Assembly: GCF_002161805.1 (NCBI RefSeq)
Contig: NZ_NFIP01000001.1
Coordinates: 186,001-250,000 of the forward strand
Origin: Collinsella sp. An307
GTDB lineage: Bacteria; Actinomycetota; Coriobacteriia; Coriobacteriales; Coriobacteriaceae
Length of the DNA: 64,000 bases
Direction: 5' to 3'
Every line of letters begins with the position of its first letter. Within the stretch, counting starts at the first letter, position 1. Below the pieces are notes generated by a model. The model made no database searches. It was not told the DNA's origin and was given only the letters and a program-made list of their open reading frames with translations. Positions 1 through 64,000 of the stretch are shown here, piece after piece. The position numbers and the translations under genes were made by a program.

Positions 1-16
1 CTCGCCTCGGGGGCGT

Positions 17-529
17 TTGCGCTGGTATCTCATCCAGGTGCCGGAAGGCCGCGAGCGGTCGCTTTGCGGGGACGTGCTCCGGTTGGTACCGCGCGACGTT
101 CTGGCCGATGCCTTTGTCATCATGCACGAGCGCTGGATGAAGCGCTCGGGTGAGTGGTTTACGCAGGAATGCGTGATGCATCCGGGATTCATCTTTGCGG
201 TGACAGGAGACGCCGCGGCGCTTTCCAAGGCGCTCGGCACGCTTACGCTCCCGGTGCGTCCCGCGGCTGCCGACGAGCGCTCGTGGGCTCCGCTTGCCGA
301 TGAGGCACGCGACTGGTTTGCCGCCGCGATGGACGAGCGGCATGTGATCCGCAGTTCTACGGCGGTGATCGCGGACGGCGCGCTCCACGTTGAGGAGGGG
401 CCGCTCGTGGGTCAAGAGGACCGGCTGAGCGGGCTCAACCGTCACAAGCGCTTCTGCCGCGTGCGCGTGGCGGATGCGGACGGCGGCTTTGTGGAGAGCG
501 TGCCGCTCAGTGTTCCGAGTAAGAGCTAA
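17..529 (+). CDS. NusG-family antiterminator, LoaP/UpxY-like
   Basis: Probable specialised NusG paralogue that binds RNA polymerase so that a long polysaccharide operon is transcribed to the end. The N-terminus MRWYLIQVPEGRE matches the first strand of an NGN domain. HPGFIFAVTGD (about residues 55-65) corresponds to the NGN P-G-Y-[IV]-F-[VI] strand. The tail EEGPLVGQEDRL (about 125-136) followed by NRHKRF has the shape of the KOW domain in LoaP/UpxY proteins. At 170 residues it is of normal family length. The TTG start is uncertain because the frame stays open to the window edge. It stands first in the polysaccharide cluster, the usual place for this family. The family call is firm; the target operon is inferred from position. 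Confidence 0.72.
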   Translation: MRWYLIQVPEGRERSLCGDVLRLVPRDVLADAFVIMHERWMKRSGEWFTQECVMHPGFIFAVTGDAAALSKALGTLTLPVRPAAADERSWAPLADEARDWFAAAMDERHVIRSSTAVIADGALHVEEGPLVGQEDRLSGLNRHKRFCRVRVADADGGFVESVPLSVPSKS

Positions 530-610
530 CGGCGCCATCGCGCTGATTTTTGGAGACCGGTGCCGGGATGGGATGGAACGAATCGCAGGACATAACTCCG
601 CACATGCGGC

Positions 611-620
611 GGGGGGGGGG
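611..620. repeat. Run of ten G between the antiterminator and sugar transferase genes
   Basis: Ten consecutive G lie 36 to 45 bases before the GTG start of the sugar transferase, in the untranslated leader or promoter spacer. A length change would not alter a reading frame here but could change promoter spacing or leader structure. It could also be an assembly miscount. Confidence 0.7.
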
Positions 621-655
621 CACTCGATGCTCGGGATAGCGCCGCGGGGGCGTGT

Positions 656-1483
656 GTGATGGCTGCTGCGAAAAAGCCGGCGTTGCAGGTGCCTGTGGCC
701 GGATTGCAGGCAGGGACTGGCTCGGCTCAAAACCATGATTCGTCAGCGGCTTCTGCTGGCGAGGTGCATGGATCTTGGACTCGCGCGGATGTTACCGATT
801 CTGAGGCGGCGCATATGCTGTACGGTGCCGACTCCGGAGTGCAGCCTCTCCTCGATCGGCACGCGTACCGCACGGTCAAACGTATTATCGATATCGTGGC
901 ATCGGGCGCTGTCATTGTTGTGCTGCTGGTCCCCAGCGTTGTTTTGTCTGCGGCGATCTGCATAGCTTCGCCCGGCGCCGGTCCGCTCTATAGCCAGTTG
1001 CGCGTGGGGCGGGTACGTCGTGACGGCACGTTTTACCTCTTTCGCATGTGGAAGTTCCGCTCCATGGTCCCACATGCCGACAAGCTGCTCGACGAACTGA
1101 AGGATTTGAACGAGGCCGACGGCCCCATGTTCAAAATCAAGGACGACCCGCGTGTTATTCCCGGCATTGGAAAGTTCATCCGCAGGCATTCGATTGATGA
1201 GCTACCGCAGTTGCTGAACGTCTTTGCCGGTCAAATGAGCCTCATCGGACCGCGCCCCGCCCTGCCGAAGGAGATTCTTCAGTACGACGGTCGCGCCATG
1301 CAGCGCTTGCGTGTTAAGCCTGGCTGCGGCGGCGCATGGCAGGCCGGTGAGCGTAGCGACTCGTCTTTTGAGGGCATGGTCGATCTTGATCTTGAGTACA
1401 TCGAGCAAAGCTCGCTCGCGCACGACCTCGGACTCGTTTTTGGGACCCTGCGCTCGATGTTTAGCGGGAAGGGGGCGTACTGA
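656..1483 (+). CDS. Bacterial sugar transferase (polyprenyl-phosphate hexose-1-phosphate transferase)
   Basis: Priming enzyme of the locus: moves a sugar-1-phosphate from a UDP-sugar onto undecaprenyl phosphate at the inner face of the membrane. A variable, Ala-rich N-terminal stretch of about 70 residues is followed by one membrane segment (about 76-103, IDIVASGAVIVVLLVP) and the catalytic domain with RMWKFRSM, DELPQLLNV, MSLIGPRPALP and KPGCGGAWQ, all hallmarks of the family. The single membrane segment makes it a short, PglC-like monotopic form rather than a multi-spanning WbaP. Start is GTG 656 or the adjacent ATG 659; no other start lies in frame upstream before a stop. Its stop overlaps the next start (TGATG). 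Confidence 0.9.
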   Translation: MMAAAKKPALQVPVAGLQAGTGSAQNHDSSAASAGEVHGSWTRADVTDSEAAHMLYGADSGVQPLLDRHAYRTVKRIIDIVASGAVIVVLLVPSVVLSAAICIASPGAGPLYSQLRVGRVRRDGTFYLFRMWKFRSMVPHADKLLDELKDLNEADGPMFKIKDDPRVIPGIGKFIRRHSIDELPQLLNVFAGQMSLIGPRPALPKEILQYDGRAMQRLRVKPGCGGAWQAGERSDSSFEGMVDLDLEYIEQSSLAHDLGLVFGTLRSMFSGKGAY

Positions 1484-2253
1484 TGGCTGAAGGCACTTCG
1501 TTTCCCGGACGTGTCGCCGTCATGGGGGTTCCGGTTGACCCTTGGACGATGGCCCAGACGGTTGCCAAGACTAAGGAGCTGATTGGCTCGGACTCGTTCG
1601 CACACCTTATCGGCGTGAACGCCGACAAGGTGTTGCAGATGCGCGACGATCCTGAGATGGACGCTATCGTGCGTCGCTGCGAAATCGTCAATGCCGACGG
1701 CGCCTCGATGGTGATGGCTGCTCGGAGGCTCGGGGTCTCCGTACCGGAGAGGGTCGCGGGTATCGACCTCATGGGAGAGCTGTGTGCGCTTGCGGAGAAT
1801 GAGGGCTACCGAGTGTTTCTTCTCGGTGCCAAGCGCGAGATCGTGGAGCGTACGCGCGACGTGCTCTTAGGGAACTATCCGGAGCTCCCCATCGCGGGCG
1901 TTCGCGACGGCTATTTCGGGGAGGACGAGTTCGACGCCGTCGCCGACGAGGTTCGCGCGAGCGGCGCGCAGATAACCTTCGTGGGAATCACCTCGCCCAA
2001 GAAGGAGCGCCTGATCGAGCGCTTCCGCGAGCTCGGGCTCAAGGGCGCCTACGTGGGCGTGGGAGGGAGCTTTGACGTCGTGTCCGGGGCGATTCCACGT
2101 GCCCCCATATGGATGCAACGGGCCCACTTGGAGTGGCTGTTCCGCATGATGCAGGAGCCCGGCAGGCTTGCAAAGAGATACGTCGTCGGCAACGCCCGGT
2201 TCATGGCGCTGCTGCGCAAGGAGGAGAAGCGGATGAAGGGGGCTTCCCGGTGA
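1483..2253 (+). CDS. WecG/TagA/CpsF-family glycosyltransferase
   Basis: GT26-family enzyme; characterised members add N-acetylmannosamine or its uronic acid to a lipid-linked sugar. Seen: GVPVDPWT near the N-terminus, VNADKVLQMRDDPEM, NADGASMVMAARRLG (about 65-80), RVFLLGAKREIV, and GAYVGVGGSFDVVSG (about 188-202), a run typical of the family. Length (256 residues) is normal. It is followed directly by a UDP-GlcNAc 2-epimerase, which makes UDP-ManNAc, so the acceptor chain probably carries a ManNAc-type sugar as second residue. ATG 1483 overlaps the previous stop; the end overlaps the GTG of the epimerase. Confidence 0.9.
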   Translation: MAEGTSFPGRVAVMGVPVDPWTMAQTVAKTKELIGSDSFAHLIGVNADKVLQMRDDPEMDAIVRRCEIVNADGASMVMAARRLGVSVPERVAGIDLMGELCALAENEGYRVFLLGAKREIVERTRDVLLGNYPELPIAGVRDGYFGEDEFDAVADEVRASGAQITFVGITSPKKERLIERFRELGLKGAYVGVGGSFDVVSGAIPRAPIWMQRAHLEWLFRMMQEPGRLAKRYVVGNARFMALLRKEEKRMKGASR

Positions 2254-3359
2254 GGAAGGTCATGCTCGTCTTCGGCACCCGCCCGGAGGCCATCAAGATG
2301 TGCCCGCTCGTGCTGGAGCTTAAGAATCGCCCCGACGAGTTCGAGACGGTCGTGTGCACCACGGGCCAGCACCGCGAGATGCTCGACCAGGTCCTAACCG
2401 TGTTCGGTGTGGAGCCTGATTGCGACCTGCACGTGATGAAGCCCGGGCAGACGCTCTTCGACATCACGAGCGACGTGCTGCTGAGAATCAGGTCTGTACT
2501 GGAGGATGAGCGCCCTGACGCCGTGCTCGTCCACGGGGACACGACGACCTCCTTCGCGGCGGCGCTGTCCGCCTTCTACCTCCAGATTCCCGTGGGACAC
2601 GTGGAGGCGGGCCTGCGCACCCGGAACCTCTACTCTCCGTGGCCCGAGGAGTTCAACCGCCAAGCTGTGGACGTGGTCTCCCGGTGGTACTTTGCGCCGA
2701 CAGAGACGTCCCGTCAGAACCTCCTCGACGAGGCGAAGCCCGACGAGAGGATCTTCGTCACCGGCAACACCGGCATCGACGCGCTGAGGACGACGGTCAG
2801 GGACGATTACTCGAACCCCTGGCTCGACTGGGCGTCGGACAGCAGGCTCATCCTCATCACGGCCCACCGCCGCGAGAACCTGGGCGAGCCCATGCATCGC
2901 ATGTTCCGCGCCATACGCCGCGTCATGGAGGAGCGGCCGGACACGAAGGCGATCTACCCCATCCACATGAACCCCCAGGTGCGGAAGGCCGCCCACGAGG
3001 AGCTGGACGGCTTCAGCAGGCTCAGGATCATCGATCCGCTCGAGGTCGTGGACTTCCACAACTTCATGGCCCGCTCCTACCTCATCCTCACCGACTCGGG
3101 CGGCATCCAGGAGGAGGCTCCCTCCCTCGGCAAGCCCGTGCTCGTCATGCGCGACACGACCGAGCGCCCCGAGGGCGTGGCGGCGGGGACGCTTCGGCTC
3201 GTCGGCACCGAGGAGGAGAGAATCTATCACGAGTTTTCCCACCTGCTCGACGACCCCGCGGAGTACAGGGCAATGTCCCATGCCTCCAACCCGTACGGCG
3301 ACGGACATGCGAGCGAGCGAATCGCCGGGATCTTGGCTGGGGGCGGTGCAGATGAATAG
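2250..3359 (+). CDS. wecB: UDP-N-acetylglucosamine 2-epimerase (non-hydrolysing)
   Basis: Cytoplasmic epimerase interconverting UDP-GlcNAc and UDP-ManNAc. Recognisable motifs in order: LVFGTRPEAIKM at the N-terminus, VLVHGDTTTSFAAAL, VGHVEAGLRT, PWPEEFNRQ, VTGNTGIDAL, LITAHRRENLG, and LTDSGGIQEEAPSLGKPVL near the C-terminus, with the conserved Asp, Glu and His residues in place. GTG 2250 was chosen because it overlaps the upstream stop (GTGA) and gives a 369-residue protein of the usual length; the longer open frame upstream only reads through the previous gene. It probably supplies the substrate of the WecG-like transferase encoded just before it. Confidence 0.93.
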   Translation: MRKVMLVFGTRPEAIKMCPLVLELKNRPDEFETVVCTTGQHREMLDQVLTVFGVEPDCDLHVMKPGQTLFDITSDVLLRIRSVLEDERPDAVLVHGDTTTSFAAALSAFYLQIPVGHVEAGLRTRNLYSPWPEEFNRQAVDVVSRWYFAPTETSRQNLLDEAKPDERIFVTGNTGIDALRTTVRDDYSNPWLDWASDSRLILITAHRRENLGEPMHRMFRAIRRVMEERPDTKAIYPIHMNPQVRKAAHEELDGFSRLRIIDPLEVVDFHNFMARSYLILTDSGGIQEEAPSLGKPVLVMRDTTERPEGVAAGTLRLVGTEEERIYHEFSHLLDDPAEYRAMSHASNPYGDGHASERIAGILAGGGADE

Positions 3360-4470
3360 GGGTCTTGGCAAGCCGAAGGTTGAGATCCTGACCATCCACT
3401 TCGGGATAAACCACGGCTCGGTTCTCCAATGCTACGCGCTCTCGAAGACGCTTCGGGAGCTGGGAGCCGAGGTCGAGGTCGTCGACTACGTCCCGGCGCG
3501 CTACAAGATGTGGAACAACGTCAAGATTAAGTACCCCGAGAAGAGCCTCCCGTGGAAGCTGGCGTTTTTGCTCGCTAGCTCCGTGATCAGGTTTCCCCAG
3601 AAGGTCGTTTTTCGAGGATACCTGAAAAAGCATCTCGCCCTGAGTCGACGCTTCTCCGAGCCGCGCAAGCTTGCCGATGGGTGCCCGGACGCCGACCTCT
3701 ACCTCGTGGGCAGCGACCAGGTCTGGAACTCGAGCTACAACGGCAGAGAGGACAAGAGCTACTTGCTCGGGTTCGCGCCGCAGGGGGCGGCAAGGGCGTC
3801 GTACGCAGCGAGCATCGGCAAAGACGAGTTGACCGAGGAGGAGGGTTCTGGCATCGCCCGCGGCGTCCAGTCGTTTTGGGGCGTCTCCGTGCGGGAGGAA
3901 AGGGCTGCCGAGCAGTTGGCAAACTTCGGCGTCGAGGCGCGCGTCGACCTGGATCCGGTCTTCCTGCTCGACCGCGAGCAATGGTGCGAGCTCGCCTCGA
4001 CAAGGACGAGACGAGAGCCGTACGTCCTGGTGTACGTCATCGCCCAAGGCTACGAGGAGATGGTGCGCCAGGCCCGCGAGATCGCGGACCGGCTCGGCGC
4101 GAGGCTGTACATCCTCTCGGTGAGGCCCATCCGCATTCCCGGCGTGGACCGCAACTTCCTGTTCGCCACCCCCTCGGATTTCCTCGCGCTCTTCAGGGAC
4201 GCCGCCTTCGTGGTGTCGAACTCGTTCCACGGCACGGCCTTCTCGATCATCTTCCGCAAGCGCTTCCTCACCTACGCCGCGAGGTACAACGCCCGCATAG
4301 AGAACATCCTCTCCATCATGGGTTTGGGGCGCCGTCTGGTGACCAAGAGGTTCGATGACGCCTTGGTTTCGGAAGAGATCGACTACGTTGCCCCGGCAGC
4401 CGCGATCGCTAAAGGCGCGGAGAGCGCCCGCGCCTACCTTCGGGGGCTTCTCGAGGAGGCTGCGCGATGA
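3352..4470 (+). CDS. Polysaccharide pyruvyl transferase family protein, copy 1
   Basis: Member of the WcaK/CsaB family, which transfers pyruvate from phosphoenolpyruvate to form ketals on surface glycans. Seen: an N-terminal ILTIHFGINHGSVLQ (a GT-B-like nucleotide-fold start with the family N-x-G-S/A-x-LQ motif), LVGSDQVWN about residue 120, YAASIGKDELT, VREERAAEQL, LDPVFLLDREQW, and VVSNSFHGTAFSIIFRKRF near the C-terminus, a hallmark of the family. The start ATG 3352 overlaps the epimerase stop, and the stop overlaps the next gene (ATGA). Its neighbour is an FrhB-like iron-sulfur flavoprotein, a pairing repeated at 11324-13741. Confidence 0.88.
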   Translation: MNRGLGKPKVEILTIHFGINHGSVLQCYALSKTLRELGAEVEVVDYVPARYKMWNNVKIKYPEKSLPWKLAFLLASSVIRFPQKVVFRGYLKKHLALSRRFSEPRKLADGCPDADLYLVGSDQVWNSSYNGREDKSYLLGFAPQGAARASYAASIGKDELTEEEGSGIARGVQSFWGVSVREERAAEQLANFGVEARVDLDPVFLLDREQWCELASTRTRREPYVLVYVIAQGYEEMVRQAREIADRLGARLYILSVRPIRIPGVDRNFLFATPSDFLALFRDAAFVVSNSFHGTAFSIIFRKRFLTYAARYNARIENILSIMGLGRRLVTKRFDDALVSEEIDYVAPAAAIAKGAESARAYLRGLLEEAAR

Positions 4471-5636
4471 TCGGAAGCATCGGCCCTGCCTGCACGGGCT
4501 GCGGCGCATGTATCGCCTCCTGCCCCAAGTCGTGCATCTCCATGGAGGAGCGAGAGCTCGGGCACATGTATCCCGTGGTGGACGAGCAGATGTGCGTCGG
4601 CTGCGGAGCTTGTCTGCGCGCGTGCCACGCGGCGAGGCCCTTCGAGCAAGGGGCGTTCGAGGGGCGCGCGTTCGCCGTTCAGGCGATTGATCGGGAAATC
4701 CTGGAGGATTCGTCTTCGGGCGGAGCGTTTTCCCTCCTTGCTGCGGAAGTGCTCCTAGCGAACGGCGTCGTGTACGGATCGCGCTGGAAGCGCGGGGAAG
4801 GCGCGTCTCACGTCAGGGTCACGGCGCCTGGAGGGCTGGACGCGCTGCGCCGCTCCAAATACGTTCAGAGCGATACGACGGGGATATTCGGTCTCGTCAA
4901 GGGCGATTTGGCTGCGGGAGCCGACGTGCTGTTCGTCGGGACGCCCTGTCAAGTCGCGGCGCTGAAGGCGTTTCTCGGCAGCGATTCCGAGAATCTCGTG
5001 ACCGTCGACCTCGTCTGCCATGGTGTTCCTTCGTCCGCCTTTTTCGAGGATTATCTTCTATGGTTCGAGAAAAAGACGGGGAAATCCCTGATTGAGTACA
5101 ACTCACGTGACAAGGTCGCTGCCGGTTGGTCCTACCTCGGTTCGTACAGAACCGAGGCAGGACCAAGGTCGGCCCTACCGGTCGATGACCCATACGTTCT
5201 AACATTCAACCAAAGTGCCACGTTCAGGCGGTGCTGCTACGCATGCCCCTATGCCGGGGCGAGGCGCGTCGGTGACATCACACTCGGAGACTTCTGGGGC
5301 GTCGAGCGGCTTCACCTTGGTGTCGACCTCGACGGCGGGGTCTCCGTTGCGCTTGCCAATTCGAAAAAGGGACTGAATTTTCTCAATCGTGCATGCGCAA
5401 ACAGCGCTTTTTTCAAAGAGGTGCGGTTCGATGACGCCGCGCGGTCGAACGCCAACCTGACCCGACCCTCGTCACTGCCGTCCGAGCGCGAGGAGTTCGC
5501 CGACGCGTACGCGGCCGGCGGGTTTCCTGCGGTCGCGTCGTTGGCGGCGCGCCGCTACAAGAAGGAGATCCTGAAGAGCCGCTTCAAGCGCGCCGTGCCC
5601 ACGTCGATCAAGCGCCTCGTCAAGGGGGCGGTCTGA
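4467..5636 (+). CDS. FrhB/F420H2-dehydrogenase beta-like iron-sulfur flavoprotein with N-terminal ferredoxin domain
   Basis: Two 4Fe-4S sites lie at the N-terminus (Cys9/12/15/19 and Cys43/46/49/53), followed by the FrhB_FdhB domains: SSSGGAFSLLA, RSKYVQSDT, FVGTPCQVAALKAFL (with the family Cys), VDLVCHGVPS, and late CPYAGARRVGDITLGDFWG. The family covers F420-reducing hydrogenase and glutamate synthase beta-like subunits, but members in glycan loci next to pyruvyl transferases have no assigned reaction. It probably performs a flavin-dependent redox step on a sugar or on the ketal; that is inference. The start ATG overlaps the pyruvyl transferase stop by four bases, and the stop overlaps the next start, so translation is likely coupled. 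Confidence 0.85.
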   Translation: MIGSIGPACTGCGACIASCPKSCISMEERELGHMYPVVDEQMCVGCGACLRACHAARPFEQGAFEGRAFAVQAIDREILEDSSSGGAFSLLAAEVLLANGVVYGSRWKRGEGASHVRVTAPGGLDALRRSKYVQSDTTGIFGLVKGDLAAGADVLFVGTPCQVAALKAFLGSDSENLVTVDLVCHGVPSSAFFEDYLLWFEKKTGKSLIEYNSRDKVAAGWSYLGSYRTEAGPRSALPVDDPYVLTFNQSATFRRCCYACPYAGARRVGDITLGDFWGVERLHLGVDLDGGVSVALANSKKGLNFLNRACANSAFFKEVRFDDAARSNANLTRPSSLPSEREEFADAYAAGGFPAVASLAARRYKKEILKSRFKRAVPTSIKRLVKGAV

Positions 5637-6808
5637 TGGCGGTAGCGAAGAAGGTCATGCACGTCACCATGCGATGGGGCCACGGTGTCGGCGGGGTCAA
5701 GCGGTTCATCCACAACGCCGTCGAGGCCCTGCCGGAAGACGAGTATCGGCAAGTCGTCGCATCCCTGGGCCCCGTCACGGGAGAAGATCAGGGGCTGACG
5801 GTTCTCGGCCCGGTCGTCCAGGACGGACGGCTCGCGGGAAAGCGCAGCATGCTGGACATGATGCGGTTCTTCGAGACCGAGTCGCCGGACGTCGTCCACA
5901 TACACTGCAACAACGGCGTCGGCCTGCTCTGCGCGGAGGCGGCGCGCCGCGCGGGGCGAGTTGTGCGGGTGGTGCACTCGCACAATTCTTCGCTTGGCAG
6001 CGGCGAGCTGTGGAAACGCGCCGGCGATGCCGCGCTCAAGCTGATGTACTCGGCTTCGCCTACGGCGCGCGTCGCGTGCTCAAAGGTGGCAGGCGACTGG
6101 CTCTTCGGCAGCAGGCCCTACACGGTCATCAGGAACGGCATCGACCTGGAGAGGTTCGCGTTCTCCCCTGAGCAGCGTACGGCGGTGCGCGAAGCGCTAG
6201 GCGTACCTGAGGGGGCATCCCTAATCGGGCTCGTCGGCGCTGGGATACCGGTCAAGAACACATCGTTCGCCATCGAACTTCTCGCCCGTCTGCGTGAAGC
6301 CGGGCGAGACGCATACCTCGTCCTCCTCGGGGAAGGCGAGGAATCGGAGATGCTTGTCGCGCGCGCCGCAGAGCTAGGGGTTGCGTCTTGGACGCACTTC
6401 ACCGGCACTGTGAGCGACGCATGGCGCTACTACAGCGCCATGGACTGCCTTATCATGCCGAGCTTTTACGAAGGACTCCCCATTACCCTTATCGAAGCCC
6501 AAGCCAACGGTCTACCCTGCGCCGTTTCAGACACCGTCTCCCGAGAGGTGGACGTAGCCGGAATCGTCAGCTTCCTTCCGCTGGATGATTGCACATCCTG
6601 GCTAGATGGTACAGACCGTGCGGTTTCAAAAGGGTGTCTGCGATGCATCGGAGACTCACGACTCACCGTCTCACAAATCAAAAAAGCTGGTTATTCAATT
6701 GAAGATCTTGGTTCGCAACTGAGAACGCTATACGCAGGCGAGTCTCAAGTGCGTAACAACCAAGATAGTGATAGTGATAGTGACATTAGGGGGCTCTTGT
6801 GCTTTTAG
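5636..6808 (+). CDS. Glycosyltransferase family 4
   Basis: Retaining GT-B glycosyltransferase of the polysaccharide locus. Seen: MRWGHGVGGVKRFIHNAV at the N-terminus with the Gly-rich acceptor-side loop, VVHIHCNNGVGL, VRVVHSHNSSLGSGE, VIRNGIDLERFAFSP mid-protein, LIGLVGAGIPVKN, LLGEGEE, and MDCLIMPSFYEGLPITLIEA, the nucleotide-sugar E-x7-E region. The order and spacing resemble EpsF-like enzymes. The C-terminus after about residue 330 is low in family signal and ends in a DSDSDSD run encoded by a three-fold GATAGT repeat (6764-6781). Donor and acceptor are unknown. ATG 5636 overlaps the upstream stop. Confidence 0.88.
   Translation: MAVAKKVMHVTMRWGHGVGGVKRFIHNAVEALPEDEYRQVVASLGPVTGEDQGLTVLGPVVQDGRLAGKRSMLDMMRFFETESPDVVHIHCNNGVGLLCAEAARRAGRVVRVVHSHNSSLGSGELWKRAGDAALKLMYSASPTARVACSKVAGDWLFGSRPYTVIRNGIDLERFAFSPEQRTAVREALGVPEGASLIGLVGAGIPVKNTSFAIELLARLREAGRDAYLVLLGEGEESEMLVARAAELGVASWTHFTGTVSDAWRYYSAMDCLIMPSFYEGLPITLIEAQANGLPCAVSDTVSREVDVAGIVSFLPLDDCTSWLDGTDRAVSKGCLRCIGDSRLTVSQIKKAGYSIEDLGSQLRTLYAGESQVRNNQDSDSDSDIRGLLCF
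6764..6781. repeat. Three tandem GATAGT units in the 3' end of the GT4 gene
   Basis: Hexanucleotide GATAGT occurs three times in a row and encodes Asp-Ser pairs. Because the unit is six bases, copy-number change would lengthen or shorten the acidic tail without a frameshift. Confidence 0.75.
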
Positions 6809-7848
6809 CGCGAAATGGGAAACCGACGATCTCGGCCATAGTGCCCGTCTACAACGTCGAGCGCTACGTCCGCCAATGTCTGGACGCCCTGCTCGCCCAG
6901 ACCTACCCGCTGGAGGAAATCATCCTCGTGGACGACGGCTCTACGGACTCGAGCGGTGCCATCTGCGACGATTACGCCGCCGCACACGAGAAGGTCATCG
7001 CTGTACACAAACAGAACGCCGGCCTCGGCTACGCGCGGAACACCGGCTTGGACAGCCTCACACGCCCGAGCGACTACGTCATGTTCGTCGATTCCGACGA
7101 CTGGCTGGAGAAGGACGCCGTCGAGTACCTCGTCAGGGCGCTCGGCGGCGACCCGGCCGACTGCGTCATCGGAGGCCACACGAAGAAAACCGCCGATGGC
7201 GAGACCGTCTTCGAGCTCAAGTTGGAGAACCGCCGCTTCGAGGGCTCCGAGGTCCAGGAGGAGCTGCTGCCGCGCCTGTGCGGGAGCATGCCGTCATCGC
7301 ACGATTCCGTGCCGATGTCGGCATACTCCGCCTTGTACAGGCGGAGCATGCTCGAGGAGCACAGCCTGCGCTTCCCCTCCGAGCGGGAGATGATCTCGGA
7401 GGACTTCGTTTTCAAGTTCTACTTCCTCCTGCACGCGCGCACGGCCGCCCTCAGCGACTTCACCGGCTACTGTTACCGCACCGCGCAGGGTTCCCTCACC
7501 ACGAGCTACCGTCCCGACCGCTTCGAGGCGTGCGTCAGGTTCTACAAGAGGGTTCAGGAGATGATTCGCGAGGAGAGCCTCACCGATGAGTGCCTGCTCC
7601 GCCTCGACAAGACCTTCTTCATCTACCTCCGCATGTGCGTCAAGCAAGAAAGACCGAAAGTGAGCGGGTCTCATCGCGAAGAGGCGCTGCACAGCCTACA
7701 AAGCATGGTCTCCGCAGAAGTAGTCCAGAAGGCGATTGAGTCGTACCCGGTCTCTCGTCTTGGGATTCGGCAGCGATTCTTCCTTCGCCTGGTCGAGAAG
7801 CGCCGGGCGAGCACTCTTCTGGCTCTGGCAAACGCGGGAGTGCTCTAG
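6799..7848 (+). CDS. Glycosyltransferase family 2
   Basis: Inverting GT-A glycosyltransferase. Seen: ISAIVPVYNVERYVRQCLD at residues 10-28, LVDDGSTDSSGAICDDYA, NAGLGYARNTGLD, MFVDSDDWLE (the metal-binding DxD region) and SEDFVFKFY, a conserved catalytic-loop motif. The remaining C-terminal part is helical and variable, as usual. The GTG start at 6799 is preceded by AGGGGG and overlaps the end of the GT4 gene by ten bases; the next in-frame starts would delete the first strand of the fold. Sugar specificity cannot be read from the sequence. Confidence 0.88.
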   Translation: MLLARNGKPTISAIVPVYNVERYVRQCLDALLAQTYPLEEIILVDDGSTDSSGAICDDYAAAHEKVIAVHKQNAGLGYARNTGLDSLTRPSDYVMFVDSDDWLEKDAVEYLVRALGGDPADCVIGGHTKKTADGETVFELKLENRRFEGSEVQEELLPRLCGSMPSSHDSVPMSAYSALYRRSMLEEHSLRFPSEREMISEDFVFKFYFLLHARTAALSDFTGYCYRTAQGSLTTSYRPDRFEACVRFYKRVQEMIREESLTDECLLRLDKTFFIYLRMCVKQERPKVSGSHREEALHSLQSMVSAEVVQKAIESYPVSRLGIRQRFFLRLVEKRRASTLLALANAGVL

Positions 7849-7934
7849 GCAAGGGCGCAGAGAAATCCGAAGTTGCGGGAAAGCAAACGGACAGAGCGAG
7901 ACATGCTCCCATCGGAATCAAAAGGAGGTAAGAG

Positions 7935-8646
7935 ATGGGGAACCCGGTCAATGCGATATGCAGAAAGCTGCTGTACGGCTATAAAGCCACAAGCAAGTCC
8001 TACATCGACCACCTGAGAAGGATCGGAACCGAAATCGGTCAGGACGTGTACATTTACAACCCCGATATCACGCATATCGACGAGACCAACCCCCATCTGC
8101 TCAGCATGGGCAACCACGTCCGCATAACGGGCCCCGCAACAATACTGACCCACGATTACTCATGGTCGGTGATCAAGCACAAGTACGGCGAAATCTGCGG
8201 AAAGCAAAGGGCCGTCACGATTGGCGACGGGGTGTTCGTGGGCTGGGGCGCAGCCGTCCTTTGCGGCACGACGGTTGGCGACCACACGATAATCGGCGCC
8301 CAGGCTGTGGTGAGCGGCAGGGTCGATTCCGATTCCGTCTACGCGGGAAACCCTGCAAAAAAGATAGTGACGCTAGATGAGTTCTACGCGAAAAGAAAAA
8401 GAGAAGCAACTCGCCGAGGCAGTTGCTTATGTGAATGCTTATTACGTGCGTTTCGGGAAGGAAATCCCTGCCGAGAAGCTAGACGAGTACTTCTTCCTTT
8501 TCGCATCAAAAGAGAACGGTGAACTTTACCGATACAAGATAGGGCTTATGGGGAACGAGGCGAGAACCCTAGAAATGTTAGGCGCAACGCAATCCCGATT
8601 CGATTCCTCCGAAAGCTTCTTGGCCTATTGCAAGGAACAGCGTTGA
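7935..8646 (+). pseudogene. Left-handed beta-helix (hexapeptide repeat) acyltransferase, frameshifted
   Basis: Probable O-acetyltransferase acting on the glycan. After a strong AAAGGAGG ribosome-binding site, ATG 7935 opens a LbetaH protein with VTIGDGVFVGWGAAVLCG, TTVGDHTIIGAQAVVSG and YAGNPAKKI, the standard end of the helix. At about 8391-8402 the frame changes: the first frame runs on as KRKREATRRG and unrelated residues to 8522, while a +1 frame continues sensibly as KQLAEAVAYVNAYYVRFGKE to a stop at 8646, the usual helical tail of this subfamily. Removing one A from the AAAAA run at 8396-8400 restores one frame. The catalytic helix is intact, so a shortened active enzyme remains possible. 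A sequencing error is the main alternative. Confidence 0.8.
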
Positions 8647-8690
8647 TGTGCGGTTCGAAATTGCGAGTTTTTTGAGGGTGCAGAATCTGA

Positions 8691-9986
8691 ATGACGGCAA
8701 CTGAGTTTATATCGAAAAGGCAGTTTGACCTCAATGCGATTATTTTCATCGTGTCGATGGCTATTGCGCTGCGATACAATCGCGAGTCGATCATTATCCG
8801 CAATGTCGGCTATGTGTTCGATCTGTTCTGGATTGCTCTTGCGGCAATTACGTTGCTCCGAGGGCGGAATAGGATCTCAGGGAACAGTTCGGATTACAAG
8901 CCCATTGCGCTACGGCTGATGCTGCCGAAGATATTTATCTGGACGTACGGGATTGTGCTGGTTATCGTCGGACTGGCGGATATCGAAGCCCTCTCAACCG
9001 GTTTTACGGTGCTGGCTACCTTCGTTCTACCGATCTCGGCCCTCTACTTATTCAGGTCAAAGACAGTCGACTACGTCTTTTGGGCAAACCTTATAACGTT
9101 TCTGTTCGAAGTGTGCATGATATTGATGCAGTCGGGACCATCCGCATTACTGACCGCGGTCGCATCAATCGGGACCGCCGATGCGGTCAATCCCTTCGAA
9201 CATTACTCTTGGACGTTCCTGTCTGCTTTCTTCTTCGTGTATTACACCTATTTTGTTAATGACAAAGAGCTTAAGTACAGGTGGGTCTACCAAGCAATAT
9301 CCATCGTGATGTTCGTGTTGGGGTTCAAGCGCATCTTGCTTGCGGCGGTAATCGTCGTTGCGATCATCTTCGTTGCGGCTAACCGTATGCAAAAGAAAAA
9401 CGGCATCATGCTGCTGCGCGCAGTTCTCGTAATGATAGGCATCGGTTGTATCCTGATGGTGTGGGGCCTTTATGACGGATGGTTGTTTGATCTGCTCAAT
9501 TCGAGTGGTATCAACATGATGGGACGGACGATCTACTGGCGCCACATCGTGAACCTCACGGAGTTTGATATTACCTATCTTGGGAATGGCGTGAACTGGA
9601 CGTATCAATGGTTGGCAGACAATCTCTACTATTTGGGCGGTGCGGGGGCTCTTCACAACGACATTCTTAAGATGTATGCGGAAATCGGATTCGTGGGTTT
9701 CCTTATCTGGCTGTATCTCTTCCTCTGGTCTATACCATCTTTCATCCAAAAGAAATACGGCTACAGGGCGCTGAAAGCATATGCGGTATTTACTGCGATG
9801 ATATTCGTAATATATGCAACGGATAACGTTGATACGTATTACGGGCCGCAGTTTTTGTACATATCCTTCATTGTCACCCAAGCAATGCTTTCGAAAGCGC
9901 AGGAAGACGATGTGGCACCAGGGCCAGTTCGCCGTGCTTCGAATAGCGCTTCGTTGTCGACATTTAAACATGGAGTGATTCGGTGA
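8691..9986 (+). CDS. Wzy-like O-antigen/capsule polymerase
   Basis: Integral membrane protein of 431 residues with about ten hydrophobic segments, for example IIFIVSMAIALRY, LFWIALAAITLL, FIWTYGIVLVIVGLA, MFVLGFKRILLAAVIVVAI and VGFLIWLYLFLW. A large polar stretch between them (about residues 260-330, ending in LHNDILKMYAEIGFVGFL) contains the H-N-x-[FIL] motif common in Wzy and ligase proteins. Overall similarity in this group is low, so the call rests on topology, that motif, and its place directly before a Wzx-like flippase. The gene is visibly more AT-rich than its neighbours, common for Wzy genes acquired by transfer. The last four bases overlap the flippase start. Confidence 0.75.
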   Translation: MTATEFISKRQFDLNAIIFIVSMAIALRYNRESIIIRNVGYVFDLFWIALAAITLLRGRNRISGNSSDYKPIALRLMLPKIFIWTYGIVLVIVGLADIEALSTGFTVLATFVLPISALYLFRSKTVDYVFWANLITFLFEVCMILMQSGPSALLTAVASIGTADAVNPFEHYSWTFLSAFFFVYYTYFVNDKELKYRWVYQAISIVMFVLGFKRILLAAVIVVAIIFVAANRMQKKNGIMLLRAVLVMIGIGCILMVWGLYDGWLFDLLNSSGINMMGRTIYWRHIVNLTEFDITYLGNGVNWTYQWLADNLYYLGGAGALHNDILKMYAEIGFVGFLIWLYLFLWSIPSFIQKKYGYRALKAYAVFTAMIFVIYATDNVDTYYGPQFLYISFIVTQAMLSKAQEDDVAPGPVRRASNSASLSTFKHGVIR

Positions 9987-11311
9987 AGATATCAGCCAAC
10001 ATCAGAAACGTCTTCAAGATATCGTCGGGGACGGTTGCAGGCCAGCTGTGCTCCGTCGTATCGTTGCCTTTCATCACCCGCATCTACGGAGCCGACATCA
10101 TCGGCGCATGGGCGATAATCACGTCGGTCTCGGGAATCGTGAATACGATTTCCGACATCGGGCTGACAAATTCCCTCATGGTTTGCGAAGAGAAAGGGAT
10201 CGAGAACCAGTACCGTGCGATTTCTGCTCTGAACGTCGCCGTGTGCTCATTGTGCACGCCTCTGGTTGCGCTGTACTGCGCGCTGCTGTCGTACGACGCT
10301 GCTCGCATGGTGACAGTTGTGGTCTGCACGTTGATCTACTCAATCACCCTGCAGCAGGTCTCCATCAACTACATGCTCCTGAACAGGCGCCAGGAATACG
10401 ATGTGCTCATGAAGAACCCACTGATCAATCAGCTGGTGGCGGCAGCCGCGTCGATAGCGCTCGGCGTGACCGGCTTCATCTCCTGGGGTTATTTCGTCGG
10501 GATGATCGCAGGCCAAATCGTTACGTTGGCCCATATGAGGCGGAGAGTCGCCATCCCGTACCGGAGAGTTCCGTTGGCGTACTACCGAAGTCTGCTGTCG
10601 CGGGAGAGGGACTTCATCATCAACCAGACGCCTTCCAACATCGCCTACCAGGTGAGAAGCCAGCTCCCGACCCTGATAATCGGCTCCCTTTTCGGAACCA
10701 CGGTGCTCGGCAACTTCTCAATCGCCCAGAAGCTCCTGAACATACCGGTCACATTCATCGGGCAGGCGGTCGGCAACGTTTTCTACCAGCGCATTGCATC
10801 GATGAGAGAAGATGTGGGAGCCATCGCTCGGTTCGTCCAACGGAACATGCGCCGCACGATGCTGGTCGCAATCGCCCCGATGGCGTTCCTCATCGCGCTG
10901 GGAGGCCCCATCATCGACCTCGTATTCGGCAGCGGATACGAGCTGGGGGGCGCGATGGTCGGAGTGATCGGCTTCCAATCGCTGTTCTCGTTCCTGACCG
11001 CATCGATAAAGGGGGTCGACATCGTGCTCGGTAAGCAGCGGTATTCGATGCTTACCGGTATCGGGCACGCTATCGTCGCACCGTTGTCCATGACAGTGGC
11101 GTACTTGGCGACGGGAGACGTGATCGTATGCGTCGCCGCGATGGTCGCCGGATTCATAGTCGTTCAGGTTCCATACTATGCCACGCTCTACCGCTATATG
11201 GGGCTAAGCGTGCCGCGCTATTTGGTGGAAGTTCTCGCGATGCTTATCGGGACATTCCTGCTCTCGGTACTGATCAGAGAAGTTGTCGGTTCGTTTATTC
11301 AGATCAATTAA
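9983..11311 (+). CDS. Wzx-like polysaccharide flippase (MOP/PST superfamily)
   Basis: Flips lipid-linked repeat units across the membrane. A 442-residue protein with twelve to fourteen predicted membrane spans. The N-terminus NVFKISSGTVAGQLCSVVS followed by FITRIYGADIIGAWAI is the characteristic opening of the RfbX/PST family. Later runs such as LPTLIIGSLFGTTVLGNFS and LIALGGPIIDLVFGSGYE match the second half of the fold. GTG 9983 overlaps the polymerase stop (GTGA), so the two are probably translated together. Substrate specificity follows the local glycan and cannot be deduced. Confidence 0.87.
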   Translation: MKISANIRNVFKISSGTVAGQLCSVVSLPFITRIYGADIIGAWAIITSVSGIVNTISDIGLTNSLMVCEEKGIENQYRAISALNVAVCSLCTPLVALYCALLSYDAARMVTVVVCTLIYSITLQQVSINYMLLNRRQEYDVLMKNPLINQLVAAAASIALGVTGFISWGYFVGMIAGQIVTLAHMRRRVAIPYRRVPLAYYRSLLSRERDFIINQTPSNIAYQVRSQLPTLIIGSLFGTTVLGNFSIAQKLLNIPVTFIGQAVGNVFYQRIASMREDVGAIARFVQRNMRRTMLVAIAPMAFLIALGGPIIDLVFGSGYELGGAMVGVIGFQSLFSFLTASIKGVDIVLGKQRYSMLTGIGHAIVAPLSMTVAYLATGDVIVCVAAMVAGFIVVQVPYYATLYRYMGLSVPRYLVEVLAMLIGTFLLSVLIREVVGSFIQIN

Positions 11312-11323
11312 AAGGATTAATGT

Positions 11324-12445
11324 ATGAAGAAAACAGAGATTTATGTTGCAACGATTATCGACTCATACAACTATGGAACAGTCCTGCAGGCAGTTGCAAC
11401 AAGAGGAGTCCTCGATAAGTTCGGCGATACCAAGTTTGTAGACTACCGCAGGGCATATTGGACGAATGCAGAACTGGTGAAACGCTGCATCAGGAGAACT
11501 TCGAACCCTATCAAAGGCATGCTAAGCGCTGCATCCCAAATGTCCAATCGCATAATATCGCACAGGATATTCCGACCATTTGTCGAGCGCCATCTCCCGC
11601 TATGCCCTTCAGGCAACTTCGAGAACGGAGGGGATTTCTCGAAGGACGCGATTTACTGTGTCGGTAGCGATCAGACGTGGAACTACGAATGCAACGAGGG
11701 CATCGACCCTGTGTTCTTCCTCAAGAACGTGCCTGACGAGTGCATCAAGATAAGCTATGCGGCGAGTTTCGGGAGAAGCGAGCTGCTTGAGGAGGAGAAG
11801 GCAGAAGTCGCAGGGCTGCTGCAACGATTCACGGCGATTTCGCTGCGCGAGCCATCGGGAGTCAAGGTGCTTGAAAGCATGGGAATCACGGGAGGGGTCG
11901 TGATCCACGACCCGGTGCTGTTGTGTGGAAGGAACATGTTCGAGCGGCTAGCGGAACAGGCACGGCAAAACAACGGCAAGCCATACGTGTTGGTCTACCA
12001 GCTGAACAAAGGGCAGACGTTGCTTGCATATGCTGACAAGCTTGCGAAAACTGCAGGTTGTAACGTCGTCAAAATCTCCCTCGACTGGAAGGAAAGACTG
12101 CCAGAAGGCTGGAGGAAGGAGCTGTTCCCGTCAGTCGAGCGCTGGGTCTCCCTTTTCCGCGATGCTTCGTATGTCGTAACAGATTCGTTCCATGGCACGT
12201 GCTTCAGCCTCCTATTCCACAAGTCGTTGGGCGTTTTCGATCCTCCGAAGTATTCAGTGCGTCTTCATGACGTCCTCCGGGATTTCGATATGATGCGAAG
12301 GCTGTTGTCAGCGTATGATGGCGAGCCTCCGCTCCTGAGTTCGATGGAGGAAGTCGACTGGGATGTTGTCGACAACCAGTTTGTGCAGTACCAGGAATAC
12401 GCCTATGGCTGGCTTCAGGAGGTGCTCTCGTCTGATGGTCGCTAA
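11324..12445 (+). CDS. Polysaccharide pyruvyl transferase family protein, copy 2
   Basis: Second WcaK/CsaB-family protein of the locus. Seen: ATIIDSYNYGTVLQAVAT at the N-terminus, CVGSDQTWN about residue 110, ISYAASFGRSELLEEE, SLREPSGVKVLE, HDPVLLC, and VVTDSFHGTCFSLLFHKS near the end, parallel to copy 1 at 3352-4470 but clearly diverged. ATG 11324 follows AAAGGA closely. The protein has the usual family length (373 residues). It is again followed by an FrhB-like partner, overlapping it by eleven bases. Two pyruvyl transferases in one locus suggest two modified residues or two acceptor positions; that is inference. Confidence 0.87.
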   Translation: MKKTEIYVATIIDSYNYGTVLQAVATRGVLDKFGDTKFVDYRRAYWTNAELVKRCIRRTSNPIKGMLSAASQMSNRIISHRIFRPFVERHLPLCPSGNFENGGDFSKDAIYCVGSDQTWNYECNEGIDPVFFLKNVPDECIKISYAASFGRSELLEEEKAEVAGLLQRFTAISLREPSGVKVLESMGITGGVVIHDPVLLCGRNMFERLAEQARQNNGKPYVLVYQLNKGQTLLAYADKLAKTAGCNVVKISLDWKERLPEGWRKELFPSVERWVSLFRDASYVVTDSFHGTCFSLLFHKSLGVFDPPKYSVRLHDVLRDFDMMRRLLSAYDGEPPLLSSMEEVDWDVVDNQFVQYQEYAYGWLQEVLSSDGR

Positions 12446-13532
12446 AAGCACCATGCCGTCTACGGTCGGAGAGCGGTTTGACGGGGAGAGGAAATGCCGC
12501 AAGAGCCGCGCCATGGCGACCCTAGTGCGACATGATGCCAACGCTTCGTGCATTGCTGCGGTAAACTCGTCTCAAGAAGAGCTCATGGCTTCATCTTCAG
12601 GAGGAGCTTTCTCCATCCTCGCACGTGCCGCACTTAACAGGAATGGGGTTGTCTACGGTCATGCTTATGTCGCCCCTACTAAGGTGAAGTGCGTTCGCAT
12701 CGATAATGCGGCTGACCTTCACCGACTGCGCGGCTCAAAGTACGTCCAGAGCGAGATGGGTGCAATTATGCGTGACGTACTTGCCGACTTGCGCGCTAAG
12801 CGCGAGGTCGTGTTTAGCGGCACCCCCTGCCAGGTCGCTGGGCTCAAATCTTTTCTCGCCGCAAGGGGGGCATCGACAGATCGGCTGTTGCTTATCGACA
12901 TTGTTTGTCATGGCGTGCCGAGCCCGGAGTTCTTTGCCGACTGCATGGACTGGGAGTTTCACGGCGACAGTCTGAGTGAATTGCGATTTCGCGATAAATC
13001 GGAGGGTTGGGGGTGCGTCGGCGCGGCATTTGTTACCCTTGGCTCTAATCATGATTCTATGTCCCGCAAGCGCGCTCTTTCGCCGAAGACGTCGTACTAT
13101 TACACCCGCTTCCTTGCGGGCGATGTCTACAGGGAGAGCTGTTACCGTTGTCCCTACGCAGGCGGAAAGCGACCAGGGGACATAACTCTCGGCGACTTTT
13201 GGGGCATAGACCACGCGGCGACAGGGCTAAATCCCAAGCAAGGCATCTCACTCGTCATCGCAAATACTGCCAAGGGAGAGTTGGCCCTGCGTACCGTAAA
13301 AAATGCGTCGCAGTGGGCTGAGCGGCCGCTCGATGAAGCGGTCGCCGGGAACGACCAGTTGCGCCACCCGACCACTCGTACGGCTGAGCGCGACAGGATT
13401 CTTGCAGATTGGAAGGCGCGCGGCATAGCCGCTCTCGAATCAGATTTCCGCCGCGAGACCGCTTGGGAGCGTCGAGCCTGGCTTGCCAAGCGAGTTGTCA
13501 AGAAGCTCCTGAAAGGGGTGCCAAGCCGATGA
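12435..13532 (+). CDS. FrhB/F420H2-dehydrogenase beta-like protein without ferredoxin domain
   Basis: Carries only the FrhB_FdhB part: SSSGGAFSILARA, LRGSKYVQSEMG, VVFSGTPCQVAGLKSFL, IDIVCHGVPSPEFF, and CYRCPYAGGKRPGDITLGD, all matching the homologue at 4467-5636. The first 60 residues hold no Cys-rich ferredoxin region; the missing domain is encoded by the next gene. Start: ATG 12435 overlaps the pyruvyl transferase, with ATG 12453 and ATG 12510 as alternatives that also keep the domain. The overlap at both ends indicates coupled translation with its neighbours. Reaction unknown; a redox function with the adjacent ferredoxin is likely. Confidence 0.85.
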   Translation: MVAKSTMPSTVGERFDGERKCRKSRAMATLVRHDANASCIAAVNSSQEELMASSSGGAFSILARAALNRNGVVYGHAYVAPTKVKCVRIDNAADLHRLRGSKYVQSEMGAIMRDVLADLRAKREVVFSGTPCQVAGLKSFLAARGASTDRLLLIDIVCHGVPSPEFFADCMDWEFHGDSLSELRFRDKSEGWGCVGAAFVTLGSNHDSMSRKRALSPKTSYYYTRFLAGDVYRESCYRCPYAGGKRPGDITLGDFWGIDHAATGLNPKQGISLVIANTAKGELALRTVKNASQWAERPLDEAVAGNDQLRHPTTRTAERDRILADWKARGIAALESDFRRETAWERRAWLAKRVVKKLLKGVPSR

Positions 13533-13741
13533 GCGTGGACTCGAATAGCGTACCGATTCTGTACGCGGACGACTCGGAGTGCTGCGGTTGTGGAGCATGT
13601 GCGTCGGTCTGCCCCAAAGACGCGATTACAATGCAGCCCGATCGCTACGGGTTCCTCTACCCGAGTATCGACGGAGATGCATGCATTCGCTGCCACCTGT
13701 GCCTCAAAGTCTGCGCGTTTAATTTTGATTTGCGGGTGTGA
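13529..13741 (+). CDS. Small 2x[4Fe-4S] ferredoxin, detached domain of the FrhB-like partner
   Basis: A 70-residue protein with two complete clusters: Cys18/21/24/28 (CCGCGACASVCP) and Cys52/55/58/62 (CIRCHLCLKVC). In the homologue at 4467-5636 the same unit forms the N-terminus of the flavoprotein; here it is a separate gene placed after the catalytic domain, which it overlaps by four bases (ATGA). It most likely feeds electrons to that protein. ATG 13529 was preferred because it gives the overlap and the compact ferredoxin; the longer open frame only reads antisense to nothing known. Last gene of the polysaccharide operon. Confidence 0.82.
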   Translation: MSVDSNSVPILYADDSECCGCGACASVCPKDAITMQPDRYGFLYPSIDGDACIRCHLCLKVCAFNFDLRV

Positions 13742-13804
13742 CTCCAAGCCGGCAGCGGGAGTCTTGCTGTCGGCGCCTCATCAACATATCCCATTGATAC
13801 AATG

Positions 13805-13847
13805 AAAGCGCTGGAGGTAAGGGCGATGCATCCCGTTCCAGCGCTTT
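13805..13847. terminator. Hairpin between converging operons
   Basis: AAAGCGCTGGA (13805-13815) and TCCAGCGCTTT (13837-13847) form a perfect 11-bp stem with a 21-base loop, ending in TTT on the plus strand and, by symmetry, on the minus strand. It lies between the end of the polysaccharide operon and the 3' end of the opposing portal gene, so a two-way terminator is plausible. Confidence 0.5.
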
Positions 13848-13871
13848 GGCATCTTCAAGATAGTGACCCTG

Positions 13872-14924
13872 TTATTTGATGCCAACCGCCACATCGTCGC
13901 ATACCGAGTCTTCGTTGCGTGTAGCGCGCCCGCCCAAAACAGCAACCCGGGCCATCTCAGCCATGTCCTGCTGTTTCTCGGCGGAGGTGTCCGTGATGAT
14001 GCTGTCATCGAAGCTGACGCGCACGTCACCCTCGTCGGGAAGCGCCGCGCCCAGCGAACGCGACACCGCCATCACGGCGCGGCATATCCCTGCGACCGCC
14101 TTCTCCAGCACGTGCTCGTGTCGCCGGATGTTCCGCATGAGCGCACTGTTATCCGACGGCACCTCCGTGGCCGTCCTCACGTACCCCGCCCCGTCGAAGT
14201 CAAAGTACGTGATCCCGAAACCGCACAGGTCTCCCAGCATCTGCAGCGCCGTCCGCAGCGCCTTCGCTTGCGCGTCCGTGCGCAATGCGGGCGCGAACTC
14301 CTGTATCGTGTCCTCCGTGCTCATAACCTTCCGGAACACGGTGCAGTCCTGCCGCCCGAACGGGATCGAAACCTTGCGCCCCTTGCCGTCCTCCTCCTGA
14401 TCGAACATTACGTCCGAAAGGAACACCCGCATCTTCCCGTTGTCCACCTCGGAGATCATGGCGTCGAACGCGAGGTCGACCGCCTGTATCGCGTCCACCG
14501 CGTCCGCAAACACCGACTGCCCGCACGGCGACATATCGACCCTGGTGTTGTCAATAGCCGGTTTCATGATAGCGAACGTAGGCCACTCGCTGCCCGTCTC
14601 GTAGACCGGGCACACGCCTACAGGTGCGACCCCGTTGCCCTGCTCGTCGAAGCAAACCGTCTCGATGCGGTACCCATCGCGCCCACGCAGGTTATTCTCA
14701 TGCCCGCTTGTCACCAGTCTTCGCCCACACAGAAAGCTGCACCCGCTTCCCGTCTTGCAAAGCGCCGCCCCTCCATCGCAGTGCACGCCCCATCGATCAA
14801 TCAGTCGCCCCATCAAGAACTCCTCCGACTCAAGCGCCACCTCAATTCTCAGCGCAAACTCCCGGCTCAGCACACCTGCCCAAACCTTTTGGCAACGCAA
14901 ATTCGCCCAAAGACGGTCCTGCAA
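13872..14924 (-). pseudogene. Phage portal protein remnant (SPP1/A118 gp6-like)
   Basis: The 350-residue frame resembles the middle and C-terminal parts of phage portal proteins: FAIMKPAIDNTRVDMSPCGQ, SVFADAVDAIQAVDLAFDAM, and ISEVDNGKMRVFLSDVMFD match the gp6-type stem region, followed by FRKVMSTEDTIQEFAPALR and TATEVPSDNSALMRNIRRHE. Complete portals are about 450-500 residues; here the frame begins at TTG 14924 shortly after an in-frame TAA, so the N-terminus is lost. No terminase, capsid or tail gene is nearby. It is an isolated piece of a tailed-phage packaging module, not a working prophage. Confidence 0.75.
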
Positions 14925-14982
14925 AAGCGGTTAGGTGGTACCGTGGTCGCAGCCTGACGGCCCGAATCCAAAGGGAGGTTGC

Positions 14983-15408
14983 GTGGAGCTCGCAAAGCGC
15001 ATCAGAGAACATCGCGAGCGGCTGGGAATGTCCCAGGCCGATCTGGCAAAAGCGGTGTTCGTGACACGGAACACTATTTCCAACTGGGAGACCAACCGCA
15101 CCTATCCCGATGTGCAGAGCCTGCTCATCCTGAGCAACCTGTTCGGCGTTAGCATCGACTCCTTGGTCAAGGAGGACTCGCGCAAAATGCAGGACGCGCT
15201 GGCGGCAGGAGCAAAGAAGATGGCCCGTCTCGGCGTTGTCATGATGGCGTTCGGCCTTGCCCGCCTGGTATGGGTGATCATGGGCATCGTGAGTATTTGC
15301 CCCGCTGAGCACCACAGATTATCGCGATTCAGCACCGGCAGCATTGCGAATCGGCACCGGCCGCGGCATGGGTCGGCACCGCGACCGGCGCCCGCACAAG
15401 AGCTCTAG
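14983..15408 (+). pseudogene. XRE-family regulator, C-terminus disrupted
   Basis: The first 65 residues are a clear Cro/C1-type helix-turn-helix: LAKRIREHRERLGMSQADLA, AVFVTRNTISNWETNR, YPDVQSLLILSNLFGVSID. After it comes a hydrophobic stretch, MARLGVVMMAFGLARLVWVI, which in related proteins begins a membrane domain. From about 15300 the sequence turns into Arg/His/Pro-rich residues with no family character and abuts IS21-type terminal sequence, so the original tail is gone. GTG 14983 follows AAGGGAGG at good distance. A membrane-linked regulator cut by an insertion is the simplest reading; the DNA-binding part could still be made. Confidence 0.7.
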
Positions 15409-15410
15409 CC

Positions 15411-15504
15411 CGAGTCTCCGCCCAGCTTCCTCCTCATGTTCATCTCGCCCATGCCGAACCATGCGGCGCCGTGGACGATGCGGTCCATGATGGCGTCGGC
15501 GTGG
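15411..15504 (-). pseudogene. 3' tail of an IstB-type transposition ATPase
   Basis: Read on the minus strand, this stretch encodes HADAIMDRIVHGAAWFGMGE followed by MNMRRKLG and a stop: the end of an IS21-type IstB helper ATPase different from the two other istB genes in the window. Its upstream part is missing because an IS3-type element begins at 15505. Flanking bases 15320-15400 have the CGGCACCG-rich look of IS21 ends. Confidence 0.65.
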
Positions 15505-16273
15505 TGAATTTACCCCGATTTCGTTGACACCCTCTACGCCGCCGAAGCGGCCTCCTGCGCATGCCTCGCCTCGAACCCCTCGGGGCTGAGGTTGCCGGGC
15601 GCGGAGTGGATCCGCACCCTGTTGCAGGAGCACTCGATGTAGTCGAACATCTCCAATGCCGCCTGATCCCGCGTCTCGAGCGTGCGGGCGTGCGCGCACC
15701 CCGCCTCGACGGGCCCCATGGGCGACTCCATCGCCGCGTTGTCCCACGGGCTCGCGATCGAGCCCGTCGACGGCCCGATGCCGGCCTCGCGCATCGTCTT
15801 GCCGATCGGGAGCGAGACGTGCCGGCTCCCGCGGTCGCTATGGTGGATGCGGCCTCCGGGCGGCCTGCGCCCCACGATCGCCGTCTCCAGCGCGTCGTCG
15901 GCGGGCTCGGCCGCCATGCTCGCCGACATCGGCCAGCCGGCGGTCTTCCCGGACCAGATGCCCATCGCGGCCGCCAGGCAGGGCCGCCCCCGGTGCGCGC
16001 GCGTAGGCGATGTCGGCGAGCCGGGCCCCGCTCGGGCCGTCCGCGCTGAAGCCTCGCCGCACGAGGCCGGGCGCCGAGTCGGCCCGCGGCGCAGCCTGCT
16101 CGGCCCCGCCCTCGGGGCGCTTGGCGCAGCCGCGCGTCGCGCCCGCCCGGCCGTTCCCGCGCATGATGCGCGCCGCGCGCTCGCGCGACGCGCGCCCTCC
16201 GCGCCGGCGCAGCCCCGCGAAGGCCTCCGGGGCGCCGTAGATGCGGCGGCTCGCCTCGCAGACCCCGGAGATC
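15505..16273 (-). mobile_element. IS3-family element, truncated and frameshifted transposase
   Basis: On the minus strand the C-terminal half of an IS3 OrfB is readable: EASRRIYGAPEAFAGLRRRG near 16240, DLVRR-like GLVRRGFSADGP with DIAYARAPG near 16010, then, in another frame from about 15985, MGIWSGKTAGW, GGRIHHSDRGSRHVSL, SPWDNAAMESPMG and ECSCNRVRIHSAPGNLSPEG to a TAG at 15534. The shift lies at a CCCCC run about 15985. Catalytic Asp and Glu of the DDE core are still visible. The right end starting TG at 15505 interrupts an istB remnant; the other end stops at 16273, where the IS21 element begins. OrfA and the OrfB start are absent. Not functional. Confidence 0.75.
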
Positions 16274-16375
16274 TGATACCGTCAACCTATTTTTCGCCAT
16301 CTGCGCAAACGAATCGGCGCCGATCGCGCTAACGTACTTTCACCGGTTCCGCCAACGCTTTTCCACCGTTTTCGG

Positions 16376-17149
16376 CTATTCGGTGCCCCTCCTCTCGCGC
16401 GGCAGGTCCTTCAGCCGGTAGGACCTGCCCGTGATCTTGATGGCGTGGCAGTGGTGGCAGACGCGGTCCGCGATCGCGCTCGCCGCCACGTCGTCCCCGA
16501 ACACCTTCCCCCACCCGCCGATGCCGACGTTGGTGGTGATGATGGTCGAGCGCTGCTCGTAGCGCGTCGAGATGAGCTGGAAGAGCAGGTCGGCCCCGCC
16601 CTCGCCTATGTCGAGGTATCCCAGCTCGTCGATGACGAGCAGCTTCGAGTGCGCGTAGTACTTGAGGCGCTTCCTGAGGATCCCGCGGGCCTGCGCGTCC
16701 TGGAGGTCCTCGACGAGCCTGGCGCAGTCCATGAACCTCACCTCGCGCCCCGCCCGCACGGCCTCGATGCCGATGGCCACGGCGAGGTGGGTCTTGCCCA
16801 CGCCCGGGCTGCCGACGAGCAGCACGTTCTCGGCGCGCTCTATGAACCTGAGCGTCGCGAGCTCCTCGATGCGGGCCCTCGGGACGCTCGGCTGGAAGTC
16901 CCAGTCGAAGTCGGCGAGCCCCTTCACGTAGGGGAAGCCCGAGGAGCGTATGCGCTGGCGGACGATCCTCGCCTCGCGGGCGGCGACCTCGACGCGGGCC
17001 ATCTCCTCGAGGGCGGAGCAGAAGTCGCGCTCGCCCGCGGACACCATGCGCACGTAGTCCGGCAGCGAGGCCGCCATCTCGTGGAGCCCGAGCGCGGAGA
17101 GGTTGTCCCGCGCCCTGATCGAGGGGCTCGCCTCGGCGACGGCGCTCAC
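16376..17149 (-). CDS. istB: IS21-family transposition helper ATPase IstB
   Basis: AAA+ ATPase (257 residues) that works with IstA to choose and remodel the target. Walker A GSPGVGKT is at residues 113-120, Walker B LLVIDELGYLD follows the Arg-rich RKRLKYYAHS region, and sensor-like TIITTNVGIGGWG, then FGDDVAASAIADRVCHHCH, complete the standard IstB plan. The N-terminal helical domain (LGLHEMAASLPDYVR onward) is present. GTG 17149 overlaps the istA stop (GAGTGA), the usual translational coupling; a much longer same-frame stretch upstream is only a shadow of istA. Confidence 0.9.
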   Translation of the reverse strand: MSAVAEASPSIRARDNLSALGLHEMAASLPDYVRMVSAGERDFCSALEEMARVEVAAREARIVRQRIRSSGFPYVKGLADFDWDFQPSVPRARIEELATLRFIERAENVLLVGSPGVGKTHLAVAIGIEAVRAGREVRFMDCARLVEDLQDAQARGILRKRLKYYAHSKLLVIDELGYLDIGEGGADLLFQLISTRYEQRSTIITTNVGIGGWGKVFGDDVAASAIADRVCHHCHAIKITGRSYRLKDLPRERRGTE

Positions 17150-18381
17150 TCGCCACCGCCCCCTCCGAGCGCGTCGAGAAGGTCCGGGTTGGCGCGGGCG
17201 GCCGCGCGTATGTCGCCGTCCGCCCAGCGCTTGCCGTCGAGCGCCTCCATGTAGTGCTCCTCCCGGTAGACGATCGGGCCGGCGGCCTCCGCGGCGTCGT
17301 GCACGGCCACCTCCTCGCCGCCCATGCGGACCCTCACCTGGCCGCCGGGCATGGCGACGACGGTGACGCGCCTGCCGATGCAGCGCCTGGGCACCGACCA
17401 CTGGCGCCCCGCCGCCCTCACGAGCATCGTGGGCGGCACGGTCTGGACGCTCACGTCCCCGACCATGGACTGCAGGAGCCGGGCGTTGCCGATCGGCCTG
17501 AGCGACTCCTTCTCCCGCATGAACAGGGCGTTCGGCGGCAGGCCGGTGGTCTCGTTGGGCTCCTCGTTGCTTCTGAGCTCTATGCGCGCGACGCACTCGA
17601 GGAGGCCCTCCCAGCCCGTGAACTCGCCCTCGTACGCGCGGAGCCTGGAGAGGAAGCGGTTCGCGCTCTCGTCCTTGCCCTTCGTCTCCGGCGTCCCGGG
17701 GCGGCAGAGCACGAGCCTGAAGCCCGCCTCCTCGGCGAACCTCCACGCGCGCTCGACCTTCCGCCTCCTGCCCCCGGAGAAGGCCACGAGGGCCGACATG
17801 TTGTCGGTGACGCACTCCTCGGGGATGCCGCCGAAGGTCAGGAAGGCGTCCAGCAGGCACGCGAGCAGGTCGTCCGTGGTCCTCGTCCTCGTGGGTATGA
17901 AGCGGTGCCTGCGGGAGTGCCCGAGCGTGCCCGACCACACGTTGAACTCGAGGACCTCGCCGTTCGCGTCGGCGAGCCTGACGTCCTCCTTCCAGTCGAA
18001 CTGCAGCTGGCGGCCCGGCGGCGTCTCGAAGCGCGGGTGCGCCTCCGGGGAGGGGGAGCCGAAGGCGACCCCCTGCCTGCGGCACCACGCGGTGAACGCC
18101 CCGTAGCCGGGCAGCGGCGGGTCGTTGTGCAGGTGCAGCAGCATCTCGTGCACCCCCTTCTTCGTCGCCCCGGGGAGGACGGCCTTCGCCTCGACGATCG
18201 GCCGCACGCGCTCGAACGCGCTCTCTCGGTCGGACCTGCGGTCCTCCACCTCGCCGCCCTCCCTCCAGTACTTGGCCACGGTGTGCCGGTCCAGGCCGTG
18301 CCTCCTCGCTATGTCGCTGAAGTTCGGCTTGGTCCCGGCGGCCCTGTGCATGTTCAGCTCGCCCATCAAGTTCCTCTCCAT
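17146..18381 (-). CDS. istA: IS21-family transposase IstA
   Basis: DDE transposase of 411 residues. An N-terminal helix-turn-helix (FSDIARRHGLDRHTVAKYWR, about 21-40) is followed by the catalytic core with Asp in LQFDWKEDV, Asp in CVTDNMSALV and Glu in ETKGKDESANRF, then a C-terminal beta-barrel-like part (TMLVRAAGRQWSVPRR). All three acidic residues are present and no frameshift is seen, so it may be active. It sits divergent to nothing useful; its promoter must lie in the terminal repeats between 18382 and 18533. Confidence 0.9.
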   Translation of the reverse strand: MERNLMGELNMHRAAGTKPNFSDIARRHGLDRHTVAKYWREGGEVEDRRSDRESAFERVRPIVEAKAVLPGATKKGVHEMLLHLHNDPPLPGYGAFTAWCRRQGVAFGSPSPEAHPRFETPPGRQLQFDWKEDVRLADANGEVLEFNVWSGTLGHSRRHRFIPTRTRTTDDLLACLLDAFLTFGGIPEECVTDNMSALVAFSGGRRRKVERAWRFAEEAGFRLVLCRPGTPETKGKDESANRFLSRLRAYEGEFTGWEGLLECVARIELRSNEEPNETTGLPPNALFMREKESLRPIGNARLLQSMVGDVSVQTVPPTMLVRAAGRQWSVPRRCIGRRVTVVAMPGGQVRVRMGGEEVAVHDAAEAAGPIVYREEHYMEALDGKRWADGDIRAAARANPDLLDALGGGGGE

Positions 18382-18533
18382 CCGCGCTCCTCCCGAAGGG
18401 TCCCGGTCCTCGGTCGGAGCATATCCTCGTTTGCGAACATGGTGAAAATGCGTTAGCGCGGATGGCGGGTTTCCGTTGGCGCGGACGGCGCGAAGCGTTT
18501 GCGCGAATGGTTGTTTTTACATTAGCGGTATCA

Positions 18534-19510
18534 GAAGTCGGCCGGGCGCCTGCGCGGCGCCGACGCCTACCGGAGGGGAGGCGACCGCGGATGCTGACCG
18601 AGGAGCACCTCGACATGCTCACGAAGTTCAGGGTGAGGGCGATGGGCGACAAGCTCCGCGAGATGGTCGAGGACGACGCCTACGACCGGTACAGCTTCGA
18701 GGAGCGGATGGAGATGCCGATCGAGGCGGAGGCCTCGGCCCGCCGCGACCGCAAGGTCGCCAAGCCCGTGCGGGAGGCGCGGTTCAAGCTCCCCTCCGCC
18801 TGCGCCGGGGACATCGTCTACCTGAAGGAGCGCAAGCTCGGCCGCGACCGCGTCGCCAGGCTCGCGCCCTGCGGGTGGGTCGAGGACCGCGAGGTGGTGG
18901 TGATCATCTCCAAGACGGGCTGCGGCAAGAGCTTCATCAGCCAAGCGCTCGGCAACGCCGCGTGCCGCAGGCCCTTCACGGTGCGCTACGCCCGGCTCGC
19001 CGACATAATGGACGACCTGAACCGCTGCCGGGCGGCAGGTGACGGCAGCTACTGCGAGCGCATGGACGCCTGCAAGCGCGTCCAGCTGCTCATCGCCGAC
19101 GACTTCCTGACCACGCCGATCGCGACGCAGGGCGCGATCGACCTCTTCGAGATCATGGAGGCCCGCGAGGGGCGCGCGGCGACGCCCATCGCCTCGCAGC
19201 TCGAGCCCGACGAGCGGTACCTGAGGATCGAGGGCGAGCTGATGGCCGACTCGATACTGAACCGGGTCGCCACGGGCGCGCGCTACATCGATCTCGACGG
19301 TCCGAACATGCGGGAGTACTTCGCCAAGAAGAGGGACTCGTAGCGGTACCAGGGGAGCCTACTCGCGGTACCGCCGGTTGCTGACCGGCGGTACCATTCG
19401 GGCTGATTGGCGTTACCAAACCGGGCTGCTACTCAGTATCACCCGAAGCTATCCGCGGAACCATTCGGGTCGGCCAACATTACTAAATCGGGCCGCCTGA
19501 GCGTGGAATC
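18534..19510 (+). mobile_element. Second IS21-family element, right-hand fragment
   Basis: Begins with the last 19 codons of an istA on the plus strand (reading GRLRGADAYRRGGDRG, stop at 18594-18596), overlapping the istB ATG at 18591. It continues through istB and ends in terminal repeats. The rest of its istA is absent where the first IS21 element ends at 18533, so the fragment cannot move alone. Confidence 0.7.
18591..19343 (+). CDS. istB: IstB-like ATPase of the truncated IS21 element
   Basis: Helper ATPase of 250 residues, diverged from the istB at 16376-17149. Helical N-terminus (LTEEHLDMLTKFRVRAMGDK), a Walker A variant ISKTGCGKS (residues 107-114; Ser in place of the usual Thr), Walker B LLIADDFLT, and a C-terminus SILNRVATGARYIDLDGPN followed by MREYFAKKR, typical of this IstB branch. 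ATG 18591 is preceded by GGAGGGGAGG and overlaps the istA stop. The reading frame is intact although its transposase is lost, so its expression would serve no transposition of its own element. Confidence 0.85.
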   Translation: MLTEEHLDMLTKFRVRAMGDKLREMVEDDAYDRYSFEERMEMPIEAEASARRDRKVAKPVREARFKLPSACAGDIVYLKERKLGRDRVARLAPCGWVEDREVVVIISKTGCGKSFISQALGNAACRRPFTVRYARLADIMDDLNRCRAAGDGSYCERMDACKRVQLLIADDFLTTPIATQGAIDLFEIMEAREGRAATPIASQLEPDERYLRIEGELMADSILNRVATGARYIDLDGPNMREYFAKKRDS

Positions 19511-19664
19511 CTGAGGCAGGTTAATTCAAAGAAAACGATACGGTCTGTTGAAGCCATCAATACTGTTTCTAAATCTGATGGCTTACATCAGTAATAGACT
19601 AAGTGAAGCGAAAAAATCGTCTCATGATATACTCGCATTGAACACAACAGAAGGGGAGTGCAAG
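19344..19664. other. Gene-free stretch: IS21 end repeats and promoter of the defence pair
   Basis: The left half holds the right end of the truncated IS21 element. Two related 40-base units lie at 19387-19426 and 19454-19493, both containing ACCATTCGGG and ending in GGGC, with extra GCGGTACC copies before them. The right half is AT-rich and carries a TATACT box at 19628-19633, 32 bases before the ATG of the ATPase gene, and GGGGAG as ribosome-binding site. No convincing -35 box was found. Confidence 0.55.
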
Positions 19665-21050
19665 ATGCTGATTAAGTTTTCGTGTCAGAATTTTCGCTCG
19701 ATCGGCATGCAACCGCTGGAGCTCAGCATGGTTGCCGCGCCAAAAATCAAGATGCATCTTGGACACATCTCCTCACCTCTGGATACTGTCAAGTTGCTTC
19801 GTAACGCCGCAGTGTATGGTGCCAATGCGGCTGGTAAGAGCAACGTGGTTCGCGCGCTCGATTTTATGAAGGCGTCTGTGGTAAACGGCTCGCTTCCGCA
19901 AGACACAACGCGAGAGTATTGTCGCGTGGGCGAAGGCTTCTCCAAAGAGATGACTACGTTCGAGATGCAATTTGAGATTGATGGTCAAGCGTACGACTAT
20001 GGATTCTCCTGCGCGTTAATAGACTACCGCGTTATTTCCGAGTGGTTGTACGAACTTGGCGATTCCGAAAAGATGCTGTTTGAGCGTGCTAACGGCGCGG
20101 AAATTACCTTCAGCGATGAGTTGCTTGGAGCGGTTTCTAAAAACGATCGCATGCGTGCGCACATCTACAAAGAAGACTTCGTCAACCAGGTAAAGACCGC
20201 TCCGCCCCTGTTGTTTCTGAGCGCAGTGGGTCGTGACAAACGTTTTGATGAGTCGTCCCCGTTGAGCGCGTTTTCCCGTTCCTATCGTTGGTTTGCTCGT
20301 AATCTTCATGTGATGGTGGCTAATCAGCCATCGCCGACTTCAGATTTTTATGTCGGCGACAAGACGCTCAACGAAGTCGCTGAGGTTCTCGCGTCGTTCG
20401 ATACGGGCATCTCGAATCTCTCGAAGCGCGAGATAAGCATGGAGGAGCTCGAGCGTCAGTTTAGTTTCCCACTTGCCATGAGCATTCGCCAGCTGCTCTC
20501 TCAGCCGCAGCTTGGAGGCGATTTGGTCCTTACTGTGCGTGATGGCGCCGCGTTTGTGGGCGTAGAGCGCCATGGCTCCGAAGAGCCGACGGTTACCATC
20601 CTCGAGATTCGACATCAGGGTTCCTCTTCCTCGTTCGCGTTTGGCGATGAATCCGATGGTACGCGTCGACTATTCGATTTCATGGACTTGCTGTTCAGTA
20701 AACAGAAGGATGCCGTGTTCATTGTCGACGAAATCGACCGAAGCCTGCATCCGATGCTTACGCAGCAGCTTGTTGATTTGTTTAACGAGATTCACAAAGA
20801 GGATGCCTGTCAGCTGCTTTTCACTACGCACGAAAATGCAATTATGTCCTACGACTATCTGCGTAAGGACGAGATTTGGTTTGTGGACAGGGATGCGGAG
20901 GGGTATTCTCACCTCTATCCCCTCGATGACTTTGAGTCCGTTCGGACCGATTCAAGGCTATCAAAGCAGTACCTGGAAGGCCGTTACGGTGGCATTCCGG
21001 CGCTTTCGATGGCACGGGCGCTTGCGGCATTGCAAGAGGGGGAGGAGTAA
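19665..21050 (+). CDS. AAA/ABC-type ATPase of an RloA/AbiL-like defence pair
   Basis: SMC/OLD-type ATPase of 461 residues. It opens with MLIKFSCQNFRSIG, the classical first strand of AAA_15/AAA_21 proteins, then Walker A GANAAGKS at residues 52-59. A signature-like DESDGTRRLFDFMDLLFS precedes Walker B VFIVDEIDRSLHP, followed by the switch histidine in LLFTTHENAIM. Its partner directly downstream is a RloB-like protein, and this gene order matches RloA-RloB and the lactococcal AbiLi-AbiLii abortive-infection pair. PARIS AriA is a related alternative, but the partner is RloB-type rather than DUF4435. ATG 19665 was chosen for its GGGGAG site and the family N-terminus. Probably senses infection and controls the partner nuclease. 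Confidence 0.8.
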   Translation: MLIKFSCQNFRSIGMQPLELSMVAAPKIKMHLGHISSPLDTVKLLRNAAVYGANAAGKSNVVRALDFMKASVVNGSLPQDTTREYCRVGEGFSKEMTTFEMQFEIDGQAYDYGFSCALIDYRVISEWLYELGDSEKMLFERANGAEITFSDELLGAVSKNDRMRAHIYKEDFVNQVKTAPPLLFLSAVGRDKRFDESSPLSAFSRSYRWFARNLHVMVANQPSPTSDFYVGDKTLNEVAEVLASFDTGISNLSKREISMEELERQFSFPLAMSIRQLLSQPQLGGDLVLTVRDGAAFVGVERHGSEEPTVTILEIRHQGSSSSFAFGDESDGTRRLFDFMDLLFSKQKDAVFIVDEIDRSLHPMLTQQLVDLFNEIHKEDACQLLFTTHENAIMSYDYLRKDEIWFVDRDAEGYSHLYPLDDFESVRTDSRLSKQYLEGRYGGIPALSMARALAALQEGEE

Positions 21051-21051
21051 C

Positions 21052-21765
21052 ATGCCTCCGCTACTGGATCGGAGCACGTGGAACCAGCGCGGCGAGTTGG
21101 CGAAGCGTAAGCCCAAGGGCCGCTGCTTTCTGCTTGCCGAAGGAGCCAACACCGAGTATTGGTATCTTGAACGCCTTTCCTCGATGTTGGCCAAACGCAA
21201 CCTTCCCAAACGTATAGATATGGTTCCCATTGAACGAACGGAAGACGATAAGAATAAATCTAATCCGCGTGCGCTGTACGATCAAGCACAGCGGATTCGC
21301 GGGGACGAGGATGGAACGTTCGGCTTCGATGAGAGCAACGATATCGTGGTGGTTCTCTTTGATATCGATATCTATCGTCGTAATCCCCAGCGGTATAGCA
21401 CCGATCTCCAGGACCTTCGCAATGTCGCTCGTGTAGCGGTGACGAACCCGAGTTTCGAGCTGTTTTTATTGCTTCATCTTGAAGGCGCGATCGAATCTAT
21501 CATTAAGCCCAATGAGGAGAGCATCCTGAAAAACGGCTACCACCCAGGGGGCCATCGTAGGTATGTTGAAGTGTTGGCAAGCGAAAACCTGGGAATGAAC
21601 ACCAAGTCAAATAAGGGCATTGCGAATCTTGCTGAACGATTTAACGTGGCAGCGCGGCAGGAGGTGCAATTGAATCAAGACCCCGATAAGGCCCTCGACC
21701 GTCTGACAAGTAATGTGGCACAGGTCATCCAGGATATCATTACCGAGGCGGATAGCGCTGTCTGA
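21052..21765 (+). CDS. RloB-like (AbiLii-like) effector
   Basis: A 237-residue protein starting one base after the ATPase stop, with GGAGGAG overlapping that stop. The N-terminus holds CFLLAEGANTEYWYLERL (about residues 24-41), the E-G-x-x-[TN]-E-x-x-Y motif of RloB/PF13707 proteins, whose fold is Toprim-like. VVVLFDIDIYRR supplies the acidic D-x-D, and VTNPSFELFLLLHLEG plus the late KSNKGIANL are also family motifs. In OLD- and AbiL-type systems the Toprim partner is the nuclease and the ATPase the regulator; that role is assigned here by analogy. The pair lies between IS21 debris and integrase debris, so it was probably carried in on a mobile element. Confidence 0.8.
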   Translation: MPPLLDRSTWNQRGELAKRKPKGRCFLLAEGANTEYWYLERLSSMLAKRNLPKRIDMVPIERTEDDKNKSNPRALYDQAQRIRGDEDGTFGFDESNDIVVVLFDIDIYRRNPQRYSTDLQDLRNVARVAVTNPSFELFLLLHLEGAIESIIKPNEESILKNGYHPGGHRRYVEVLASENLGMNTKSNKGIANLAERFNVAARQEVQLNQDPDKALDRLTSNVAQVIQDIITEADSAV

Positions 21766-21874
21766 CACGCACGGGATTACTTGCTGCCGGAGGATTTGGC
21801 CCATTTTCTGGGTGCAGCCAATGAAGTCTACGGTAAACACCTTTAGATTTGCCGCATCCCGTTCGTTACGCCCC

Positions 21875-22420
21875 CTACCTCCTCCTAGGCGTCCGCATGC
21901 GAAAGAGCCCGTGGCGGTTGCAGAACGCGTACAGGTATCCGGAGCTGCCGATGCGAAAGCGCGCCTCGGCGGACTGCTCGGGGTAGAGCTTGCGCAGCTG
22001 CATGCCGTCCATCGTCGCGTAGGCGATGAAGCTCACAAAGTGATCCTTGGTCATGGGGTGGTCGAGCGTGACGTACCACTCGTCCTCGATGCGCTCGACC
22101 TTGATCGCGTGCGGTCCCTCATCGGGCGCATCCTCCGCATCCTGTGGCATCAGCTGGCTCCCGCAACACGAGAACGCCCCCTCGCCGAGCGCCGTTACCA
22201 CGTTTCCGCAGATGGGGCAAACGTAGAACTTGGCACGCAAAAGGTTGCCCGCGCGGTTGGCGTTCTCACGCACCTCTCCGGTGAGGAGCTCGGCCACAGA
22301 GACGCCGAGCGCCCCCGGCAAGTCCCTCCACGAGCGAGATATCGGGCAGGCCGCGCCCGCTCTCCCATTTAGAGACGGTTCGTTGGTTGAGCTTGTTAGA
22401 TTGCCTCTGAAACTCGCAGG
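21875..22420 (-). pseudogene. XRE regulator with desulfoferrodoxin-like C-terminal domain, broken
   Basis: On the minus strand the end of a helix-turn-helix is readable (LNQRTVSKWESGRGLPDISL, about 22390-22330), then the frame shifts at a run of five C (22312-22316 on the plus strand). It continues as GALGVSVAELLTGEVREN and a zinc/iron-ribbon FYVCPICGNVVTALGEGAFS with CCGSQL, ending in VTLDHPMTKDHFVSFIAYAT and RIGSSGYLYAFCNRHGLF, the desulfoferrodoxin-like domain seen fused to XRE regulators. The first HTH helices are missing; sequence upstream is the integrase 3' end. Both truncation and frameshift make it a relic. Confidence 0.75.
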
Positions 22421-23450
22421 TCAGGGGCGGTGGTGATTACTTGGAACTTGGGGCGGTCGGGCTGCTGGTACGAATCTGGTACGAATCGTTCCTCGGTTTG
22501 TACCGGGGCTTGTTCCGGCGCTCTCGTGCGGCGTGACGGACGGACGTGGCGGACCTTGTAGGGGCGGCCCTTCGGGGCGTCCTCGGCGTGCTTCGCCATG
22601 AACTCCTCCTCGGCGCCGATGCTCTGGAAGGCGCCTTCCATGACGTCGGTGGCCTCGCGCTTCTGGTCCATGTTCACATGGGTGTAGATGTCCATGGTGA
22701 TGGTGGCGCTGACGTGGCCGGCGAGCTCCTGCATCACCTTGGGGTGCACGCCCTACTGGGCGAGCATCGAGAGATAGGAGTGGCGCAGCTCGTGGAGACA
22801 CCAACCGTCCAGGCCGAGGAGCTTGCGGTCGCGCTCCCACCATTTGCCGAACGTGTCGGGATGCACGCGCTGGGCGTAGAAGTCGAGGACGACGGGCGTG
22901 TCCTCGGTCTGCTCGCTCCAGCCCTTCTTGAGCCCTCGGTGAAGGTAGTTGCGCGTGAGAAAGTACTCCTGCTGGGCTTTCTTGCGGCGCAGCAGCGCGT
23001 CGCAGACGAACTCGGGCATGGGGAGGTTCCTCATGCCGGCGTGGGTCTTCGCCTCCTTGAGGTTGCGGAACGCGTCGAAGTTGTGGTTGACGGTGAGCAC
23101 CTTGTTGTCGAAGTCGATGTCTCGCCACGACAGCGTGCAGATCTCGCCCCGGCGGAGCCCCATCGTGATGGCGAGGAAGTAGCCGATATCGCACGAGGTC
23201 TCGACCTCGAGCTGGTCGACGAGCTGTCGCATGCGAGCCGGCGTGAGGGCCCGCTTCTCCTTGGTGTCGACTTTGGGCGTCGCCACCTTGTTGATGGGGT
23301 TGCGCACGATGACCTCGCGCTCAACGAGGTCGCGGAACATGAGGTCGAGGGTCTTGTTGATCTGGTTCAGGTAGGCCCCGCTCGACGGTTTTCCCGAAAG
23401 CGTGTCGCCCTGGCGCATCGCCGCGTACATGTCCTCGATCATCTCGGGCG
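22396..23450 (-). pseudogene. Tyrosine integrase, N-terminally truncated with an in-frame amber codon
   Basis: Catalytic part of a Tn916/phage-type integrase: ITMGLRRGEICTLSWRDI (first Arg), a helical hairpin, WCLHELRHSYLSMLAQ (HxLRH), then a TAG at 22753-22755, and in the same frame GVHPKVMQELAGHVSATITM with YTHV (second His and Tyr nucleophile). Restoring the TAG to a sense codon gives a continuous catalytic domain. The N-terminal DNA-binding domain is absent: homology stops near 23450, where a plus-strand regulator fragment begins. The 3' end touches the broken XRE gene, suggesting that the original integration site was there. Confidence 0.85.
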
Positions 23451-23652
23451 TGATAAGGTGCTTCGCCTAGCGCTCGCCATGGGCTGCGATCTTATTGAGA
23501 CGCGTCGTCTGCTGCAGGCTGCCGGTACGAACGAGCTGTACTGCAAGGACCGCCGCGACGCGATTATCATCTTCTGCATCGATCATGGCTACGGCCTCCA
23601 ACGTACGGACGAGGAGCTCTACCGCTTCGGCGAGGAGACACTCGGCGAGTGA
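23443..23652 (+). pseudogene. C-terminal fragment of a helix-turn-helix-like protein
   Basis: The plus strand reads RDKVLRLALAMGCDLIETRR, LLQAAGTNELYCKDRRDAII and CIDHGYGLQRTDEELY to a TGA at 23650-23652. This pattern (repeated helices with L-L-x-x-A-G and L-Y-x-K-x-x-R-D) is the tail of small helical proteins found beside regulators and kinases in Clostridia and Coriobacteriia; I cannot name a function. No upstream start belongs to it, because before 23443 the DNA is antisense integrase. Its end overlaps the extended frame of the kinase gene. Confidence 0.6.
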
Positions 23653-23720
23653 GCGGTGGTAGCGCGGCGCAAAGGTGGCGCCGTCCGGCAGCCGGACGGA
23701 TTCGGCCGGTGTCTGATACC

Positions 23721-24764
23721 ATGGGCCCTATGGATACAGAAGGTATGACAGACGACCTGGCCGCGTACCTTGAGGCGGTAGGGCGCGAGGACTCCTTTGT
23801 CGTGGAGAGACGCTTAGGAGGGGGAGGGCGCACCACGGAGCTCGTGGTCGTGTCGGAGTACGTGCCCGGAGAAACCCTCGAGGAGGTCACGCGCGCCCGC
23901 GGGGCATCGCTCGCGCTTGCGCAAAAGGTGGTTCCCGAGGTGTGCGACGCGGTCGAAGAGCTGCATAGCGCGTGCGACCCGCCCCTCATCCACCGCGATC
24001 TCAAACCGCAGAAGATCATCGTTGCGCCCGCTGGGCTCTTCCTTATCGACTTTGGCATCGCGCGCCGCTTTCGCGAGAAGGCGGAGACGGATACCGTGCG
24101 TTTTGGCACGCGCGCGTACGCGCCTCCCGAGCAATACGGGTTCGGTCAGACCGACGTGCGGAGCGATATCTACGCTCTTGGCGGCATTCTGTGGTATTGC
24201 CTGACCGGGGACGACCCTTCTGCGTCGCTCGTACCGCACGAGGTGTCCGGGCGGGTGGGCGAGAAGCTCGCTGGCGTCATCCGCCGAGCCATGGCCTTCG
24301 ATCCTGCTGAGCGCTTCCAGAGCGTCGCAGAACTCGCGCGCACCTTTCGAGAGGCCGTTGGCGATGCGGCCGGCACCGCCAAAGCCGGTATGCCCCGTGC
24401 AGCGGAAGATGCACGTCAAGCAGATGGGAGGCGCGGGAGCGGCTTTTTCCGTACCAACCTTTTGGGCGTTGCACGCAATGTCGTGCTCCTGCTGATCGCG
24501 CTTGCCTGTATTCCCCAGGCTTGGCAGGGCGTGGTCGCCCCTCGGGCGGAGTATGCCGGCAAGTCGCTGTGGTACCTGGTTGCGCTCAACTTCCTGCTGA
24601 CACTGCCTCTGGTGTGGGGTGCGCTCTATCTTGCGATGGACCGCACCGTGCTTGCGCGCCTCATTCCCGGCCTCGCCCAGAGAAGTCGCCTCAAAGACGC
24701 GTGCATCATCGGTATCTACCTCGTCATCGCCTTTGTTATCGCGCTGTTCATCCCGTCGTCGTGA
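23721..24764 (+). CDS. Membrane-anchored Ser/Thr kinase-like protein with deleted N-lobe
   Basis: The C-lobe is complete: IHRDLKPQKIIV, LFLIDFGIARRF, FGTRAYAPPEQYGFG, VRSDIYALGGILWYCLTG and RRAMAFDPAERFQSVAEL. The N-lobe is not: a glycine-loop-like RRLGGGGRTTEL joins directly to VVVSEYVPGETLEEV, the hinge region, so the strand carrying the ATP-anchoring Lys, helix C and two further strands are missing (some 40 residues less than normal). In addition the catalytic-loop Asn of HRDLKPxN is Lys. Four hydrophobic segments follow (from about 255, VARNVVLLLIALACI, to the C-terminus). Starts ATG 23721, 23730 or 23745 are all possible. Most likely catalytically dead; a decayed gene or a pseudokinase. 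Confidence 0.75.
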   Translation: MGPMDTEGMTDDLAAYLEAVGREDSFVVERRLGGGGRTTELVVVSEYVPGETLEEVTRARGASLALAQKVVPEVCDAVEELHSACDPPLIHRDLKPQKIIVAPAGLFLIDFGIARRFREKAETDTVRFGTRAYAPPEQYGFGQTDVRSDIYALGGILWYCLTGDDPSASLVPHEVSGRVGEKLAGVIRRAMAFDPAERFQSVAELARTFREAVGDAAGTAKAGMPRAAEDARQADGRRGSGFFRTNLLGVARNVVLLLIALACIPQAWQGVVAPRAEYAGKSLWYLVALNFLLTLPLVWGALYLAMDRTVLARLIPGLAQRSRLKDACIIGIYLVIAFVIALFIPSS

Positions 24765-24847
24765 GGCGATTCGGCTTATCTCGTATCTGAGCGCCGGACG
24801 ATTCGTCTCCTTGAGGGATGGGCGCGATATTGGGGGGTGGGCGCCAT

Positions 24848-24876
24848 ACGAAAAGGGCCCCGTGCGGGGCCCCGAG
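24848..24876 (-). terminator. Rho-independent terminator of the wall hydrolase gene
   Basis: GGGCCCC-GTGC-GGGGCCC (24855-24872) forms a GC-only stem. Read on the minus strand it is followed by TTTT (AAAA at 24851-24854 on plus). It lies just after the stop of the gene at 24888. Confidence 0.8.
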
Positions 24877-24887
24877 TCGCTTGCGAC

Positions 24888-26027
24888 TTAGATGCGAGCC
24901 ATCTGGCCGCCGACCTTGTTGTACCAGTCCTGCCACGTGGGCGGGCAGTACTTCTTCGCAGCCGCAGGCGTGAGGGTAGTGCCGTACATGCGCTTGAGGT
25001 ACGAGACGTGGTAGGTGATGGCCTCGCCCCAGCTGCCAAAGCCGAGCCAGCCGCCGCCCAGGGCGCGCATGCCCCAAGCGTTGTAGCTGTTGGCGCAGTG
25101 GGCGCCCTTGGTGCTCTCGATGCAGCTGATGGCGGGGGACCAGCGGGGGTCAACGCCGGTGTTCCATGAGCACTCGGCAAAGATGGCGCCGGTGCCTGCA
25201 AGCGGGGAGCCTGCCAGATAGGCGTTGATGCGGCTCGTCCACTCGGCGATGAACTCCTCGCGGGAGAGGTTCCAGTTGACCGCGCCGGAGGGAACCGTGT
25301 TGGTGACGGTCTGACCGGTCTGGGTGGCGGTGCTGTTGGGGTTGTCGCCGCTCTCACCGGTGCCCTCCGCGGGAGCGGTCTGCTCCTCGGCGGACTGGGC
25401 GGCAAGGGCCGCGAGCTCTGCGGCAGCCTCAGCCTCGGCCTTGGCCTGCGCGGCGGAGCGGGCCTGCTGCGCCTCGGCGAGAGCGCTGGCAGCGGCCTTC
25501 TTTTGCTCCTCGAGCTGGGCCTTGGCCTGATCGAGCTCGGTCTTCTGGCGCTGGAGCTCCTGCTCCTTGGCGTTGAGCTCCTCGATGGCGGCGTTGTTGG
25601 AGGACTGGATCTCGTCCATGTAGACGACGCTCGTGATGAGGTCGTTTAGGCTCTGCGACTTGAGTACGAAGCTCACGAGCGGGTTGGAGTTGCTCTGATA
25701 CTTGTACGCGTCGCGCATGGCCTGGCTCGCCTCGGCCTGAAGGGCAGGGATTTCTGCCTCAATCTCGGCGATGCTGGCGGTGTTCTCGTCGACCTTCTGC
25801 TGCAGCTCGTCCAGCTTGGACGCGGCCTCGTCGTAGGCGGCGGCGTACTGGTCGACCTGGCTCTCCGCCGCAGCGAGCTCCGCCTGGGTCTCCGCCGAGA
25901 CGGCATAGGCCGCGGTGGGGGAGACAAGGGGGGTCGTCGCGAAGGCGACAGCGAGGGCGGCGCATGTGAGCGCGCGCGCCGGGCGCTGTGCGATGACGCT
26001 GATGATCGAGCGGTTGGAATCTCGCAT
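24888..26027 (-). CDS. Secreted coiled-coil protein with C-terminal lysozyme-like domain
   Basis: A signal peptide (about 1-42, with ALTCAALAVAFATTPLVS and AYA before the mature VSAETQ) is followed by a long coiled coil (about 45-215, rich in Glu/Gln/Ala, including YKYQSNSNPLVSFVLKSQSL, the hinge seen in CwlO/PcsB-type proteins). Then come a Thr/Pro/Gly-rich linker and a C-terminal domain of about 130 residues with GTGAIFAECSWNTGVDP, NSYNAWGMRALGGGWLGFGS and WGEAITYHVSYLKRMYG. That domain resembles glucosaminidase/lysozyme-like folds that cleave or bind wall glycan. Three to four Cys could form disulfides outside. Likely a cell-division or wall-remodelling hydrolase; the exact bond cut is not readable. 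Confidence 0.75.
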   Translation of the reverse strand: MRDSNRSIISVIAQRPARALTCAALAVAFATTPLVSPTAAYAVSAETQAELAAAESQVDQYAAAYDEAASKLDELQQKVDENTASIAEIEAEIPALQAEASQAMRDAYKYQSNSNPLVSFVLKSQSLNDLITSVVYMDEIQSSNNAAIEELNAKEQELQRQKTELDQAKAQLEEQKKAAASALAEAQQARSAAQAKAEAEAAAELAALAAQSAEEQTAPAEGTGESGDNPNSTATQTGQTVTNTVPSGAVNWNLSREEFIAEWTSRINAYLAGSPLAGTGAIFAECSWNTGVDPRWSPAISCIESTKGAHCANSYNAWGMRALGGGWLGFGSWGEAITYHVSYLKRMYGTTLTPAAAKKYCPPTWQDWYNKVGGQMARI

Positions 26028-26415
26028 AGAAGTCCTCGTCCTCGAGATACGACATACCGAATGTGCAGTAGCAAGTATAGTACGGCTCTTTTAAAGAATA
26101 ACCCCCTACCCAATCCTTAAGGCTCAAGTTGAAGGTTTAAGATTGGGCGCGACCTGCGGCTTTGGCGCATCGTTGAGAAACTGTGGAGTTTCAAGCTCAT
26201 GTTTAAGGTTAAGGCTTGAGGCCGTCCGGTGCCCGCGCGTATCCGCATGTCACGTCGGCTTTGAGCTGTTTGAGATGGGGAACGTGTAGGTACGCCCCGG
26301 GTTGGGCTCGCAGCGCCGTTGCGAGCGCTACACTTATACGGTTTACCATCCCGCTGTGCGCCCGTTGACGGCGTTGCGCGGCGGGAGTGTATGAGTTGAT
26401 CAAGAAGGGGAGAGC
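26028..26415. other. Divergent intergenic region with promoter for the wall hydrolase
   Basis: On the minus strand TATACT (26074-26079 on plus) is a good -10 box 47 bases from the hydrolase ATG, inside the run GTACTATACTTG; no clear -35. On the plus side AAGGGGAGAG precedes ATG 26416, and CTTATACGG near 26333-26341 may be the promoter. Between them lie AAGGTTAAGGCTTGAGG and related CTTAA-containing words at 26117-26220 that look like diverged repeats of each other; no hairpin with a T tail and no coding frame was recognised. Confidence 0.45.
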
Positions 26416-27672
26416 ATGGCCCTCAGTTTTGTCGAGCGTGAGTTCATTCCCGTCCTGTTGGGCGGCGACATCAACGTGTACTCCGTGGCGCGCGCGTTCT
26501 ATGAGCAGTATCAGGTGCAGAGCGTGGCGTTTGGTAAGTACCACACCGGCCCTGCCTACCGCAGCCTCCTTATCGACTACCGCCCTAACGAGAAGATCGA
26601 CACCGAGGAGGTCTTCCTCTCTACGGTGAACGCCTTCGCCCACGAGCATGCGGACAAGAAGATCGTGCTCATGGGCTGCGGCGACGGTTACGTGGCGCTC
26701 ATCGCCCGCGCCAACGACGCCGGCGCGCTCGCCGAGAACATCATCGCTCCGTACGGCCCCTTTGAGCTTATGGATAGCTGCCAGAAGAAGGAGGTCTTCT
26801 ACGACCTCTGCGAGAAGCACGGCGTGCCCTACCCGCACACCTTCACCTTTACGGCGGCCATGGCGGCAGACCCGGCGCGTACCGCGGCAGCGCTCGACGC
26901 CCTCGATTTCCCGTTCCCCATGATCTTGAAGCCCTCCGATGGCATCGCCTACTGGGAGCACCCCTTTGCCTCGCAACAGAAGGCCTACACCATCGCCTCG
27001 CGCGCGGAGCTCGAGAGCGTGATTCGCGACGTTTACGCCTCGGGTTACGAGGACGACCTCATCATCCAGGATCGCGTGCCGGGCAACGACGAGTACATGC
27101 GCGTGCTGACGAGCTACTCCGACCGCTCGGGCAAGGTGCGCATGATGTGCCTGGGCCACGTCCTGCTTGAGGAGCACGGCCCGCACGCCCAGGGCAACCA
27201 CGCCTGCATCATCACTGAGCCCAACGACGAGCTCATGGGTGGCGTGCGCGAGCTTTTGGAGGACCTGCACTTTGTGGGCTTCTCCAACTTTGACGTCAAG
27301 TTCGACGAGCGCGACGGCTCGTTCAAGTTCTTCGACTTCAACACGCGTCAGGGCCGCAGCAACTACTACGTCACGGGCTCGGGCTTTAACGTTGCCAAGT
27401 ACGTGGTGGAGGAGTACGTCTACAACCGTCCCTTCAACCCGGAGTTTGAGACGGCGCGCGACGAGCACCTCTGGACGGTCGTGCCCCGCGGCGTTATCAA
27501 GCGCTATGTCCGCGACCCCGAGCTTCGCGACCGGGCGCTGCGCCTCATGCGCGAGGGCAAGAGCGTGAACCCCGTCTTTATGAAGGGCGACTTCACGCTG
27601 AACCGGTGGCTCCGCATGGTGCACACCACCATGAACCACTTCAAGATCTTCAAGCGCTACTATCACGCGTAG
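26416..27672 (+). CDS. ATP-grasp ligase, probable D-aspartate ligase
   Basis: Carboxylate-amine ligase of 418 residues resembling the D-aspartate ligase (Aslfm/DdaA) that adds D-Asp to the Lys side chain of peptidoglycan precursors. Seen: an N-terminal pre-ATP-grasp fold (FIPVLLGGDINVYSVARAFY), SCQKKEVFYDLCEKHGVPYP, the ATP-grasp lysine strand FPFPMILKPSDGIAYW, DLIIQDRVPGNDEYMRV, and the metal-binding FSNFDVKFDERDG with FFDFNTRQGRSNYY. ATG 26416 follows AAGGGGAGAG. The next gene is an aspartate/glutamate racemase, which would make the D-amino acid, supporting the substrate call. Activity on another D- or L-amino acid cannot be excluded. Confidence 0.78.
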   Translation: MALSFVEREFIPVLLGGDINVYSVARAFYEQYQVQSVAFGKYHTGPAYRSLLIDYRPNEKIDTEEVFLSTVNAFAHEHADKKIVLMGCGDGYVALIARANDAGALAENIIAPYGPFELMDSCQKKEVFYDLCEKHGVPYPHTFTFTAAMAADPARTAAALDALDFPFPMILKPSDGIAYWEHPFASQQKAYTIASRAELESVIRDVYASGYEDDLIIQDRVPGNDEYMRVLTSYSDRSGKVRMMCLGHVLLEEHGPHAQGNHACIITEPNDELMGGVRELLEDLHFVGFSNFDVKFDERDGSFKFFDFNTRQGRSNYYVTGSGFNVAKYVVEEYVYNRPFNPEFETARDEHLWTVVPRGVIKRYVRDPELRDRALRLMREGKSVNPVFMKGDFTLNRWLRMVHTTMNHFKIFKRYYHA

Positions 27673-27675
27673 CAT

Positions 27676-27710
27676 ATTTGGGGACGGGTTCGTTTTGTGC
27701 GTCTCGTCCC
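27676..27710. repeat. Dispersed TTTGGGGACGGG repeat, copy A
   Basis: TTTGGGGACGGG at 27677-27688 followed by TTCGTTTTGTGCG, a variant of the repeat found also at 35974, 36008, 59053 and 63340. GGGACG (27681-27686) and CGTCCC (27705-27710) can pair, giving a small hairpin in the gap between ligase and racemase. Confidence 0.65.
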
Positions 27711-27746
27711 ACGTGGGTAGGCGCACGGCGACAGGAGGCGACGCAC

Positions 27747-28499
27747 ATGGAGAAGCTCGGCGTGATCGGCGGCATGGGCCCCGAGGCTACCTCGTACTTC
27801 TATGACGAGGTGGTGCGTCACACCGAGGCTTCGTGCGACCAGGAGCACCTCAACATGGTGATTCTCTCGTGCGCCTCCATGCCCGACCGCACGCGCGCTA
27901 TCGAGACGGGGGAGCACACGGAGCTTCTCGCTGAGATGCGTGCGGCAACCTCGGCGCTCGAGAGCCTCGGCTGCGCGCGCATTGCCATCCCGTGCAACAC
28001 CTCGCACTACTTCTATAGTGAGGTGCAGGCCATGACGCGGGTGCCTATTATCCATATGCCGCGCGAGGCCGCGCGCTACGCCGCTGCGGGCGCCGTGGCG
28101 GGGGAGCGCGGCTTTGACCCTGCGCAGAGCGCGGGGCTTTTCGAGCGGCCCATCAAAAAGATCGGCATCATGGGGACCGACGGCACCGTGCGCTCGGGCG
28201 TGTACGCGCGTTCCTGTGCGGAGGCCGGGGTCGAGGCGGTGGTGCCGAGCCCGGAGCGCCAGAGGGACGTGATGTCGCTCATCTACGACGACGTCAAGGC
28301 TGGCCGCGAGCCGCATTTCTACCTGTTCGAGCGCGTGCTCGAAGAGCTCACCGAGGCCGGGTGCGACCGCGTGATCCTTGCGTGCACCGAGCTCTCGGTC
28401 CTGAAGCGTTACCGCGAGATGCCGCCGTTGATTCTCGACGCGATGGACGCGCTCGTGCGCGAGTCGATCGTGCGCTGCGGGGCGACGTACCGCGCATAG
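27747..28499 (+). CDS. Aspartate/glutamate racemase family protein
   Basis: Cofactor-independent racemase of 250 residues. It starts with KLGVIGGMGPEATSYFYDEV, and both catalytic cysteines are visible in IAIPCNTSHYFY (about residue 82) and VILACTELSVLKRY (about 210), each with its conserved neighbouring Asn/Thr-Ser/Glu. IGIMGTDGTVRSGVY matches the second-domain strand. ATG 27747 is preceded by AGGAGG. Placement behind a probable D-aspartate ligase suggests that it converts L-Asp to D-Asp for the peptidoglycan cross-bridge; the sequence alone does not separate Asp from Glu racemases. Confidence 0.87.
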   Translation: MEKLGVIGGMGPEATSYFYDEVVRHTEASCDQEHLNMVILSCASMPDRTRAIETGEHTELLAEMRAATSALESLGCARIAIPCNTSHYFYSEVQAMTRVPIIHMPREAARYAAAGAVAGERGFDPAQSAGLFERPIKKIGIMGTDGTVRSGVYARSCAEAGVEAVVPSPERQRDVMSLIYDDVKAGREPHFYLFERVLEELTEAGCDRVILACTELSVLKRYREMPPLILDAMDALVRESIVRCGATYRA

Positions 28500-28584
28500 G
28501 TACGGCGGCACCGAGCGGGCGCCGAGCAGGCATAGTGCGCAGTCGTATTGAATTGACGGGCGGGGGCTGGCGTAGCCGGCCGGA

Positions 28585-28983
28585 TTAGCTGGCGAGGAAC
28601 TTCTTGCGACTGAAGAAGTTGTACCAGGTCACGCAGAAGGTAGCGATGACCTTCATGGCCTGGTAGGCGATGTTGAGCATCGTGACGCCCACAAACATAA
28701 AGACATCGTTGAGGCCGAGCCCTACGGCGGAGAGAATCGCAAAGATGGTGAACTCGCGCTTGCGACTCATGTCATCGCGATGGTCGAACACGTAGCGCAT
28801 GCTGAGCGCGTAGTTGAGCGCGACCGACGCGAGGAACGAGACCGTGGTGGCAAGGAGGTAGTCGCAGCGCAGGCCCTCTACCAAAAGGACGAGCAGAAGC
28901 CAATCAACGGCAAACGAGATAATGCCCACAGCGGCGAACTTGGCGAACTGCTGCGTCGAGGGCTTGTAGAGCATGGCGCGCAC
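28585..28983 (-). CDS. GtrA-family membrane protein, copy 1
   Basis: Small four-span protein of 132 residues, matching GtrA: FAKFAAVGIISFAVDWLLLV, LLATTVSFLASVALNYALS, MRYVFDHRDD, then two more hydrophobic helices and WYNFFSRKKFL at the end, all family features. GtrA proteins help flip or present lipid-linked sugars (as in serotype conversion) or act in teichoic/arabinogalactan pathways. GTG 28983 is preferred to ATG 28974 because AAGGGAGG lies at correct distance from the GTG. A second copy lies upstream at 29193-29588 in the same direction. Confidence 0.85.
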   Translation of the reverse strand: MRAMLYKPSTQQFAKFAAVGIISFAVDWLLLVLLVEGLRCDYLLATTVSFLASVALNYALSMRYVFDHRDDMSRKREFTIFAILSAVGLGLNDVFMFVGVTMLNIAYQAMKVIATFCVTWYNFFSRKKFLAS

Positions 28984-29192
28984 AGCGTACCTCCCTTCGG
29001 TGTGACGAGATGCGGCGCAAATACCATGGGGCGGCTGGACCGTCAAGAATGGCATCCGCGAGTAACAGCAAACTATACGGTAAACGTTACCCGCATGGGG
29101 CGATGAGCCACACGTCCGCAGGAAAAGCGCGCTTTCTGCACAGTTGATGCAAGAACCGCCTTGCGGTGTAGCGGCATTGTGCGGAGGCGCTC

Positions 29193-29588
29193 TTACTTGC
29201 TCTCGTCGCCCTCGAGAAAAATCTTGCGCGTTACAAAGTTCCAAATCATAACCACGCAGGTGGCGAGTACCTTGACCAGGCGATAGTCGAGCGAGACAAA
29301 CTCGGTGCCCACCCACATGAGGGCGTCGTTGATGAGCAGGCCAATGACGGAGAGGACGACGAAGATGATAAACTCGCGCCGGCGGCTCATGCCCTCGCGA
29401 TGGCTAAAGACATAGCGCATGCTCGCCACGTAATTGAAGACGACCGAGACAATGAACGACGCCGTTGCGGAAGCGACCGGGTTCCATCTGGCGAGCTCGG
29501 TGAGCGCGATGAGGACGGCGAAGTCGATGACGGTGGCGATGACGCCTACGATGCCAAATTTGACGATCTGAGCAAGGAGTTTCTGCAC
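29193..29588 (-). CDS. GtrA-family membrane protein, copy 2
   Basis: A 131-residue four-span protein: QIVKFGIVGVIATVIDFAVL, SATASFIVSVVFNYVASMRY with VFSHREGMSRRREF, LSVIGLLINDALMWVG and MIWNFVTRKIFLEG. It shares the MRYVFxHRxxMSR signature with copy 1 but has diverged elsewhere, so the two are paralogues rather than a recent duplication. GTG 29588 follows AAAGGA. About 200 bases separate the genes, enough for separate promoters. Partner enzymes are not adjacent. Confidence 0.85.
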   Translation of the reverse strand: MQKLLAQIVKFGIVGVIATVIDFAVLIALTELARWNPVASATASFIVSVVFNYVASMRYVFSHREGMSRRREFIIFVVLSVIGLLINDALMWVGTEFVSLDYRLVKVLATCVVMIWNFVTRKIFLEGDESK

Positions 29589-29795
29589 GACGATCCTTTC
29601 ACAGGTTTTGCGACGAGCCAGTGTAGCATGCCGCTGTGACGCTTTGATGGGCGACCGGCGGCGCCCGTGTCGGTTGATACAAGGGAGCAGGTGCCCATTC
29701 TCGCTGTTAGCGCTCCTATAGACGAGTAAAATGTACACAACTATGCCCCTATGGGCCGGTGTCCTCGGGCGCCGGATGGGAGAGGAGTTTTTCTT

Positions 29796-30683
29796 ATGAG
29801 CGATTACGTCCTGAGCGCCGAATCCACGGCGGATTACCCGCGCTCGTTTTTTGAGGAGCGCCACATCGCGTGGGTGCCTTTCCACTACAACCTCGATGGT
29901 GTGAGCTACGCCGACGACCTCTACACCTCCATCACGCCCGAGGCGTTCTTTGACAAGATCAAAGCGGGCGCCCAGCCCACGACCTCTCAGGTAGGCGTTG
30001 GCGAGTACGTGGAGCTGTGGGAGCCGTATCTCAAGGAGGGCAAGGACGTCTTGCACCTTACGCTCTCAAGCGGCATCTCGGGTTCGTACAACTCCGCCTG
30101 CATCGCCGCCGAACAGATGAAGGCCGCCTATCCCGACCGGGTGGTGTGCGTGGTGGACTCGCTCGCCGCATCCGCCGGCTTTGGCCTCCTTATGGAGTAC
30201 CTCGCCGACCTGCGTGACGGCGGCATGTCGTTTGCCGACGCGTGCGCGTGGGCGGAGGCGCACAAGCGCAACCTCAACCACTGGTTCTTCGTTTCCGACC
30301 TCGACTGCCTGAAGCGTGGCGGACGCGTATCGGCCACGAGCGCGCTGCTCGCCAACGCTCTTAAGATCTGCCCCGTGCTGAACGTCGACCACGAGGGCAA
30401 GCTCATCCCGCGCCAGAAGATTCGCACGGTCAAGAAGGCCGTTGCCGAGCTCGTCCGCATGATGGAGGAGCATGCCGAGGGCGGGCGCTCCTATGCGGGC
30501 AAGTGCTGCCTGTCGCAGTCCAACTGCCGTGCCGAGGCGGAGGCCGTGGTTGCGGGTATCGAGGAGAAGTTCCCGCAGCTCAAGGGAAAGATCGCTATCT
30601 ACAACATCGGTACGGTCATCGGTTCGCACACGGGCCCCGGCACCGTTGCTCTCTTCTTTATGGGAGACGAGCGCGTCGACTAA
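29796..30683 (+). CDS. DegV family fatty-acid-binding protein
   Basis: A 295-residue DegV-domain protein; the FakB members bind a fatty acid and hand it to the kinase FakA for phosphorylation. Seen: SAESTADYPRSFF at the N-terminus (the S-[TC]-[AC]-D start), VPFHYNLDGVSYADD, QPTTSQVGVGEYVELWEP, VLHLTLSSGISGSYNSA (lipid-phosphate loop), VVDSLAASAGFGLL, and the C-terminal TVIGSHTGPGTVALFFMG with the conserved His. ATG 29796 follows GAGAGGAG; the longer open frame upstream lacks homology. Which fatty acid it binds is not predictable. Confidence 0.9.
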   Translation: MSDYVLSAESTADYPRSFFEERHIAWVPFHYNLDGVSYADDLYTSITPEAFFDKIKAGAQPTTSQVGVGEYVELWEPYLKEGKDVLHLTLSSGISGSYNSACIAAEQMKAAYPDRVVCVVDSLAASAGFGLLMEYLADLRDGGMSFADACAWAEAHKRNLNHWFFVSDLDCLKRGGRVSATSALLANALKICPVLNVDHEGKLIPRQKIRTVKKAVAELVRMMEEHAEGGRSYAGKCCLSQSNCRAEAEAVVAGIEEKFPQLKGKIAIYNIGTVIGSHTGPGTVALFFMGDERVD

Positions 30684-30750
30684 GCTTGCGCCAACTCATA
30701 ATTCGGTGCGATTTCAGAATCTTACCTATCGGTAGGATGTGAGTGAGCGT

Positions 30751-30832
30751 GGGAGGAGCGCCCGCCTTGCGCGCGATTCGCGAAGCGGCGGCCGTAAGGC
30801 CGCACTGAGCGCGCAGGGTGGGCGCCCCTCCC
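30751..30832. terminator. Large nested hairpin between converging genes
   Basis: GGGAGGAGCGCCCGCC (30751-30766) pairs imperfectly with GGGTGGGCGCCCCTCCC (30816-30832); GCGCGC copies extend the stem and the inner GCGGCC-GTAA-GGCCGC (30787-30802) makes its own perfect stem. No T tail. It separates degV from the opposing nitroreductase, so it may stop both transcripts, or be a repeat element of the same kind as 44308-44390. Confidence 0.5.
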
Positions 30833-30856
30833 CGTCAGCCAACATGGCAAGGATGT

Positions 30857-31387
30857 CTATCCGCAATGGTCGGCAAAGGTCTCCCAGGTGACCATCTGCT
30901 CGAGCGGAATGGACTCATCGTGCAGATGCGCCGGATGGCTCTCCTCGCTCGGGTAGCCGAGGGGCATGATGGAGATGATACGGTGCGTACGCGGGATCTC
31001 GAACTGGCGCCTAAGCTCCGAGGGGTCGATGAGGCCGACCCAGCAGCTGTGGATGCCGAGTTCTGAGGCCTGAAGCATCATATGCGTGGCGACGATGGAG
31101 GTGTCCACGATGCCAAAGTCCACCACGTCAGGACTCCTCGACGCCACGGTCATGTCATAGGTGAGCACAAGCACCGTCGGTGCGCCGAAGCGGCACTTGC
31201 TCGCGCGGTCGATCTTGGTGAGGCCCTCGGCGCTCTGCACGACGAGGATGCGCTGGGGTTGGAGGTTGCGCGCCGTGGGGGCAACGCGGCCCGCCTCGAG
31301 GATCTGTGCGAGCTTCTCGGGCTCGATGGGGTCTGGGGCGAAGTGGCGCTCGGAGTAGCGGCTCTTCGCAAGGTCTAGAAACGCCAT
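30857..31387 (-). CDS. Nitroreductase family protein
   Basis: FMN-dependent oxidoreductase of 176 residues. FLDLAKSRYSERHFAPDPI at the N-terminus carries the Arg-x-Ser-x-Arg phosphate-binding motif, EAGRVAPTARNLQPQRILV the A-P-[ST]-[AG]-x-N-x-Q-P motif, VDTSIVATHMMLQASELGIH the dimer helix, and SIMPLGYPSEE the late G-Y-P. Compact size and the lack of extra domains fit the short NADH-linked branch. The physiological substrate is open. ATG 31387 follows AGGAGAG on its strand. Confidence 0.9.
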   Translation of the reverse strand: MAFLDLAKSRYSERHFAPDPIEPEKLAQILEAGRVAPTARNLQPQRILVVQSAEGLTKIDRASKCRFGAPTVLVLTYDMTVASRSPDVVDFGIVDTSIVATHMMLQASELGIHSCWVGLIDPSELRRQFEIPRTHRIISIMPLGYPSEESHPAHLHDESIPLEQMVTWETFADHCG

Positions 31388-31515
31388 GGCACTCTCCTGT
31401 TCTTTTTGCCCATATCGCTCCTTCAGGCATCGGGCCCGCAGCCCTTTGCTAAGCTGAGAGGTGCTTAAACCAGAGTGTACCCTCCCAAGCGGGGGATAAG
31501 ATAGCAGGTGTTGGT

Positions 31516-31668
31516 ATGTTTGAGATTCTTGGTGAGGTGCTCGGCCCCATCGCGCTCGTGCTTGTGGCGATCGTTGTTGCCGCGCTCCTGTACCTTGTGG
31601 TGACGACCATCAAAGCGAGACGCGAGGAGCGCCGCGACCAGACGCAGGGCGGCTCGCACCGCCGCTAG
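31516..31668 (+). CDS. Small single-span membrane protein
   Basis: A 50-codon frame: a short polar start (MFEILGEVLG), one hydrophobic helix (PIALVLVAIVVAALLYLVVT, residues 11-30) and a strongly basic tail (KARREERRDQ). This is the shape of small membrane regulators or assembly factors. It does not resemble a family I can name. GGTGTTGGT before ATG 31516 is a weak ribosome-binding site. Its TAG overlaps the TAG of the opposing methyltransferase gene in the four bases CTAG (31665-31668). Codon third positions are GC-rich like the real genes around it, which supports coding. Confidence 0.5.
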   Translation: MFEILGEVLGPIALVLVAIVVAALLYLVVTTIKARREERRDQTQGGSHRR

Positions 31669-32642
31669 CGTGCCTTCTTGCGGATGACCGCGATGTAGAA
31701 GCCCTCGTAGAGCCGCGTGGGGCAGATGGTGAGCGTGCCGGCGAGCCCATTGGCAAGCAGGGGCAGCTCGCAACGCTCCGCGGCGTCGGCAATCGCCTGC
31801 GCGGTGGCGGGACGCGCCGGAGCGTCCTCGGCAAGCGCGCCGGTAAGGGGCATGACCTCGCAATCGCGATGCCGCTTGAGGGCGGCCATTACCTGCTCTT
31901 CGTTTTCCTGGGGGAGGATGGAGCAGGTCGAGTAGACAAGTACGCCGCCCGGTTTGAGAACGGTGAGTGCCCGATCGAGAAGTGAGCGCTGTGAGCGCGT
32001 GACCTTGGCGAGGAGCTTCTCGGTGATGCGCACGGCAGCCTTCGCGTCGCCCGCGCGTACGGTGCCCGAGCCCGTGCAGGGCGCGTCGAGCAGAATCTGA
32101 TCAAAGGAGAAGAACTCGTCGAGGCGGCGCGCGTCGGTCCGCATGACGTTCACGGCGGTGACGCCGAGCTTGTTGAGGTTGAAGGTGAGCTTCTCGGCGC
32201 GTGGGGCGCTCATCTCGCAGGCGGTGAGGTGCGCACCCGGTGCAAGGGCGGCCATCTCGGCGGTCTTGCCGCCGGGCGCGGCGCACATGTCGAGCACGTC
32301 GGCGCCGTCGCGCGGCGCGAGGGCGAGCGGCGGGATCATAGACGAGAGACTTTGCAGGTAAACCTTTCCCTCGCGGTAGAGGGGCAGGTCCCAAACGGCA
32401 CGCTTGCGCGTGTCGCCGAGTATGAAAGCGTCGCTGTACCACGCGACGCCCTCGTGGGCGATGTCCGCAGCGTCGAGCTCGCTCGCGACCTCTTCGCGCG
32501 CGGCGCGCAGGGTGTTGGCGCGCAGCGTCACCGGGCGCTCGCGTGCCTCGGCAAACCCGCGAAAGATGCGCTCACAGGTATCTGCCGGATACCGCTTCTC
32601 GATCTCCTGTGCCAGAAATGCAGGCAGGCCGCTTTCGCTCAT
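31665..32642 (-). CDS. RsmB/RsmF-type RNA (cytosine-C5)-methyltransferase
   Basis: SAM-dependent m5C methyltransferase of 325 residues without the NusB-like domain of RsmB and with no PUA extension. Seen: an N1-like domain (PVTLRANTLRAAREEV), VLDMCAAPGGKTAEMAAL (SAM motif I), FDQILLDAPCTGSGTVR (Pro-Cys of motif IV) and VYSTCSILPQENEEQV (catalytic Cys of motif VI). Both Cys are present. The target could be 16S rRNA, as in short RsmF homologues, or tRNA. Upstream lies the ECF transporter operon on the same strand, with 86 bases between; whether it is cotranscribed is unclear. Confidence 0.88.
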   Translation of the reverse strand: MSESGLPAFLAQEIEKRYPADTCERIFRGFAEARERPVTLRANTLRAAREEVASELDAADIAHEGVAWYSDAFILGDTRKRAVWDLPLYREGKVYLQSLSSMIPPLALAPRDGADVLDMCAAPGGKTAEMAALAPGAHLTACEMSAPRAEKLTFNLNKLGVTAVNVMRTDARRLDEFFSFDQILLDAPCTGSGTVRAGDAKAAVRITEKLLAKVTRSQRSLLDRALTVLKPGGVLVYSTCSILPQENEEQVMAALKRHRDCEVMPLTGALAEDAPARPATAQAIADAAERCELPLLANGLAGTLTICPTRLYEGFYIAVIRKKAR

Positions 32643-32728
32643 GTGCTCTCCTTGGGTTGCGCGTTACCCCTCGCATGGTAGCAGAAGGCGTGCGCGCCCG
32701 CAGAGCGCCGGTGCTTGGTGGGACGTGC

Positions 32729-33475
32729 CTAGAGCGCCGCGCCCGCGGCGATAAGCAGGATGCAAAGGACGCCGACTACGACGTCACGTGCGCGGAAGGG
32801 GTAGCGTCGGTAGCTGCTCTCACGCGTGCGCAGGTAAAAGCCGCGCTGCTCTGCCGCAAGCGCCGTCGCATCGGTCTTGCCCACCGAGGTCACGAGCAGA
32901 GGCACGCAAACCGGCAGCATGAGCAGGAGCTTTTTCACCGGGTTCTTGGTGTCAAACTCCACGCCCCGCGCCGTCTGGGCCTCCATGATGGCGTTCATCT
33001 CCTGCGTGAAGACGGGGACAAAGCGCAGCGCCGTGGTGAAGGTGAACGCGTACTTGTAGGGGATGTGCAGCTTTTCCACGCAGGCGTTGGCAAGATCGGT
33101 CGTCTTGGTGACGGTGAGCACAAGCACGAGCGGCAGCGCCACGCCGAGCAGGCGCAGGCACGCCTTGGTGCCGGAAACGAGGCCGTCGGTCGTGATAAAG
33201 AGCGCGATCACCTCGCCGCGGCGCACGAACGCGAGCTGCAGCACGAGCATGAGCACGGCAACGGGCACGAGAACCTTGAGAAGCGACAGCAGGCGTGACC
33301 CGCTGCCCGCGTAGATGCCGAGGACAAGCGTGAGGAGGAGAAGGCCGATAAGGGCGGCGTAGCCGTCGGCGAGTACCGTGGCGATGATGATGGCGGCGGC
33401 CAGCGCGAGCTTGGTCACGGGATTCAGGCGATGCAAGACGGTATTGCCCGGTACGTAGTCGATGACGTTCAGCAT
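32729..33475 (-). CDS. ECF transporter transmembrane component (EcfT)
   Basis: T component coupling the ATPase to the substrate-binding S protein. Five to six hydrophobic segments (LALAAAIIIATVLADGYAAL, LVPVAVLMLVLQLAF, LRLLGVALPLVLVLTVT, and a C-terminal VVVGVLCILLIAAG) surround the cytoplasmic coupling helices with AAEQRGFYLRTRE, containing the A-x-x-x-R-G motif that docks on the ATPase; a first, weaker EAQTARGVEFDT is the second copy. ATG 33475 was preferred over GTG 33484 because GGGAGG is at proper distance only for the ATG. It is the last gene of the S-AA'-T operon. Confidence 0.88.
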   Translation of the reverse strand: MLNVIDYVPGNTVLHRLNPVTKLALAAAIIIATVLADGYAALIGLLLLTLVLGIYAGSGSRLLSLLKVLVPVAVLMLVLQLAFVRRGEVIALFITTDGLVSGTKACLRLLGVALPLVLVLTVTKTTDLANACVEKLHIPYKYAFTFTTALRFVPVFTQEMNAIMEAQTARGVEFDTKNPVKKLLLMLPVCVPLLVTSVGKTDATALAAEQRGFYLRTRESSYRRYPFRARDVVVGVLCILLIAAGAAL

Positions 33476-33480
33476 GGCTC

Positions 33481-35334
33481 TCACGCCTCCCTGGCGTCGG
33501 TTGCGGCGTCTGCTTTGGTGGCGGAGGGCAGCGGTGCCTCGGCGGCGTTTGCCCCTCCACCTGCGAGTGCCTCGGTGGTGTCCACGATGCCCGCCACCTC
33601 GGAGATGCGGGCAAAGGCGGGAGAGACCTCGCGTGCGAGGCGCTGCGAGAGCTCAACAACCTGCGGCGGCTTCACGCGGGCGCGCGCCATGAGCGCGGCG
33701 TCGGCAAAGACCTCTGCCGTGGCGCCGCGGGCGAGGATGCAACCGTCTGCCATGACCACGAGGCGCTCGGCAAAGTCGGACACGACCTCCATGTCGTGGC
33801 AGACCATCACCACAGCAGACCCGTGCTCGGCCATCTCGCGGACCGTCTCCATAACGGTCATGCACTCGCGGTAGTCGAGGCCGCTCGTGGGTTCGTCGAG
33901 GACGACGACCGCGGGTTCGCAAACTACGACCGAGGCGAGTGCGACCATCTGGCGTTGCCCGCGCGAGAGCGAGAAGGGCGCCTCGTCTGCCGGAAGGCCA
34001 AAGCGCTCGATCACGCGGCGGGCGCGTGCCTCGGCATCTGTTTGCGAGACGCCGGCGAGCTCGAGGCCAAAGGCAACCTCTTCGAGCACGGTGTTCTTGC
34101 AGAGCTGGTGGTCGGGGTTCTGGAAGAGCGTCGCCACGTGGCGAGCGATGCGCGACACGGGAACCTCACGCGTGTCGAGGCCGGCGATCACGACCGAGCC
34201 GGAGCTCGGCTTGAGAAGACCGTTTAAAAGCTTAGTGGCCGTGGTCTTGCCGGCGCCGTTTTGGCCGACGATTCCCACGAGCTCGCCGGGATAGACGGTA
34301 AGATCGAGGTTGTTCACCGACGCGCCGCCGCCGGGGTAGGCAAAGGTGACGCCCGAGAAGCGCACGATGGGCTCGGCGCCCTTGGCGTGCGGCCGCGGCG
34401 CGGGCGCGTGGGGCGAGGCCGTGGCTCGACCGAGCGCCCTCGCTTCAACGGGCGCCGGTGCGCCCGCACGCGCTTTAACGATGTCGGCGATAAGCGCGGC
34501 GGCTTCGTCCACGTTGAGGCAGGGGTCGCCCGCCGGACAGAGGCCGCGGTGGGCGAGGCTGTTTGAGATGCGAGCCGTGCGCGGGCTGTCGACGCCGATG
34601 GCGCGGAGCTCGGAGCTGTGCGCAAAGACCTCGTGCGGCGTGCCGTCGAGCGCTACGCGCCCCTCGTTCATGACCACGAGCCGATCGCAGTACTCCGAGA
34701 GGAGCGCCACCTTCTGCTCGATCACTATGACGGTGATGCCCTCGTCGCGGTTGAGGTCGCGCAGCACGTCAAAGACCATGCGGGAGCTCACCGGGTCGAG
34801 CGCCGCGGTGGGTTCGTCAAGTACGAGCACGCGCGGTGCGAGCGCCAGAATCGCGGCGATGGCGACCTTTTGCTTCTGCCCGCCCGAGAGGGTGGCGATT
34901 TCGCGGTCGCGGAGGTCGGCGATGCCCACGGCGTCGAGCGCGGCCTCAATGAACTTCTCGATATGCCTATGGTCGACGCCAAAGTTCTCGAGACCAAAGA
35001 TGAGTTCGTCCTCCACCACCGAGGCGACCATCTGCGCGTCGATGTCCTGGTTGACCGACCCCACAACGCGCGAGATGTCGGTAAGTGTGACCTCGCAGGT
35101 GTCTGAGCCGTCGACAATGGTCTCGCCAAAGAGCTGGCCGGTGAAGTGGTGGGGGATGGCGCCCGAGAGGACGGAGGCGAGGGTCGACTTGCCCGCCCCC
35201 GACGGGCCGATCACGCCCACAAAGGCACCCGGCTCGATGGCAAGCGTGATGTCGTCGAGGGCGCGCGCGTCCTCGTGACCATAGGAGAACGAGACGTGCC
35301 TCATCTCGATTATCGGATCGGCGGTCGGTTGCAT
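33481..35334 (-). CDS. ECF transporter ATPase, fused A and A' domains
   Basis: One 617-residue polypeptide with two ABC ATPase halves, as in YkoD-type proteins. First half: Walker A GVIGPSGAGKSTLAS, signature TLSGGQKQKVAIA, Walker B VLVLDEPTAALDP. A Pro/Ala/Arg linker (about 280-325) leads to the second half: GIVGQNGAGKTTATKLLNG, SLSRGQRQMVALAS, VVVLDEPTSGLDY, with the switch His in MVCHDMEVVS. Both sites look competent. The C-terminal 60 residues are Ala/Thr-rich and without family character. It energises uptake through the S component encoded upstream and the T component downstream. Confidence 0.93.
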   Translation of the reverse strand: MQPTADPIIEMRHVSFSYGHEDARALDDITLAIEPGAFVGVIGPSGAGKSTLASVLSGAIPHHFTGQLFGETIVDGSDTCEVTLTDISRVVGSVNQDIDAQMVASVVEDELIFGLENFGVDHRHIEKFIEAALDAVGIADLRDREIATLSGGQKQKVAIAAILALAPRVLVLDEPTAALDPVSSRMVFDVLRDLNRDEGITVIVIEQKVALLSEYCDRLVVMNEGRVALDGTPHEVFAHSSELRAIGVDSPRTARISNSLAHRGLCPAGDPCLNVDEAAALIADIVKARAGAPAPVEARALGRATASPHAPAPRPHAKGAEPIVRFSGVTFAYPGGGASVNNLDLTVYPGELVGIVGQNGAGKTTATKLLNGLLKPSSGSVVIAGLDTREVPVSRIARHVATLFQNPDHQLCKNTVLEEVAFGLELAGVSQTDAEARARRVIERFGLPADEAPFSLSRGQRQMVALASVVVCEPAVVVLDEPTSGLDYRECMTVMETVREMAEHGSAVVMVCHDMEVVSDFAERLVVMADGCILARGATAEVFADAALMARARVKPPQVVELSQRLAREVSPAFARISEVAGIVDTTEALAGGGANAAEAPLPSATKADAATDAREA

Positions 35335-35373
35335 GGGGTCCTCTCGGAGGTCGGGGTTACGGGGTGGGCGGTG

Positions 35374-35949
35374 CTAGTCGGCAAGCTTGAGGGCGTGCTT
35401 GATGGGCAGGTAGAGCGCGCCTACGAGGATGGCATTGAACACCGCGGTGAGGGCGACGACGGGGAGCATCAGCGAGACGAGGCTCGTGTCGAACTGCATC
35501 ATGGCCATCTTGATTACCATAAAGATAGCGCCGGAGAGGAACGTCGTCACGAACGTGCCCACCGTGGGGATGACGGCCTTGGCGCCCGTCTTCATGCCGG
35601 CGTTGACGATAAGGGCCATCACGACGGCGGCGATGCCCTCGGCCACAAAGTCGATGCCGGGGCTTGTGGTGGTGATCTGGATTACCGCGGCGGAGACGAG
35701 GCCGATGATGAGGGCCTGCACGGCGTTGGGCCGCACGATCAAGATGGTGAGGCAGAAGGCGGAGATGATGAACTCGGGTGCGATGGTGCCCGCCGAGATG
35801 GTCGAGATGGCCTTGCCGACGGTGAAGTTCAAGATGAAGCCGGCGGCGAGGAGCACGGCGAGCAGGACGAGGGCCTTTACGTCGAGCTTTCCGCGGTCGA
35901 CGGAGGTGACGGTGCGGGCCTGAGCGGAGGTGTTGGTGTTCTGCGTCAT
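35374..35949 (-). CDS. ECF transporter S component, TrpP-like, probably for tryptophan
   Basis: Membrane substrate-binding protein of 191 residues with six hydrophobic segments (LVLLAVLLAAGFILNFTVG, FIISAFCLTILIVR, ALIIGLVSAAVIQITTTSPG, and others). ISTISAGTIAPEFIISAF and ITTTSPGIDF recall TrpP-type proteins (S-x-x-x-x-x-PEF and T-T-x-x-P-G), though similarity by eye is modest. The decisive clue is upstream: a leader peptide with three Trp codons and a terminator/antiterminator (36088-36215). ATG 35949 is preceded by AAAGG. The cargo could be tryptophan, indole or another Trp-derived compound; the energising partners follow directly. Confidence 0.8.
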   Translation of the reverse strand: MTQNTNTSAQARTVTSVDRGKLDVKALVLLAVLLAAGFILNFTVGKAISTISAGTIAPEFIISAFCLTILIVRPNAVQALIIGLVSAAVIQITTTSPGIDFVAEGIAAVVMALIVNAGMKTGAKAVIPTVGTFVTTFLSGAIFMVIKMAMMQFDTSLVSLMLPVVALTAVFNAILVGALYLPIKHALKLAD

Positions 35950-35973
35950 GGTAATCAGCCTTTCTGATGCATA

Positions 35974-36031
35974 TTTGGGGACGGGGTCGAAATGTGCAAC
36001 TGCCTGGTTGGGGACGGGGTCGAAACGATCG
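35974..36031. repeat. Dispersed TTTGGGGACGGGGTC repeat, copies B1 and B2 in tandem
   Basis: TTTGGGGACGGGGTCGAAAT at 35974-35993 followed by GTGCA, and TTGGGGACGGGGTCGAAACG at 36008-36027, in the same direction 34 bases apart. They lie in the leader of the ECF operon, between the attenuator and the start codon of the S component. Confidence 0.75.
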
Positions 36032-36087
36032 CGGAGGCGCGTGGTGCGAATCCGGTCGGTCAATTAGGCTGGCGGAGGCGTGATAGC

Positions 36088-36118
36088 AAAAAGGCCCCCG
36101 GTCAACCCGGGGGCCTTT
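36088..36118 (-). terminator. Attenuator terminator of the ECF operon
   Basis: On the minus strand AAAGGCCCCCGG, loop GTTGA, then CCGGGGGCCTTTTT: a perfect 12-bp stem followed by five T. The loop plus the first bases of the 3' arm read GTTGACCGG, the exact complement of CCGGTCAAC at the end of the leader peptide gene, so the two structures exclude each other. Confidence 0.9.
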
Positions 36119-36146
36119 ACGTGCACTATCTATAGGCGCGAAGGGC

Positions 36147-36215
36147 TCACCGTTGACCGGCCGAGTTCACATCACGCCACCACCAGTTGTTGAGAGCAAG
36201 GTTGGTGTTTCTCAT
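36147..36215 (-). CDS. Trp-codon leader peptide of the ECF transporter operon
   Basis: A 22-residue frame with AAAGGAG nine bases before the ATG. It reads MRNTNLALNN, then Trp11-Trp12-Trp13, then RDVNSAGQR and TGA. Three consecutive TGG codons in so short a peptide are the signature of a trp-type attenuator. The last codons (GCC GGT CAA CGG) contain the antiterminator strand CCGGTCAAC. When charged tRNA-Trp is plentiful the ribosome runs to the stop and covers that strand, so the terminator at 36088-36118 forms. When it stalls on Trp codons the strand is free to pair with GTTGACCGG and transcription continues into the transporter genes. Sequence facts are direct; mechanism is by analogy with known attenuators. 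Confidence 0.88.
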   Translation of the reverse strand: MRNTNLALNNWWWRDVNSAGQR

Positions 36216-36279
36216 GACCGGTGGCTCCTTTCGGTTAATCGCGGTGAGCCTTAAAGCCCACCCATCTGGCGTTGCGAGC

Positions 36280-36288
36280 ACTATAGCA
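36280..36288 (-). promoter_or_regulatory. Extended -10 promoter of the Trp leader/ECF operon
   Basis: The minus strand reads TGCTATAGT: a TATAGT -10 box with a TG one base before it (extended -10). It lies about 65 bases before the leader ATG. No good -35 hexamer is seen at 16-18 bases, which is tolerated by extended -10 promoters. Confidence 0.6.
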
Positions 36289-36374
36289 CAGTAAAGCGCC
36301 CTGCCGTCCGTATCCGTTAAAGATTGCTGTTGTGTTACGCCGCGGCCGGGCGAACAGCGCAGGCGAGCACGACC

Positions 36375-37295
36375 TTACGCGCGCGTGAGCGGCGAGAACT
36401 CGTCCACAATAAGGTCGAGGCAGCGGGGCAGCACACGCGCGCCAAACACGCCCGAAGCGCTGTCCACAAGCTCGCCGTCGAACTGCATGCCGAGCGAGGG
36501 CGAGCAGCGCACCATGACCTCGCGCGCCTGGAACATCTTGAGCTGCGGGCGGCCGAGGTTCTTGCCCGCCGGGTCGATGACAGCGGCAAGAGCGGTGGGG
36601 AGGAGCTGCACGAGTCCCACCGGCTCGATGACGGCGATGTCGAGAAGGCCGTCGTTCATCCGGCAGTCGGGAAAGAGGTTGATGCCGTTTTGGATGACGG
36701 CGGTGTTGCCGATCATGCACGAGATGCCGTCGAGTTCCTCGACCACACCGTCGTGCTCGATGGAGAAGTGGGCAACCTCGGGCTCGAGCGTGGAGAGTGC
36801 CGAGAGGAAGTAGGCGATCTCGCCGATGTCGCGCTTTGCGGGTGCCGCCTTCTTCATGATGGTCGCGTCAAAGCCCGAGCCGGCGATAATGGTGAAGCCG
36901 TGCCGCTGCGTCGCGCCCGACTCGTCCTGCCAGAAGAGCTCGCCCATATCGACCTGGGCGGTGCGCCCGGCGCGGCAGGCCGCCGCAAGGGCCGCGATCT
37001 CGGAGCCGTTGCCGATGTTGTTGAAGAACAGGTTCGCCGTGCCCGAGGGAAATACGAGCACGGGTACATGCGTGTCGCGCAGGCAGTCGAGGACGTTGGC
37101 GACCGTGCCGTCCCCGCCCGAGACGACCACGCGGTCAAAAGAGCGCGCGTCGCGCGTCGCATCCTCGGCCTCCATACCTTGGCCGATGAAGCGCATGACA
37201 ACCTCATCGCCGGCGGCAGCGAGCGCGTGCTCGAATGCAAAGATCTCATCCGAGCGCGGACCCGACGCAAGATTGTGGATGATGAGGCACCGCAT
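36375..37295 (-). CDS. Diacylglycerol kinase-family (YegS/BmrU-like) lipid kinase
   Basis: Lipid kinase of 306 residues: N-terminal RCLIIHNLASGPRSDEIF, the ATP-binding VVVSGGDGTVANVLDCL (about 58-74), LVFPSGTANLFFNNIG, and later FTIIAGSGFDATIMKKA and GLLDIAVIEPVGLVQL, which match the DAGK catalytic and accessory domains. FDGELVDS near the end is the conserved metal/ATP-proximal motif. ATG 37295 gives the family N-terminus; the longer frame to 37550 runs into the divergent RNase D gene. The substrate may be diacylglycerol or an undecaprenol-like lipid, not distinguishable here. Confidence 0.88.
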   Translation of the reverse strand: MRCLIIHNLASGPRSDEIFAFEHALAAAGDEVVMRFIGQGMEAEDATRDARSFDRVVVSGGDGTVANVLDCLRDTHVPVLVFPSGTANLFFNNIGNGSEIAALAAACRAGRTAQVDMGELFWQDESGATQRHGFTIIAGSGFDATIMKKAAPAKRDIGEIAYFLSALSTLEPEVAHFSIEHDGVVEELDGISCMIGNTAVIQNGINLFPDCRMNDGLLDIAVIEPVGLVQLLPTALAAVIDPAGKNLGRPQLKMFQAREVMVRCSPSLGMQFDGELVDSASGVFGARVLPRCLDLIVDEFSPLTRA

Positions 37296-37386
37296 GGGGC
37301 GTTTCCGTTCCGACTCAAAGCGCGTATAGTTACATTGTCGTATCCTACCCCCAAGACCCATCTCGATACCGAGGCCAAGGGAGAGC

Positions 37387-38523
37387 ATGATTATTTCTAC
37401 AGAGAGCGAGCTCGCGGCGTTCTGCGCGCGGGCCGCCGCGTTCGATGCGGTCGCTGTTGATACCGAGTTTCTGCGCGAGCGGACGTTCCATCCGCGCCTG
37501 TGCCTCATCCAGGTAGGCACCCCCGACGAGTCGGTCGCCATCGACCCCATTGCCCTCGAGGGGTACCTCGACCCGCTGGCTCAACTGTTTGTGAACCCCA
37601 AGGTCCTCAAGGTCTTCCACGCATGCACGCAAGACATGGAGGTGCTGCTCCATACGCTTGGTGTGCTTCCCGCCCCGATATTCGACACCCAGGTTGCCGC
37701 GGCATTTTTGGGCGAGCGCCTGCAGATTGCCTACAACGGCCTTGTCCAGGCGTTCTGCGGCGTGACGCTTCCCAAGACCGAGTCGCTTACCGACTGGTCG
37801 CGCCGCCCACTCACCGACCAGCAGATTGAGTACGCCCTAGACGATGTCCGCTATCTCATCAAGGCGTACGGCACCATTTCTGAGCGCCTTGAGACGGAGG
37901 GACGCCTGTGGTGGGTGCTCGACGAGATGCGCCCGCTCATGGAGCGCTCGCACTACGAGACGGACCGCCGCGAGGCCTACAAGCGCGTCAAGCGCATCAA
38001 CTCCTGCACGCGCAAGCAGATGGCGATCGCGCGCGAGCTCGCCGCCTGGCGCGAGGGCCGCGCCGAGAAGCTCGACATCCCGCGCAAGTGGGTCATGTCG
38101 GACGAGGTGCTCGTCGCGCTCGTCAAACGCGCGCCCCGCGAGGTGGCCGACGTGAGAAGCGTGCGCGGCACCGAGCAGCTCGCCGATGGCGACGTCCACG
38201 CCATCCTCATGGCGGTTGACCGCGGGCGCCGCTGCCCGGCGGATCGCCTGCCGCCCGCCCAGCACGCGCGCCGTGCGCTCACCAGCGAGCTCGAGAGCGT
38301 CGTGGATCTCATGTACGCCCTTTTGCGCCTTGTGGCGGAGCGCTCCGGTGTGGCAACGGCAATGATCGCCTCGCGCGATGACCTTGCCGACTACATCGAT
38401 CATCCCGAGCGCAGCCCGCTGCGCGACGGCTGGCGCTTCGAGCTGGTGGGAACGCGCCTTGACGACCTGCTCTCGGGTAACATGGGCCTCACCGTCAAGG
38501 ATCGTCGCATCGAGATCCTGTAG
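37387..38523 (+). CDS. rnd: Ribonuclease D
   Basis: 3'-5' exoribonuclease of 378 residues acting on tRNA and other structured RNA ends. DEDDy exonuclease domain: VAVDTEFLRERTF (Asp and Glu), VFHACTQDMEVLL (Asp), and IEYALDDVRYL with the Tyr-x3-Asp of the DEDDy class. An HRDC domain follows (about 205-285: CTRKQMAIARELAAWREGRA, IPRKWVMSDEVLVALVKRAP), then a second helical HRDC-like part. ATG 37387 follows GGGAGAG. The divergent lipid kinase lies 91 bases upstream. Confidence 0.9.
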   Translation: MIISTESELAAFCARAAAFDAVAVDTEFLRERTFHPRLCLIQVGTPDESVAIDPIALEGYLDPLAQLFVNPKVLKVFHACTQDMEVLLHTLGVLPAPIFDTQVAAAFLGERLQIAYNGLVQAFCGVTLPKTESLTDWSRRPLTDQQIEYALDDVRYLIKAYGTISERLETEGRLWWVLDEMRPLMERSHYETDRREAYKRVKRINSCTRKQMAIARELAAWREGRAEKLDIPRKWVMSDEVLVALVKRAPREVADVRSVRGTEQLADGDVHAILMAVDRGRRCPADRLPPAQHARRALTSELESVVDLMYALLRLVAERSGVATAMIASRDDLADYIDHPERSPLRDGWRFELVGTRLDDLLSGNMGLTVKDRRIEIL

Positions 38524-38654
38524 CAAAGGGCCGCAAAGGGGCGGGGTGTTTCGTCAACCTTGCCGTTACCAGAACCTTGTCCGCGCGTCGGGGTAGACTG
38601 GATAGTAACCAGCAAGGCGGGCACGCACCCGCTCTATATAGATACGGAGGGCAC

Positions 38655-40202
38655 ATGACCGGATGGAACTTGACGGGAAAGAGCACCCGTCCACGTGCCG
38701 CCACAGAACCCTTGCCCTGGGAGCAGGGTGCTACACCAGGTAGCATCCCTGCGGCCGCTGCTGCCACCGGCGCAGACGGCGGGGGCGCTGCCGAGCAGGC
38801 GGAACAGGACCCAAACATCCTTACCGTGACGCAGGCGGTCGGCCTTGCGGGTGCAACCTTGGCGGAGCTGCCGCCTATCACGGTGCTCGGCGAGGTGTCG
38901 GGCTTTCGCGGGCCGTACGGTGCCCGCGGCCACTGCTACTTCCAGATAAAGGACGAGTCGAGCTCGCTGGAGTGCATCATCTGGGGCGGCGTCTACAAGG
39001 CGAGCCCCTATGAGCTCAGAAACGGCCTCAAGATGCGCTTCACGGGCAAGTTTGAGGTGTATGCCCGCACCGGCAAGATGAGTTTTCAGATCTCGCGCTT
39101 CGAGCCGGTGGGGGAGGGCCTTTTGCGCCAGCAGGTGGCCGCCCTTGCCGAGAAGCTGCGCCGCGAGGGGCTCATGGACGAGTCGCGCAAGCGCCCCATC
39201 CCCGCGTTCTGCACGCGTGTGGCCGTAGTGACCTCACTTTCTGGTGCGGTCATCGACGACGTGAAGCGCACGCTCCGTCGCAGAAACCCGCTCGTTGAGC
39301 TCATCTGCGTGGGTTCCAAGGTGCAAGGCGAGGGTGCCGAGGCCGAGCTCATCGAGGCGCTCGCCCGCGCCGCCGCCATCGAGCCCGCGCCCGACTGCAT
39401 CCTGCTCGTGCGCGGTGGAGGCTCCTTTGAGGATCTCATGACCTTCAACGACGAGGCACTCGCCCGCGCCGTCGCGGCGTCCCCCGTGCCCGTCATCACC
39501 GGTATCGGCCACGAGCCCGATACCTCCATCTGCGACATGGTGAGCGACCGCCGCTGCTCCACGCCCACGGCGGCGGCGGAGTCGGTGGCGCCCGCAGCGA
39601 CCGAGCTCGCAGAGCTCCTCGCCACCCGCGAGCGCAGGCTTGCGGCTGCCTTGTCTGCCATGGTGGCAGACGGCAAGGCGGGGCTCTCCCGTGCGCTTGA
39701 GCGTGCCTCTCGCGCGATGGGAGAGCGTCTCTCGCGCGAGGAGCTTTCCCTGCGCGCGCTCGCAGCGCGCCCCTGCCTCACCCGGCCGGACGAGACGGTG
39801 CTCCGCCGCGCCGCGGAGCTCGAGCAGAGCGCCGACAGGCTCGAGGCGGCCATGGCAAGGGGCATGGAGCGCCAGGCCGCGTCGCTCGACGCCCTCGCTG
39901 CGCGTCTGCCTGCGCCGGGCTCGCTTATCGCCGAGCCGCGCCATGCGCTCGAGCTCGCCCTTGCGCGTCTTGCACGCGAGGGGAGGGAGCTCACCGCGGC
40001 GCGCGGGGCGGACCTTGCGCGCCAGGCGGCGTCGCTCGACGCCCTATCGCCGCTCAAGGTTTTGGGACGCGGGTACGCCATCGCTTACCGCGAGGGCACG
40101 GTGGCGACGAGTGCGACCACGTTTGCCGCTGGCGACGAACTCACGGTGCGCTTCGCAGACGGCGAGGTCGCGGCAGCGGTCGAGCGCGTGGACGCAAAGT
40201 AG
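38655..40202 (+). CDS. xseA: Exodeoxyribonuclease VII large subunit
   Basis: Catalytic subunit of ExoVII, which degrades single-stranded DNA to short oligomers. After an Ala/Gly-rich extension of about 55 residues comes ILTVTQAVGLAGATLAELPP, the OB fold (VLGEVSGFRGPYGARGHCYF, YEVYARTGKMSF-like), then the exonuclease core with TRVAVVTSLSGAVIDDVKRT, LICVGSKVQGEGAE, CILLVRGGGSFEDLMTFNDE, ITGIGHEPDTSICDMVSD and STPTAAAESVAP. A long coiled coil and the closing SPLKVLGRGYAIAYRE complete the family plan. ATG 38655 is preceded by GGAGG. xseB follows 54 bases later. Confidence 0.93.
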   Translation: MTGWNLTGKSTRPRAATEPLPWEQGATPGSIPAAAAATGADGGGAAEQAEQDPNILTVTQAVGLAGATLAELPPITVLGEVSGFRGPYGARGHCYFQIKDESSSLECIIWGGVYKASPYELRNGLKMRFTGKFEVYARTGKMSFQISRFEPVGEGLLRQQVAALAEKLRREGLMDESRKRPIPAFCTRVAVVTSLSGAVIDDVKRTLRRRNPLVELICVGSKVQGEGAEAELIEALARAAAIEPAPDCILLVRGGGSFEDLMTFNDEALARAVAASPVPVITGIGHEPDTSICDMVSDRRCSTPTAAAESVAPAATELAELLATRERRLAAALSAMVADGKAGLSRALERASRAMGERLSREELSLRALAARPCLTRPDETVLRRAAELEQSADRLEAAMARGMERQAASLDALAARLPAPGSLIAEPRHALELALARLAREGRELTAARGADLARQAASLDALSPLKVLGRGYAIAYREGTVATSATTFAAGDELTVRFADGEVAAAVERVDAK

Positions 40203-40256
40203 CACTCACGGCAACGGTAACCCATGGGCCTTGCGCCCGAGAGAAAGGATATACAC

Positions 40257-40520
40257 ATGGCAGAGAAGAAGATCGAGGAGCTCACCTACAAGGAGGCCTC
40301 CCAGGAGCTCGAGCGTATCATCCGCGCGCTGGAGTCCGGCGAGATGGAGCTCGAGCAATCGCTCGAGAGCTACACACGCGGTGTCGCACTCGTGAAGAGC
40401 CTGCGCGAGCGTCTTGATTCTGCCGAGCAGCAGGTCAAGATCCTCGAGAAGGATATGGACGGCACGGACACGCTCGTGGCGGGCGAGGCCGCGTCGACCG
40501 ACGACACGCTGAGCATCTAG
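40257..40520 (+). CDS. xseB: Exodeoxyribonuclease VII small subunit
   Basis: Small helical subunit (87 residues) that decorates the XseA coiled coil. IEELTYKEASQELERIIRAL followed by LESGEMELEQSLESYTRG is the conserved XseB core; LRERLDSAEQQVKILEKD follows, then an acidic Thr/Asp tail. ATG 40257 follows AAAGGA. Directly downstream of xseA as in most bacteria. Confidence 0.92.
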   Translation: MAEKKIEELTYKEASQELERIIRALESGEMELEQSLESYTRGVALVKSLRERLDSAEQQVKILEKDMDGTDTLVAGEAASTDDTLSI

Positions 40521-40532
40521 GGAGTGAACATC

Positions 40533-40868
40533 ATGTCCGACTGCATCTTCTGCAAGATTGCCAACCACGAGATTCCCTCGACGGTCGTCTATGAGGACGA
40601 CGTCGTCATCGCCTTCGACGACCTGAACCCCCAGGCGCCCGTGCACACCCTCGTGGTGCCTAAGGCGCACTACGAGAACATCGTCGACGGCGTGCCGGCA
40701 GAGACCCTCGCCGCCATGGCAAACGCTGTGGCCGAGGTCGCGCGCGCCAAGGGCCTTGACCAGGGCTTCCGCGTGATCACCAACACCGGCGCCGCCGCTG
40801 GCCAGACCGTCATGCACCTGCACTGGCACGTGCTCGGCGGCCGCGATCTGGGCGAGGGCCTCGTCTAG
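40533..40868 (+). CDS. HIT family (Hint-like) nucleotide hydrolase
   Basis: A 111-residue histidine-triad protein: CIFCKIANHEIPSTVVYEDD at the start, FDDLNPQAPVHTLVVPKAHY, and the triad HLHWHVLGGRDLGEGL at the end. Hint homologues hydrolyse purine nucleotide phosphoramidates and acyl-adenylates; the cellular role is often unclear. GGAG (40521-40524) is eight bases before ATG 40533, which is preferred to the GTG at 40524. It sits 12 bases after xseB and may be cotranscribed. Confidence 0.92.
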   Translation: MSDCIFCKIANHEIPSTVVYEDDVVIAFDDLNPQAPVHTLVVPKAHYENIVDGVPAETLAAMANAVAEVARAKGLDQGFRVITNTGAAAGQTVMHLHWHVLGGRDLGEGLV

Positions 40869-41005
40869 TCCCGCCGTCTGCCGCGCTCCGGAGCCCGGCT
40901 GCATGTCTGCGGTCCATCTTGACCCCTCATGGCCGGGTTTGGCGGTAAAATAAAGCTGTTGTGTAGCTTCGCGCCGGCACTCGGCGCGCGATCTGAGGGA
41001 GACTC

Positions 41006-42178
41006 ATGAACGTTCTCGTTGTCAATGCCGGTAGCTCCACGCTCAAGTACCAGCTCATCGATACCAAGACCCACAAGGTTTCCGCTAAGGGTTCTTGCGA
41101 GCGCGTGGGCTTCACGGGCGGCACCTTCACCCACACCGTTGCCGGCGCGCCCAAGGTCACCGACAACATCGAGTTCCCCGACCACAAGGTTGCCATCGAG
41201 GCCGTGCTGAAGGACCTTGAGTCCCACAACGTCAAGATCGACGGTATCGGTCACCGCATCGTGCAGGGCGGTTGGTATTTCGGCGACTCCACGCTCGTCG
41301 ACGCCGACATCCTCGCCAAGATCCGCGAGGTCGCTCCGCTCGCCCCGCTCCACAACAACCCCGAGGCCAACGTCATCGAGTACTGCCTCGAGCAGTATCC
41401 CGACCTGCCCAACGTTACTGTCTACGACACGGCGTTCCACTTCAACATGCCCAAGGTCGCTCAGACCTACTCGCTGCCCGCCGACGTCTGCGAGAAGTTC
41501 CACATCCGCAAGTACGGCGCCCACGGCACGAGCTACCGCTACATCTCCCAGAAGGTCTCCGAGATGACGGACGGGGCTGCGCACAAGGTCGTCATCTGCC
41601 ACATCGGTTCGGGCGCTTCGCTCGCCGCCGTCCAGGACGGTCAGTGCATGGACACCACCATGGGCCTCACCCCGCTCGACGGCGTGATGATGGGCACCCG
41701 CTGCGGCTCCATCGACCCGGCTACCGTCTGCTACCTCCAGCGCGAGGGCGGCTACTCCTTTGACGAGGTCGATGACATGATGAACAAGAAGTCCGGCCTC
41801 ATCGCTATCGCGGGTACCAACGACATCCGCGATATCGAGCAGGGTGCCGCCGACGGCGACGCGGGCTGCAAGCTCGCCTTCGACATGTTCGTCTATAAGA
41901 TCGCCGCTAAGGTCGCCGAGATGGCCACCGCTATGTGCGGCATGGACACCCTCGTCTTCACCGCCGGTATCGGCGAGCACGCTCCGGCTGTCCGCGCTGG
42001 CGTTGCCGACCGCCTCGCCTGGATGGGCGTCAAGATGGACCACGCCAAGAACGCCCTGCGCGCTGATGGCGGCTGGTGCCTCTCCACCGCCGATTCGCCT
42101 GTTGCCATCTACGTGATCCCCACCGACGAGGAGTACATGATCGCTGCCGACGTCGAGCGTATCGTCAACGGCAAGTAG
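41006..42178 (+). CDS. ackA: Acetate kinase, copy 1 (His to Tyr at the conserved HGTS[H] position)
   Basis: Acetate + ATP to acetyl phosphate + ADP; last step of ATP-yielding acetate formation. Seen: MNVLVVNAGSSTLKYQLID, GIGHRIVQGGWYFGDS, VTVYDTAFHFNMP, GAHGTSYRYISQ, CHIGSGASLAAVQDG, DTTMGLTPLDGVMMGTRCGS, FTAGIGEHAP and IPTDEEYMIAADV. Residue 177 is Tyr (codon 41534-41536) where acetate kinases, including copy 2, have His (H180 of the Methanosarcina enzyme, a transition-state residue). Ribosome-binding site GAGGGAG precedes ATG 41006. The change may lower or alter activity; if so, copy 2 carries the main flux. Confidence 0.9.
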   Translation: MNVLVVNAGSSTLKYQLIDTKTHKVSAKGSCERVGFTGGTFTHTVAGAPKVTDNIEFPDHKVAIEAVLKDLESHNVKIDGIGHRIVQGGWYFGDSTLVDADILAKIREVAPLAPLHNNPEANVIEYCLEQYPDLPNVTVYDTAFHFNMPKVAQTYSLPADVCEKFHIRKYGAHGTSYRYISQKVSEMTDGAAHKVVICHIGSGASLAAVQDGQCMDTTMGLTPLDGVMMGTRCGSIDPATVCYLQREGGYSFDEVDDMMNKKSGLIAIAGTNDIRDIEQGAADGDAGCKLAFDMFVYKIAAKVAEMATAMCGMDTLVFTAGIGEHAPAVRAGVADRLAWMGVKMDHAKNALRADGGWCLSTADSPVAIYVIPTDEEYMIAADVERIVNGK

Positions 42179-42379
42179 TGCGCACCCGATAGCGCAAGAT
42201 GCTATAGATAGCGGCGGCACGAGGGTATATGAGCCCGTGCCGCCGTCCGCCCGCCGCCTGCGGACGCTTGGCGAATGGTGCCCGGCGCCCGCAGGCGGCG
42301 GTGTTACGGTTAAATATGCGGGTGCGCCCGCACAGAAGACCCCGGCCGCTCGGTCGGGCACGACCCTTAAAGGAGACCC
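42179..42379. other. Gap between the acetate kinase genes with two hairpins
   Basis: GGCGGCACG (42213-42221) pairs with CGTGCCGCC (42236-42244), and CGCCGCCTGCGG pairs with CCGCAGGCGGCG further right. Neither is followed by a T run, so either a weak terminator or mRNA-stabilising structures between the two genes. TTAAATATGC near 42311-42320 may be a promoter for the second kinase. Confidence 0.4.
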
Positions 42380-43558
42380 ATGAACGTCCTCGTTGTGAAC
42401 GCCGGCAGCTCGAGCCTCAAGTACCAGCTTCTCGATACCGAGACGCGCGAGATCGCGACCAAGGGCAACTGCGAGCGCATCGGGCTCGACCGTGGCATCT
42501 TCACCCACACCGACCCCTCGGGAGAGAAGGTCGTGGAGGACGCGCTTTTCCCCGATCACAAAGCAGCTATCGACCGCGTCCTCAAGACGCTCGACGCCGA
42601 GGGCCACACCTTTGAGGGCATCGGCCACCGCATCGTGCAGGGCGGTTGGTACTTCGATGACTCCGCGCTTGTGACCGACGACGTCATGGCAAAGATCTTG
42701 GAGGTCGCACCCCTCGCGCCCCTGCACAACTACGGCGAGGCCGCGGCCATCGACGCCTGCCGCGCGCGCTACCCCGAGATTCCCAACGTTGCCGTTTTCG
42801 ATACGTCGTTCCACATGTCCATGCCCGAGGTCGCCTACACCTACGCCCTTCCCAAGGACGTGTGCGAGAAGTATCACATCCGCAAGTACGGCGCCCACGG
42901 CACGAGCCACCGCTACGAGTGGATGGTCGCCAAGGAGATGCTCGGCGATTTCTGCCACCGCCTGCTGTCGTGCCACCTCGGCAACGGCGCGTCGCTCTGC
43001 GCGATTGAGGACGGCGTGTGCCGCGACACCACGATGGGCCTCACGCCGCTCGACGGCCTCATGATGGGCACCCGCTGCGGCTCCATCGACCCGGCCACCG
43101 TCTGCTACCTCCAGCGCGAGGGCGGCTACACCTATGACGAGGTCGACGAGATGATGAACAAGCAGTCCGGCCTGCTCGCGGTATCGGGCATCTCGAGCGA
43201 CGCGCGCGACATCCGCAACGGCGCCAACCACGGTGACGAGAACTGCCTGCTCGCCTTCGACATGTTTGCCTACAAGGCGATGCTCCAGGCGGCTTCCATG
43301 ATCGCCTCCATGGCGGGCGTGGACACCATCACCTTCACGGCGGGCATCGGCGAGAACGACTGGACTATCCGCCAGGCGTTCTGCGAGTGCTTCGACTGGC
43401 TCGGCGTGCGCATCGACCGCGAGCGCAACCAGGCAGCCGTGGGCGCAGGTCCTCAGGTCATCAGCGCCGCCGGCTCGCCCGTGACCGTTATGGTCATCCC
43501 CACCGATGAGGAGTACATGATTGCGCTCGACGTGAAGCGTCTGGTTGAGGGCGCATAG
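42380..43558 (+). CDS. ackA: Acetate kinase, copy 2
   Basis: A 392-residue acetate kinase with all key residues: NAGSSSLKYQLLDTE, GIGHRIVQGGWYFDDS, VAVFDTSFHMSMP, GAHGTSHRYEWM (His177 kept), CHLGNGASLCAIEDG, TMGLTPLDGLMMGTRCGSID, FTAGIGENDWT, IPTDEEYMIALDV. It is a paralogue of copy 1 just upstream; some stretches, such as the one around GTRCGSIDPATVCYL, are nearly identical in DNA, which suggests occasional gene conversion. AAAGGAG precedes ATG 42380. Phosphotransacetylase is encoded 860 bases downstream on the other strand. Confidence 0.93.
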   Translation: MNVLVVNAGSSSLKYQLLDTETREIATKGNCERIGLDRGIFTHTDPSGEKVVEDALFPDHKAAIDRVLKTLDAEGHTFEGIGHRIVQGGWYFDDSALVTDDVMAKILEVAPLAPLHNYGEAAAIDACRARYPEIPNVAVFDTSFHMSMPEVAYTYALPKDVCEKYHIRKYGAHGTSHRYEWMVAKEMLGDFCHRLLSCHLGNGASLCAIEDGVCRDTTMGLTPLDGLMMGTRCGSIDPATVCYLQREGGYTYDEVDEMMNKQSGLLAVSGISSDARDIRNGANHGDENCLLAFDMFAYKAMLQAASMIASMAGVDTITFTAGIGENDWTIRQAFCECFDWLGVRIDRERNQAAVGAGPQVISAAGSPVTVMVIPTDEEYMIALDVKRLVEGA

Positions 43559-43579
43559 GACACCTGTAATCATGGTGCA

Positions 43580-43628
43580 AAACATCTCATAATCATCTGC
43601 TAAAATGTCAGATGATTATGAGATGTTT
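43580..43628. promoter_or_regulatory. Palindromic operator of the toxin-antitoxin pair
   Basis: Twenty bases (43580-43599, core AACATCTCATAATCATCTG) are repeated inverted and without mismatch at 43609-43628. The nine-base centre contains TAAAAT (43601-43606), a likely -10 box. The right arm touches the GGAGG ribosome-binding site of the antitoxin gene. Typical autoregulatory site. Confidence 0.75.
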
Positions 43629-43640
43629 GGAGGGACTGCC

Positions 43641-43931
43641 ATGGAGCCCATTTTTTCTATGACCAGCTTGCAGCGAAATCCCTCTGAGGTGAAGGCTGCG
43701 GCACGTGATTCTGTGGTGCGCATTACCGAGCAGGGTGCGGGTGCATATGTGTTCTGCAGCGAGGATGCTTTTGAGGCCCGTATCGCGCGAGAGCGCGATG
43801 ATGCGGCATACGAGGCTCGTCTTATTGAGGCGGTGGGGCGCGGGCTCGCCGATATCGATGCGGGGAGATACGTCACATCCGTTGACGAGGCGTTTGAGCG
43901 CGCCCGTTCTATGAGGAGAAAGAGTGCCTAG
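43641..43931 (+). CDS. Antitoxin, Phd/YefM-type
   Basis: A 96-residue protein. The N-terminal half, MEPIFSMTSLQRNPSEVKAA followed by VVRITEQGAGAYVFCSED, has the Phd/YefM beta-alpha DNA-binding pattern (V-x-I-T-x-x-G, Y-V-x-x-x-x). The C-terminal half is helical and charged (AVGRGLADIDAGRYVTSVDE), the part that should wrap the toxin. ATG 43641 is preceded by GGAGGG at 43629-43634; a longer in-frame start would read through the operator. The toxin gene overlaps the end by eight bases. Confidence 0.8.
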   Translation: MEPIFSMTSLQRNPSEVKAAARDSVVRITEQGAGAYVFCSEDAFEARIARERDDAAYEARLIEAVGRGLADIDAGRYVTSVDEAFERARSMRRKSA

Positions 43932-44193
43932 CGTCGAATTGCGTATCGCCGACGAGTTTGTGGAGGCACTGGCTGAGGTTTACTCTGAGCATGTACTCGC
44001 CGGCATTGAGATGGCGCTGAACAGCCTGAAATTGTTTCCAGAAAGCGGTTCTCCGCGGGTACGGCAGAGCTTAATTGCTCGATACGGCGAGGGATTGCGC
44101 CAGTTGGTCGTTTCGCACTTTGTGATCGTTTACCGCTATCGGAGCAATACTGTAGACGCCCTCGCACTCGTGTACGGACCTACGATTGTATAG
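43924..44193 (+). CDS. RelE/ParE-superfamily toxin
   Basis: An 89-residue protein with the ParE/RelE fold pattern: VELRIADEFVEALAEVYS (first strand and helices), LNSLKLFPESGSPRVRQSLI, EGLRQLVVSHFVIVYRYRS (the central strands) and VDALALVYGPTIV. RelE members cut mRNA on ribosomes while ParE members poison gyrase; the sequence does not decide between them. GTG 43924 overlaps the antitoxin stop, so production is coupled to the antidote. Confidence 0.82.
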   Translation: MPSVELRIADEFVEALAEVYSEHVLAGIEMALNSLKLFPESGSPRVRQSLIARYGEGLRQLVVSHFVIVYRYRSNTVDALALVYGPTIV

Positions 44194-44307
44194 CGCGTTC
44201 CTGAAGGAGCGTGCGCATGGGCACATTGCTAGAGAGTGGCTGGATTGCAATCGTCCTATGAGGGCGATAGCGAGGTTGGTCTGCCGCTCACAAGATAGAA
44301 AGCTGAA

Positions 44308-44390
44308 GGAGGCCCCGGAAGGATTCCTAAGCGAACATTCCGCAGCCGCGAAGCGGCGAGGACGTTAGCGTGGAACCTTCCGGGGCCTCC
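44308..44390. terminator. Nested hairpin between toxin and pta
   Basis: GGAGGCCCCGGAAGG (44308-44322) and CCTTCCGGGGCCTCC (44376-44390) pair perfectly over 15 bp. Inside, GCCGC-GAA-GCGGC (44345-44357) makes a second stem, and GCGAAC/GTTAGC a near-match third. No T run. It separates converging genes and resembles the structure at 30751-30832. Confidence 0.55.
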
Positions 44391-44419
44391 GATCGGTTCG
44401 CGCTAGGACACAGCGGCTA

Positions 44420-45403
44420 TTACGCCATCTGTGCCTGGACGGCGGTGATGGCCACGACGCCCACGATGTCGTCTGCGGAGCAGCCACGGGAAAGGTCGTT
44501 CACCGGCTTGGCGATGCCCTGGAGAATCGGGCCGTAAGCCTCGGCGCGGCCGAAGCGCTGGACGAGCTTGTAGCCGATGTTGCCGGTCTCGAGGTTGGGG
44601 AAGACAAGGACGTTGGCGCTGCCGGCGACCGTGGACTCGGGGGCCTTGAGCTCGGCCACGGACGGCACGATGGCAGCGTCGAGCTGCAGGTCGCCATCGA
44701 TGGCGAGCTCGGGCGCCTTCTCCTTGGCAAAGGCCGTGGCCTCCTGGACCTTCTTGGCGGTGTCGCCGCCGGCGGAGCCCATGGTGGAGTAGGAGAGCAT
44801 GGCCACGCGTGGCTCCACGTCACCCATGAAGGTCTTGAAGGAGTTTGCGGAGGCGATGGCGATCTCAGAGAGCTCGTCGGAGGTCGGGTCGATGTTGAGG
44901 CCGCAGTCGGCAAAGACGAGCGTGCCGTCGGCGCCAAACTCGGGCGTCTGGGTGCACATGACCATGAAGGCGGAGACGAGCTTGGTGCCAGGCGCGGTCT
45001 TGAGGATCTGCAACGCCGGGCGCAGGGTGTTGGCGGTGGAGTGGCACGCGCCGGAGACAAGACCGTCAGCGTCGCCCATCTTGACCATCATGGTGCCGTA
45101 GTAGGTGGCGTCCATCATCTGGGCGCGCGCCTGCTCGATGGTGACGCCCTTCTTGGCGCGGAGCTCGGCGAACTTCTGCGAGTAGGCCTCGTGCTTGGGC
45201 GCGGTGGGGGAGGTCGGGTCGATGACGGTCACGCCCTCGACGTCGATGGTCGCCGGATCGCCCAGGATGACGAGGTTCGCCAGGCCCTCGGCCACGATCT
45301 TCTTCGCGGCCTCGATGGTGCGCGGGTCCTCGCCCTCGGGCAGGACGATCGTCTTCTTGTCCGCACGGGCAGCATCTTTCATACGGGTAAGGAAGTCGCT
45401 CAT
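44420..45403 (-). CDS. pta: Phosphate acetyltransferase
   Basis: Acetyl-CoA + phosphate to acetyl phosphate + CoA; partner of the acetate kinases. The 327-residue length is that of the short, single-domain enzyme. Seen: KKTIVLPEGEDPRTIEAAKK, DATYYGTMMVKMGDADGLVS (conserved M-x-x-x-G-D-A-D-G), GACHSTANTLRPALQILKT, VFADCGLNIDPTSDEL, RVAMLSYSTMGSAGGD, GDLQLDAAIVPSVAELKAP, NVLVFPNLETGNIGYKLVQR. All are family blocks. It is transcribed away from glf, and its -10 box overlaps the promoter region of that gene. Confidence 0.95.
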   Translation of the reverse strand: MSDFLTRMKDAARADKKTIVLPEGEDPRTIEAAKKIVAEGLANLVILGDPATIDVEGVTVIDPTSPTAPKHEAYSQKFAELRAKKGVTIEQARAQMMDATYYGTMMVKMGDADGLVSGACHSTANTLRPALQILKTAPGTKLVSAFMVMCTQTPEFGADGTLVFADCGLNIDPTSDELSEIAIASANSFKTFMGDVEPRVAMLSYSTMGSAGGDTAKKVQEATAFAKEKAPELAIDGDLQLDAAIVPSVAELKAPESTVAGSANVLVFPNLETGNIGYKLVQRFGRAEAYGPILQGIAKPVNDLSRGCSADDIVGVVAITAVQAQMA

Positions 45404-45517
45404 GTAAGCTCCTCGAAAACGCGCCCGACCGTGCGCATGCTGGCGTTTTGCCCGGTAGACACCGAATTTGCGGGACCAGCGCGCGCATGGTTGAGCTTTC
45501 CTTGTGTGACATTCCCT

Positions 45518-45542
45518 ATTATAGGCACCTGAGCGCTATAAT
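45518..45542. promoter_or_regulatory. Divergent overlapping promoters of pta and glf
   Basis: A consensus TATAAT lies on the plus strand at 45537-45542 and another on the minus strand at 45518-45523. The expected -35 region of each falls on the -10 of the other, so RNA polymerase probably cannot occupy both at once. Neither has a good -35 hexamer. Confidence 0.55.
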
Positions 45543-45622
45543 CGGTCTGATTATTCGGCCCTTGGCAGGGCTGGAACAGCGAATGAGGGGCCGGCGGTAC
45601 CGGCGCCTCGTGAGGAGCATCG

Positions 45623-46825
45623 ATGGATATCACATCTGGTCTGCCCGAGTCGTTCAACCCCGCTTCCTACGACATGATCGTCGTCGGCGCGGGATACGCC
45701 GGATCGGTCTGCGCTCGCCGCCTTGCCGAGAGCGCCGGCTTCCGTGTGGCGGTGCTTGAGAGGCGCGGCCACATCGCGGGCAACGCCTACGACTGCACCG
45801 ACGAGGCGGGCATCCTCATCCACGAGTACGGCCCGCACATCTACCACACCTTCGATGAGCGCGTGCACAACTTCCTGTCGCGCTTCACCAAGTGGACCGA
45901 CTACCAGCACAAGGTGCTCGCCAACATTCACGGCACGCTCATGCCTGTGCCCTTCAACCACACCTCGCTCAAACTCGCTTTTGGAGAGGTGCGCGGCGAG
46001 GAGCTCTACCAGAAGCTCGTGGAGGCCTTCGGCGAGAACAAGAAGGTCCCCATCATGGAGCTCCGCAAGAAGAACGACCCCGACCTGCAGGAGGTCGCGG
46101 ACTACGTTTACGAGAACGTCTTCCTCTACTACACCATGAAGCAGTGGGGCCAGACGCCCGATGAGATCGACCCCTCCGTCACCGGGCGCGTGCCCATCTT
46201 CATCGGCGACGACGACCGCTACTTCCCCCAGGCACCCTTCCAGGGCATGCCGGCCGAGGGCTACACCAAGCTCTTCGAGCACATGCTCGACCATGACCTC
46301 ATCGACGTCTACGTGAACGTCGACGCGCGCGACATCCTCGAGATCACGGACACCAACGTGCACGTCTGCGGGAAGTGCTACGGCGGCGAGATCATCTACA
46401 CCGGTCCCCTCGACGAGCTCTTTAACCTCGACCTCGGTGCGCTTCCGTACCGTACGCTCGACATGGTGTTCGAGACGCTCGATGTTGACCAGTATCAGCC
46501 CGTGGGCACGGTCAACTACACCACGAGCGAGGACTTCACGCGCATCACCGAGTTCAAGAACATGACCGGGCAGGTGGTGCCGGGCAAGACCACCATCATG
46601 AAGGAGTACAGCCACGCCTTTGAGCCGGGTAGCGGCCAGACGCCGTACTACGCCATCATCGACCCCGAGAACCAGGCGCTTTACGAGCGCTATCTGGAGC
46701 GCGTGCAGAACCTCACGAACTTCCACCCGGTGGGACGCCTCGCTGAGTACCGCTACTACGATATGGACGCGGTGACCGCCTCTGCCCTCGACCTGTCCGA
46801 CGAGATCATTGCGACCCATGCCTAA
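45623..46825 (+). CDS. glf: UDP-galactopyranose mutase
   Basis: Flavoenzyme turning UDP-galactopyranose into UDP-galactofuranose, the donor for Galf in surface glycans. A 400-residue protein with FAD fold MIVVGAGYAGSVCARRLAE, VAVLERRGHIAGNAYDC, HEYGPHIYHTFDERVHNFL, the substrate-binding YYTMKQWGQTPDEI, VTGRVPIFIGDDDRYF, and late ITEFKNMTGQVVPGKTTIMK and RLAEYRYYDMD. All key Arg/Tyr motifs are recognisable. GAGGAG precedes the ATG at 45623. The adjacent GT2 overlaps its stop and may be the galactofuranosyl transferase. Confidence 0.95.
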   Translation: MDITSGLPESFNPASYDMIVVGAGYAGSVCARRLAESAGFRVAVLERRGHIAGNAYDCTDEAGILIHEYGPHIYHTFDERVHNFLSRFTKWTDYQHKVLANIHGTLMPVPFNHTSLKLAFGEVRGEELYQKLVEAFGENKKVPIMELRKKNDPDLQEVADYVYENVFLYYTMKQWGQTPDEIDPSVTGRVPIFIGDDDRYFPQAPFQGMPAEGYTKLFEHMLDHDLIDVYVNVDARDILEITDTNVHVCGKCYGGEIIYTGPLDELFNLDLGALPYRTLDMVFETLDVDQYQPVGTVNYTTSEDFTRITEFKNMTGQVVPGKTTIMKEYSHAFEPGSGQTPYYAIIDPENQALYERYLERVQNLTNFHPVGRLAEYRYYDMDAVTASALDLSDEIIATHA

Positions 46826-47879
46826 TATGTCTGATACCAGCCACACTCTGTTCAAAATCTGCTCGTTCGGCATCCCCTGCTACAACTCCGCAGCGGATAT
46901 GGACCGGTGCATCACCTCGATCCTCGAGGGCAGCGGTTACGCGCCGGACGTGGAGATCATCATCGTGGACGACGGCAGCGTGGACGAGACGCCGGCCAAG
47001 GCCGACGACTGGGCGCGCCGCTATCCCGGTATCATCCGCGCCGTGCACCAGGAGAATGGCGGCCACGGCACCGCGGTGCTGACGGGCCTCAAGAACGCCA
47101 CGGGCGTCTACTACAAGGTCGTCGACTCCGATGACTGGCTCGACACCCAGGCGCTCGCCACGATGCTCTCGTGCCTGCGCGGCTTTGTGGAGCGCGATAC
47201 GCGCGTGGACCTCTTTATCTCGAACTACGTTTACGAGAAGGTCCACGAGGGCACGCACACCACCATCGACTACCGCTTTGCCATTCCGCGCAAGAAGATC
47301 ATCACCTGGAACGAGGTGGGCTACTTCCGCCCCGACCAGCACCTGCTCATGCACAGCCTGTGTTACCGCACCGACGTGCTGCGCGCCGGCGACCTGCCGC
47401 TGCCGCCGCATACGTTCTACGTGGACAACATCTACGCCTACGTGCCGCTGCCGCGCTGCAAGACGCTCTACTACGCCGACATCGACCTCTATCGCTACTT
47501 CATCGGCCGCGAGGGCCAGAGCGTGAACGAGTCCACCATGGTCAAGCGCATCGACCAGCAGTTCCGCATCACGCGCATCATGATGAAGGCCTACCACCTC
47601 TACGACGACATCGAGGAGAAGCCGCTCGCCTCGTGCATGATGGGCTACTTCACCATGATGATGGTCGTGTGCTCCATCTTCTCCAAGCTCGCGCACGACA
47701 AGAGCAAGGTGGACGAGGTCATCAAGATCTGGGCCGAGCTCAAGGCATTCGACAAGAAGATGTACAACCACGCCCGCTGGGGGCTCCTTGGCTTCTGGAC
47801 GAACCTGCCCACGCCCGTGGGCGAGAAGGTGTCGGTGGGGCTCTACCGCGCCGCCCAGAAGATCTTTAAGTTCAACTAG
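46818..47879 (+). CDS. Glycosyltransferase family 2
   Basis: GT-A glycosyltransferase of 353 residues: FGIPCYNSAADMDRCITSIL, IIIVDDGSVDETPAKADDWA, HQENGGHGTAVLTGLKNATG and KVVDSDDWLDTQALATML (D-x-D). The C-terminal half has a conserved DIDLYRYFIGREGQSVNEST and hydrophobic helices near MMGYFTMMMVVCSIFSKLA. ATG 46818 overlaps the end of glf; ATG 46827 is an alternative. The tight coupling with glf suggests use of UDP-Galf, which is inference. Ends before a strong terminator. Confidence 0.87.
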   Translation: MPNMSDTSHTLFKICSFGIPCYNSAADMDRCITSILEGSGYAPDVEIIIVDDGSVDETPAKADDWARRYPGIIRAVHQENGGHGTAVLTGLKNATGVYYKVVDSDDWLDTQALATMLSCLRGFVERDTRVDLFISNYVYEKVHEGTHTTIDYRFAIPRKKIITWNEVGYFRPDQHLLMHSLCYRTDVLRAGDLPLPPHTFYVDNIYAYVPLPRCKTLYYADIDLYRYFIGREGQSVNESTMVKRIDQQFRITRIMMKAYHLYDDIEEKPLASCMMGYFTMMMVVCSIFSKLAHDKSKVDEVIKIWAELKAFDKKMYNHARWGLLGFWTNLPTPVGEKVSVGLYRAAQKIFKFN

Positions 47880-47932
47880 GCGCTGATGGTTCCGCGCGGG
47901 GATGTGCCCGCGCCCCATATAAACCTGTATAC

Positions 47933-47955
47933 GAAGGCCCTCCGGGGCCTTCTTT
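47933..47955 (+). terminator. Rho-independent terminator after the glf-GT2 operon
   Basis: GAAGGCCC-TCCG-GGGCCTTC (47933-47952) forms a perfect 8-bp stem with a four-base loop, followed by TTTGCT. It closes the glf operon and isolates the PTS operon. Confidence 0.8.
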
Positions 47956-48110
47956 GCTATCCGGGTGAAACGCAAACGATTTGTTAGATATTGCCGCCGG
48001 TGCGCGGGGTATTGATTCGTAAACTTCCTTTCGCGCAAACCGTGCACCTATTGCATATGGAAACAATGTGGAGCGCGCCGTACAGTTGTAGTCAGAAGGA
48101 GGTGCATCCC

Positions 48111-50042
48111 GTGGCATCCAAGAACTACGAGCTCGTCAGCTTCATACGCGAGAGCGGCACGGCTTCCCCGGCAGAGATTGCCGAGCGTTTCTCCGTGGGT
48201 ACGCGCACGGTGTACAACCGCATCAACCGCGCCAACGACGATCTCACCGGTATCGCGCAGATCGAGCGTCGGGGCGAGGGGTTTGCCCTTGCGGTCGCTG
48301 ACGACGAGCGCTTTGCGGAGTGGTTGCGCCGCCGCGGCGACGCCCTGCGCACGGGGATGCCCACCACCTCGGCGGAGCGTGTTCGCTACCTGCTGAACGA
48401 TCTCCTCTTCCGCACGGACTGGGTTACGCTCGATATGCTCTCGAGCATCCTCTATGTCTCGCGCGTCTCCATCTCCAAAGATCTCCCGCGGGTTGAGGAG
48501 CGCCTCGGCGCCTATGGCCTCACGCTGGTTCGTAAGCCCCACTACGGCATCCGCGTGGAGGGCCCCGAGATCGGTCGCAGACTCTGTCTAGCGTCGCTCG
48601 TTACCGACGGCGGGGGAGAGGCGGGCCTCGATGCTCGCACGGCGCCCATCGCCCGCGCGGACCTTGACGCTATCTCGCAGTGCATCGATACGGTTCTTGA
48701 TGAGAACGATATGCACATCAACGCCGTTGCCTACCAGAACCTGCTCGTGCACATTGCTATCGCGCTTGTGCGCATCAAAGACGCCTGCTACCTGCCCGCG
48801 CAGGAGGACTACACCGAGCGCGTAAAGAAGTCCTCCGCCTATCCGGTGGCGGGCGCTATCGCGCGGGCTATTGAGGAGCGGATGGGTGTTGCCCTGCCGG
48901 AGGGCGAGGTCGCCTACATCGCGATCCACCTGGCGGGCAAGCGCACGCTGGACGTGTCTGTAGAGGACGCCGATGACGCAGCGCTCGTTATCTCCGACGA
49001 GGTGTGGGACGTGGTCTCGCGCATGCTCGAGAAGGTGTGGGAGGCGTTTCGCTTTGACTTCCGCGATGACCTTGAGCTGCGCATGAACCTCGCCAAGCAC
49101 GTTGCCCCGCTCGCGGTGCGCCTCACCTACCACCTGAGCTACAAGAACCCGCTTCTGGCCGACGTGAAGGAGCGGTTCCCCCTCGCGTACTCCATGGCGC
49201 TCGAGAGCGCACCGGTGCTTGCCGATGCGTACGGTGCGCACCCCTCCGAGGACGAGATCGGCTACCTGGCGTTCTCCTTCGCGCTTGCCCTCGAGCGCAA
49301 GCAGTCGGGCGCCGTGAAGAGCAACATCCTCGTGGTATGCGCCTCGGGGCAGGGTAGCGCGCGCCTGCTCGAGTACCGCTACCGCAAGGAGTTCGGCGCG
49401 CACCTCGATCGCATCATCGTCTGCGATGTGTCAGAGATCGACGAGGTCGACTTCAGCGAGATTGATTACGTCTTCACCACGGTGCCGCTCAACCGGCAGC
49501 TTCCGGTGCCCGTGCGCCTGGTGAAGTACTTCTTGGACGATGCGGACATCTCGCTTTTGAACGAGCTCTTCTCCGCACCCGTTGACAAAGGCCTCTCCTG
49601 CTATGACAGGCGTCTGTTTGAGGCGCACCTCGCCGCCGCCACGCCGGACGAGGCGATTGAGGCGCTCTCGGCGCTCGCCGCGACGGTGGAGGACCTGCCC
49701 GGTGACTTTGCCGAGCTCGTGAAGGAGCGCGAGCGGATCGCACCCACAGCCTTTGGCAATCTTGTTGCGCTCCCGCACCCCATGCGAGCGGTAAGTGCCC
49801 GCACGTTCGTGGCGGTGGGCTTGCTCGACGAGCCTGTCACCTGGGCGGGGCACGAGGTCTGGGGTGTCTTCCTCATCTCGCTCGCCACCGAGCGCGACCT
49901 CGACCTCAACGCGTTTTACCACACGCTCCTGAGGGTTCTTATGGACACGGACGCGGTCCGGGAGCTTTTGGAAGATAGAAGGTTCGAAACGCTGCTTGCG
50001 CTCGTACGCAAACAGCAGAGACGGGAGGTGGGAACGGTATGA
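48111..50042 (+). CDS. PRD-containing PTS-regulated transcriptional activator (MtlR/LicR type)
   Basis: A 643-residue regulator with, in order: a DeoR-type helix-turn-helix (about 10-45, ASPAEIAERFSVGTRTVYNR), an Mga-like HTH (about 85-150, LDMLSSILYVSRVSISKDL), two PRDs with phosphorylatable His (DMHINAVAYQNLLVHIAIAL; LAKHVAPLAVRLTYHLSYKN), an EIIB-like domain with Cys in VVCASGQGSARLLEYR, and an EIIA-like domain with His in VALPHPMRAVSA. The complete set of phospho-sites means that HPr and the cognate EII probably set its activity. GTG 48111 follows AAGGAGG at eight bases; the longer frame begins inside the upstream gap. It precedes, overlapping, the EIIB gene that it should control. Confidence 0.9.
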   Translation: MASKNYELVSFIRESGTASPAEIAERFSVGTRTVYNRINRANDDLTGIAQIERRGEGFALAVADDERFAEWLRRRGDALRTGMPTTSAERVRYLLNDLLFRTDWVTLDMLSSILYVSRVSISKDLPRVEERLGAYGLTLVRKPHYGIRVEGPEIGRRLCLASLVTDGGGEAGLDARTAPIARADLDAISQCIDTVLDENDMHINAVAYQNLLVHIAIALVRIKDACYLPAQEDYTERVKKSSAYPVAGAIARAIEERMGVALPEGEVAYIAIHLAGKRTLDVSVEDADDAALVISDEVWDVVSRMLEKVWEAFRFDFRDDLELRMNLAKHVAPLAVRLTYHLSYKNPLLADVKERFPLAYSMALESAPVLADAYGAHPSEDEIGYLAFSFALALERKQSGAVKSNILVVCASGQGSARLLEYRYRKEFGAHLDRIIVCDVSEIDEVDFSEIDYVFTTVPLNRQLPVPVRLVKYFLDDADISLLNELFSAPVDKGLSCYDRRLFEAHLAAATPDEAIEALSALAATVEDLPGDFAELVKERERIAPTAFGNLVALPHPMRAVSARTFVAVGLLDEPVTWAGHEVWGVFLISLATERDLDLNAFYHTLLRVLMDTDAVRELLEDRRFETLLALVRKQQRREVGTV

Positions 50043-50338
50043 GAAAGATCGCGCTGCTCTGCATTGCGGGCATGTCCACAAGCATGCTCGAGCTGAAGAT
50101 GGTGGACGCCGCCAAGAAGGAGGGCTACGCCTGCGAGATCCGCGCATACCCGCTGTCTGATCTGAAGAAGATTCCCGCTGACGTGGACATCGTGCTGCTC
50201 GGTCCCCAGGTGATGTACGAGCGGGACAACGTCGAGGCCAAGCTCGGCTGTCCCACGTACGCCATCACCATGGCCGAGTACGGCGCCATGGACGGGGCGG
50301 GTGTTCTCAAGAAGGCGAGGGAGGTGCTCCATGACTGA
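50039..50338 (+). CDS. PTS lactose/cellobiose-type EIIB
   Basis: A 99-residue phosphocarrier. LLCIAGMSTSMLELKMVDAA holds the phosphorylated Cys8 with the S-T-S-[LM] loop typical of the Lac/Chb family, and IVLLGPQVMYERDNVEAKLG is the second conserved strand. It accepts phosphate from EIIA and passes it to the sugar on EIIC. ATG overlaps the regulator stop; the next start overlaps its own end by eight bases. Confidence 0.93.
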   Translation: MRKIALLCIAGMSTSMLELKMVDAAKKEGYACEIRAYPLSDLKKIPADVDIVLLGPQVMYERDNVEAKLGCPTYAITMAEYGAMDGAGVLKKAREVLHD

Positions 50339-50702
50339 TCGCGACGAGCTGAACAGCATCAGCTTCCAGATCATCGCCGCGGTGGGCAGCGCCCGCAGCC
50401 TCTATCTGGAGGCGGTGCGCGCGGCCAAGGAGGGCAACCTCGTCCGCTCACAGGAGCTGCTCGACGAGGGCGATGAATGCTTTAGCCAGGGGCATCACGC
50501 GCACGCCTCCATCATCCAGCGGGAGGCGGCGGGCGAGCCCACGAGCATGACGCTCATGCTCACCCATGCCGAGGACCAGCTGATGAGCGCCGAGAGCATC
50601 GGCCTTGTGGCGCGTGAGTTCATCGAGGTCTACCGCGAGCAGCAGGAACTGCGCGCGCTTATTGGGCGTTTCTCCGTCGGGGCCACACCGACGGCGGCTT
50701 AA
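50331..50702 (+). CDS. PTS lactose/cellobiose-type EIIA
   Basis: A 123-residue three-helix protein: SFQIIAAVGSARSLYLEAVR, ECFSQGHHAHASIIQREAAG and LMLTHAEDQLMSAESIGLVA, with His79 in T-H-A-E-D-Q as the phosphorylation site by position. Length and the trimer-forming third helix match LacF/ChbA. ATG 50331 lies inside the EIIB end. Functions between HPr and EIIB. Confidence 0.93.
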   Translation: MTDRDELNSISFQIIAAVGSARSLYLEAVRAAKEGNLVRSQELLDEGDECFSQGHHAHASIIQREAAGEPTSMTLMLTHAEDQLMSAESIGLVAREFIEVYREQQELRALIGRFSVGATPTAA

Positions 50703-50728
50703 AGGCCATACAAAGGAAAGGAAGGGTC

Positions 50729-52012
50729 ATGAAAGCTAACGCTATGGAATCGTTCGCCGAGAAACTGATGCCCATCGCATCGAAGATCGGTGGCAACCGC
50801 TACCTGAGCGCCGTGCGCGACGGCTACATCGCGCTCATGCCGCTCATCATCACCGCGTCGCTCTTCACGCTCGTGAACAGCGTCATCTTGGGCGACGGAG
50901 GCATCCTGAACGCGCTTTTTGGCACGCCGTTCACCGAGGCGCAGCAGCTCGGTGCCGCCATCAGCTCCGCCTCGATGTCGGTGCTCGCGCTCCTGCTCTC
51001 CTTCACCGTGGCGCGCGTGCTTGCCGAGAACTACGGCCTCGATACCTCCATCGCCGGCACCTGCTCGGTCGTCTGCTTTTTGTGCCTCACGCCGTTTGTG
51101 ACAAGCGATGACTGGGGCGAGGTCGTGGCCACGAGCTACCTCGGCTCGACGGGCATGTTCACCGCTATCATCACCTCGCTTCTCGCCGTCGAGGTCTACC
51201 GCTTCTTTATGGGCTTCAAGGCGCTCATCATCAAGATGCCCGACGAGGTTCCGCCCGCGATCGCCCGCTCGATCAACGCCATCATCCCCGTCACGCTCAC
51301 CGTCATTGTCTTTGGCCTCGTGCGCGTTGTCACCAACCTCGCCGGCACCCCGGTGAACGACCTCATCACCACCTTCGTGCAGGCGCCGGTGCTCTCGCTC
51401 GTGTCCTCGCCCGTGGGCGTTGCGGTCATCTACTTCTTCTACATGCTGCTGTGGGGCTTCGGCATCCACTCCGCCGGCATCATGAACGGTGTGCTCGAGC
51501 CGCTCTACCTGATCTCCCTTAACGCTAACGCCGAGGCCATCGCCGCCGGCGAGGCCGCCACGAACGTGCTCACCAAGCCGTTCCTCGACTCCGTGGCCTT
51601 CATGGGCGGCGCGGGCAACATGCTCGCCCTCGTCGTCGCCATCCTCATCATCTCCCGTCGTCAGGACTACCGCACGATGGCCAAGATCGGCTTCGTCCCG
51701 GGTCTCTTCAACATCTCCGAGCCCATCATGTTCGGTCTGCCCGTCGTCATGAACCCGATTCTCATCGCCCCCATGATCATGGTCACGCTCGCCGGCCTCG
51801 GCATCGGTGCGCTCGCCACCGTCACCGGCTTCATGGGCTACACTTACGTCCTCACCCCCTGGATCACCCCGCCCCTGCTCGGCGGCCTGCTCTCGACCGG
51901 TCTCAACATTGGCGCCGTCATCACCTGCGCCGTGATCTTTGTGGTGTCCGTCCTCATCTACATGCCCTTCGTGAAGGCCATGGACGCCGCTGTCACCACC
52001 GAGGAGAAGTAG
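50729..52012 (+). CDS. PTS lactose/cellobiose-type EIIC permease
   Basis: Membrane sugar channel of 427 residues with about ten spans. The opening MESFAEKLMPIASKIGGNRY and YIALMPLIITASLFTLVNSV are standard for CelB/ChbC-type EIIC, as are LLWGFGIHSAGIMNGVLEPL, FMGGAGNMLALVVAILI, FVPGLFNISEPIMFGLPVVM (with the sugar-coordinating Glu) and TPWITPPLLGGLLSTG. AAAGGAAAGG precedes ATG 50729. The imported sugar is unknown: no phospho-glycosidase of a familiar family is in the operon. Confidence 0.93.
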   Translation: MKANAMESFAEKLMPIASKIGGNRYLSAVRDGYIALMPLIITASLFTLVNSVILGDGGILNALFGTPFTEAQQLGAAISSASMSVLALLLSFTVARVLAENYGLDTSIAGTCSVVCFLCLTPFVTSDDWGEVVATSYLGSTGMFTAIITSLLAVEVYRFFMGFKALIIKMPDEVPPAIARSINAIIPVTLTVIVFGLVRVVTNLAGTPVNDLITTFVQAPVLSLVSSPVGVAVIYFFYMLLWGFGIHSAGIMNGVLEPLYLISLNANAEAIAAGEAATNVLTKPFLDSVAFMGGAGNMLALVVAILIISRRQDYRTMAKIGFVPGLFNISEPIMFGLPVVMNPILIAPMIMVTLAGLGIGALATVTGFMGYTYVLTPWITPPLLGGLLSTGLNIGAVITCAVIFVVSVLIYMPFVKAMDAAVTTEEK

Positions 52013-52074
52013 GAACGCATCCCGAGTCTTACGGTTTCATCCCTTACGTCTGACAGAAAGGTAGGTCGAAGAGC

Positions 52075-52842
52075 GTGAACAGGTCTGTTGTCGTCTTTGA
52101 TATGGACGGCACTCTGCTTGACGCCGACAGCAACGTGATCGGGGGAGAGCGCACCGTCGAGCTCCTGGGGCGCCTGCAGGACGCCGGCTGTACGATGGCA
52201 ATCTGCACGGGGCGACTCGATCACGATATCGTCCGCGCAGGGGCTCGTTTTGGGCTCGACTTCAAGAACCGCATCTCGCAGCACGGCGCCGTCATGATCA
52301 GCGGCTCCACGCTCCGTGCGGAGCTGATGGATAAGGACGAGGCCCGCGAGATCCTCACCTACATCGAGGCCTCGGGCGCGCCCATCCGCGTGGAGATGAA
52401 CACGGTCGCCAATCGCTACTGGCATACCGATCGCGACCCGGATTTCCCCAAGGAGCTCTACGACTCGCATGTCATCAAGAGCGACTTCTTCGAGTTGATC
52501 GAGTGCCAGCCGGTGGTGCTGTTTTTGCTCATCGGCGAGGAGCGCGACCTCGCGCCCATAGCCGAGCACGTACGTGCCACTTGCGCGCGCACGCAGGCGG
52601 TCATGAGCTCTTCGACCTCGCTCGAGCTCATGTCGGTCGATGTCTCAAAGGGGCGGGCCATCGAGAACCTCTACCCGGGTTGCGACGTGTACGCCATCGG
52701 CGACGCCCCGAACGACTACGGTATGTTCGACGTCGCGCGTGTGGGCTACCTCGTCTCCGATGCCGAGTGCCCCTACGATGTCGTGCGCTGCCCGAGCATC
52801 GCCGAGGCGCTTGAGGATATTGCCTCCCGCGTGCTGGGGTAA
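52075..52842 (+). CDS. Cof-type HAD-superfamily phosphatase
   Basis: A 255-residue HAD-IIB protein: VVVFDMDGTLLDADSNVIGG (motif I with nucleophile Asp), TMAICTGRLDHDIV (motif II Thr), a cap domain in the middle, VDVSKGRAIENLYPG (motif III Lys) and YAIGDAPNDYGMFDVARVGY (motif IV acidic pair). Such proteins dephosphorylate sugar phosphates or cofactors. In this operon it may act on the sugar phosphate made by the PTS. GTG 52075 follows GAAAGGTAGG. Confidence 0.9.
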   Translation: MNRSVVVFDMDGTLLDADSNVIGGERTVELLGRLQDAGCTMAICTGRLDHDIVRAGARFGLDFKNRISQHGAVMISGSTLRAELMDKDEAREILTYIEASGAPIRVEMNTVANRYWHTDRDPDFPKELYDSHVIKSDFFELIECQPVVLFLLIGEERDLAPIAEHVRATCARTQAVMSSSTSLELMSVDVSKGRAIENLYPGCDVYAIGDAPNDYGMFDVARVGYLVSDAECPYDVVRCPSIAEALEDIASRVLG

Positions 52843-52920
52843 GCTGGATGTAGTGGAACCGGTGCGGCCGCCCGCCCGTCCGAGCGTGGCGGTCGCACCC
52901 TATCGATAGGAAGTGTGACC

Positions 52921-54426
52921 ATGAAGGTCCTGCTGCTGCCGCTCGATGAGCGGCCCTGCAACCGCGTGTTCCCGCAGATGATCGCCGAGTCGAACGACGA
53001 GATCGAGCTCGTTGTCCCGCCGCTCGAGCTGTTAGGCAACAAGAAAAAGCCTGCCGACGTTGCGGGCATCTCCGCATTCCTTACGGAGCAGGCTGCCGGC
53101 TGCGACGCCGCGGTGCTCTCGCTCGACATGCTGCTCTATGGCGGCCTCATCCCCTCGCGCCTGCATCACCTGGAGCGCGCGGAGCTCGATGAGCGCTTGG
53201 ATGCGGTGCGCTCCCTCAAGCGGGCGAATCCGGCGATGCGCGTGTACGCCTTCCAGTGCATCATGCGCTGCCCGTCGTACGATTCCGCCGAGGAGGAGCC
53301 TGACTACTACGAGGACTACGGTTACGCGCTTTTCCGCCGGAAGTACCTTCTCGATGTGCGCGAGCGCACCGGCGAGCTCTCCGCCGACGAGGAACGCGAG
53401 CTTGCCGCCATCGAGGTGCCCGAGGAGATCCTTGCCGATTACGAGCACCGCCGCGACCTCAACTGCGATATGAACATCGCCGTTCTCGACCTCATCGGCG
53501 AGGGCGCTATCGATTTCCTTGTGATCCCGCAGGACGATTCGGCTCCCTTTGGCTACACCGCGATCGCGCAGAAGCGCGTCATCGCTGCGCTGAAGGAGTG
53601 GCGCCTCGACGACCGGGTGATGATCTACCCCGGCGCTGACGAGGTGGCCATGTCGCTTCTCACGCGTGCTTGGGTGGAGAATGAGGGTCTGTGCCCGAGC
53701 ATCTGGCCCTTCTACGCCTCGGTGCTCGGCCCTACGATCGTGCCCAACTACGAGGACCGGCCTATGTTTGAGAGCCTGAAGTCCCATGTGCGCGTGGTGG
53801 GTGCACGCTTTGCGGACGTGCCCTCCGAGGCGGACGTGATACTTGCCATCAACGCTCCGGGCAAGGTCATGCAGGAGTCGTTCGTGGCACCCGAGGAGGT
53901 TGACCTCACCTACACGAGCTATCGCAATCTCGCCGACTTTACGCAGCGCATCGCCGAGCACCTGGCGCGTGGGCGCCGCGTGGCCCTTTGCGACAGCGCC
54001 TTTAGCAACGGCGGCGACCGCGCCTGCATCGAGCAGCTTGATCGTCTGGGGGTGCTGAGCTCGCTTGCGAGCTACGCCGGCTGGAACACCAACTGCAACA
54101 CCCTCGGCACCACGCTCGCCCAGGCCATCGTCGGGCGCCCCGGGCAGGCGGCTACCCGCAACCTCTGCTACCGCGTCATCGAGGACGTCTTCTATCAGGC
54201 GGAGGTGCGGCCTGCGGTGGTCGACCGCGACCTGCCTGCGATGGGGCTCTCGTATTACGATTTTGGCGACCGCCAGGCGGATGTGGAGGAGCTCATTCGC
54301 GGTGAGCTCCAGCAGCGCTTTGACGCGCTCGGCCTGGCACAGGAGCACCCGGTGCGCATCGAGAGCGTCTATATGCCCTGGCGCCGCATGTTCGAGATCG
54401 GTATGGAGATAGAGCTGGAGGCGTGA
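52921..54426 (+). CDS. DUF4127 family protein
   Basis: A 501-residue cytoplasmic protein of a family without assigned reaction. It opens MKVLLLPLDERPCNRVFPQM and continues with LDMLLYGGLIPSRLHHLE, VYAFQCIMRCPSYDSAEEEP, FLVIPQDDSAPFGYTAIAQK, MIYPGADEVAMSLLTRAWVE, VALCDSAFSNGGDRACIEQL, and SYAGWNTNCNTLGTTLAQAI, all conserved blocks of DUF4127. The many Asp/Glu/Asn/His in those blocks (LDERP, QDDSA, PGADE, GWNTN) suggest an enzyme active site. Its place after an EIIBAC set and before an SGNH hydrolase makes a role in processing the imported phospho-sugar likely, but this is inference. ATG 52921 follows AGGAAG. Confidence 0.88.
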   Translation: MKVLLLPLDERPCNRVFPQMIAESNDEIELVVPPLELLGNKKKPADVAGISAFLTEQAAGCDAAVLSLDMLLYGGLIPSRLHHLERAELDERLDAVRSLKRANPAMRVYAFQCIMRCPSYDSAEEEPDYYEDYGYALFRRKYLLDVRERTGELSADEERELAAIEVPEEILADYEHRRDLNCDMNIAVLDLIGEGAIDFLVIPQDDSAPFGYTAIAQKRVIAALKEWRLDDRVMIYPGADEVAMSLLTRAWVENEGLCPSIWPFYASVLGPTIVPNYEDRPMFESLKSHVRVVGARFADVPSEADVILAINAPGKVMQESFVAPEEVDLTYTSYRNLADFTQRIAEHLARGRRVALCDSAFSNGGDRACIEQLDRLGVLSSLASYAGWNTNCNTLGTTLAQAIVGRPGQAATRNLCYRVIEDVFYQAEVRPAVVDRDLPAMGLSYYDFGDRQADVEELIRGELQQRFDALGLAQEHPVRIESVYMPWRRMFEIGMEIELEA

Positions 54427-54427
54427 T

Positions 54428-55093
54428 ATGCGCGAGGAAATGATCTACAACCCGCACTACTACCAGCTGCGCGAGGGACAGCTCGAGCGCATGCTCACCA
54501 TCGTGCGTGGCAACCGCGGCGCCGAGCCGGGCGGGGTGGTGTTCTTTGGCGATTCGCTCACCGAGACCTACCCCATAGAGCGGTGCTTCCCCGAGCTGCC
54601 CGTGAAGTACAACTGCGGTCTTGGCGGCGCCACCGCGGAGGAGCTGCTCTGAATCGTGGACGAGGGCGTGATCAAGTACCGCCCCTCGCTTGTGGTCCTT
54701 ATGGTGGGAATCAACGACCTCGGCAACACGGCGATGGCGAGCCCCAAGGAGATCGCCTGCCACGTGAAGGAGCTCATCGACGTCATCTGCGGCAACCTGC
54801 CCGATGTGCGCGTGCTCCTCTGGTCGACGCTGCCCTGCGTGGAGGCGCTGCGTAGCTACCACCAGGTGCCAGGCATCCGGAACAACGACTTGGTACGGAT
54901 GATCTTTGACCAGGAGCGCGAGCTCGTGCGCGATCGCAACGTTACGTTTGTGGACGTGTTCCCGGAGTTTGTGGACGAGCAGAACGAAGCGCGCACGGAG
55001 TACTACCGCGACGGTCTGCACCTGAACGATGCGGGGTTTGACCGTCTGACGGAGCTTCTGGCGCCGGAGATCCATAAGCTGCTCGAGGCGTAG
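54428..55093 (+). pseudogene. SGNH/GDSL hydrolase interrupted by a TGA codon
   Basis: Block I VVFFGDSLTETYPIE (nucleophile Ser), then CGLGGATAEELL and a TGA at 54650-54652, then in the same frame IVDEGVIKYRPSLVVLMVGI with NDLGN (Asn block), and the closing YYRDGLHLNDAGFDRLTELL (Asp and His). All catalytic residues lie in one continuous frame except for the TGA, which probably replaced a TGG Trp codon. Such enzymes remove acetyl or acyl groups from sugars. TGA is used as an ordinary stop throughout the window, so readthrough is not expected. Recent nonsense mutation or sequencing error. Confidence 0.85.
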
Positions 55094-55128
55094 CATCCGT
55101 GCCAAGGCGAAGCACAAGCTAATAGCGT

Positions 55129-55157
55129 AAGGAGGGTCCTGCGGGGCCCTCCTTCTT
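55129..55157 (+). terminator. Terminator after the PTS operon
   Basis: AAGGAGGGTCC and GGGCCCTCCTT (about 55129-55153) form a stem of about ten pairs with one bulge, followed by CTTGTATG; a moderate terminator. It separates the PTS operon from the opposing peptidase gene. Confidence 0.65.
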
Positions 55158-55192
55158 GTATGAGAAGTCTCTTGTATGGAATGGCCGCGCGC

Positions 55193-56197
55193 CTACGCGA
55201 AGTCGCGCGCTGCAGGGATGCCGTGGGAGCCGGTCGCTTCGGAGACGCCGGCCACGAGCGCGGCCTCGAGGGCGCGCGTAGCGGCGAGGCCGATGACGTC
55301 GAGCGGGGGTTGGTCGCCCTCGAGCTCTCCGGTTGCCATCACGTAGACGGTGTCGCCGTCGTTGGTGGTGTGTGTGGGGCGAATGACGTGTGCATAGGCG
55401 TCTGCCGCCATCTGGGCGACCTTGGTGGCTTCTGCCTTGGTGAGGCGGGCGTTGGTGACAATACAGCTGATGGTGGTGTTCGTACGGTCGAGTGGCATCT
55501 GGGCATGGGCGCCAGCAGCGAACAGGGCGTCCTCCATGTCGGCGATCTCGCGCGCGTCGGGCGCGGTGCGCATGCCGGCAATCGTAGCGCCCGTTGCCGG
55601 GTCGCAGGCGTTGCCGCAGGCGTTGACCACGGCTATGGCGCCCACGCGGAGGTTGCCGAGGGAAAAGGCGCGCGCACCGAGGCCGCCCTTCATGGCGCAG
55701 GCGGGTCCGTTGAGTTTGCCCACGGTCGCACCCGCACCGGCGCCGACGGAACCTTCTGCAAGCGGAGCAGTTTGGTCGCCGTCGAGCGCCGCGACAGTTG
55801 CCGCGCTGCCCGCCGCCACGTCGGGGCGGACAGCGGCATCGCCAAAGGCAAGGTCGAAGATGCAGCTCGAGCAGACGATGGGGACGAGCGCCGCGCCCGT
55901 ATCGAGCCCGATACCGCGCTCCTCGAGCTCGCGCGCCACGCCGGAGGCGGCCTCAAGCCCAAAGGCGGAGCCGCCGGAGAGGCATACGGCGTGGATCTGC
56001 TGGACGGTGTTCTCCGGGCGCAAAAGGTCGGTCTCGCGCGAGGCGGGGGCGCCGCCGCGCACATCGACACCACCGGTCGCCCCGTCGGGTGCCACGATTA
56101 CGGTGCAGCCCGTGCCGGCTGCGGCGTCGGTCCAATGACCGAAGCGAAGCGATGCCACGTCGGTGAGCGGGATGGGGAAGAGCGCGCTTGCGGTCAT
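55193..56197 (-). CDS. P1 family (DmpA/S58-like) peptidase
   Basis: A 334-residue Ntn-hydrolase-type aminopeptidase family member. Seen: LTDVASLRFGHWTDAAAGTG at the N-terminus, VDVRGGAPASRETDLL, QIHAVCLSGGSAFGLEAASG, LVPIVCSSCIFDLAFGD, GSVGAGAGATVGKLNG, AIAVVNACGNACDPATG, and RTNTTISCIVTNARLTKAEA, where the Asn-Thr-Thr should be the self-cleavage site giving the catalytic N-terminal Thr. DmpA-type enzymes cleave D-amino-acid amides or beta-peptides, so a link to D-amino acid metabolism is conceivable. Start ATG 56197. Confidence 0.87.
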   Translation of the reverse strand: MTASALFPIPLTDVASLRFGHWTDAAAGTGCTVIVAPDGATGGVDVRGGAPASRETDLLRPENTVQQIHAVCLSGGSAFGLEAASGVARELEERGIGLDTGAALVPIVCSSCIFDLAFGDAAVRPDVAAGSAATVAALDGDQTAPLAEGSVGAGAGATVGKLNGPACAMKGGLGARAFSLGNLRVGAIAVVNACGNACDPATGATIAGMRTAPDAREIADMEDALFAAGAHAQMPLDRTNTTISCIVTNARLTKAEATKVAQMAADAYAHVIRPTHTTNDGDTVYVMATGELEGDQPPLDVIGLAATRALEAALVAGVSEATGSHGIPAARDFA

Positions 56198-56250
56198 GGG
56201 AACTCCAATCTGCGAGGGAAGGGCGGCGTCCGGTTAGACGCGGCGTCAGG

Positions 56251-56874
56251 TTACGCGGTGAGGGCGCGGATGTGCCGTACGACCTCGGCGATGGGAAGGC
56301 CCACCACGTTGTAGAAGTCGCCGTCGATGCCGCGCACGAGCATGCGGCCGCCCCCGCCCTGGATGCCGTAGGCGCCAGCCTTGTCGGCCGGTTCCCCTGA
56401 GGCAACGTACGCATCGATTTCGTCCTCGGTAAGGTCGTAGAACGTGACATCGGTTACCACCGAGAACACGTCTTGCACTGCGGGCACGCCGCCGCTAGCA
56501 CGCAGGAGGCATACGCCGGTCGCGACCTGGTGGGTTCTACCCGAGAGGCGACGGAGCATGGCGTGCGCGTCGGCGTCGTCGGCGGGCTTGCCGAGTGCCT
56601 CGCCGTCCACGGTCACGATGGTGTCCGCTGCGAGCACGATCTCGCCCGCCTGCGCATGCGCCGCTGTCACAGCTTGCGCCTTGGATGCGGCGAGGCGTTC
56701 CACGAGTGCGAAGGGCGACTCGCCGGGCATGGGGGTCTCGTCGATATCGGCGGGGATGACATCCACGTCAAAGCCCGCCTCGCGCATGAGCTCGATGCGG
56801 CGCGGCGACTGCGAGGCAAGAATGAGGTGCGCGCGGGGCGAGGGCGCGCTGGTAGAGGTCTCGCTCACGGGCAC
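56251..56874 (-). CDS. maf: Maf-family nucleoside triphosphate pyrophosphatase
   Basis: House-cleaning enzyme hydrolysing non-canonical or modified NTPs. After a Ser/Pro-rich start, LILASQSPRRIELMREAGFD carries the S-x-S-P-R-R motif; then ERLAASKAQAV, VLAADTIVTVDGEALGKPAD (catalytic Asp), MLRRLSGRTHQVATGVCLL, YVASGEPADKAGAYGIQGGG and VVGLPIAEVV. Length of 207 residues includes about 12 extra N-terminal ones. GTG 56874 starts three bases after the stop of the DJ-1-like gene; the two are likely cotranscribed. Confidence 0.92.
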   Translation of the reverse strand: MPVSETSTSAPSPRAHLILASQSPRRIELMREAGFDVDVIPADIDETPMPGESPFALVERLAASKAQAVTAAHAQAGEIVLAADTIVTVDGEALGKPADDADAHAMLRRLSGRTHQVATGVCLLRASGGVPAVQDVFSVVTDVTFYDLTEDEIDAYVASGEPADKAGAYGIQGGGGRMLVRGIDGDFYNVVGLPIAEVVRHIRALTA

Positions 56875-56877
56875 CGC

Positions 56878-57423
56878 CTAGAGCTGGATACTGTCGCGCA
56901 CCTTGGCGACGGCTTGCTCGCCCGCGATGTCGCCCAGAACGGCGAGGGCGAAGGGCAGCGCCTGCCCCATGCCCGACGCGGTGATGATGTTGCCGTCCAC
57001 CACGACAGTCCGGCGCCCCGCGAGGGTGCCGGCGGGAAGATGGCTCTCAAAATCGGGGAAGCACGTCGCCTGGCGGCCGACAAGAAGGCCCAGATCGCCC
57101 AAGATCGACGGCGCGGCGCAGATGGCTGCCACATGGCGCGTTGCAGCGAACTCGCAGACGAGGTCGCACACGCGCTCGTCCTGGCGCAGGTGCAGGGTGC
57201 CGGGCATGCCACCGGGGAGCACGAGGTAGTCGTAGTCGTCGAAGTCAACCTCTGCCATGGTGTAGTCGCAGGTGATGTCGATCTGCTGCGAGCTCACGGC
57301 GTCGCGCGTGGTCATAATGGAGATGAGGTCGACGCGCACGCCGCCTCTCCGCAAGACGTCGACGATGGTTAGGCACTCGATCGTCTCAAATCCATCGGCA
57401 ACTAGCACGGCGACAGCAGACAT
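56878..57423 (-). CDS. DJ-1/PfpI family protein
   Basis: A 181-residue DJ-1-type protein: VAVLVADGFETIECLTIVDV (Glu of the active site), YDYLVLPGGMPGTLHLRQDE, HVAAICAAPSILGDLGLLVG with the nucleophilic Cys, ATCFPDFESHLPAG and VVVDGNIITASGMGQALPFA. This matches DJ-1/ThiJ glyoxalase- or chaperone-like members rather than the PfpI protease. ATG 57423 follows AAAGGA on its strand. It may protect against methylglyoxal or act in redox sensing; not decidable from sequence. Confidence 0.88.
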   Translation of the reverse strand: MSAVAVLVADGFETIECLTIVDVLRRGGVRVDLISIMTTRDAVSSQQIDITCDYTMAEVDFDDYDYLVLPGGMPGTLHLRQDERVCDLVCEFAATRHVAAICAAPSILGDLGLLVGRQATCFPDFESHLPAGTLAGRRTVVVDGNIITASGMGQALPFALAVLGDIAGEQAVAKVRDSIQL

Positions 57424-57622
57424 GGGCCATCCTTTCGACACGGCTCCTAGCGGGCCTTTCCCCAAAACTTCTGGTTTTGTACCCCGTTTTATGCGCATTC
57501 GTCACGGCATCTGCGCAAGAAACCGAGTTGACCCAGCAGGCGCCCGCGACGCGCATAGGCCCAACAGGCGTCCGCGCCGCGGACGGGCGCGGAACAGATG
57601 GCCGCCAATTATCGGTGCGCGA

Positions 57623-58942
57623 TTAACTGCGGGTGAGGTGCACGACCGTCTCGCAGTGGAAGGTCTGGGGGAAGAGGTCCACCGGCGTTGCCGACACGAG
57701 CGAAAAGACGCCCTGCTCGCGGAAGCGCTTGAGGTCGCGCGCGAGCGTGGCGGGGTCGCACGAGACGTAGGCGACGTCGCGGGCCGAGGTCTCGGCAATA
57801 AGGTCGATGGCCTCGGGCGCGAGACCTGCGCGCGGCGGATCGACCACGAGCACGTCGGCGTCGGCGTCGGGGAACTCGCGCACCGCGTCGCCTCCGATGA
57901 CGTCCACGTTGTCCAGGCGTGCACGTTCGAGGTTGCGGCGCAGGTCGCGGACGGCGGGACCGTAGGACTCCACGGCCGAGACGTAGTCGCAGCGGCGGGC
58001 GAGCGGCAGCGTGAAGGTGCCCGCGCCGCAGTAGAGGTCCATGGCCATCTCGTGGGGTTTGGGGTCGAGCGCCTCGAGCACGAGCTTGATCAGAATCTCC
58101 GCGGCGGCGGTGTTCACCTGGAAGAACGACGGTGCCGAGATGAGCATCTCCTCGTCGCCGATCTTCTCGTTCCAGCAGCTCTTGCCGGCGAGCACCTCGG
58201 TGGCGCTCACGCGGCGGGCCTTCTTCTCGCCCTTGCTCATCACGCGGATGACGCCGGCGCGGTCGGAGACGGCGTCTGCCAGCACGCGTGCGACCTGCGC
58301 GCGCGGGAAGCCGCCCGTAGGCGTCCAGAGGGCGATCTCGATGGCGCCGGTGCGGCGGCTCGCGCGGATACCCACGCGCTCGAGCGCAAGATCGCGCGAG
58401 TTGGAGAGGTAGGAGAGCGCGCCTGTCACGGATTTAACGAGCTTGGGGTACTTCTTCTCAAAGAGCGGGCAACGGTCGACCGTGATTACCTGTGCGGCAT
58501 CGCGCCCGTGCATGCCGAGGCGGATCTTGCCGTCCTGCCCGCGCGTGGGGGCGAGCTCGATCTTGTTGCGGTAGCCCCAGGCGTCCTTGGCATGTCGAAT
58601 GGGGCGCACGACGCGCGCGACCTCGTCGGCATCTATGCCGCCGATGCGCGTGAGCGCACTTTTGAGGTTCTCCTCCTTGGCGGCGCGCTGCGCTTCGATG
58701 GAAAGGCCGCCCCAGGGGCAGCCCCCGCAGACGCCTGCGAAGGGGCAGGGGGAGTCGACGCGGTCGGGCGAGGGGGAGATGATCTCGTCGGCGACGGCAC
58801 GCACGAGCGACTTCTCCTCGGCGACCACATGGGCGCGGACCGTGTCGCCGGCGACGGCCCCTGCAACAAAGACCGTCTTGCCCTCGGGCGTGTGCGCGAG
58901 GGCGTCGGGGCCGTATACCATTCGTTCACAGGTGAGCTGCAT
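57623..58942 (-). CDS. rlmD: 23S rRNA (uracil-C5)-methyltransferase RlmD family
   Basis: A 439-residue RNA m5U methyltransferase. TRAM-like N-terminus (about 1-55); an iron-sulfur site in CPFAGVCGGCPWGG; RNKIELAPTRGQDGKIRLG; FFQVNTAAAEILIKLVLEAL; SAM motif AMDLYCGAGTFTLPLARRCD; VVDPPRAGLAPEAIDLIAE; and YVSCDPATLARDLKRF with the catalytic Cys, ending in DLFPQTFHCETVVHLTR. The Cys cluster and length separate it from TrmA. In actinobacteria the exact uridine (1939 or 747) is not certain. Confidence 0.9.
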   Translation of the reverse strand: MQLTCERMVYGPDALAHTPEGKTVFVAGAVAGDTVRAHVVAEEKSLVRAVADEIISPSPDRVDSPCPFAGVCGGCPWGGLSIEAQRAAKEENLKSALTRIGGIDADEVARVVRPIRHAKDAWGYRNKIELAPTRGQDGKIRLGMHGRDAAQVITVDRCPLFEKKYPKLVKSVTGALSYLSNSRDLALERVGIRASRRTGAIEIALWTPTGGFPRAQVARVLADAVSDRAGVIRVMSKGEKKARRVSATEVLAGKSCWNEKIGDEEMLISAPSFFQVNTAAAEILIKLVLEALDPKPHEMAMDLYCGAGTFTLPLARRCDYVSAVESYGPAVRDLRRNLERARLDNVDVIGGDAVREFPDADADVLVVDPPRAGLAPEAIDLIAETSARDVAYVSCDPATLARDLKRFREQGVFSLVSATPVDLFPQTFHCETVVHLTRS

Positions 58943-59052
58943 CGGGTGCCGTGCCTTTCATCAAGCGGGATTGCGGCCTATCAGTGTAGGGGATGCACGG
59001 GCGCCGCTGTGCTCGCCTGCGCACTGCGCACCAAAAAAGCGCCGAGGGCACG

Positions 59053-59110
59053 TTTGGGGACGGGGTCGTTTCGTGCGTCGCGCGGCGCACGAAACGACCC
59101 CGTCCCCAAA
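59053..59110. repeat. Dispersed TTTGGGGACGGGGTC repeat, copy C, perfect palindrome
   Basis: Twenty-five bases beginning TTTGGGGACGGGGTCGTTTC (59053-59077) are repeated inverted without a mismatch at 59086-59110, with eight bases between. It lies between the RlmD and polyphosphate kinase genes, ten bases beyond the stop of the latter, and could act as a terminator as well. Confidence 0.85.
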
Positions 59111-59119
59111 TAGACATTG

Positions 59120-61693
59120 CTACTTTGTTTTGGTTCCGCGCACGAGCGTGCGGATGCCCAGGCCAATGAGCGCAAGGCCCGTGCGCAGGCGGCCGGCAGG
59201 GCGTTTGGCAAGCGTTGTGCGCGCGGTGCCTTCTGCGGGTGCCTCAGCCGGCTGCTTTGCCTCGGCGGCTGCGGGCGCCTCCTCGGGGGCCGCGTTTCCC
59301 GCTGCGGGCTCGATGAGCTCGGCGGCGACGGCGGTCTCAGCGGTGACGGCAGCTTCGGCGGCGTGGGCTCGCGCCTCGGTTTCGGCAAGAGCGGTCTCAA
59401 AGGCGGTGCGGGCGTTCTCGTCCGCCGCGGTCTCGTCTACGGTGGGCTCGGCGGGGGCGGCAGCTTGGTCGCCGTCGGCCTTGGGTGCGGGTGCCCCTGC
59501 CTCAGCGCGAACCTCCGCCATGGCGCGCTTGGGGTGCGCGGCACGGCGGTACGCCTCGGCAAGCAGGAACTCCTGCGCGTTGAAGTCTGCCTCGCCCCCG
59601 GCGCGCGGCACACTCTCCCAGGCGCCCTCGGTCGAAAGCGTGCGGGCCTTCACGTTGTCGCGCAGCTGGGCCTGCATGTAGCTCTCCACAAGTGCGCGGC
59701 ACGTGGGGTCGAGCACGGGGTAGGCGATCTCCACGCGGTGCTCGGTGTTTCTCGTCATCATGTCGGCGGACGAGAGGTAGACGATATCGTTCTCCACGCC
59801 AAAGGCGTAGACGCGGGCGTGCTCCAAAAAGCGCCCCACGATGGAGCGGATGTGCACGTTCTCGGTCTTGCCGGGGATGCCGGGCACCAGGCAGCTGATG
59901 CCGCGGATGATCATGTCGACCACAACGCCTGCCTGCGAGGCCTCGGCAATCTTGTCGATGATCTCGCGGTCGGTGAGCGAGTTCATCTTAAAGAACACGC
60001 GTGCGGGCTCGCCGGCAAGGGCGCGCTCGATCTCGCGGTTCAAACCATTCATGATGAGCGGCTTGAGGCCGGCGGGCGCCACGCCCAGGTAGCGGTAATC
60101 GCCCCGGAGGTTGCCGAGGGCGAGGTTGCGGAAAAACGCGTTCGCGTCCTCGCCGATGCCGGGGTGGGCCGTCATGAGCATGAAGTCGGAGTAGAGGCGC
60201 GCCGTCTTCTCGTTGAAGTTGCCCGTGCCGAGCAGCGTGATGCGCGTGAGCGCCATGCCCTCGCGGTAGGTGATCTGGCAGATCTTGGAGTGCACCTTGA
60301 AGCCCTCCGCGCCGTAGATGACGGTGCAGCCCGCCTCCTCGAGGCGCTCGGCCCACTCGATGTTGTTCTGCTCGTCAAAGCGCGCACGGAGCTCCATGAG
60401 CACCGTGACCTCTTTGCCGTTCTCGGCCGCGTCGATGAGCGCCTCGCAAAGACGGCTCTGCTTTGCCACACGGTAGAGCGTGATCTTCATTGAGATGCAG
60501 TCGTCGTCAAAGGCCGCCTCGTGCATGAGGTCGAGCAGCGGGTTCATGGACTCGTAGGGGTAGAAGAGCAGCTTGTCGCCCTCGATGACCTGTTCGCGCA
60601 GGGGGCGTCCCGCGGTGAACATGGGGCTTGCCTGCGGGCGGAACGGGTTGAACACGAGCGCCGCCTTGCTGTGCTCGGGCAGGTGTCCCTCGATGCCGTA
60701 GACGTAGTCGAGGTCGAGCGGGGTCGTGTAGGTGAGCACGGCGCGCCCCGCAAGGCCGAGTGACTTGCGGATGCTCTTTAACGTGGCGGGCTCGAGCGCG
60801 CCCTCGACCTGAAGGGCCACCGGCTGCAGGCGCAGGCGCTTCTTCAGGATCTTCTTCATGTGCTGACGGTAGTCCTCGTCCTCCTCGACGCCCTCGCCGT
60901 CGGGGTCGATGTCGGCGTTGCGCGTCACGCGCACCACGGCGCGGTCGAGCGGCTCATAGGAGCCAAAGCAGCTGCCAAGGCAGGTGAGGATAACGTCCTC
61001 CAGGAGCATGTAGCGGTACGTGCCCTCGTCTGCAGGAAGCGCCACCACGCGGTTCATGGAGGAGGGGACTTCGATGAGGCCGAGGAGGTTCTCCTCGTCG
61101 GCGCTCTCGAGCGCGCAGACGATGTAGAGCGCGCCGTTGCGAAGGTTGGGGAAGGGATGGCGCGGGTCGATCACGAGCGGCGAGATGACAGGCGACACGT
61201 AGCTTTGGAAGTAGCGCTCCGTGAAGGTGCGGTCCGCGCCGGCGAGCTCGTCTGCCGTCAGGCGGAAAACCCCATGGTGCTCGAGCTCGGATTCGATGGT
61301 GTGCACGATGTCGTTCTGGCGCTTGACGAGCGGCGGCAGCGCCTGGAAGACGCGGTCGATCTGCTCGCTCGGCGTAAGGTTGCTCTTGTTGTCGACCGGC
61401 TGGTGCTTGAGCGTGGCGAGGTCCGAGAGACCGCCGATGCGGATCATAAAGAACTCGTCGAGGTTCGATTGGAAGATGGCGGCGAATTTCAGGCGCTCAA
61501 AAAGCGGCACCGACTCGTCGTAGGCCTCGGAGAGCACGCGGTCGTCAAAGCGCAGCCAGCTGAGCTCTCGGTTCTGGGTGTAGGTGAAGTCGTAGCGCTC
61601 GGAGCGGGCGAGCTCGCCCAAGGGGGCCTTGCCGCCCTTCTTGGCCTTTGTTTGCTTCTTGTCCTTAAGGTCCTTGTCCTGCTTGGCAGCCAT
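59120..61693 (-). CDS. ppk1: Polyphosphate kinase 1 with a long C-terminal tail
   Basis: Makes inorganic polyphosphate from ATP. Domains: N-terminal RELSWLRFDDRVLSEAYDES, VSPVISPLVIDPRHPFPNLR, KLLFYPYESMNPLLDLMHEA, ISMKITLYRVAKQSRLCEAL, and the phospho-histidine in GAEGFKVHSKICQITY, then LLGTGNFNEKTARLYSDF and a second phospholipase D-like His region. The enzyme core ends near residue 715. A further 140 residues follow, rich in Ala/Glu/Pro (EAGAPAPKADGDQAAAPAEP) and closing with a basic, partly hydrophobic RLRTGLALIGLGIRTLVRG. The family norm is about 690-730. The tail may tether the enzyme to membrane or polyphosphate; that is inference. Confidence 0.93.
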   Translation of the reverse strand: MAAKQDKDLKDKKQTKAKKGGKAPLGELARSERYDFTYTQNRELSWLRFDDRVLSEAYDESVPLFERLKFAAIFQSNLDEFFMIRIGGLSDLATLKHQPVDNKSNLTPSEQIDRVFQALPPLVKRQNDIVHTIESELEHHGVFRLTADELAGADRTFTERYFQSYVSPVISPLVIDPRHPFPNLRNGALYIVCALESADEENLLGLIEVPSSMNRVVALPADEGTYRYMLLEDVILTCLGSCFGSYEPLDRAVVRVTRNADIDPDGEGVEEDEDYRQHMKKILKKRLRLQPVALQVEGALEPATLKSIRKSLGLAGRAVLTYTTPLDLDYVYGIEGHLPEHSKAALVFNPFRPQASPMFTAGRPLREQVIEGDKLLFYPYESMNPLLDLMHEAAFDDDCISMKITLYRVAKQSRLCEALIDAAENGKEVTVLMELRARFDEQNNIEWAERLEEAGCTVIYGAEGFKVHSKICQITYREGMALTRITLLGTGNFNEKTARLYSDFMLMTAHPGIGEDANAFFRNLALGNLRGDYRYLGVAPAGLKPLIMNGLNREIERALAGEPARVFFKMNSLTDREIIDKIAEASQAGVVVDMIIRGISCLVPGIPGKTENVHIRSIVGRFLEHARVYAFGVENDIVYLSSADMMTRNTEHRVEIAYPVLDPTCRALVESYMQAQLRDNVKARTLSTEGAWESVPRAGGEADFNAQEFLLAEAYRRAAHPKRAMAEVRAEAGAPAPKADGDQAAAPAEPTVDETAADENARTAFETALAETEARAHAAEAAVTAETAVAAELIEPAAGNAAPEEAPAAAEAKQPAEAPAEGTARTTLAKRPAGRLRTGLALIGLGIRTLVRGTKTK

Positions 61694-61993
61694 GGTCTCA
61701 CAACCTCTATTCTCTCGCCGTCAAGGCGGTATCGACATACACCTCCATCTTAATCGCTGCCCGCGCCGCGGTCGCCGGCTTGCAAGGGGCTTTATGAACT
61801 CCTTACGTTGTGCATGCAAAATATCCCCAGATGCTCGTTGTTGATGGCAACGGGCGGCACACTGCGCGACGAGGTGCGCCGGAAGTGCGCCCACCCGGTA
61901 GAGCGCGTATACTAACGTAGATTTACACAGCATCGAGGCGCAGCGCTTGCGGCGTGCGGCGGCTGCGGGGTGTCAGATGGGGAGGCGGGTTCC
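61694..61993. other. Divergent intergenic region between ppk1 and arcA
   Basis: On the plus strand TATACT (61908-61913, context CGCGTATACTAACG) is a good -10 box about 80 bases before the arcA GTG; no clear -35. GGGGAGG is the arcA ribosome-binding site. The AT-rich word TGCATGCAAAATATCCCC (61812-61829) may be regulatory. No hairpin with a T tail and no reading frame of note was found. Confidence 0.45.
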
Positions 61994-63235
61994 GTGGCAA
62001 ACGGGCTCAATGTGAGAAGCGAGATCGGGCAGCTCAAGAAGGTCATGCTCCACCGCCCGGGCGAGGAGCTCACCAACCTGCCCCCGCGCGACCTTACGCG
62101 CCTGCTCTTTGACGACGTTCCCTTCTTGCCCGAGGCGCAGCGCGAGCACGACGCCTTTGCCGACACGCTGCGCGCCGCCGGTGTGGAGGTGCTCTATCTG
62201 GAGCAGCTCGTCGCCGAGGCGCTCGACGCGGTCGAGGGCGCGCGCGAGGAGTTCCTCTCCCAGTGGATCTGCGAGGCGGGCATCAAAGGCGACGTTGCCA
62301 CCACGGCCGTGCGCGAGCTTCTGGACGCCATCACCGACACCCGTGAGCTCGTGAAAAAGACCATGGCGGGCATCGCGCGCCGCGAGGTGGATCTTCCCTT
62401 GGGCAGCAGCGCCACCTTGAACGCGCTCGTGGCCTCAGAGTCGGAGTCCCACCTGCTGGTGGACCCCATGCCCAACCTCTACTTCTGCCGCGATCCCTTT
62501 GCCGTGGTGGGCGACGGCGTGCTCCTCAACCGCATGTACTCGCCTGTCCGCAATCGCGAGAGCATCTACGGCAAGTACCTGTTCAAGTACCATCCCGCCC
62601 ACCGGGACGCTTCGCTCTACTACCGGCGCGGCGCGTCATTTCATATCGAGGGCGGAGACGTGCTCGTGCTCTCGCGCGACACCATCGCCGTCGGCATCTC
62701 CGAGCGCACCGAGGCCGCTGCGATCGACGTCCTCGCCCAGAGCATGTTTTGGGATACCGATAGCCCCGTCGAGCGGATCTTGGCCTTCAACATCCCGGTC
62801 TCGCGCGCGTTCATGCATCTGGACACCGTCTTCACCCAAGTGGATGTGGACGCCTTCACCATCCATCCCGCCATTGTGGGGACGCTCCAGGTCTTTACGC
62901 TCACGCCCGGTGCCGTGCCGGGTGAGGTGCGTATCCGCGAGGAGGTCGACACCCTCGAGCACATCCTCGCCCGTACCCTTAGGCTCGACGCGGTGCGGCT
63001 TATCCCCTGCGGTGGGGGAGACGCCATCGCCGCCGATCGCGAGCAGTGGAGCGACGGCTCCAACACGCTTGCCGTGGCGCCGGGGCGCATCTGCGTCTAC
63101 GACCGCAACGTGGCCACCAACGAAGCGCTTGCGCAGGCGGGCATGGAGCTTTTGGTGGTGGAATCGGCCGAGCTCTCGCGCGGGCGGGGCGGCCCGCGCT
63201 GCATGAGCATGCCCTTTGAACGGGCGGACGTGTAA
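61994..63235 (+). CDS. arcA: Arginine deiminase
   Basis: L-arginine + water to citrulline + ammonia, first step of ATP-yielding arginine fermentation. A 413-residue protein with [75 protein letters not shown] (catalytic His and Glu), [32 protein letters not shown], and the nucleophilic Cys in [12 protein letters not shown] at the C-terminus. GTG 61994 is taken as start because GGGGAGG lies eight bases before it; GTG 61970 is possible but has no such site. Ornithine carbamoyltransferase follows. Confidence 0.93.
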
Positions 63236-63339
63236 ACACTTGGCGTCGCGCCCGCGCGGTCAGCGTGCCCTCGCGCGCGCATCCGCTACGATGGGGCGAC
63301 CGACCACCCGGCCCCGGCACAATGCTGCATTTGGGTGCA

Positions 63340-63364
63340 TTTGGGGACGGGGTCAAAACGTGCA
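63340..63364. repeat. Dispersed TTTGGGGACGGGGTC repeat, copy D
   Basis: TTTGGGGACGGGGTCAAAAC followed by GTGCA, in the gap between arcA and the carbamoyltransferase gene; just before it GCATTTGGG (63328-63336) looks like a broken extra copy. Confidence 0.75.
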
Positions 63365-63404
63365 TCTGGTACCTGCGGCAGCGCCGCGGCGAGAAAGGAC
63401 TTCC

Positions 63405-64000
63405 ATGGGCGTCAACATCTCCGGTAGGAGCTTCCTCAAGCTACTCGACTTCTCCACGCAAGAGATCGAGTACCTGCTCGCCCTCTCCCGCAACTTCAAG
63501 GATATGAAGCGCGCCGGCGTGCCGCACCGCTACCTCGAGGGCAAAAACATCGTGCTGCTCTTCCAAAAGACCTCCACGCGCACGCGCTGCGCCTTTGAGG
63601 TCGCCGGGCACGACCTTGGCATGGGCGTGACCTATCTTGACCCGAGCGGCTCACAGATGGGGCACAAGGAGTCCATCGCCGACACGGCGCGCGTGCTCGG
63701 GCGCATGTTCGACGGCATCGAGTTCCGCGGTTTTGCGCAGGACGATGTGGAGGAGCTCGCCAAGTTTGCCGGCGTGCCCGTATGGAACGGCCTGACCGAC
63801 CTGTGGCACCCCACGCAGATGCTCGCCGACGTCCTGACCATTCAGGAGAACTTCAACTACGACATCAAGGGCAAGACCGTCGTCTTTATGGGCGACGCCA
63901 AGAACAACGTGGCGCGCTCGCTCATGGTGGTGTGCGCCAAGCTCGGCATGAACTTTGTGGCGTGCGGGCCCAAGACGTGCATGCCCGCACGCGACGTCAT
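63405..64000 (+). CDS. argF/arcB: Ornithine carbamoyltransferase, 5' part (continues beyond the window)
   Basis: Citrulline + phosphate to ornithine + carbamoyl phosphate when running with ArcA. The visible 198 residues include [20 protein letters not shown], the carbamoyl-phosphate loop [80 protein letters not shown] (His-Pro-x-Gln) and [22 protein letters not shown] 63405 follows GAAAGGA. The frame is open at the window edge. Its position suggests the catabolic form (arcB), but sequence does not separate that from argF. Confidence 0.92.

Follow-up and report, generated by a model that had tools for sequence, protein, structure and literature searches.

A putative tryptophan-codon attenuator precedes an ECF transporter operon in Coriobacteriales and alternates with T-box-like leaders

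Results

An ECF transporter operon follows a leader with tryptophan codons

The window, a 64-kb stretch of DNA from a Coriobacteriaceae genome (99.5% complete, 2.2 Mb), carries three consecutive minus-strand genes that an earlier note had assigned to the S, fused A-A′, and T components of an ECF transporter. This assignment is borne out by profile matches and by the predicted fold of the S component, which is encoded adjacent to the ATPases and the T component:

35374–35949, minus strand: ECF S component, TrpP-related, 191 aa (Pfam TrpP below cut-off; ECF S fold, Z 10–16)
33481–35334, minus strand: fused ECF ATPases A-A′, 617 aa (TIGR04520/TIGR04521, two ABC domains)
32729–33484, minus strand: ECF T component, 251 aa (Pfam CbiQ, PF02361)

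The structure model of the S protein (mean pLDDT 78) has as its top 19 solved matches ECF S components, including related CbiM-type chains. Its sole Pfam match is the tryptophan transporter family TrpP (PF17099), which it resembles distantly over its full length with 17.9 bits versus a curated cut-off of 27.2. Because this full-length match lies under the cut-off, we call the protein TrpP-related rather than TrpP; the TrpP-like character proposed earlier thus stands as a distant resemblance but not as family membership. The same family was matched at E ≤ 0.1 by the S proteins of 33 of 34 relatives, and no other Pfam family was matched by more than one relative. PF17099 should not be confused with the Corynebacterium glutamicum protein TrpP (Cg3357), which was compared with SdpI and excluded as a Trp transporter (PMC11995493). 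In some genomes, two tandem S genes precede one AA′T set (for example L156, L158, and G053:C1:653543-654901), where the second copy is ~42–51% identical to the query. Judged from the sequences, these tandem genes suggest a second substrate.

Upstream of the S gene, every leader element described in the earlier note is present base for base on the minus strand. These elements, together with additional helices that emerged from the comparison of relatives, are as follows:

36280–36288, minus strand: extended −10, TGCTATAGT (sequence)
36225–36231, minus strand: Shine–Dalgarno sequence AAAGGAG of the leader ORF (sequence; in-frame start in relatives)
36147–36215, minus strand: leader peptide ORF, 22 codons, MRNTNLALNNWWWRDVNSAGQR followed by the stop (sequence and conservation)
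36177–36185, minus strand: three regulatory UGG codons, W11–W13 (WWW in relatives)
36172–36178, minus strand: P1 5′ arm GGCGUGA, overlapping W13-R14-D15 (pairs with 36141–36135; covaries)
36152–36160, minus strand: antiterminator strand CCGGUCAAC, leader codons 19–22 (GGUC invariant in 42 aligned sequences)
36141–36146, minus strand: second antiterminator strand GCCCUU, at the stop codon, conserved GUGAGYC block (binds AAGGC in the 5′ arm of the terminator)
36135–36141, minus strand: P1 3′ arm UCGCGCC (P1 covariation)
36098–36106, minus strand: antiterminator partner GUUGACCGG, in the loop and 3′ arm of the terminator (complement of 36160–36152; 99% of cells paired, a conserved helix)
36090–36118, minus strand: intrinsic terminator AAAGGCCCCCGG-GTTGA-CCGGGGGCCTTT, 12 bp, loop GUUGA (covariation; conserved block in aligned relatives)

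The position of the extended −10 makes a transcription start near 36273 plausible. The U tract of the terminator consists of five T residues ending at 36088, three of which pair inside the 12-bp stem. A generic promoter and terminator scanner flagged neither the leader promoter nor the terminator at this locus, because this tool relies on a −35 box and requires the T tract to lie beyond the stem. As had been noted, the 9-bp strand CCGGTCAAC (36160–36152) is the exact complement of GTTGACCGG (36106–36098). This is the sole leader within the window that combines a Shine–Dalgarno sequence, a WWW-encoding ORF, and a terminator. No Rfam family scored above its cut-off at the leader, the best being Thr_leader (23.9 bits, cut-off 55) and Phe_leader (19.4 bits, cut-off 55), and a T-box (RF00230) match was likewise absent. 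Between the terminator and the S gene, a direct repeat, TTTCGACCCCGTCCCCAA, is present in two copies on the minus strand (window 35975–36025), and a shorter core of this repeat recurs near 59066–59097.

The geometry of the leader is conserved among relatives

Scanning a single genome from each species provided 75 S-gene loci. The search of relatives proposed in the earlier note placed the same leader before the S gene in all 73 loci with adequate upstream DNA. Three consecutive Trp codons are present in every relative but one, which has two (L043). The terminator stem was located by a hairpin finder in most loci; where this tool gave no stem or a poor one, the conserved terminator block can be seen both in the trimmed and in the aligned sequences. 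Among the 66 distinct loci, a frame-neutral test found the start that follows the Shine–Dalgarno sequence to share its reading frame with the Trp run in every case, the first Trp codon lies 13 codons from the stop in 65, and the last Gly codon is always GGT. The distance from the start to the Trp run varies from 9 to 16 codons. Within the peptide, an N-WWW-R core is conserved, and the remainder is unconserved except for its RNA-constrained end. The fixed span from Trp to stop, the uniform GGT codon, and the drifting start therefore indicate that selection acts on the geometry and on the RNA around the stop codon. To judge from these alignments, the sequence of the first half of the peptide is not under selection.

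Two features are less general. The extended −10 reported for the window is indeed there, but it occurs at only 42 of 74 loci, mostly those of Coriobacteriaceae, and most Atopobiaceae loci are without the motif. Loss of the Trp codons with retention of the terminator, which had been named as an outcome that would speak against attenuation if seen in close relatives, is not seen there. It is confined to two near-identical Atopobiaceae loci (L183, L186) at which the whole Trp leader is gone and the S gene follows the terminator behind an apparent rpmA.

A covariance model of the leader matched 166 of 398 genomes of the class at E ≤ 0.01. In a sample of 296 genomes from the phylum, matches at E ≤ 1e-6 were found only in Coriobacteriales. 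In the genome of the window, the match at this locus is strong and those everywhere else are weak. Low-scoring additional matches, in this genome and at L113, L161, and L167, were rejected on finding no Trp leader there, and the weakest matches (for example L161 and L167) are probably due to chance. On the strength of sequence comparison, the leader before the ECF operon is not a chance feature.

Three competing helices can form

Three competing helices were recognized in a set of 42 non-redundant aligned sequences: P1, the terminator, and the antiterminator. P1, which the earlier note did not report, joins GGCGYGA, a strand that covers the third Trp codon and the two codons after it, to UCGCGCC, which lies shortly beyond the stop codon. 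It is a helix of the 1:2 type, one of whose arms lies among the regulatory codons. The antiterminator consists of two helices: in one, CGGUC binds GACCG, which belongs to the loop and 3′ arm of the terminator, and in the other, GAGYC binds the 5′ arm of the terminator. The 9-bp strand recognized previously is therefore only part of a larger element, whose second helix had been overlooked.

Taken together, P1 and the terminator have standard base pairs in 90% of cells, and ten pairs are changed on both sides. None of 500 shuffles reached the values of these helices for pairing, double changes, or covariation score. When pairing partners were swapped between sequences, the native combination was better than the permuted ones for P1 (z −4.8) and the terminator (z −10.2). 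The outer half of the antiterminator was weakly better than its permutations (z −2.7), and the inner half was not better in this test of the 42 sequences. The strands of the antiterminator are 90% paired and nearly invariant, so that covariation, when sought as proof of this helix, was not found. Such invariance is compatible with constraint by several pairings. One fold suggested a further regulatory helix, which would join the flank of the Shine–Dalgarno sequence to the Trp codons; it was dropped because in the relatives it scarcely outperforms shuffled flanks.

In folding models, ribosome position determines the preferred fold of the growing transcript

Equilibrium folding with blocks representing the ribosome proved uninformative as a test of switching, since the terminator is the outcome for the full-length leader wherever the ribosome is placed. 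This result implies that any switch must be kinetic, which is also how textbook attenuation operates. Length-stepped folding was used instead, wherein ever longer transcripts of the 42 sequences were folded with a modeled ribosome position. When the ribosome sits on the Trp codons, 33 of 42 sequences favor the antiterminator as long as none of the terminator 3′ arm has been transcribed; the count is 42 of 42 once 3 nt of this arm are present and 41 of 42 with 5 nt. The terminator wins under these conditions only after almost all of its 3′ arm has appeared. Placing the ribosome at the stop codon leaves no sequence among the 42 in which the antiterminator is favored. In the absence of a ribosome, P1 is formed in 31 of 42 sequences at lengths that precede the 3′ arm. 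A shuffled antiterminator strand reaches equal pairing in 4% of cases.

Genes under the same leader class point to tryptophan

The gene for IGPS (TrpC) is absent from the genome of the window and from 66 of 67 genomes of the family, in a search whose positive control was found in 14 of 14 genomes; this absence suggests Trp auxotrophy, the host bacteria being apparently unable to make Trp. The one family genome with a trpC gene carries it at G037:C1:15326-16069.

Leaders encoding WWW also precede sodium symporters of the NSS family (L149–L154, L148). The best PDB match of these symporters is 4us3, a structure of MhsT solved with Trp. At L148, the symporter gene adjoins S-AA′-T, and each has its own WWW leader. 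In addition, TrpB2-like genes follow a WWW leader that ends in LSD before the stop or in a related tail (L160, L162–L166), and at L160 a single leader, a TrpB2-like gene, S, and A occupy one stretch. A search of the genus of the window, run without a positive control, found no TrpB2-like gene.

A T-box-like leader with a UGG specifier is found before 14 related operons

Fourteen related S-A-A′-T operons (L169–L182), from families of the order other than Coriobacteriaceae and Atopobiaceae, carry T-box-like leaders in the place of the leader peptide. The 12 loci searched score 56–78 bits with the Rfam T-box model (E 1.7e-9 to 3e-15), where the cut-off is 93. The specifier triplet, assigned by position, is UGG in 14 of 14. 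A second T-box, with an apparent CUC (Leu) specifier and 109 bits, is located on the other strand at L182:4434-4681 (+).

A maximum-likelihood S tree requires at least three changes between leader peptide and T-box, which are forced by well-supported branches, although the tree gives neither root nor direction and the count depends on the loci sampled. Three leader-bearing S genes are placed inside the T-box group.

Discussion

The leader in the window has an ORF with a run of Trp codons, a terminator before the first gene, and a 1:2-type helix. Computed folding adds an antiterminator, exclusive of the terminator, that is exposed by stalling and covered when the ribosome is at the stop codon. 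The attenuator proposed in the earlier note is thereby strengthened by the occurrence of the leader at 73 of 73 loci, its fixed geometry, the covariation of P1 and the terminator, and the behavior of the fold under a stalled ribosome. We consider it very probable that this RNA is a classical ribosome-mediated attenuator, responsive to charged tRNA-Trp, that governs an ECF transporter importing Trp.

When Trp is sufficient, the ribosome would pass W11–W13 and reach the stop codon, where it would cover the antiterminator strands and allow the terminator to form before the S gene. When Trp is short, the ribosome would stall on the UGG run and cover the 5′ arm of P1. The freed GGUC...GUGAGYC segment could then pair with the 5′ arm, the loop, and the start of the 3′ arm of the terminator. 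With the antiterminator formed, RNA polymerase would read into S-AA′-T, leading to Trp import. If the leader is not translated, P1 would form, followed by the terminator. Switching in vivo, its direction, and the transported substrate are what we infer from these data.

The proposal that the operon serves Trp uptake likewise gains from the conservation, covariation, and fixed geometry of the leader, from the co-regulated Trp genes, and from the UGG T-box-like leaders on related operons. Tryptophan is the likely cargo of the importer. A less probable reading accepts a Trp-responsive attenuator but assigns to the transporter a related compound, such as indole, a Trp derivative, or a Trp precursor, and we regard this as unlikely. 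The S protein is only distantly TrpP-like, tandem S genes in some genomes may mean that the module serves more than one substrate, and indole salvage would suit cells with TrpB2-like genes under the same leader class. However, a cell that lacks TrpC requires either indole or Trp itself, the leader class also precedes symporters that best match 4us3, and no Pfam family other than TrpP is shared by relatives of the S protein.

We also weighed an arrest like that of TnaC, wherein the nascent peptide, rather than stalling at particular codons, would sense free Trp and the operon would be induced when Trp is plentiful. A Trp-rich peptide with a conserved N-WWW-R core at a fixed distance from the stop might suit such a sensor, yet the peptide is unconserved apart from NWWWR and the RNA-constrained end. 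Consecutive UGG codons, the overlap of P1 with them, and an intrinsic terminator fit starvation control instead, and related operons use T-box-like leaders of a tRNA-sensing kind with UGG. Arrest of this type therefore appears very improbable. Least credible of all is a constitutive or vestigial leader, in which the terminator of an upstream gene and an untranslated ORF would lie together and no switching would occur: the stable terminator does dominate at equilibrium, and the two Atopobiaceae loci have a terminator alone, but in-frame starts at 66 of 66 loci, fixed geometry, invariant synonymous sites, and a covarying P1 argue that selection maintains a functional leader.

Most discussion of classical Trp attenuation concerns biosynthetic operons. 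Among actinobacteria, it has been described for the trp operons of Corynebacterium and Streptomyces, and also for trpS (Seliverstov et al. 2005, PMC1262725). The element found here is known in kind and is closest to those attenuators, which share a leader peptide in which UGG occurs two or three times in succession, a GC-rich terminator with a U tract, and a competing antiterminator (PMC1262725). They target Trp biosynthesis or TrpRS, whereas the present leader precedes an ECF uptake operon in cells without TrpC. T-boxes (RF00230) are alike in sensing charged tRNA and in choosing between terminator and antiterminator, and the T-box-like leaders of the related operons have the UGG specifier, but a T-box binds tRNA directly and has no leader peptide, whereas sensing in the window would fall to a translating ribosome. 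In the open-access literature, we found no report of the element among papers on ECF or TrpP with attenuation, on T-boxes with Trp transporters, or on Collinsella or Atopobium leaders. As far as this literature shows, the novelty lies in the ECF target, in the auxotrophic background, and in the repeated interchange with T-box-like leaders that carry UGG.

Taken further, these observations make it fairly probable that Coriobacteriales use leader-peptide attenuation to govern a Trp-acquisition regulon, comprising the ECF importer, the MhsT-like symporter, and TrpB2 salvage, instead of Trp synthesis, and that the importer operon has repeatedly swapped its attenuator with a T-box of the same specificity, with at least three changes in the S tree. 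An uncharacterized ECF transporter of gut bacteria is tied to tryptophan through its regulation, its co-regulated genes, and the specifiers of the T-box-like leaders. The related operons form a natural set in which two RNA sensors of the same signal interchange, so that the cost and gain of each are directly comparable.
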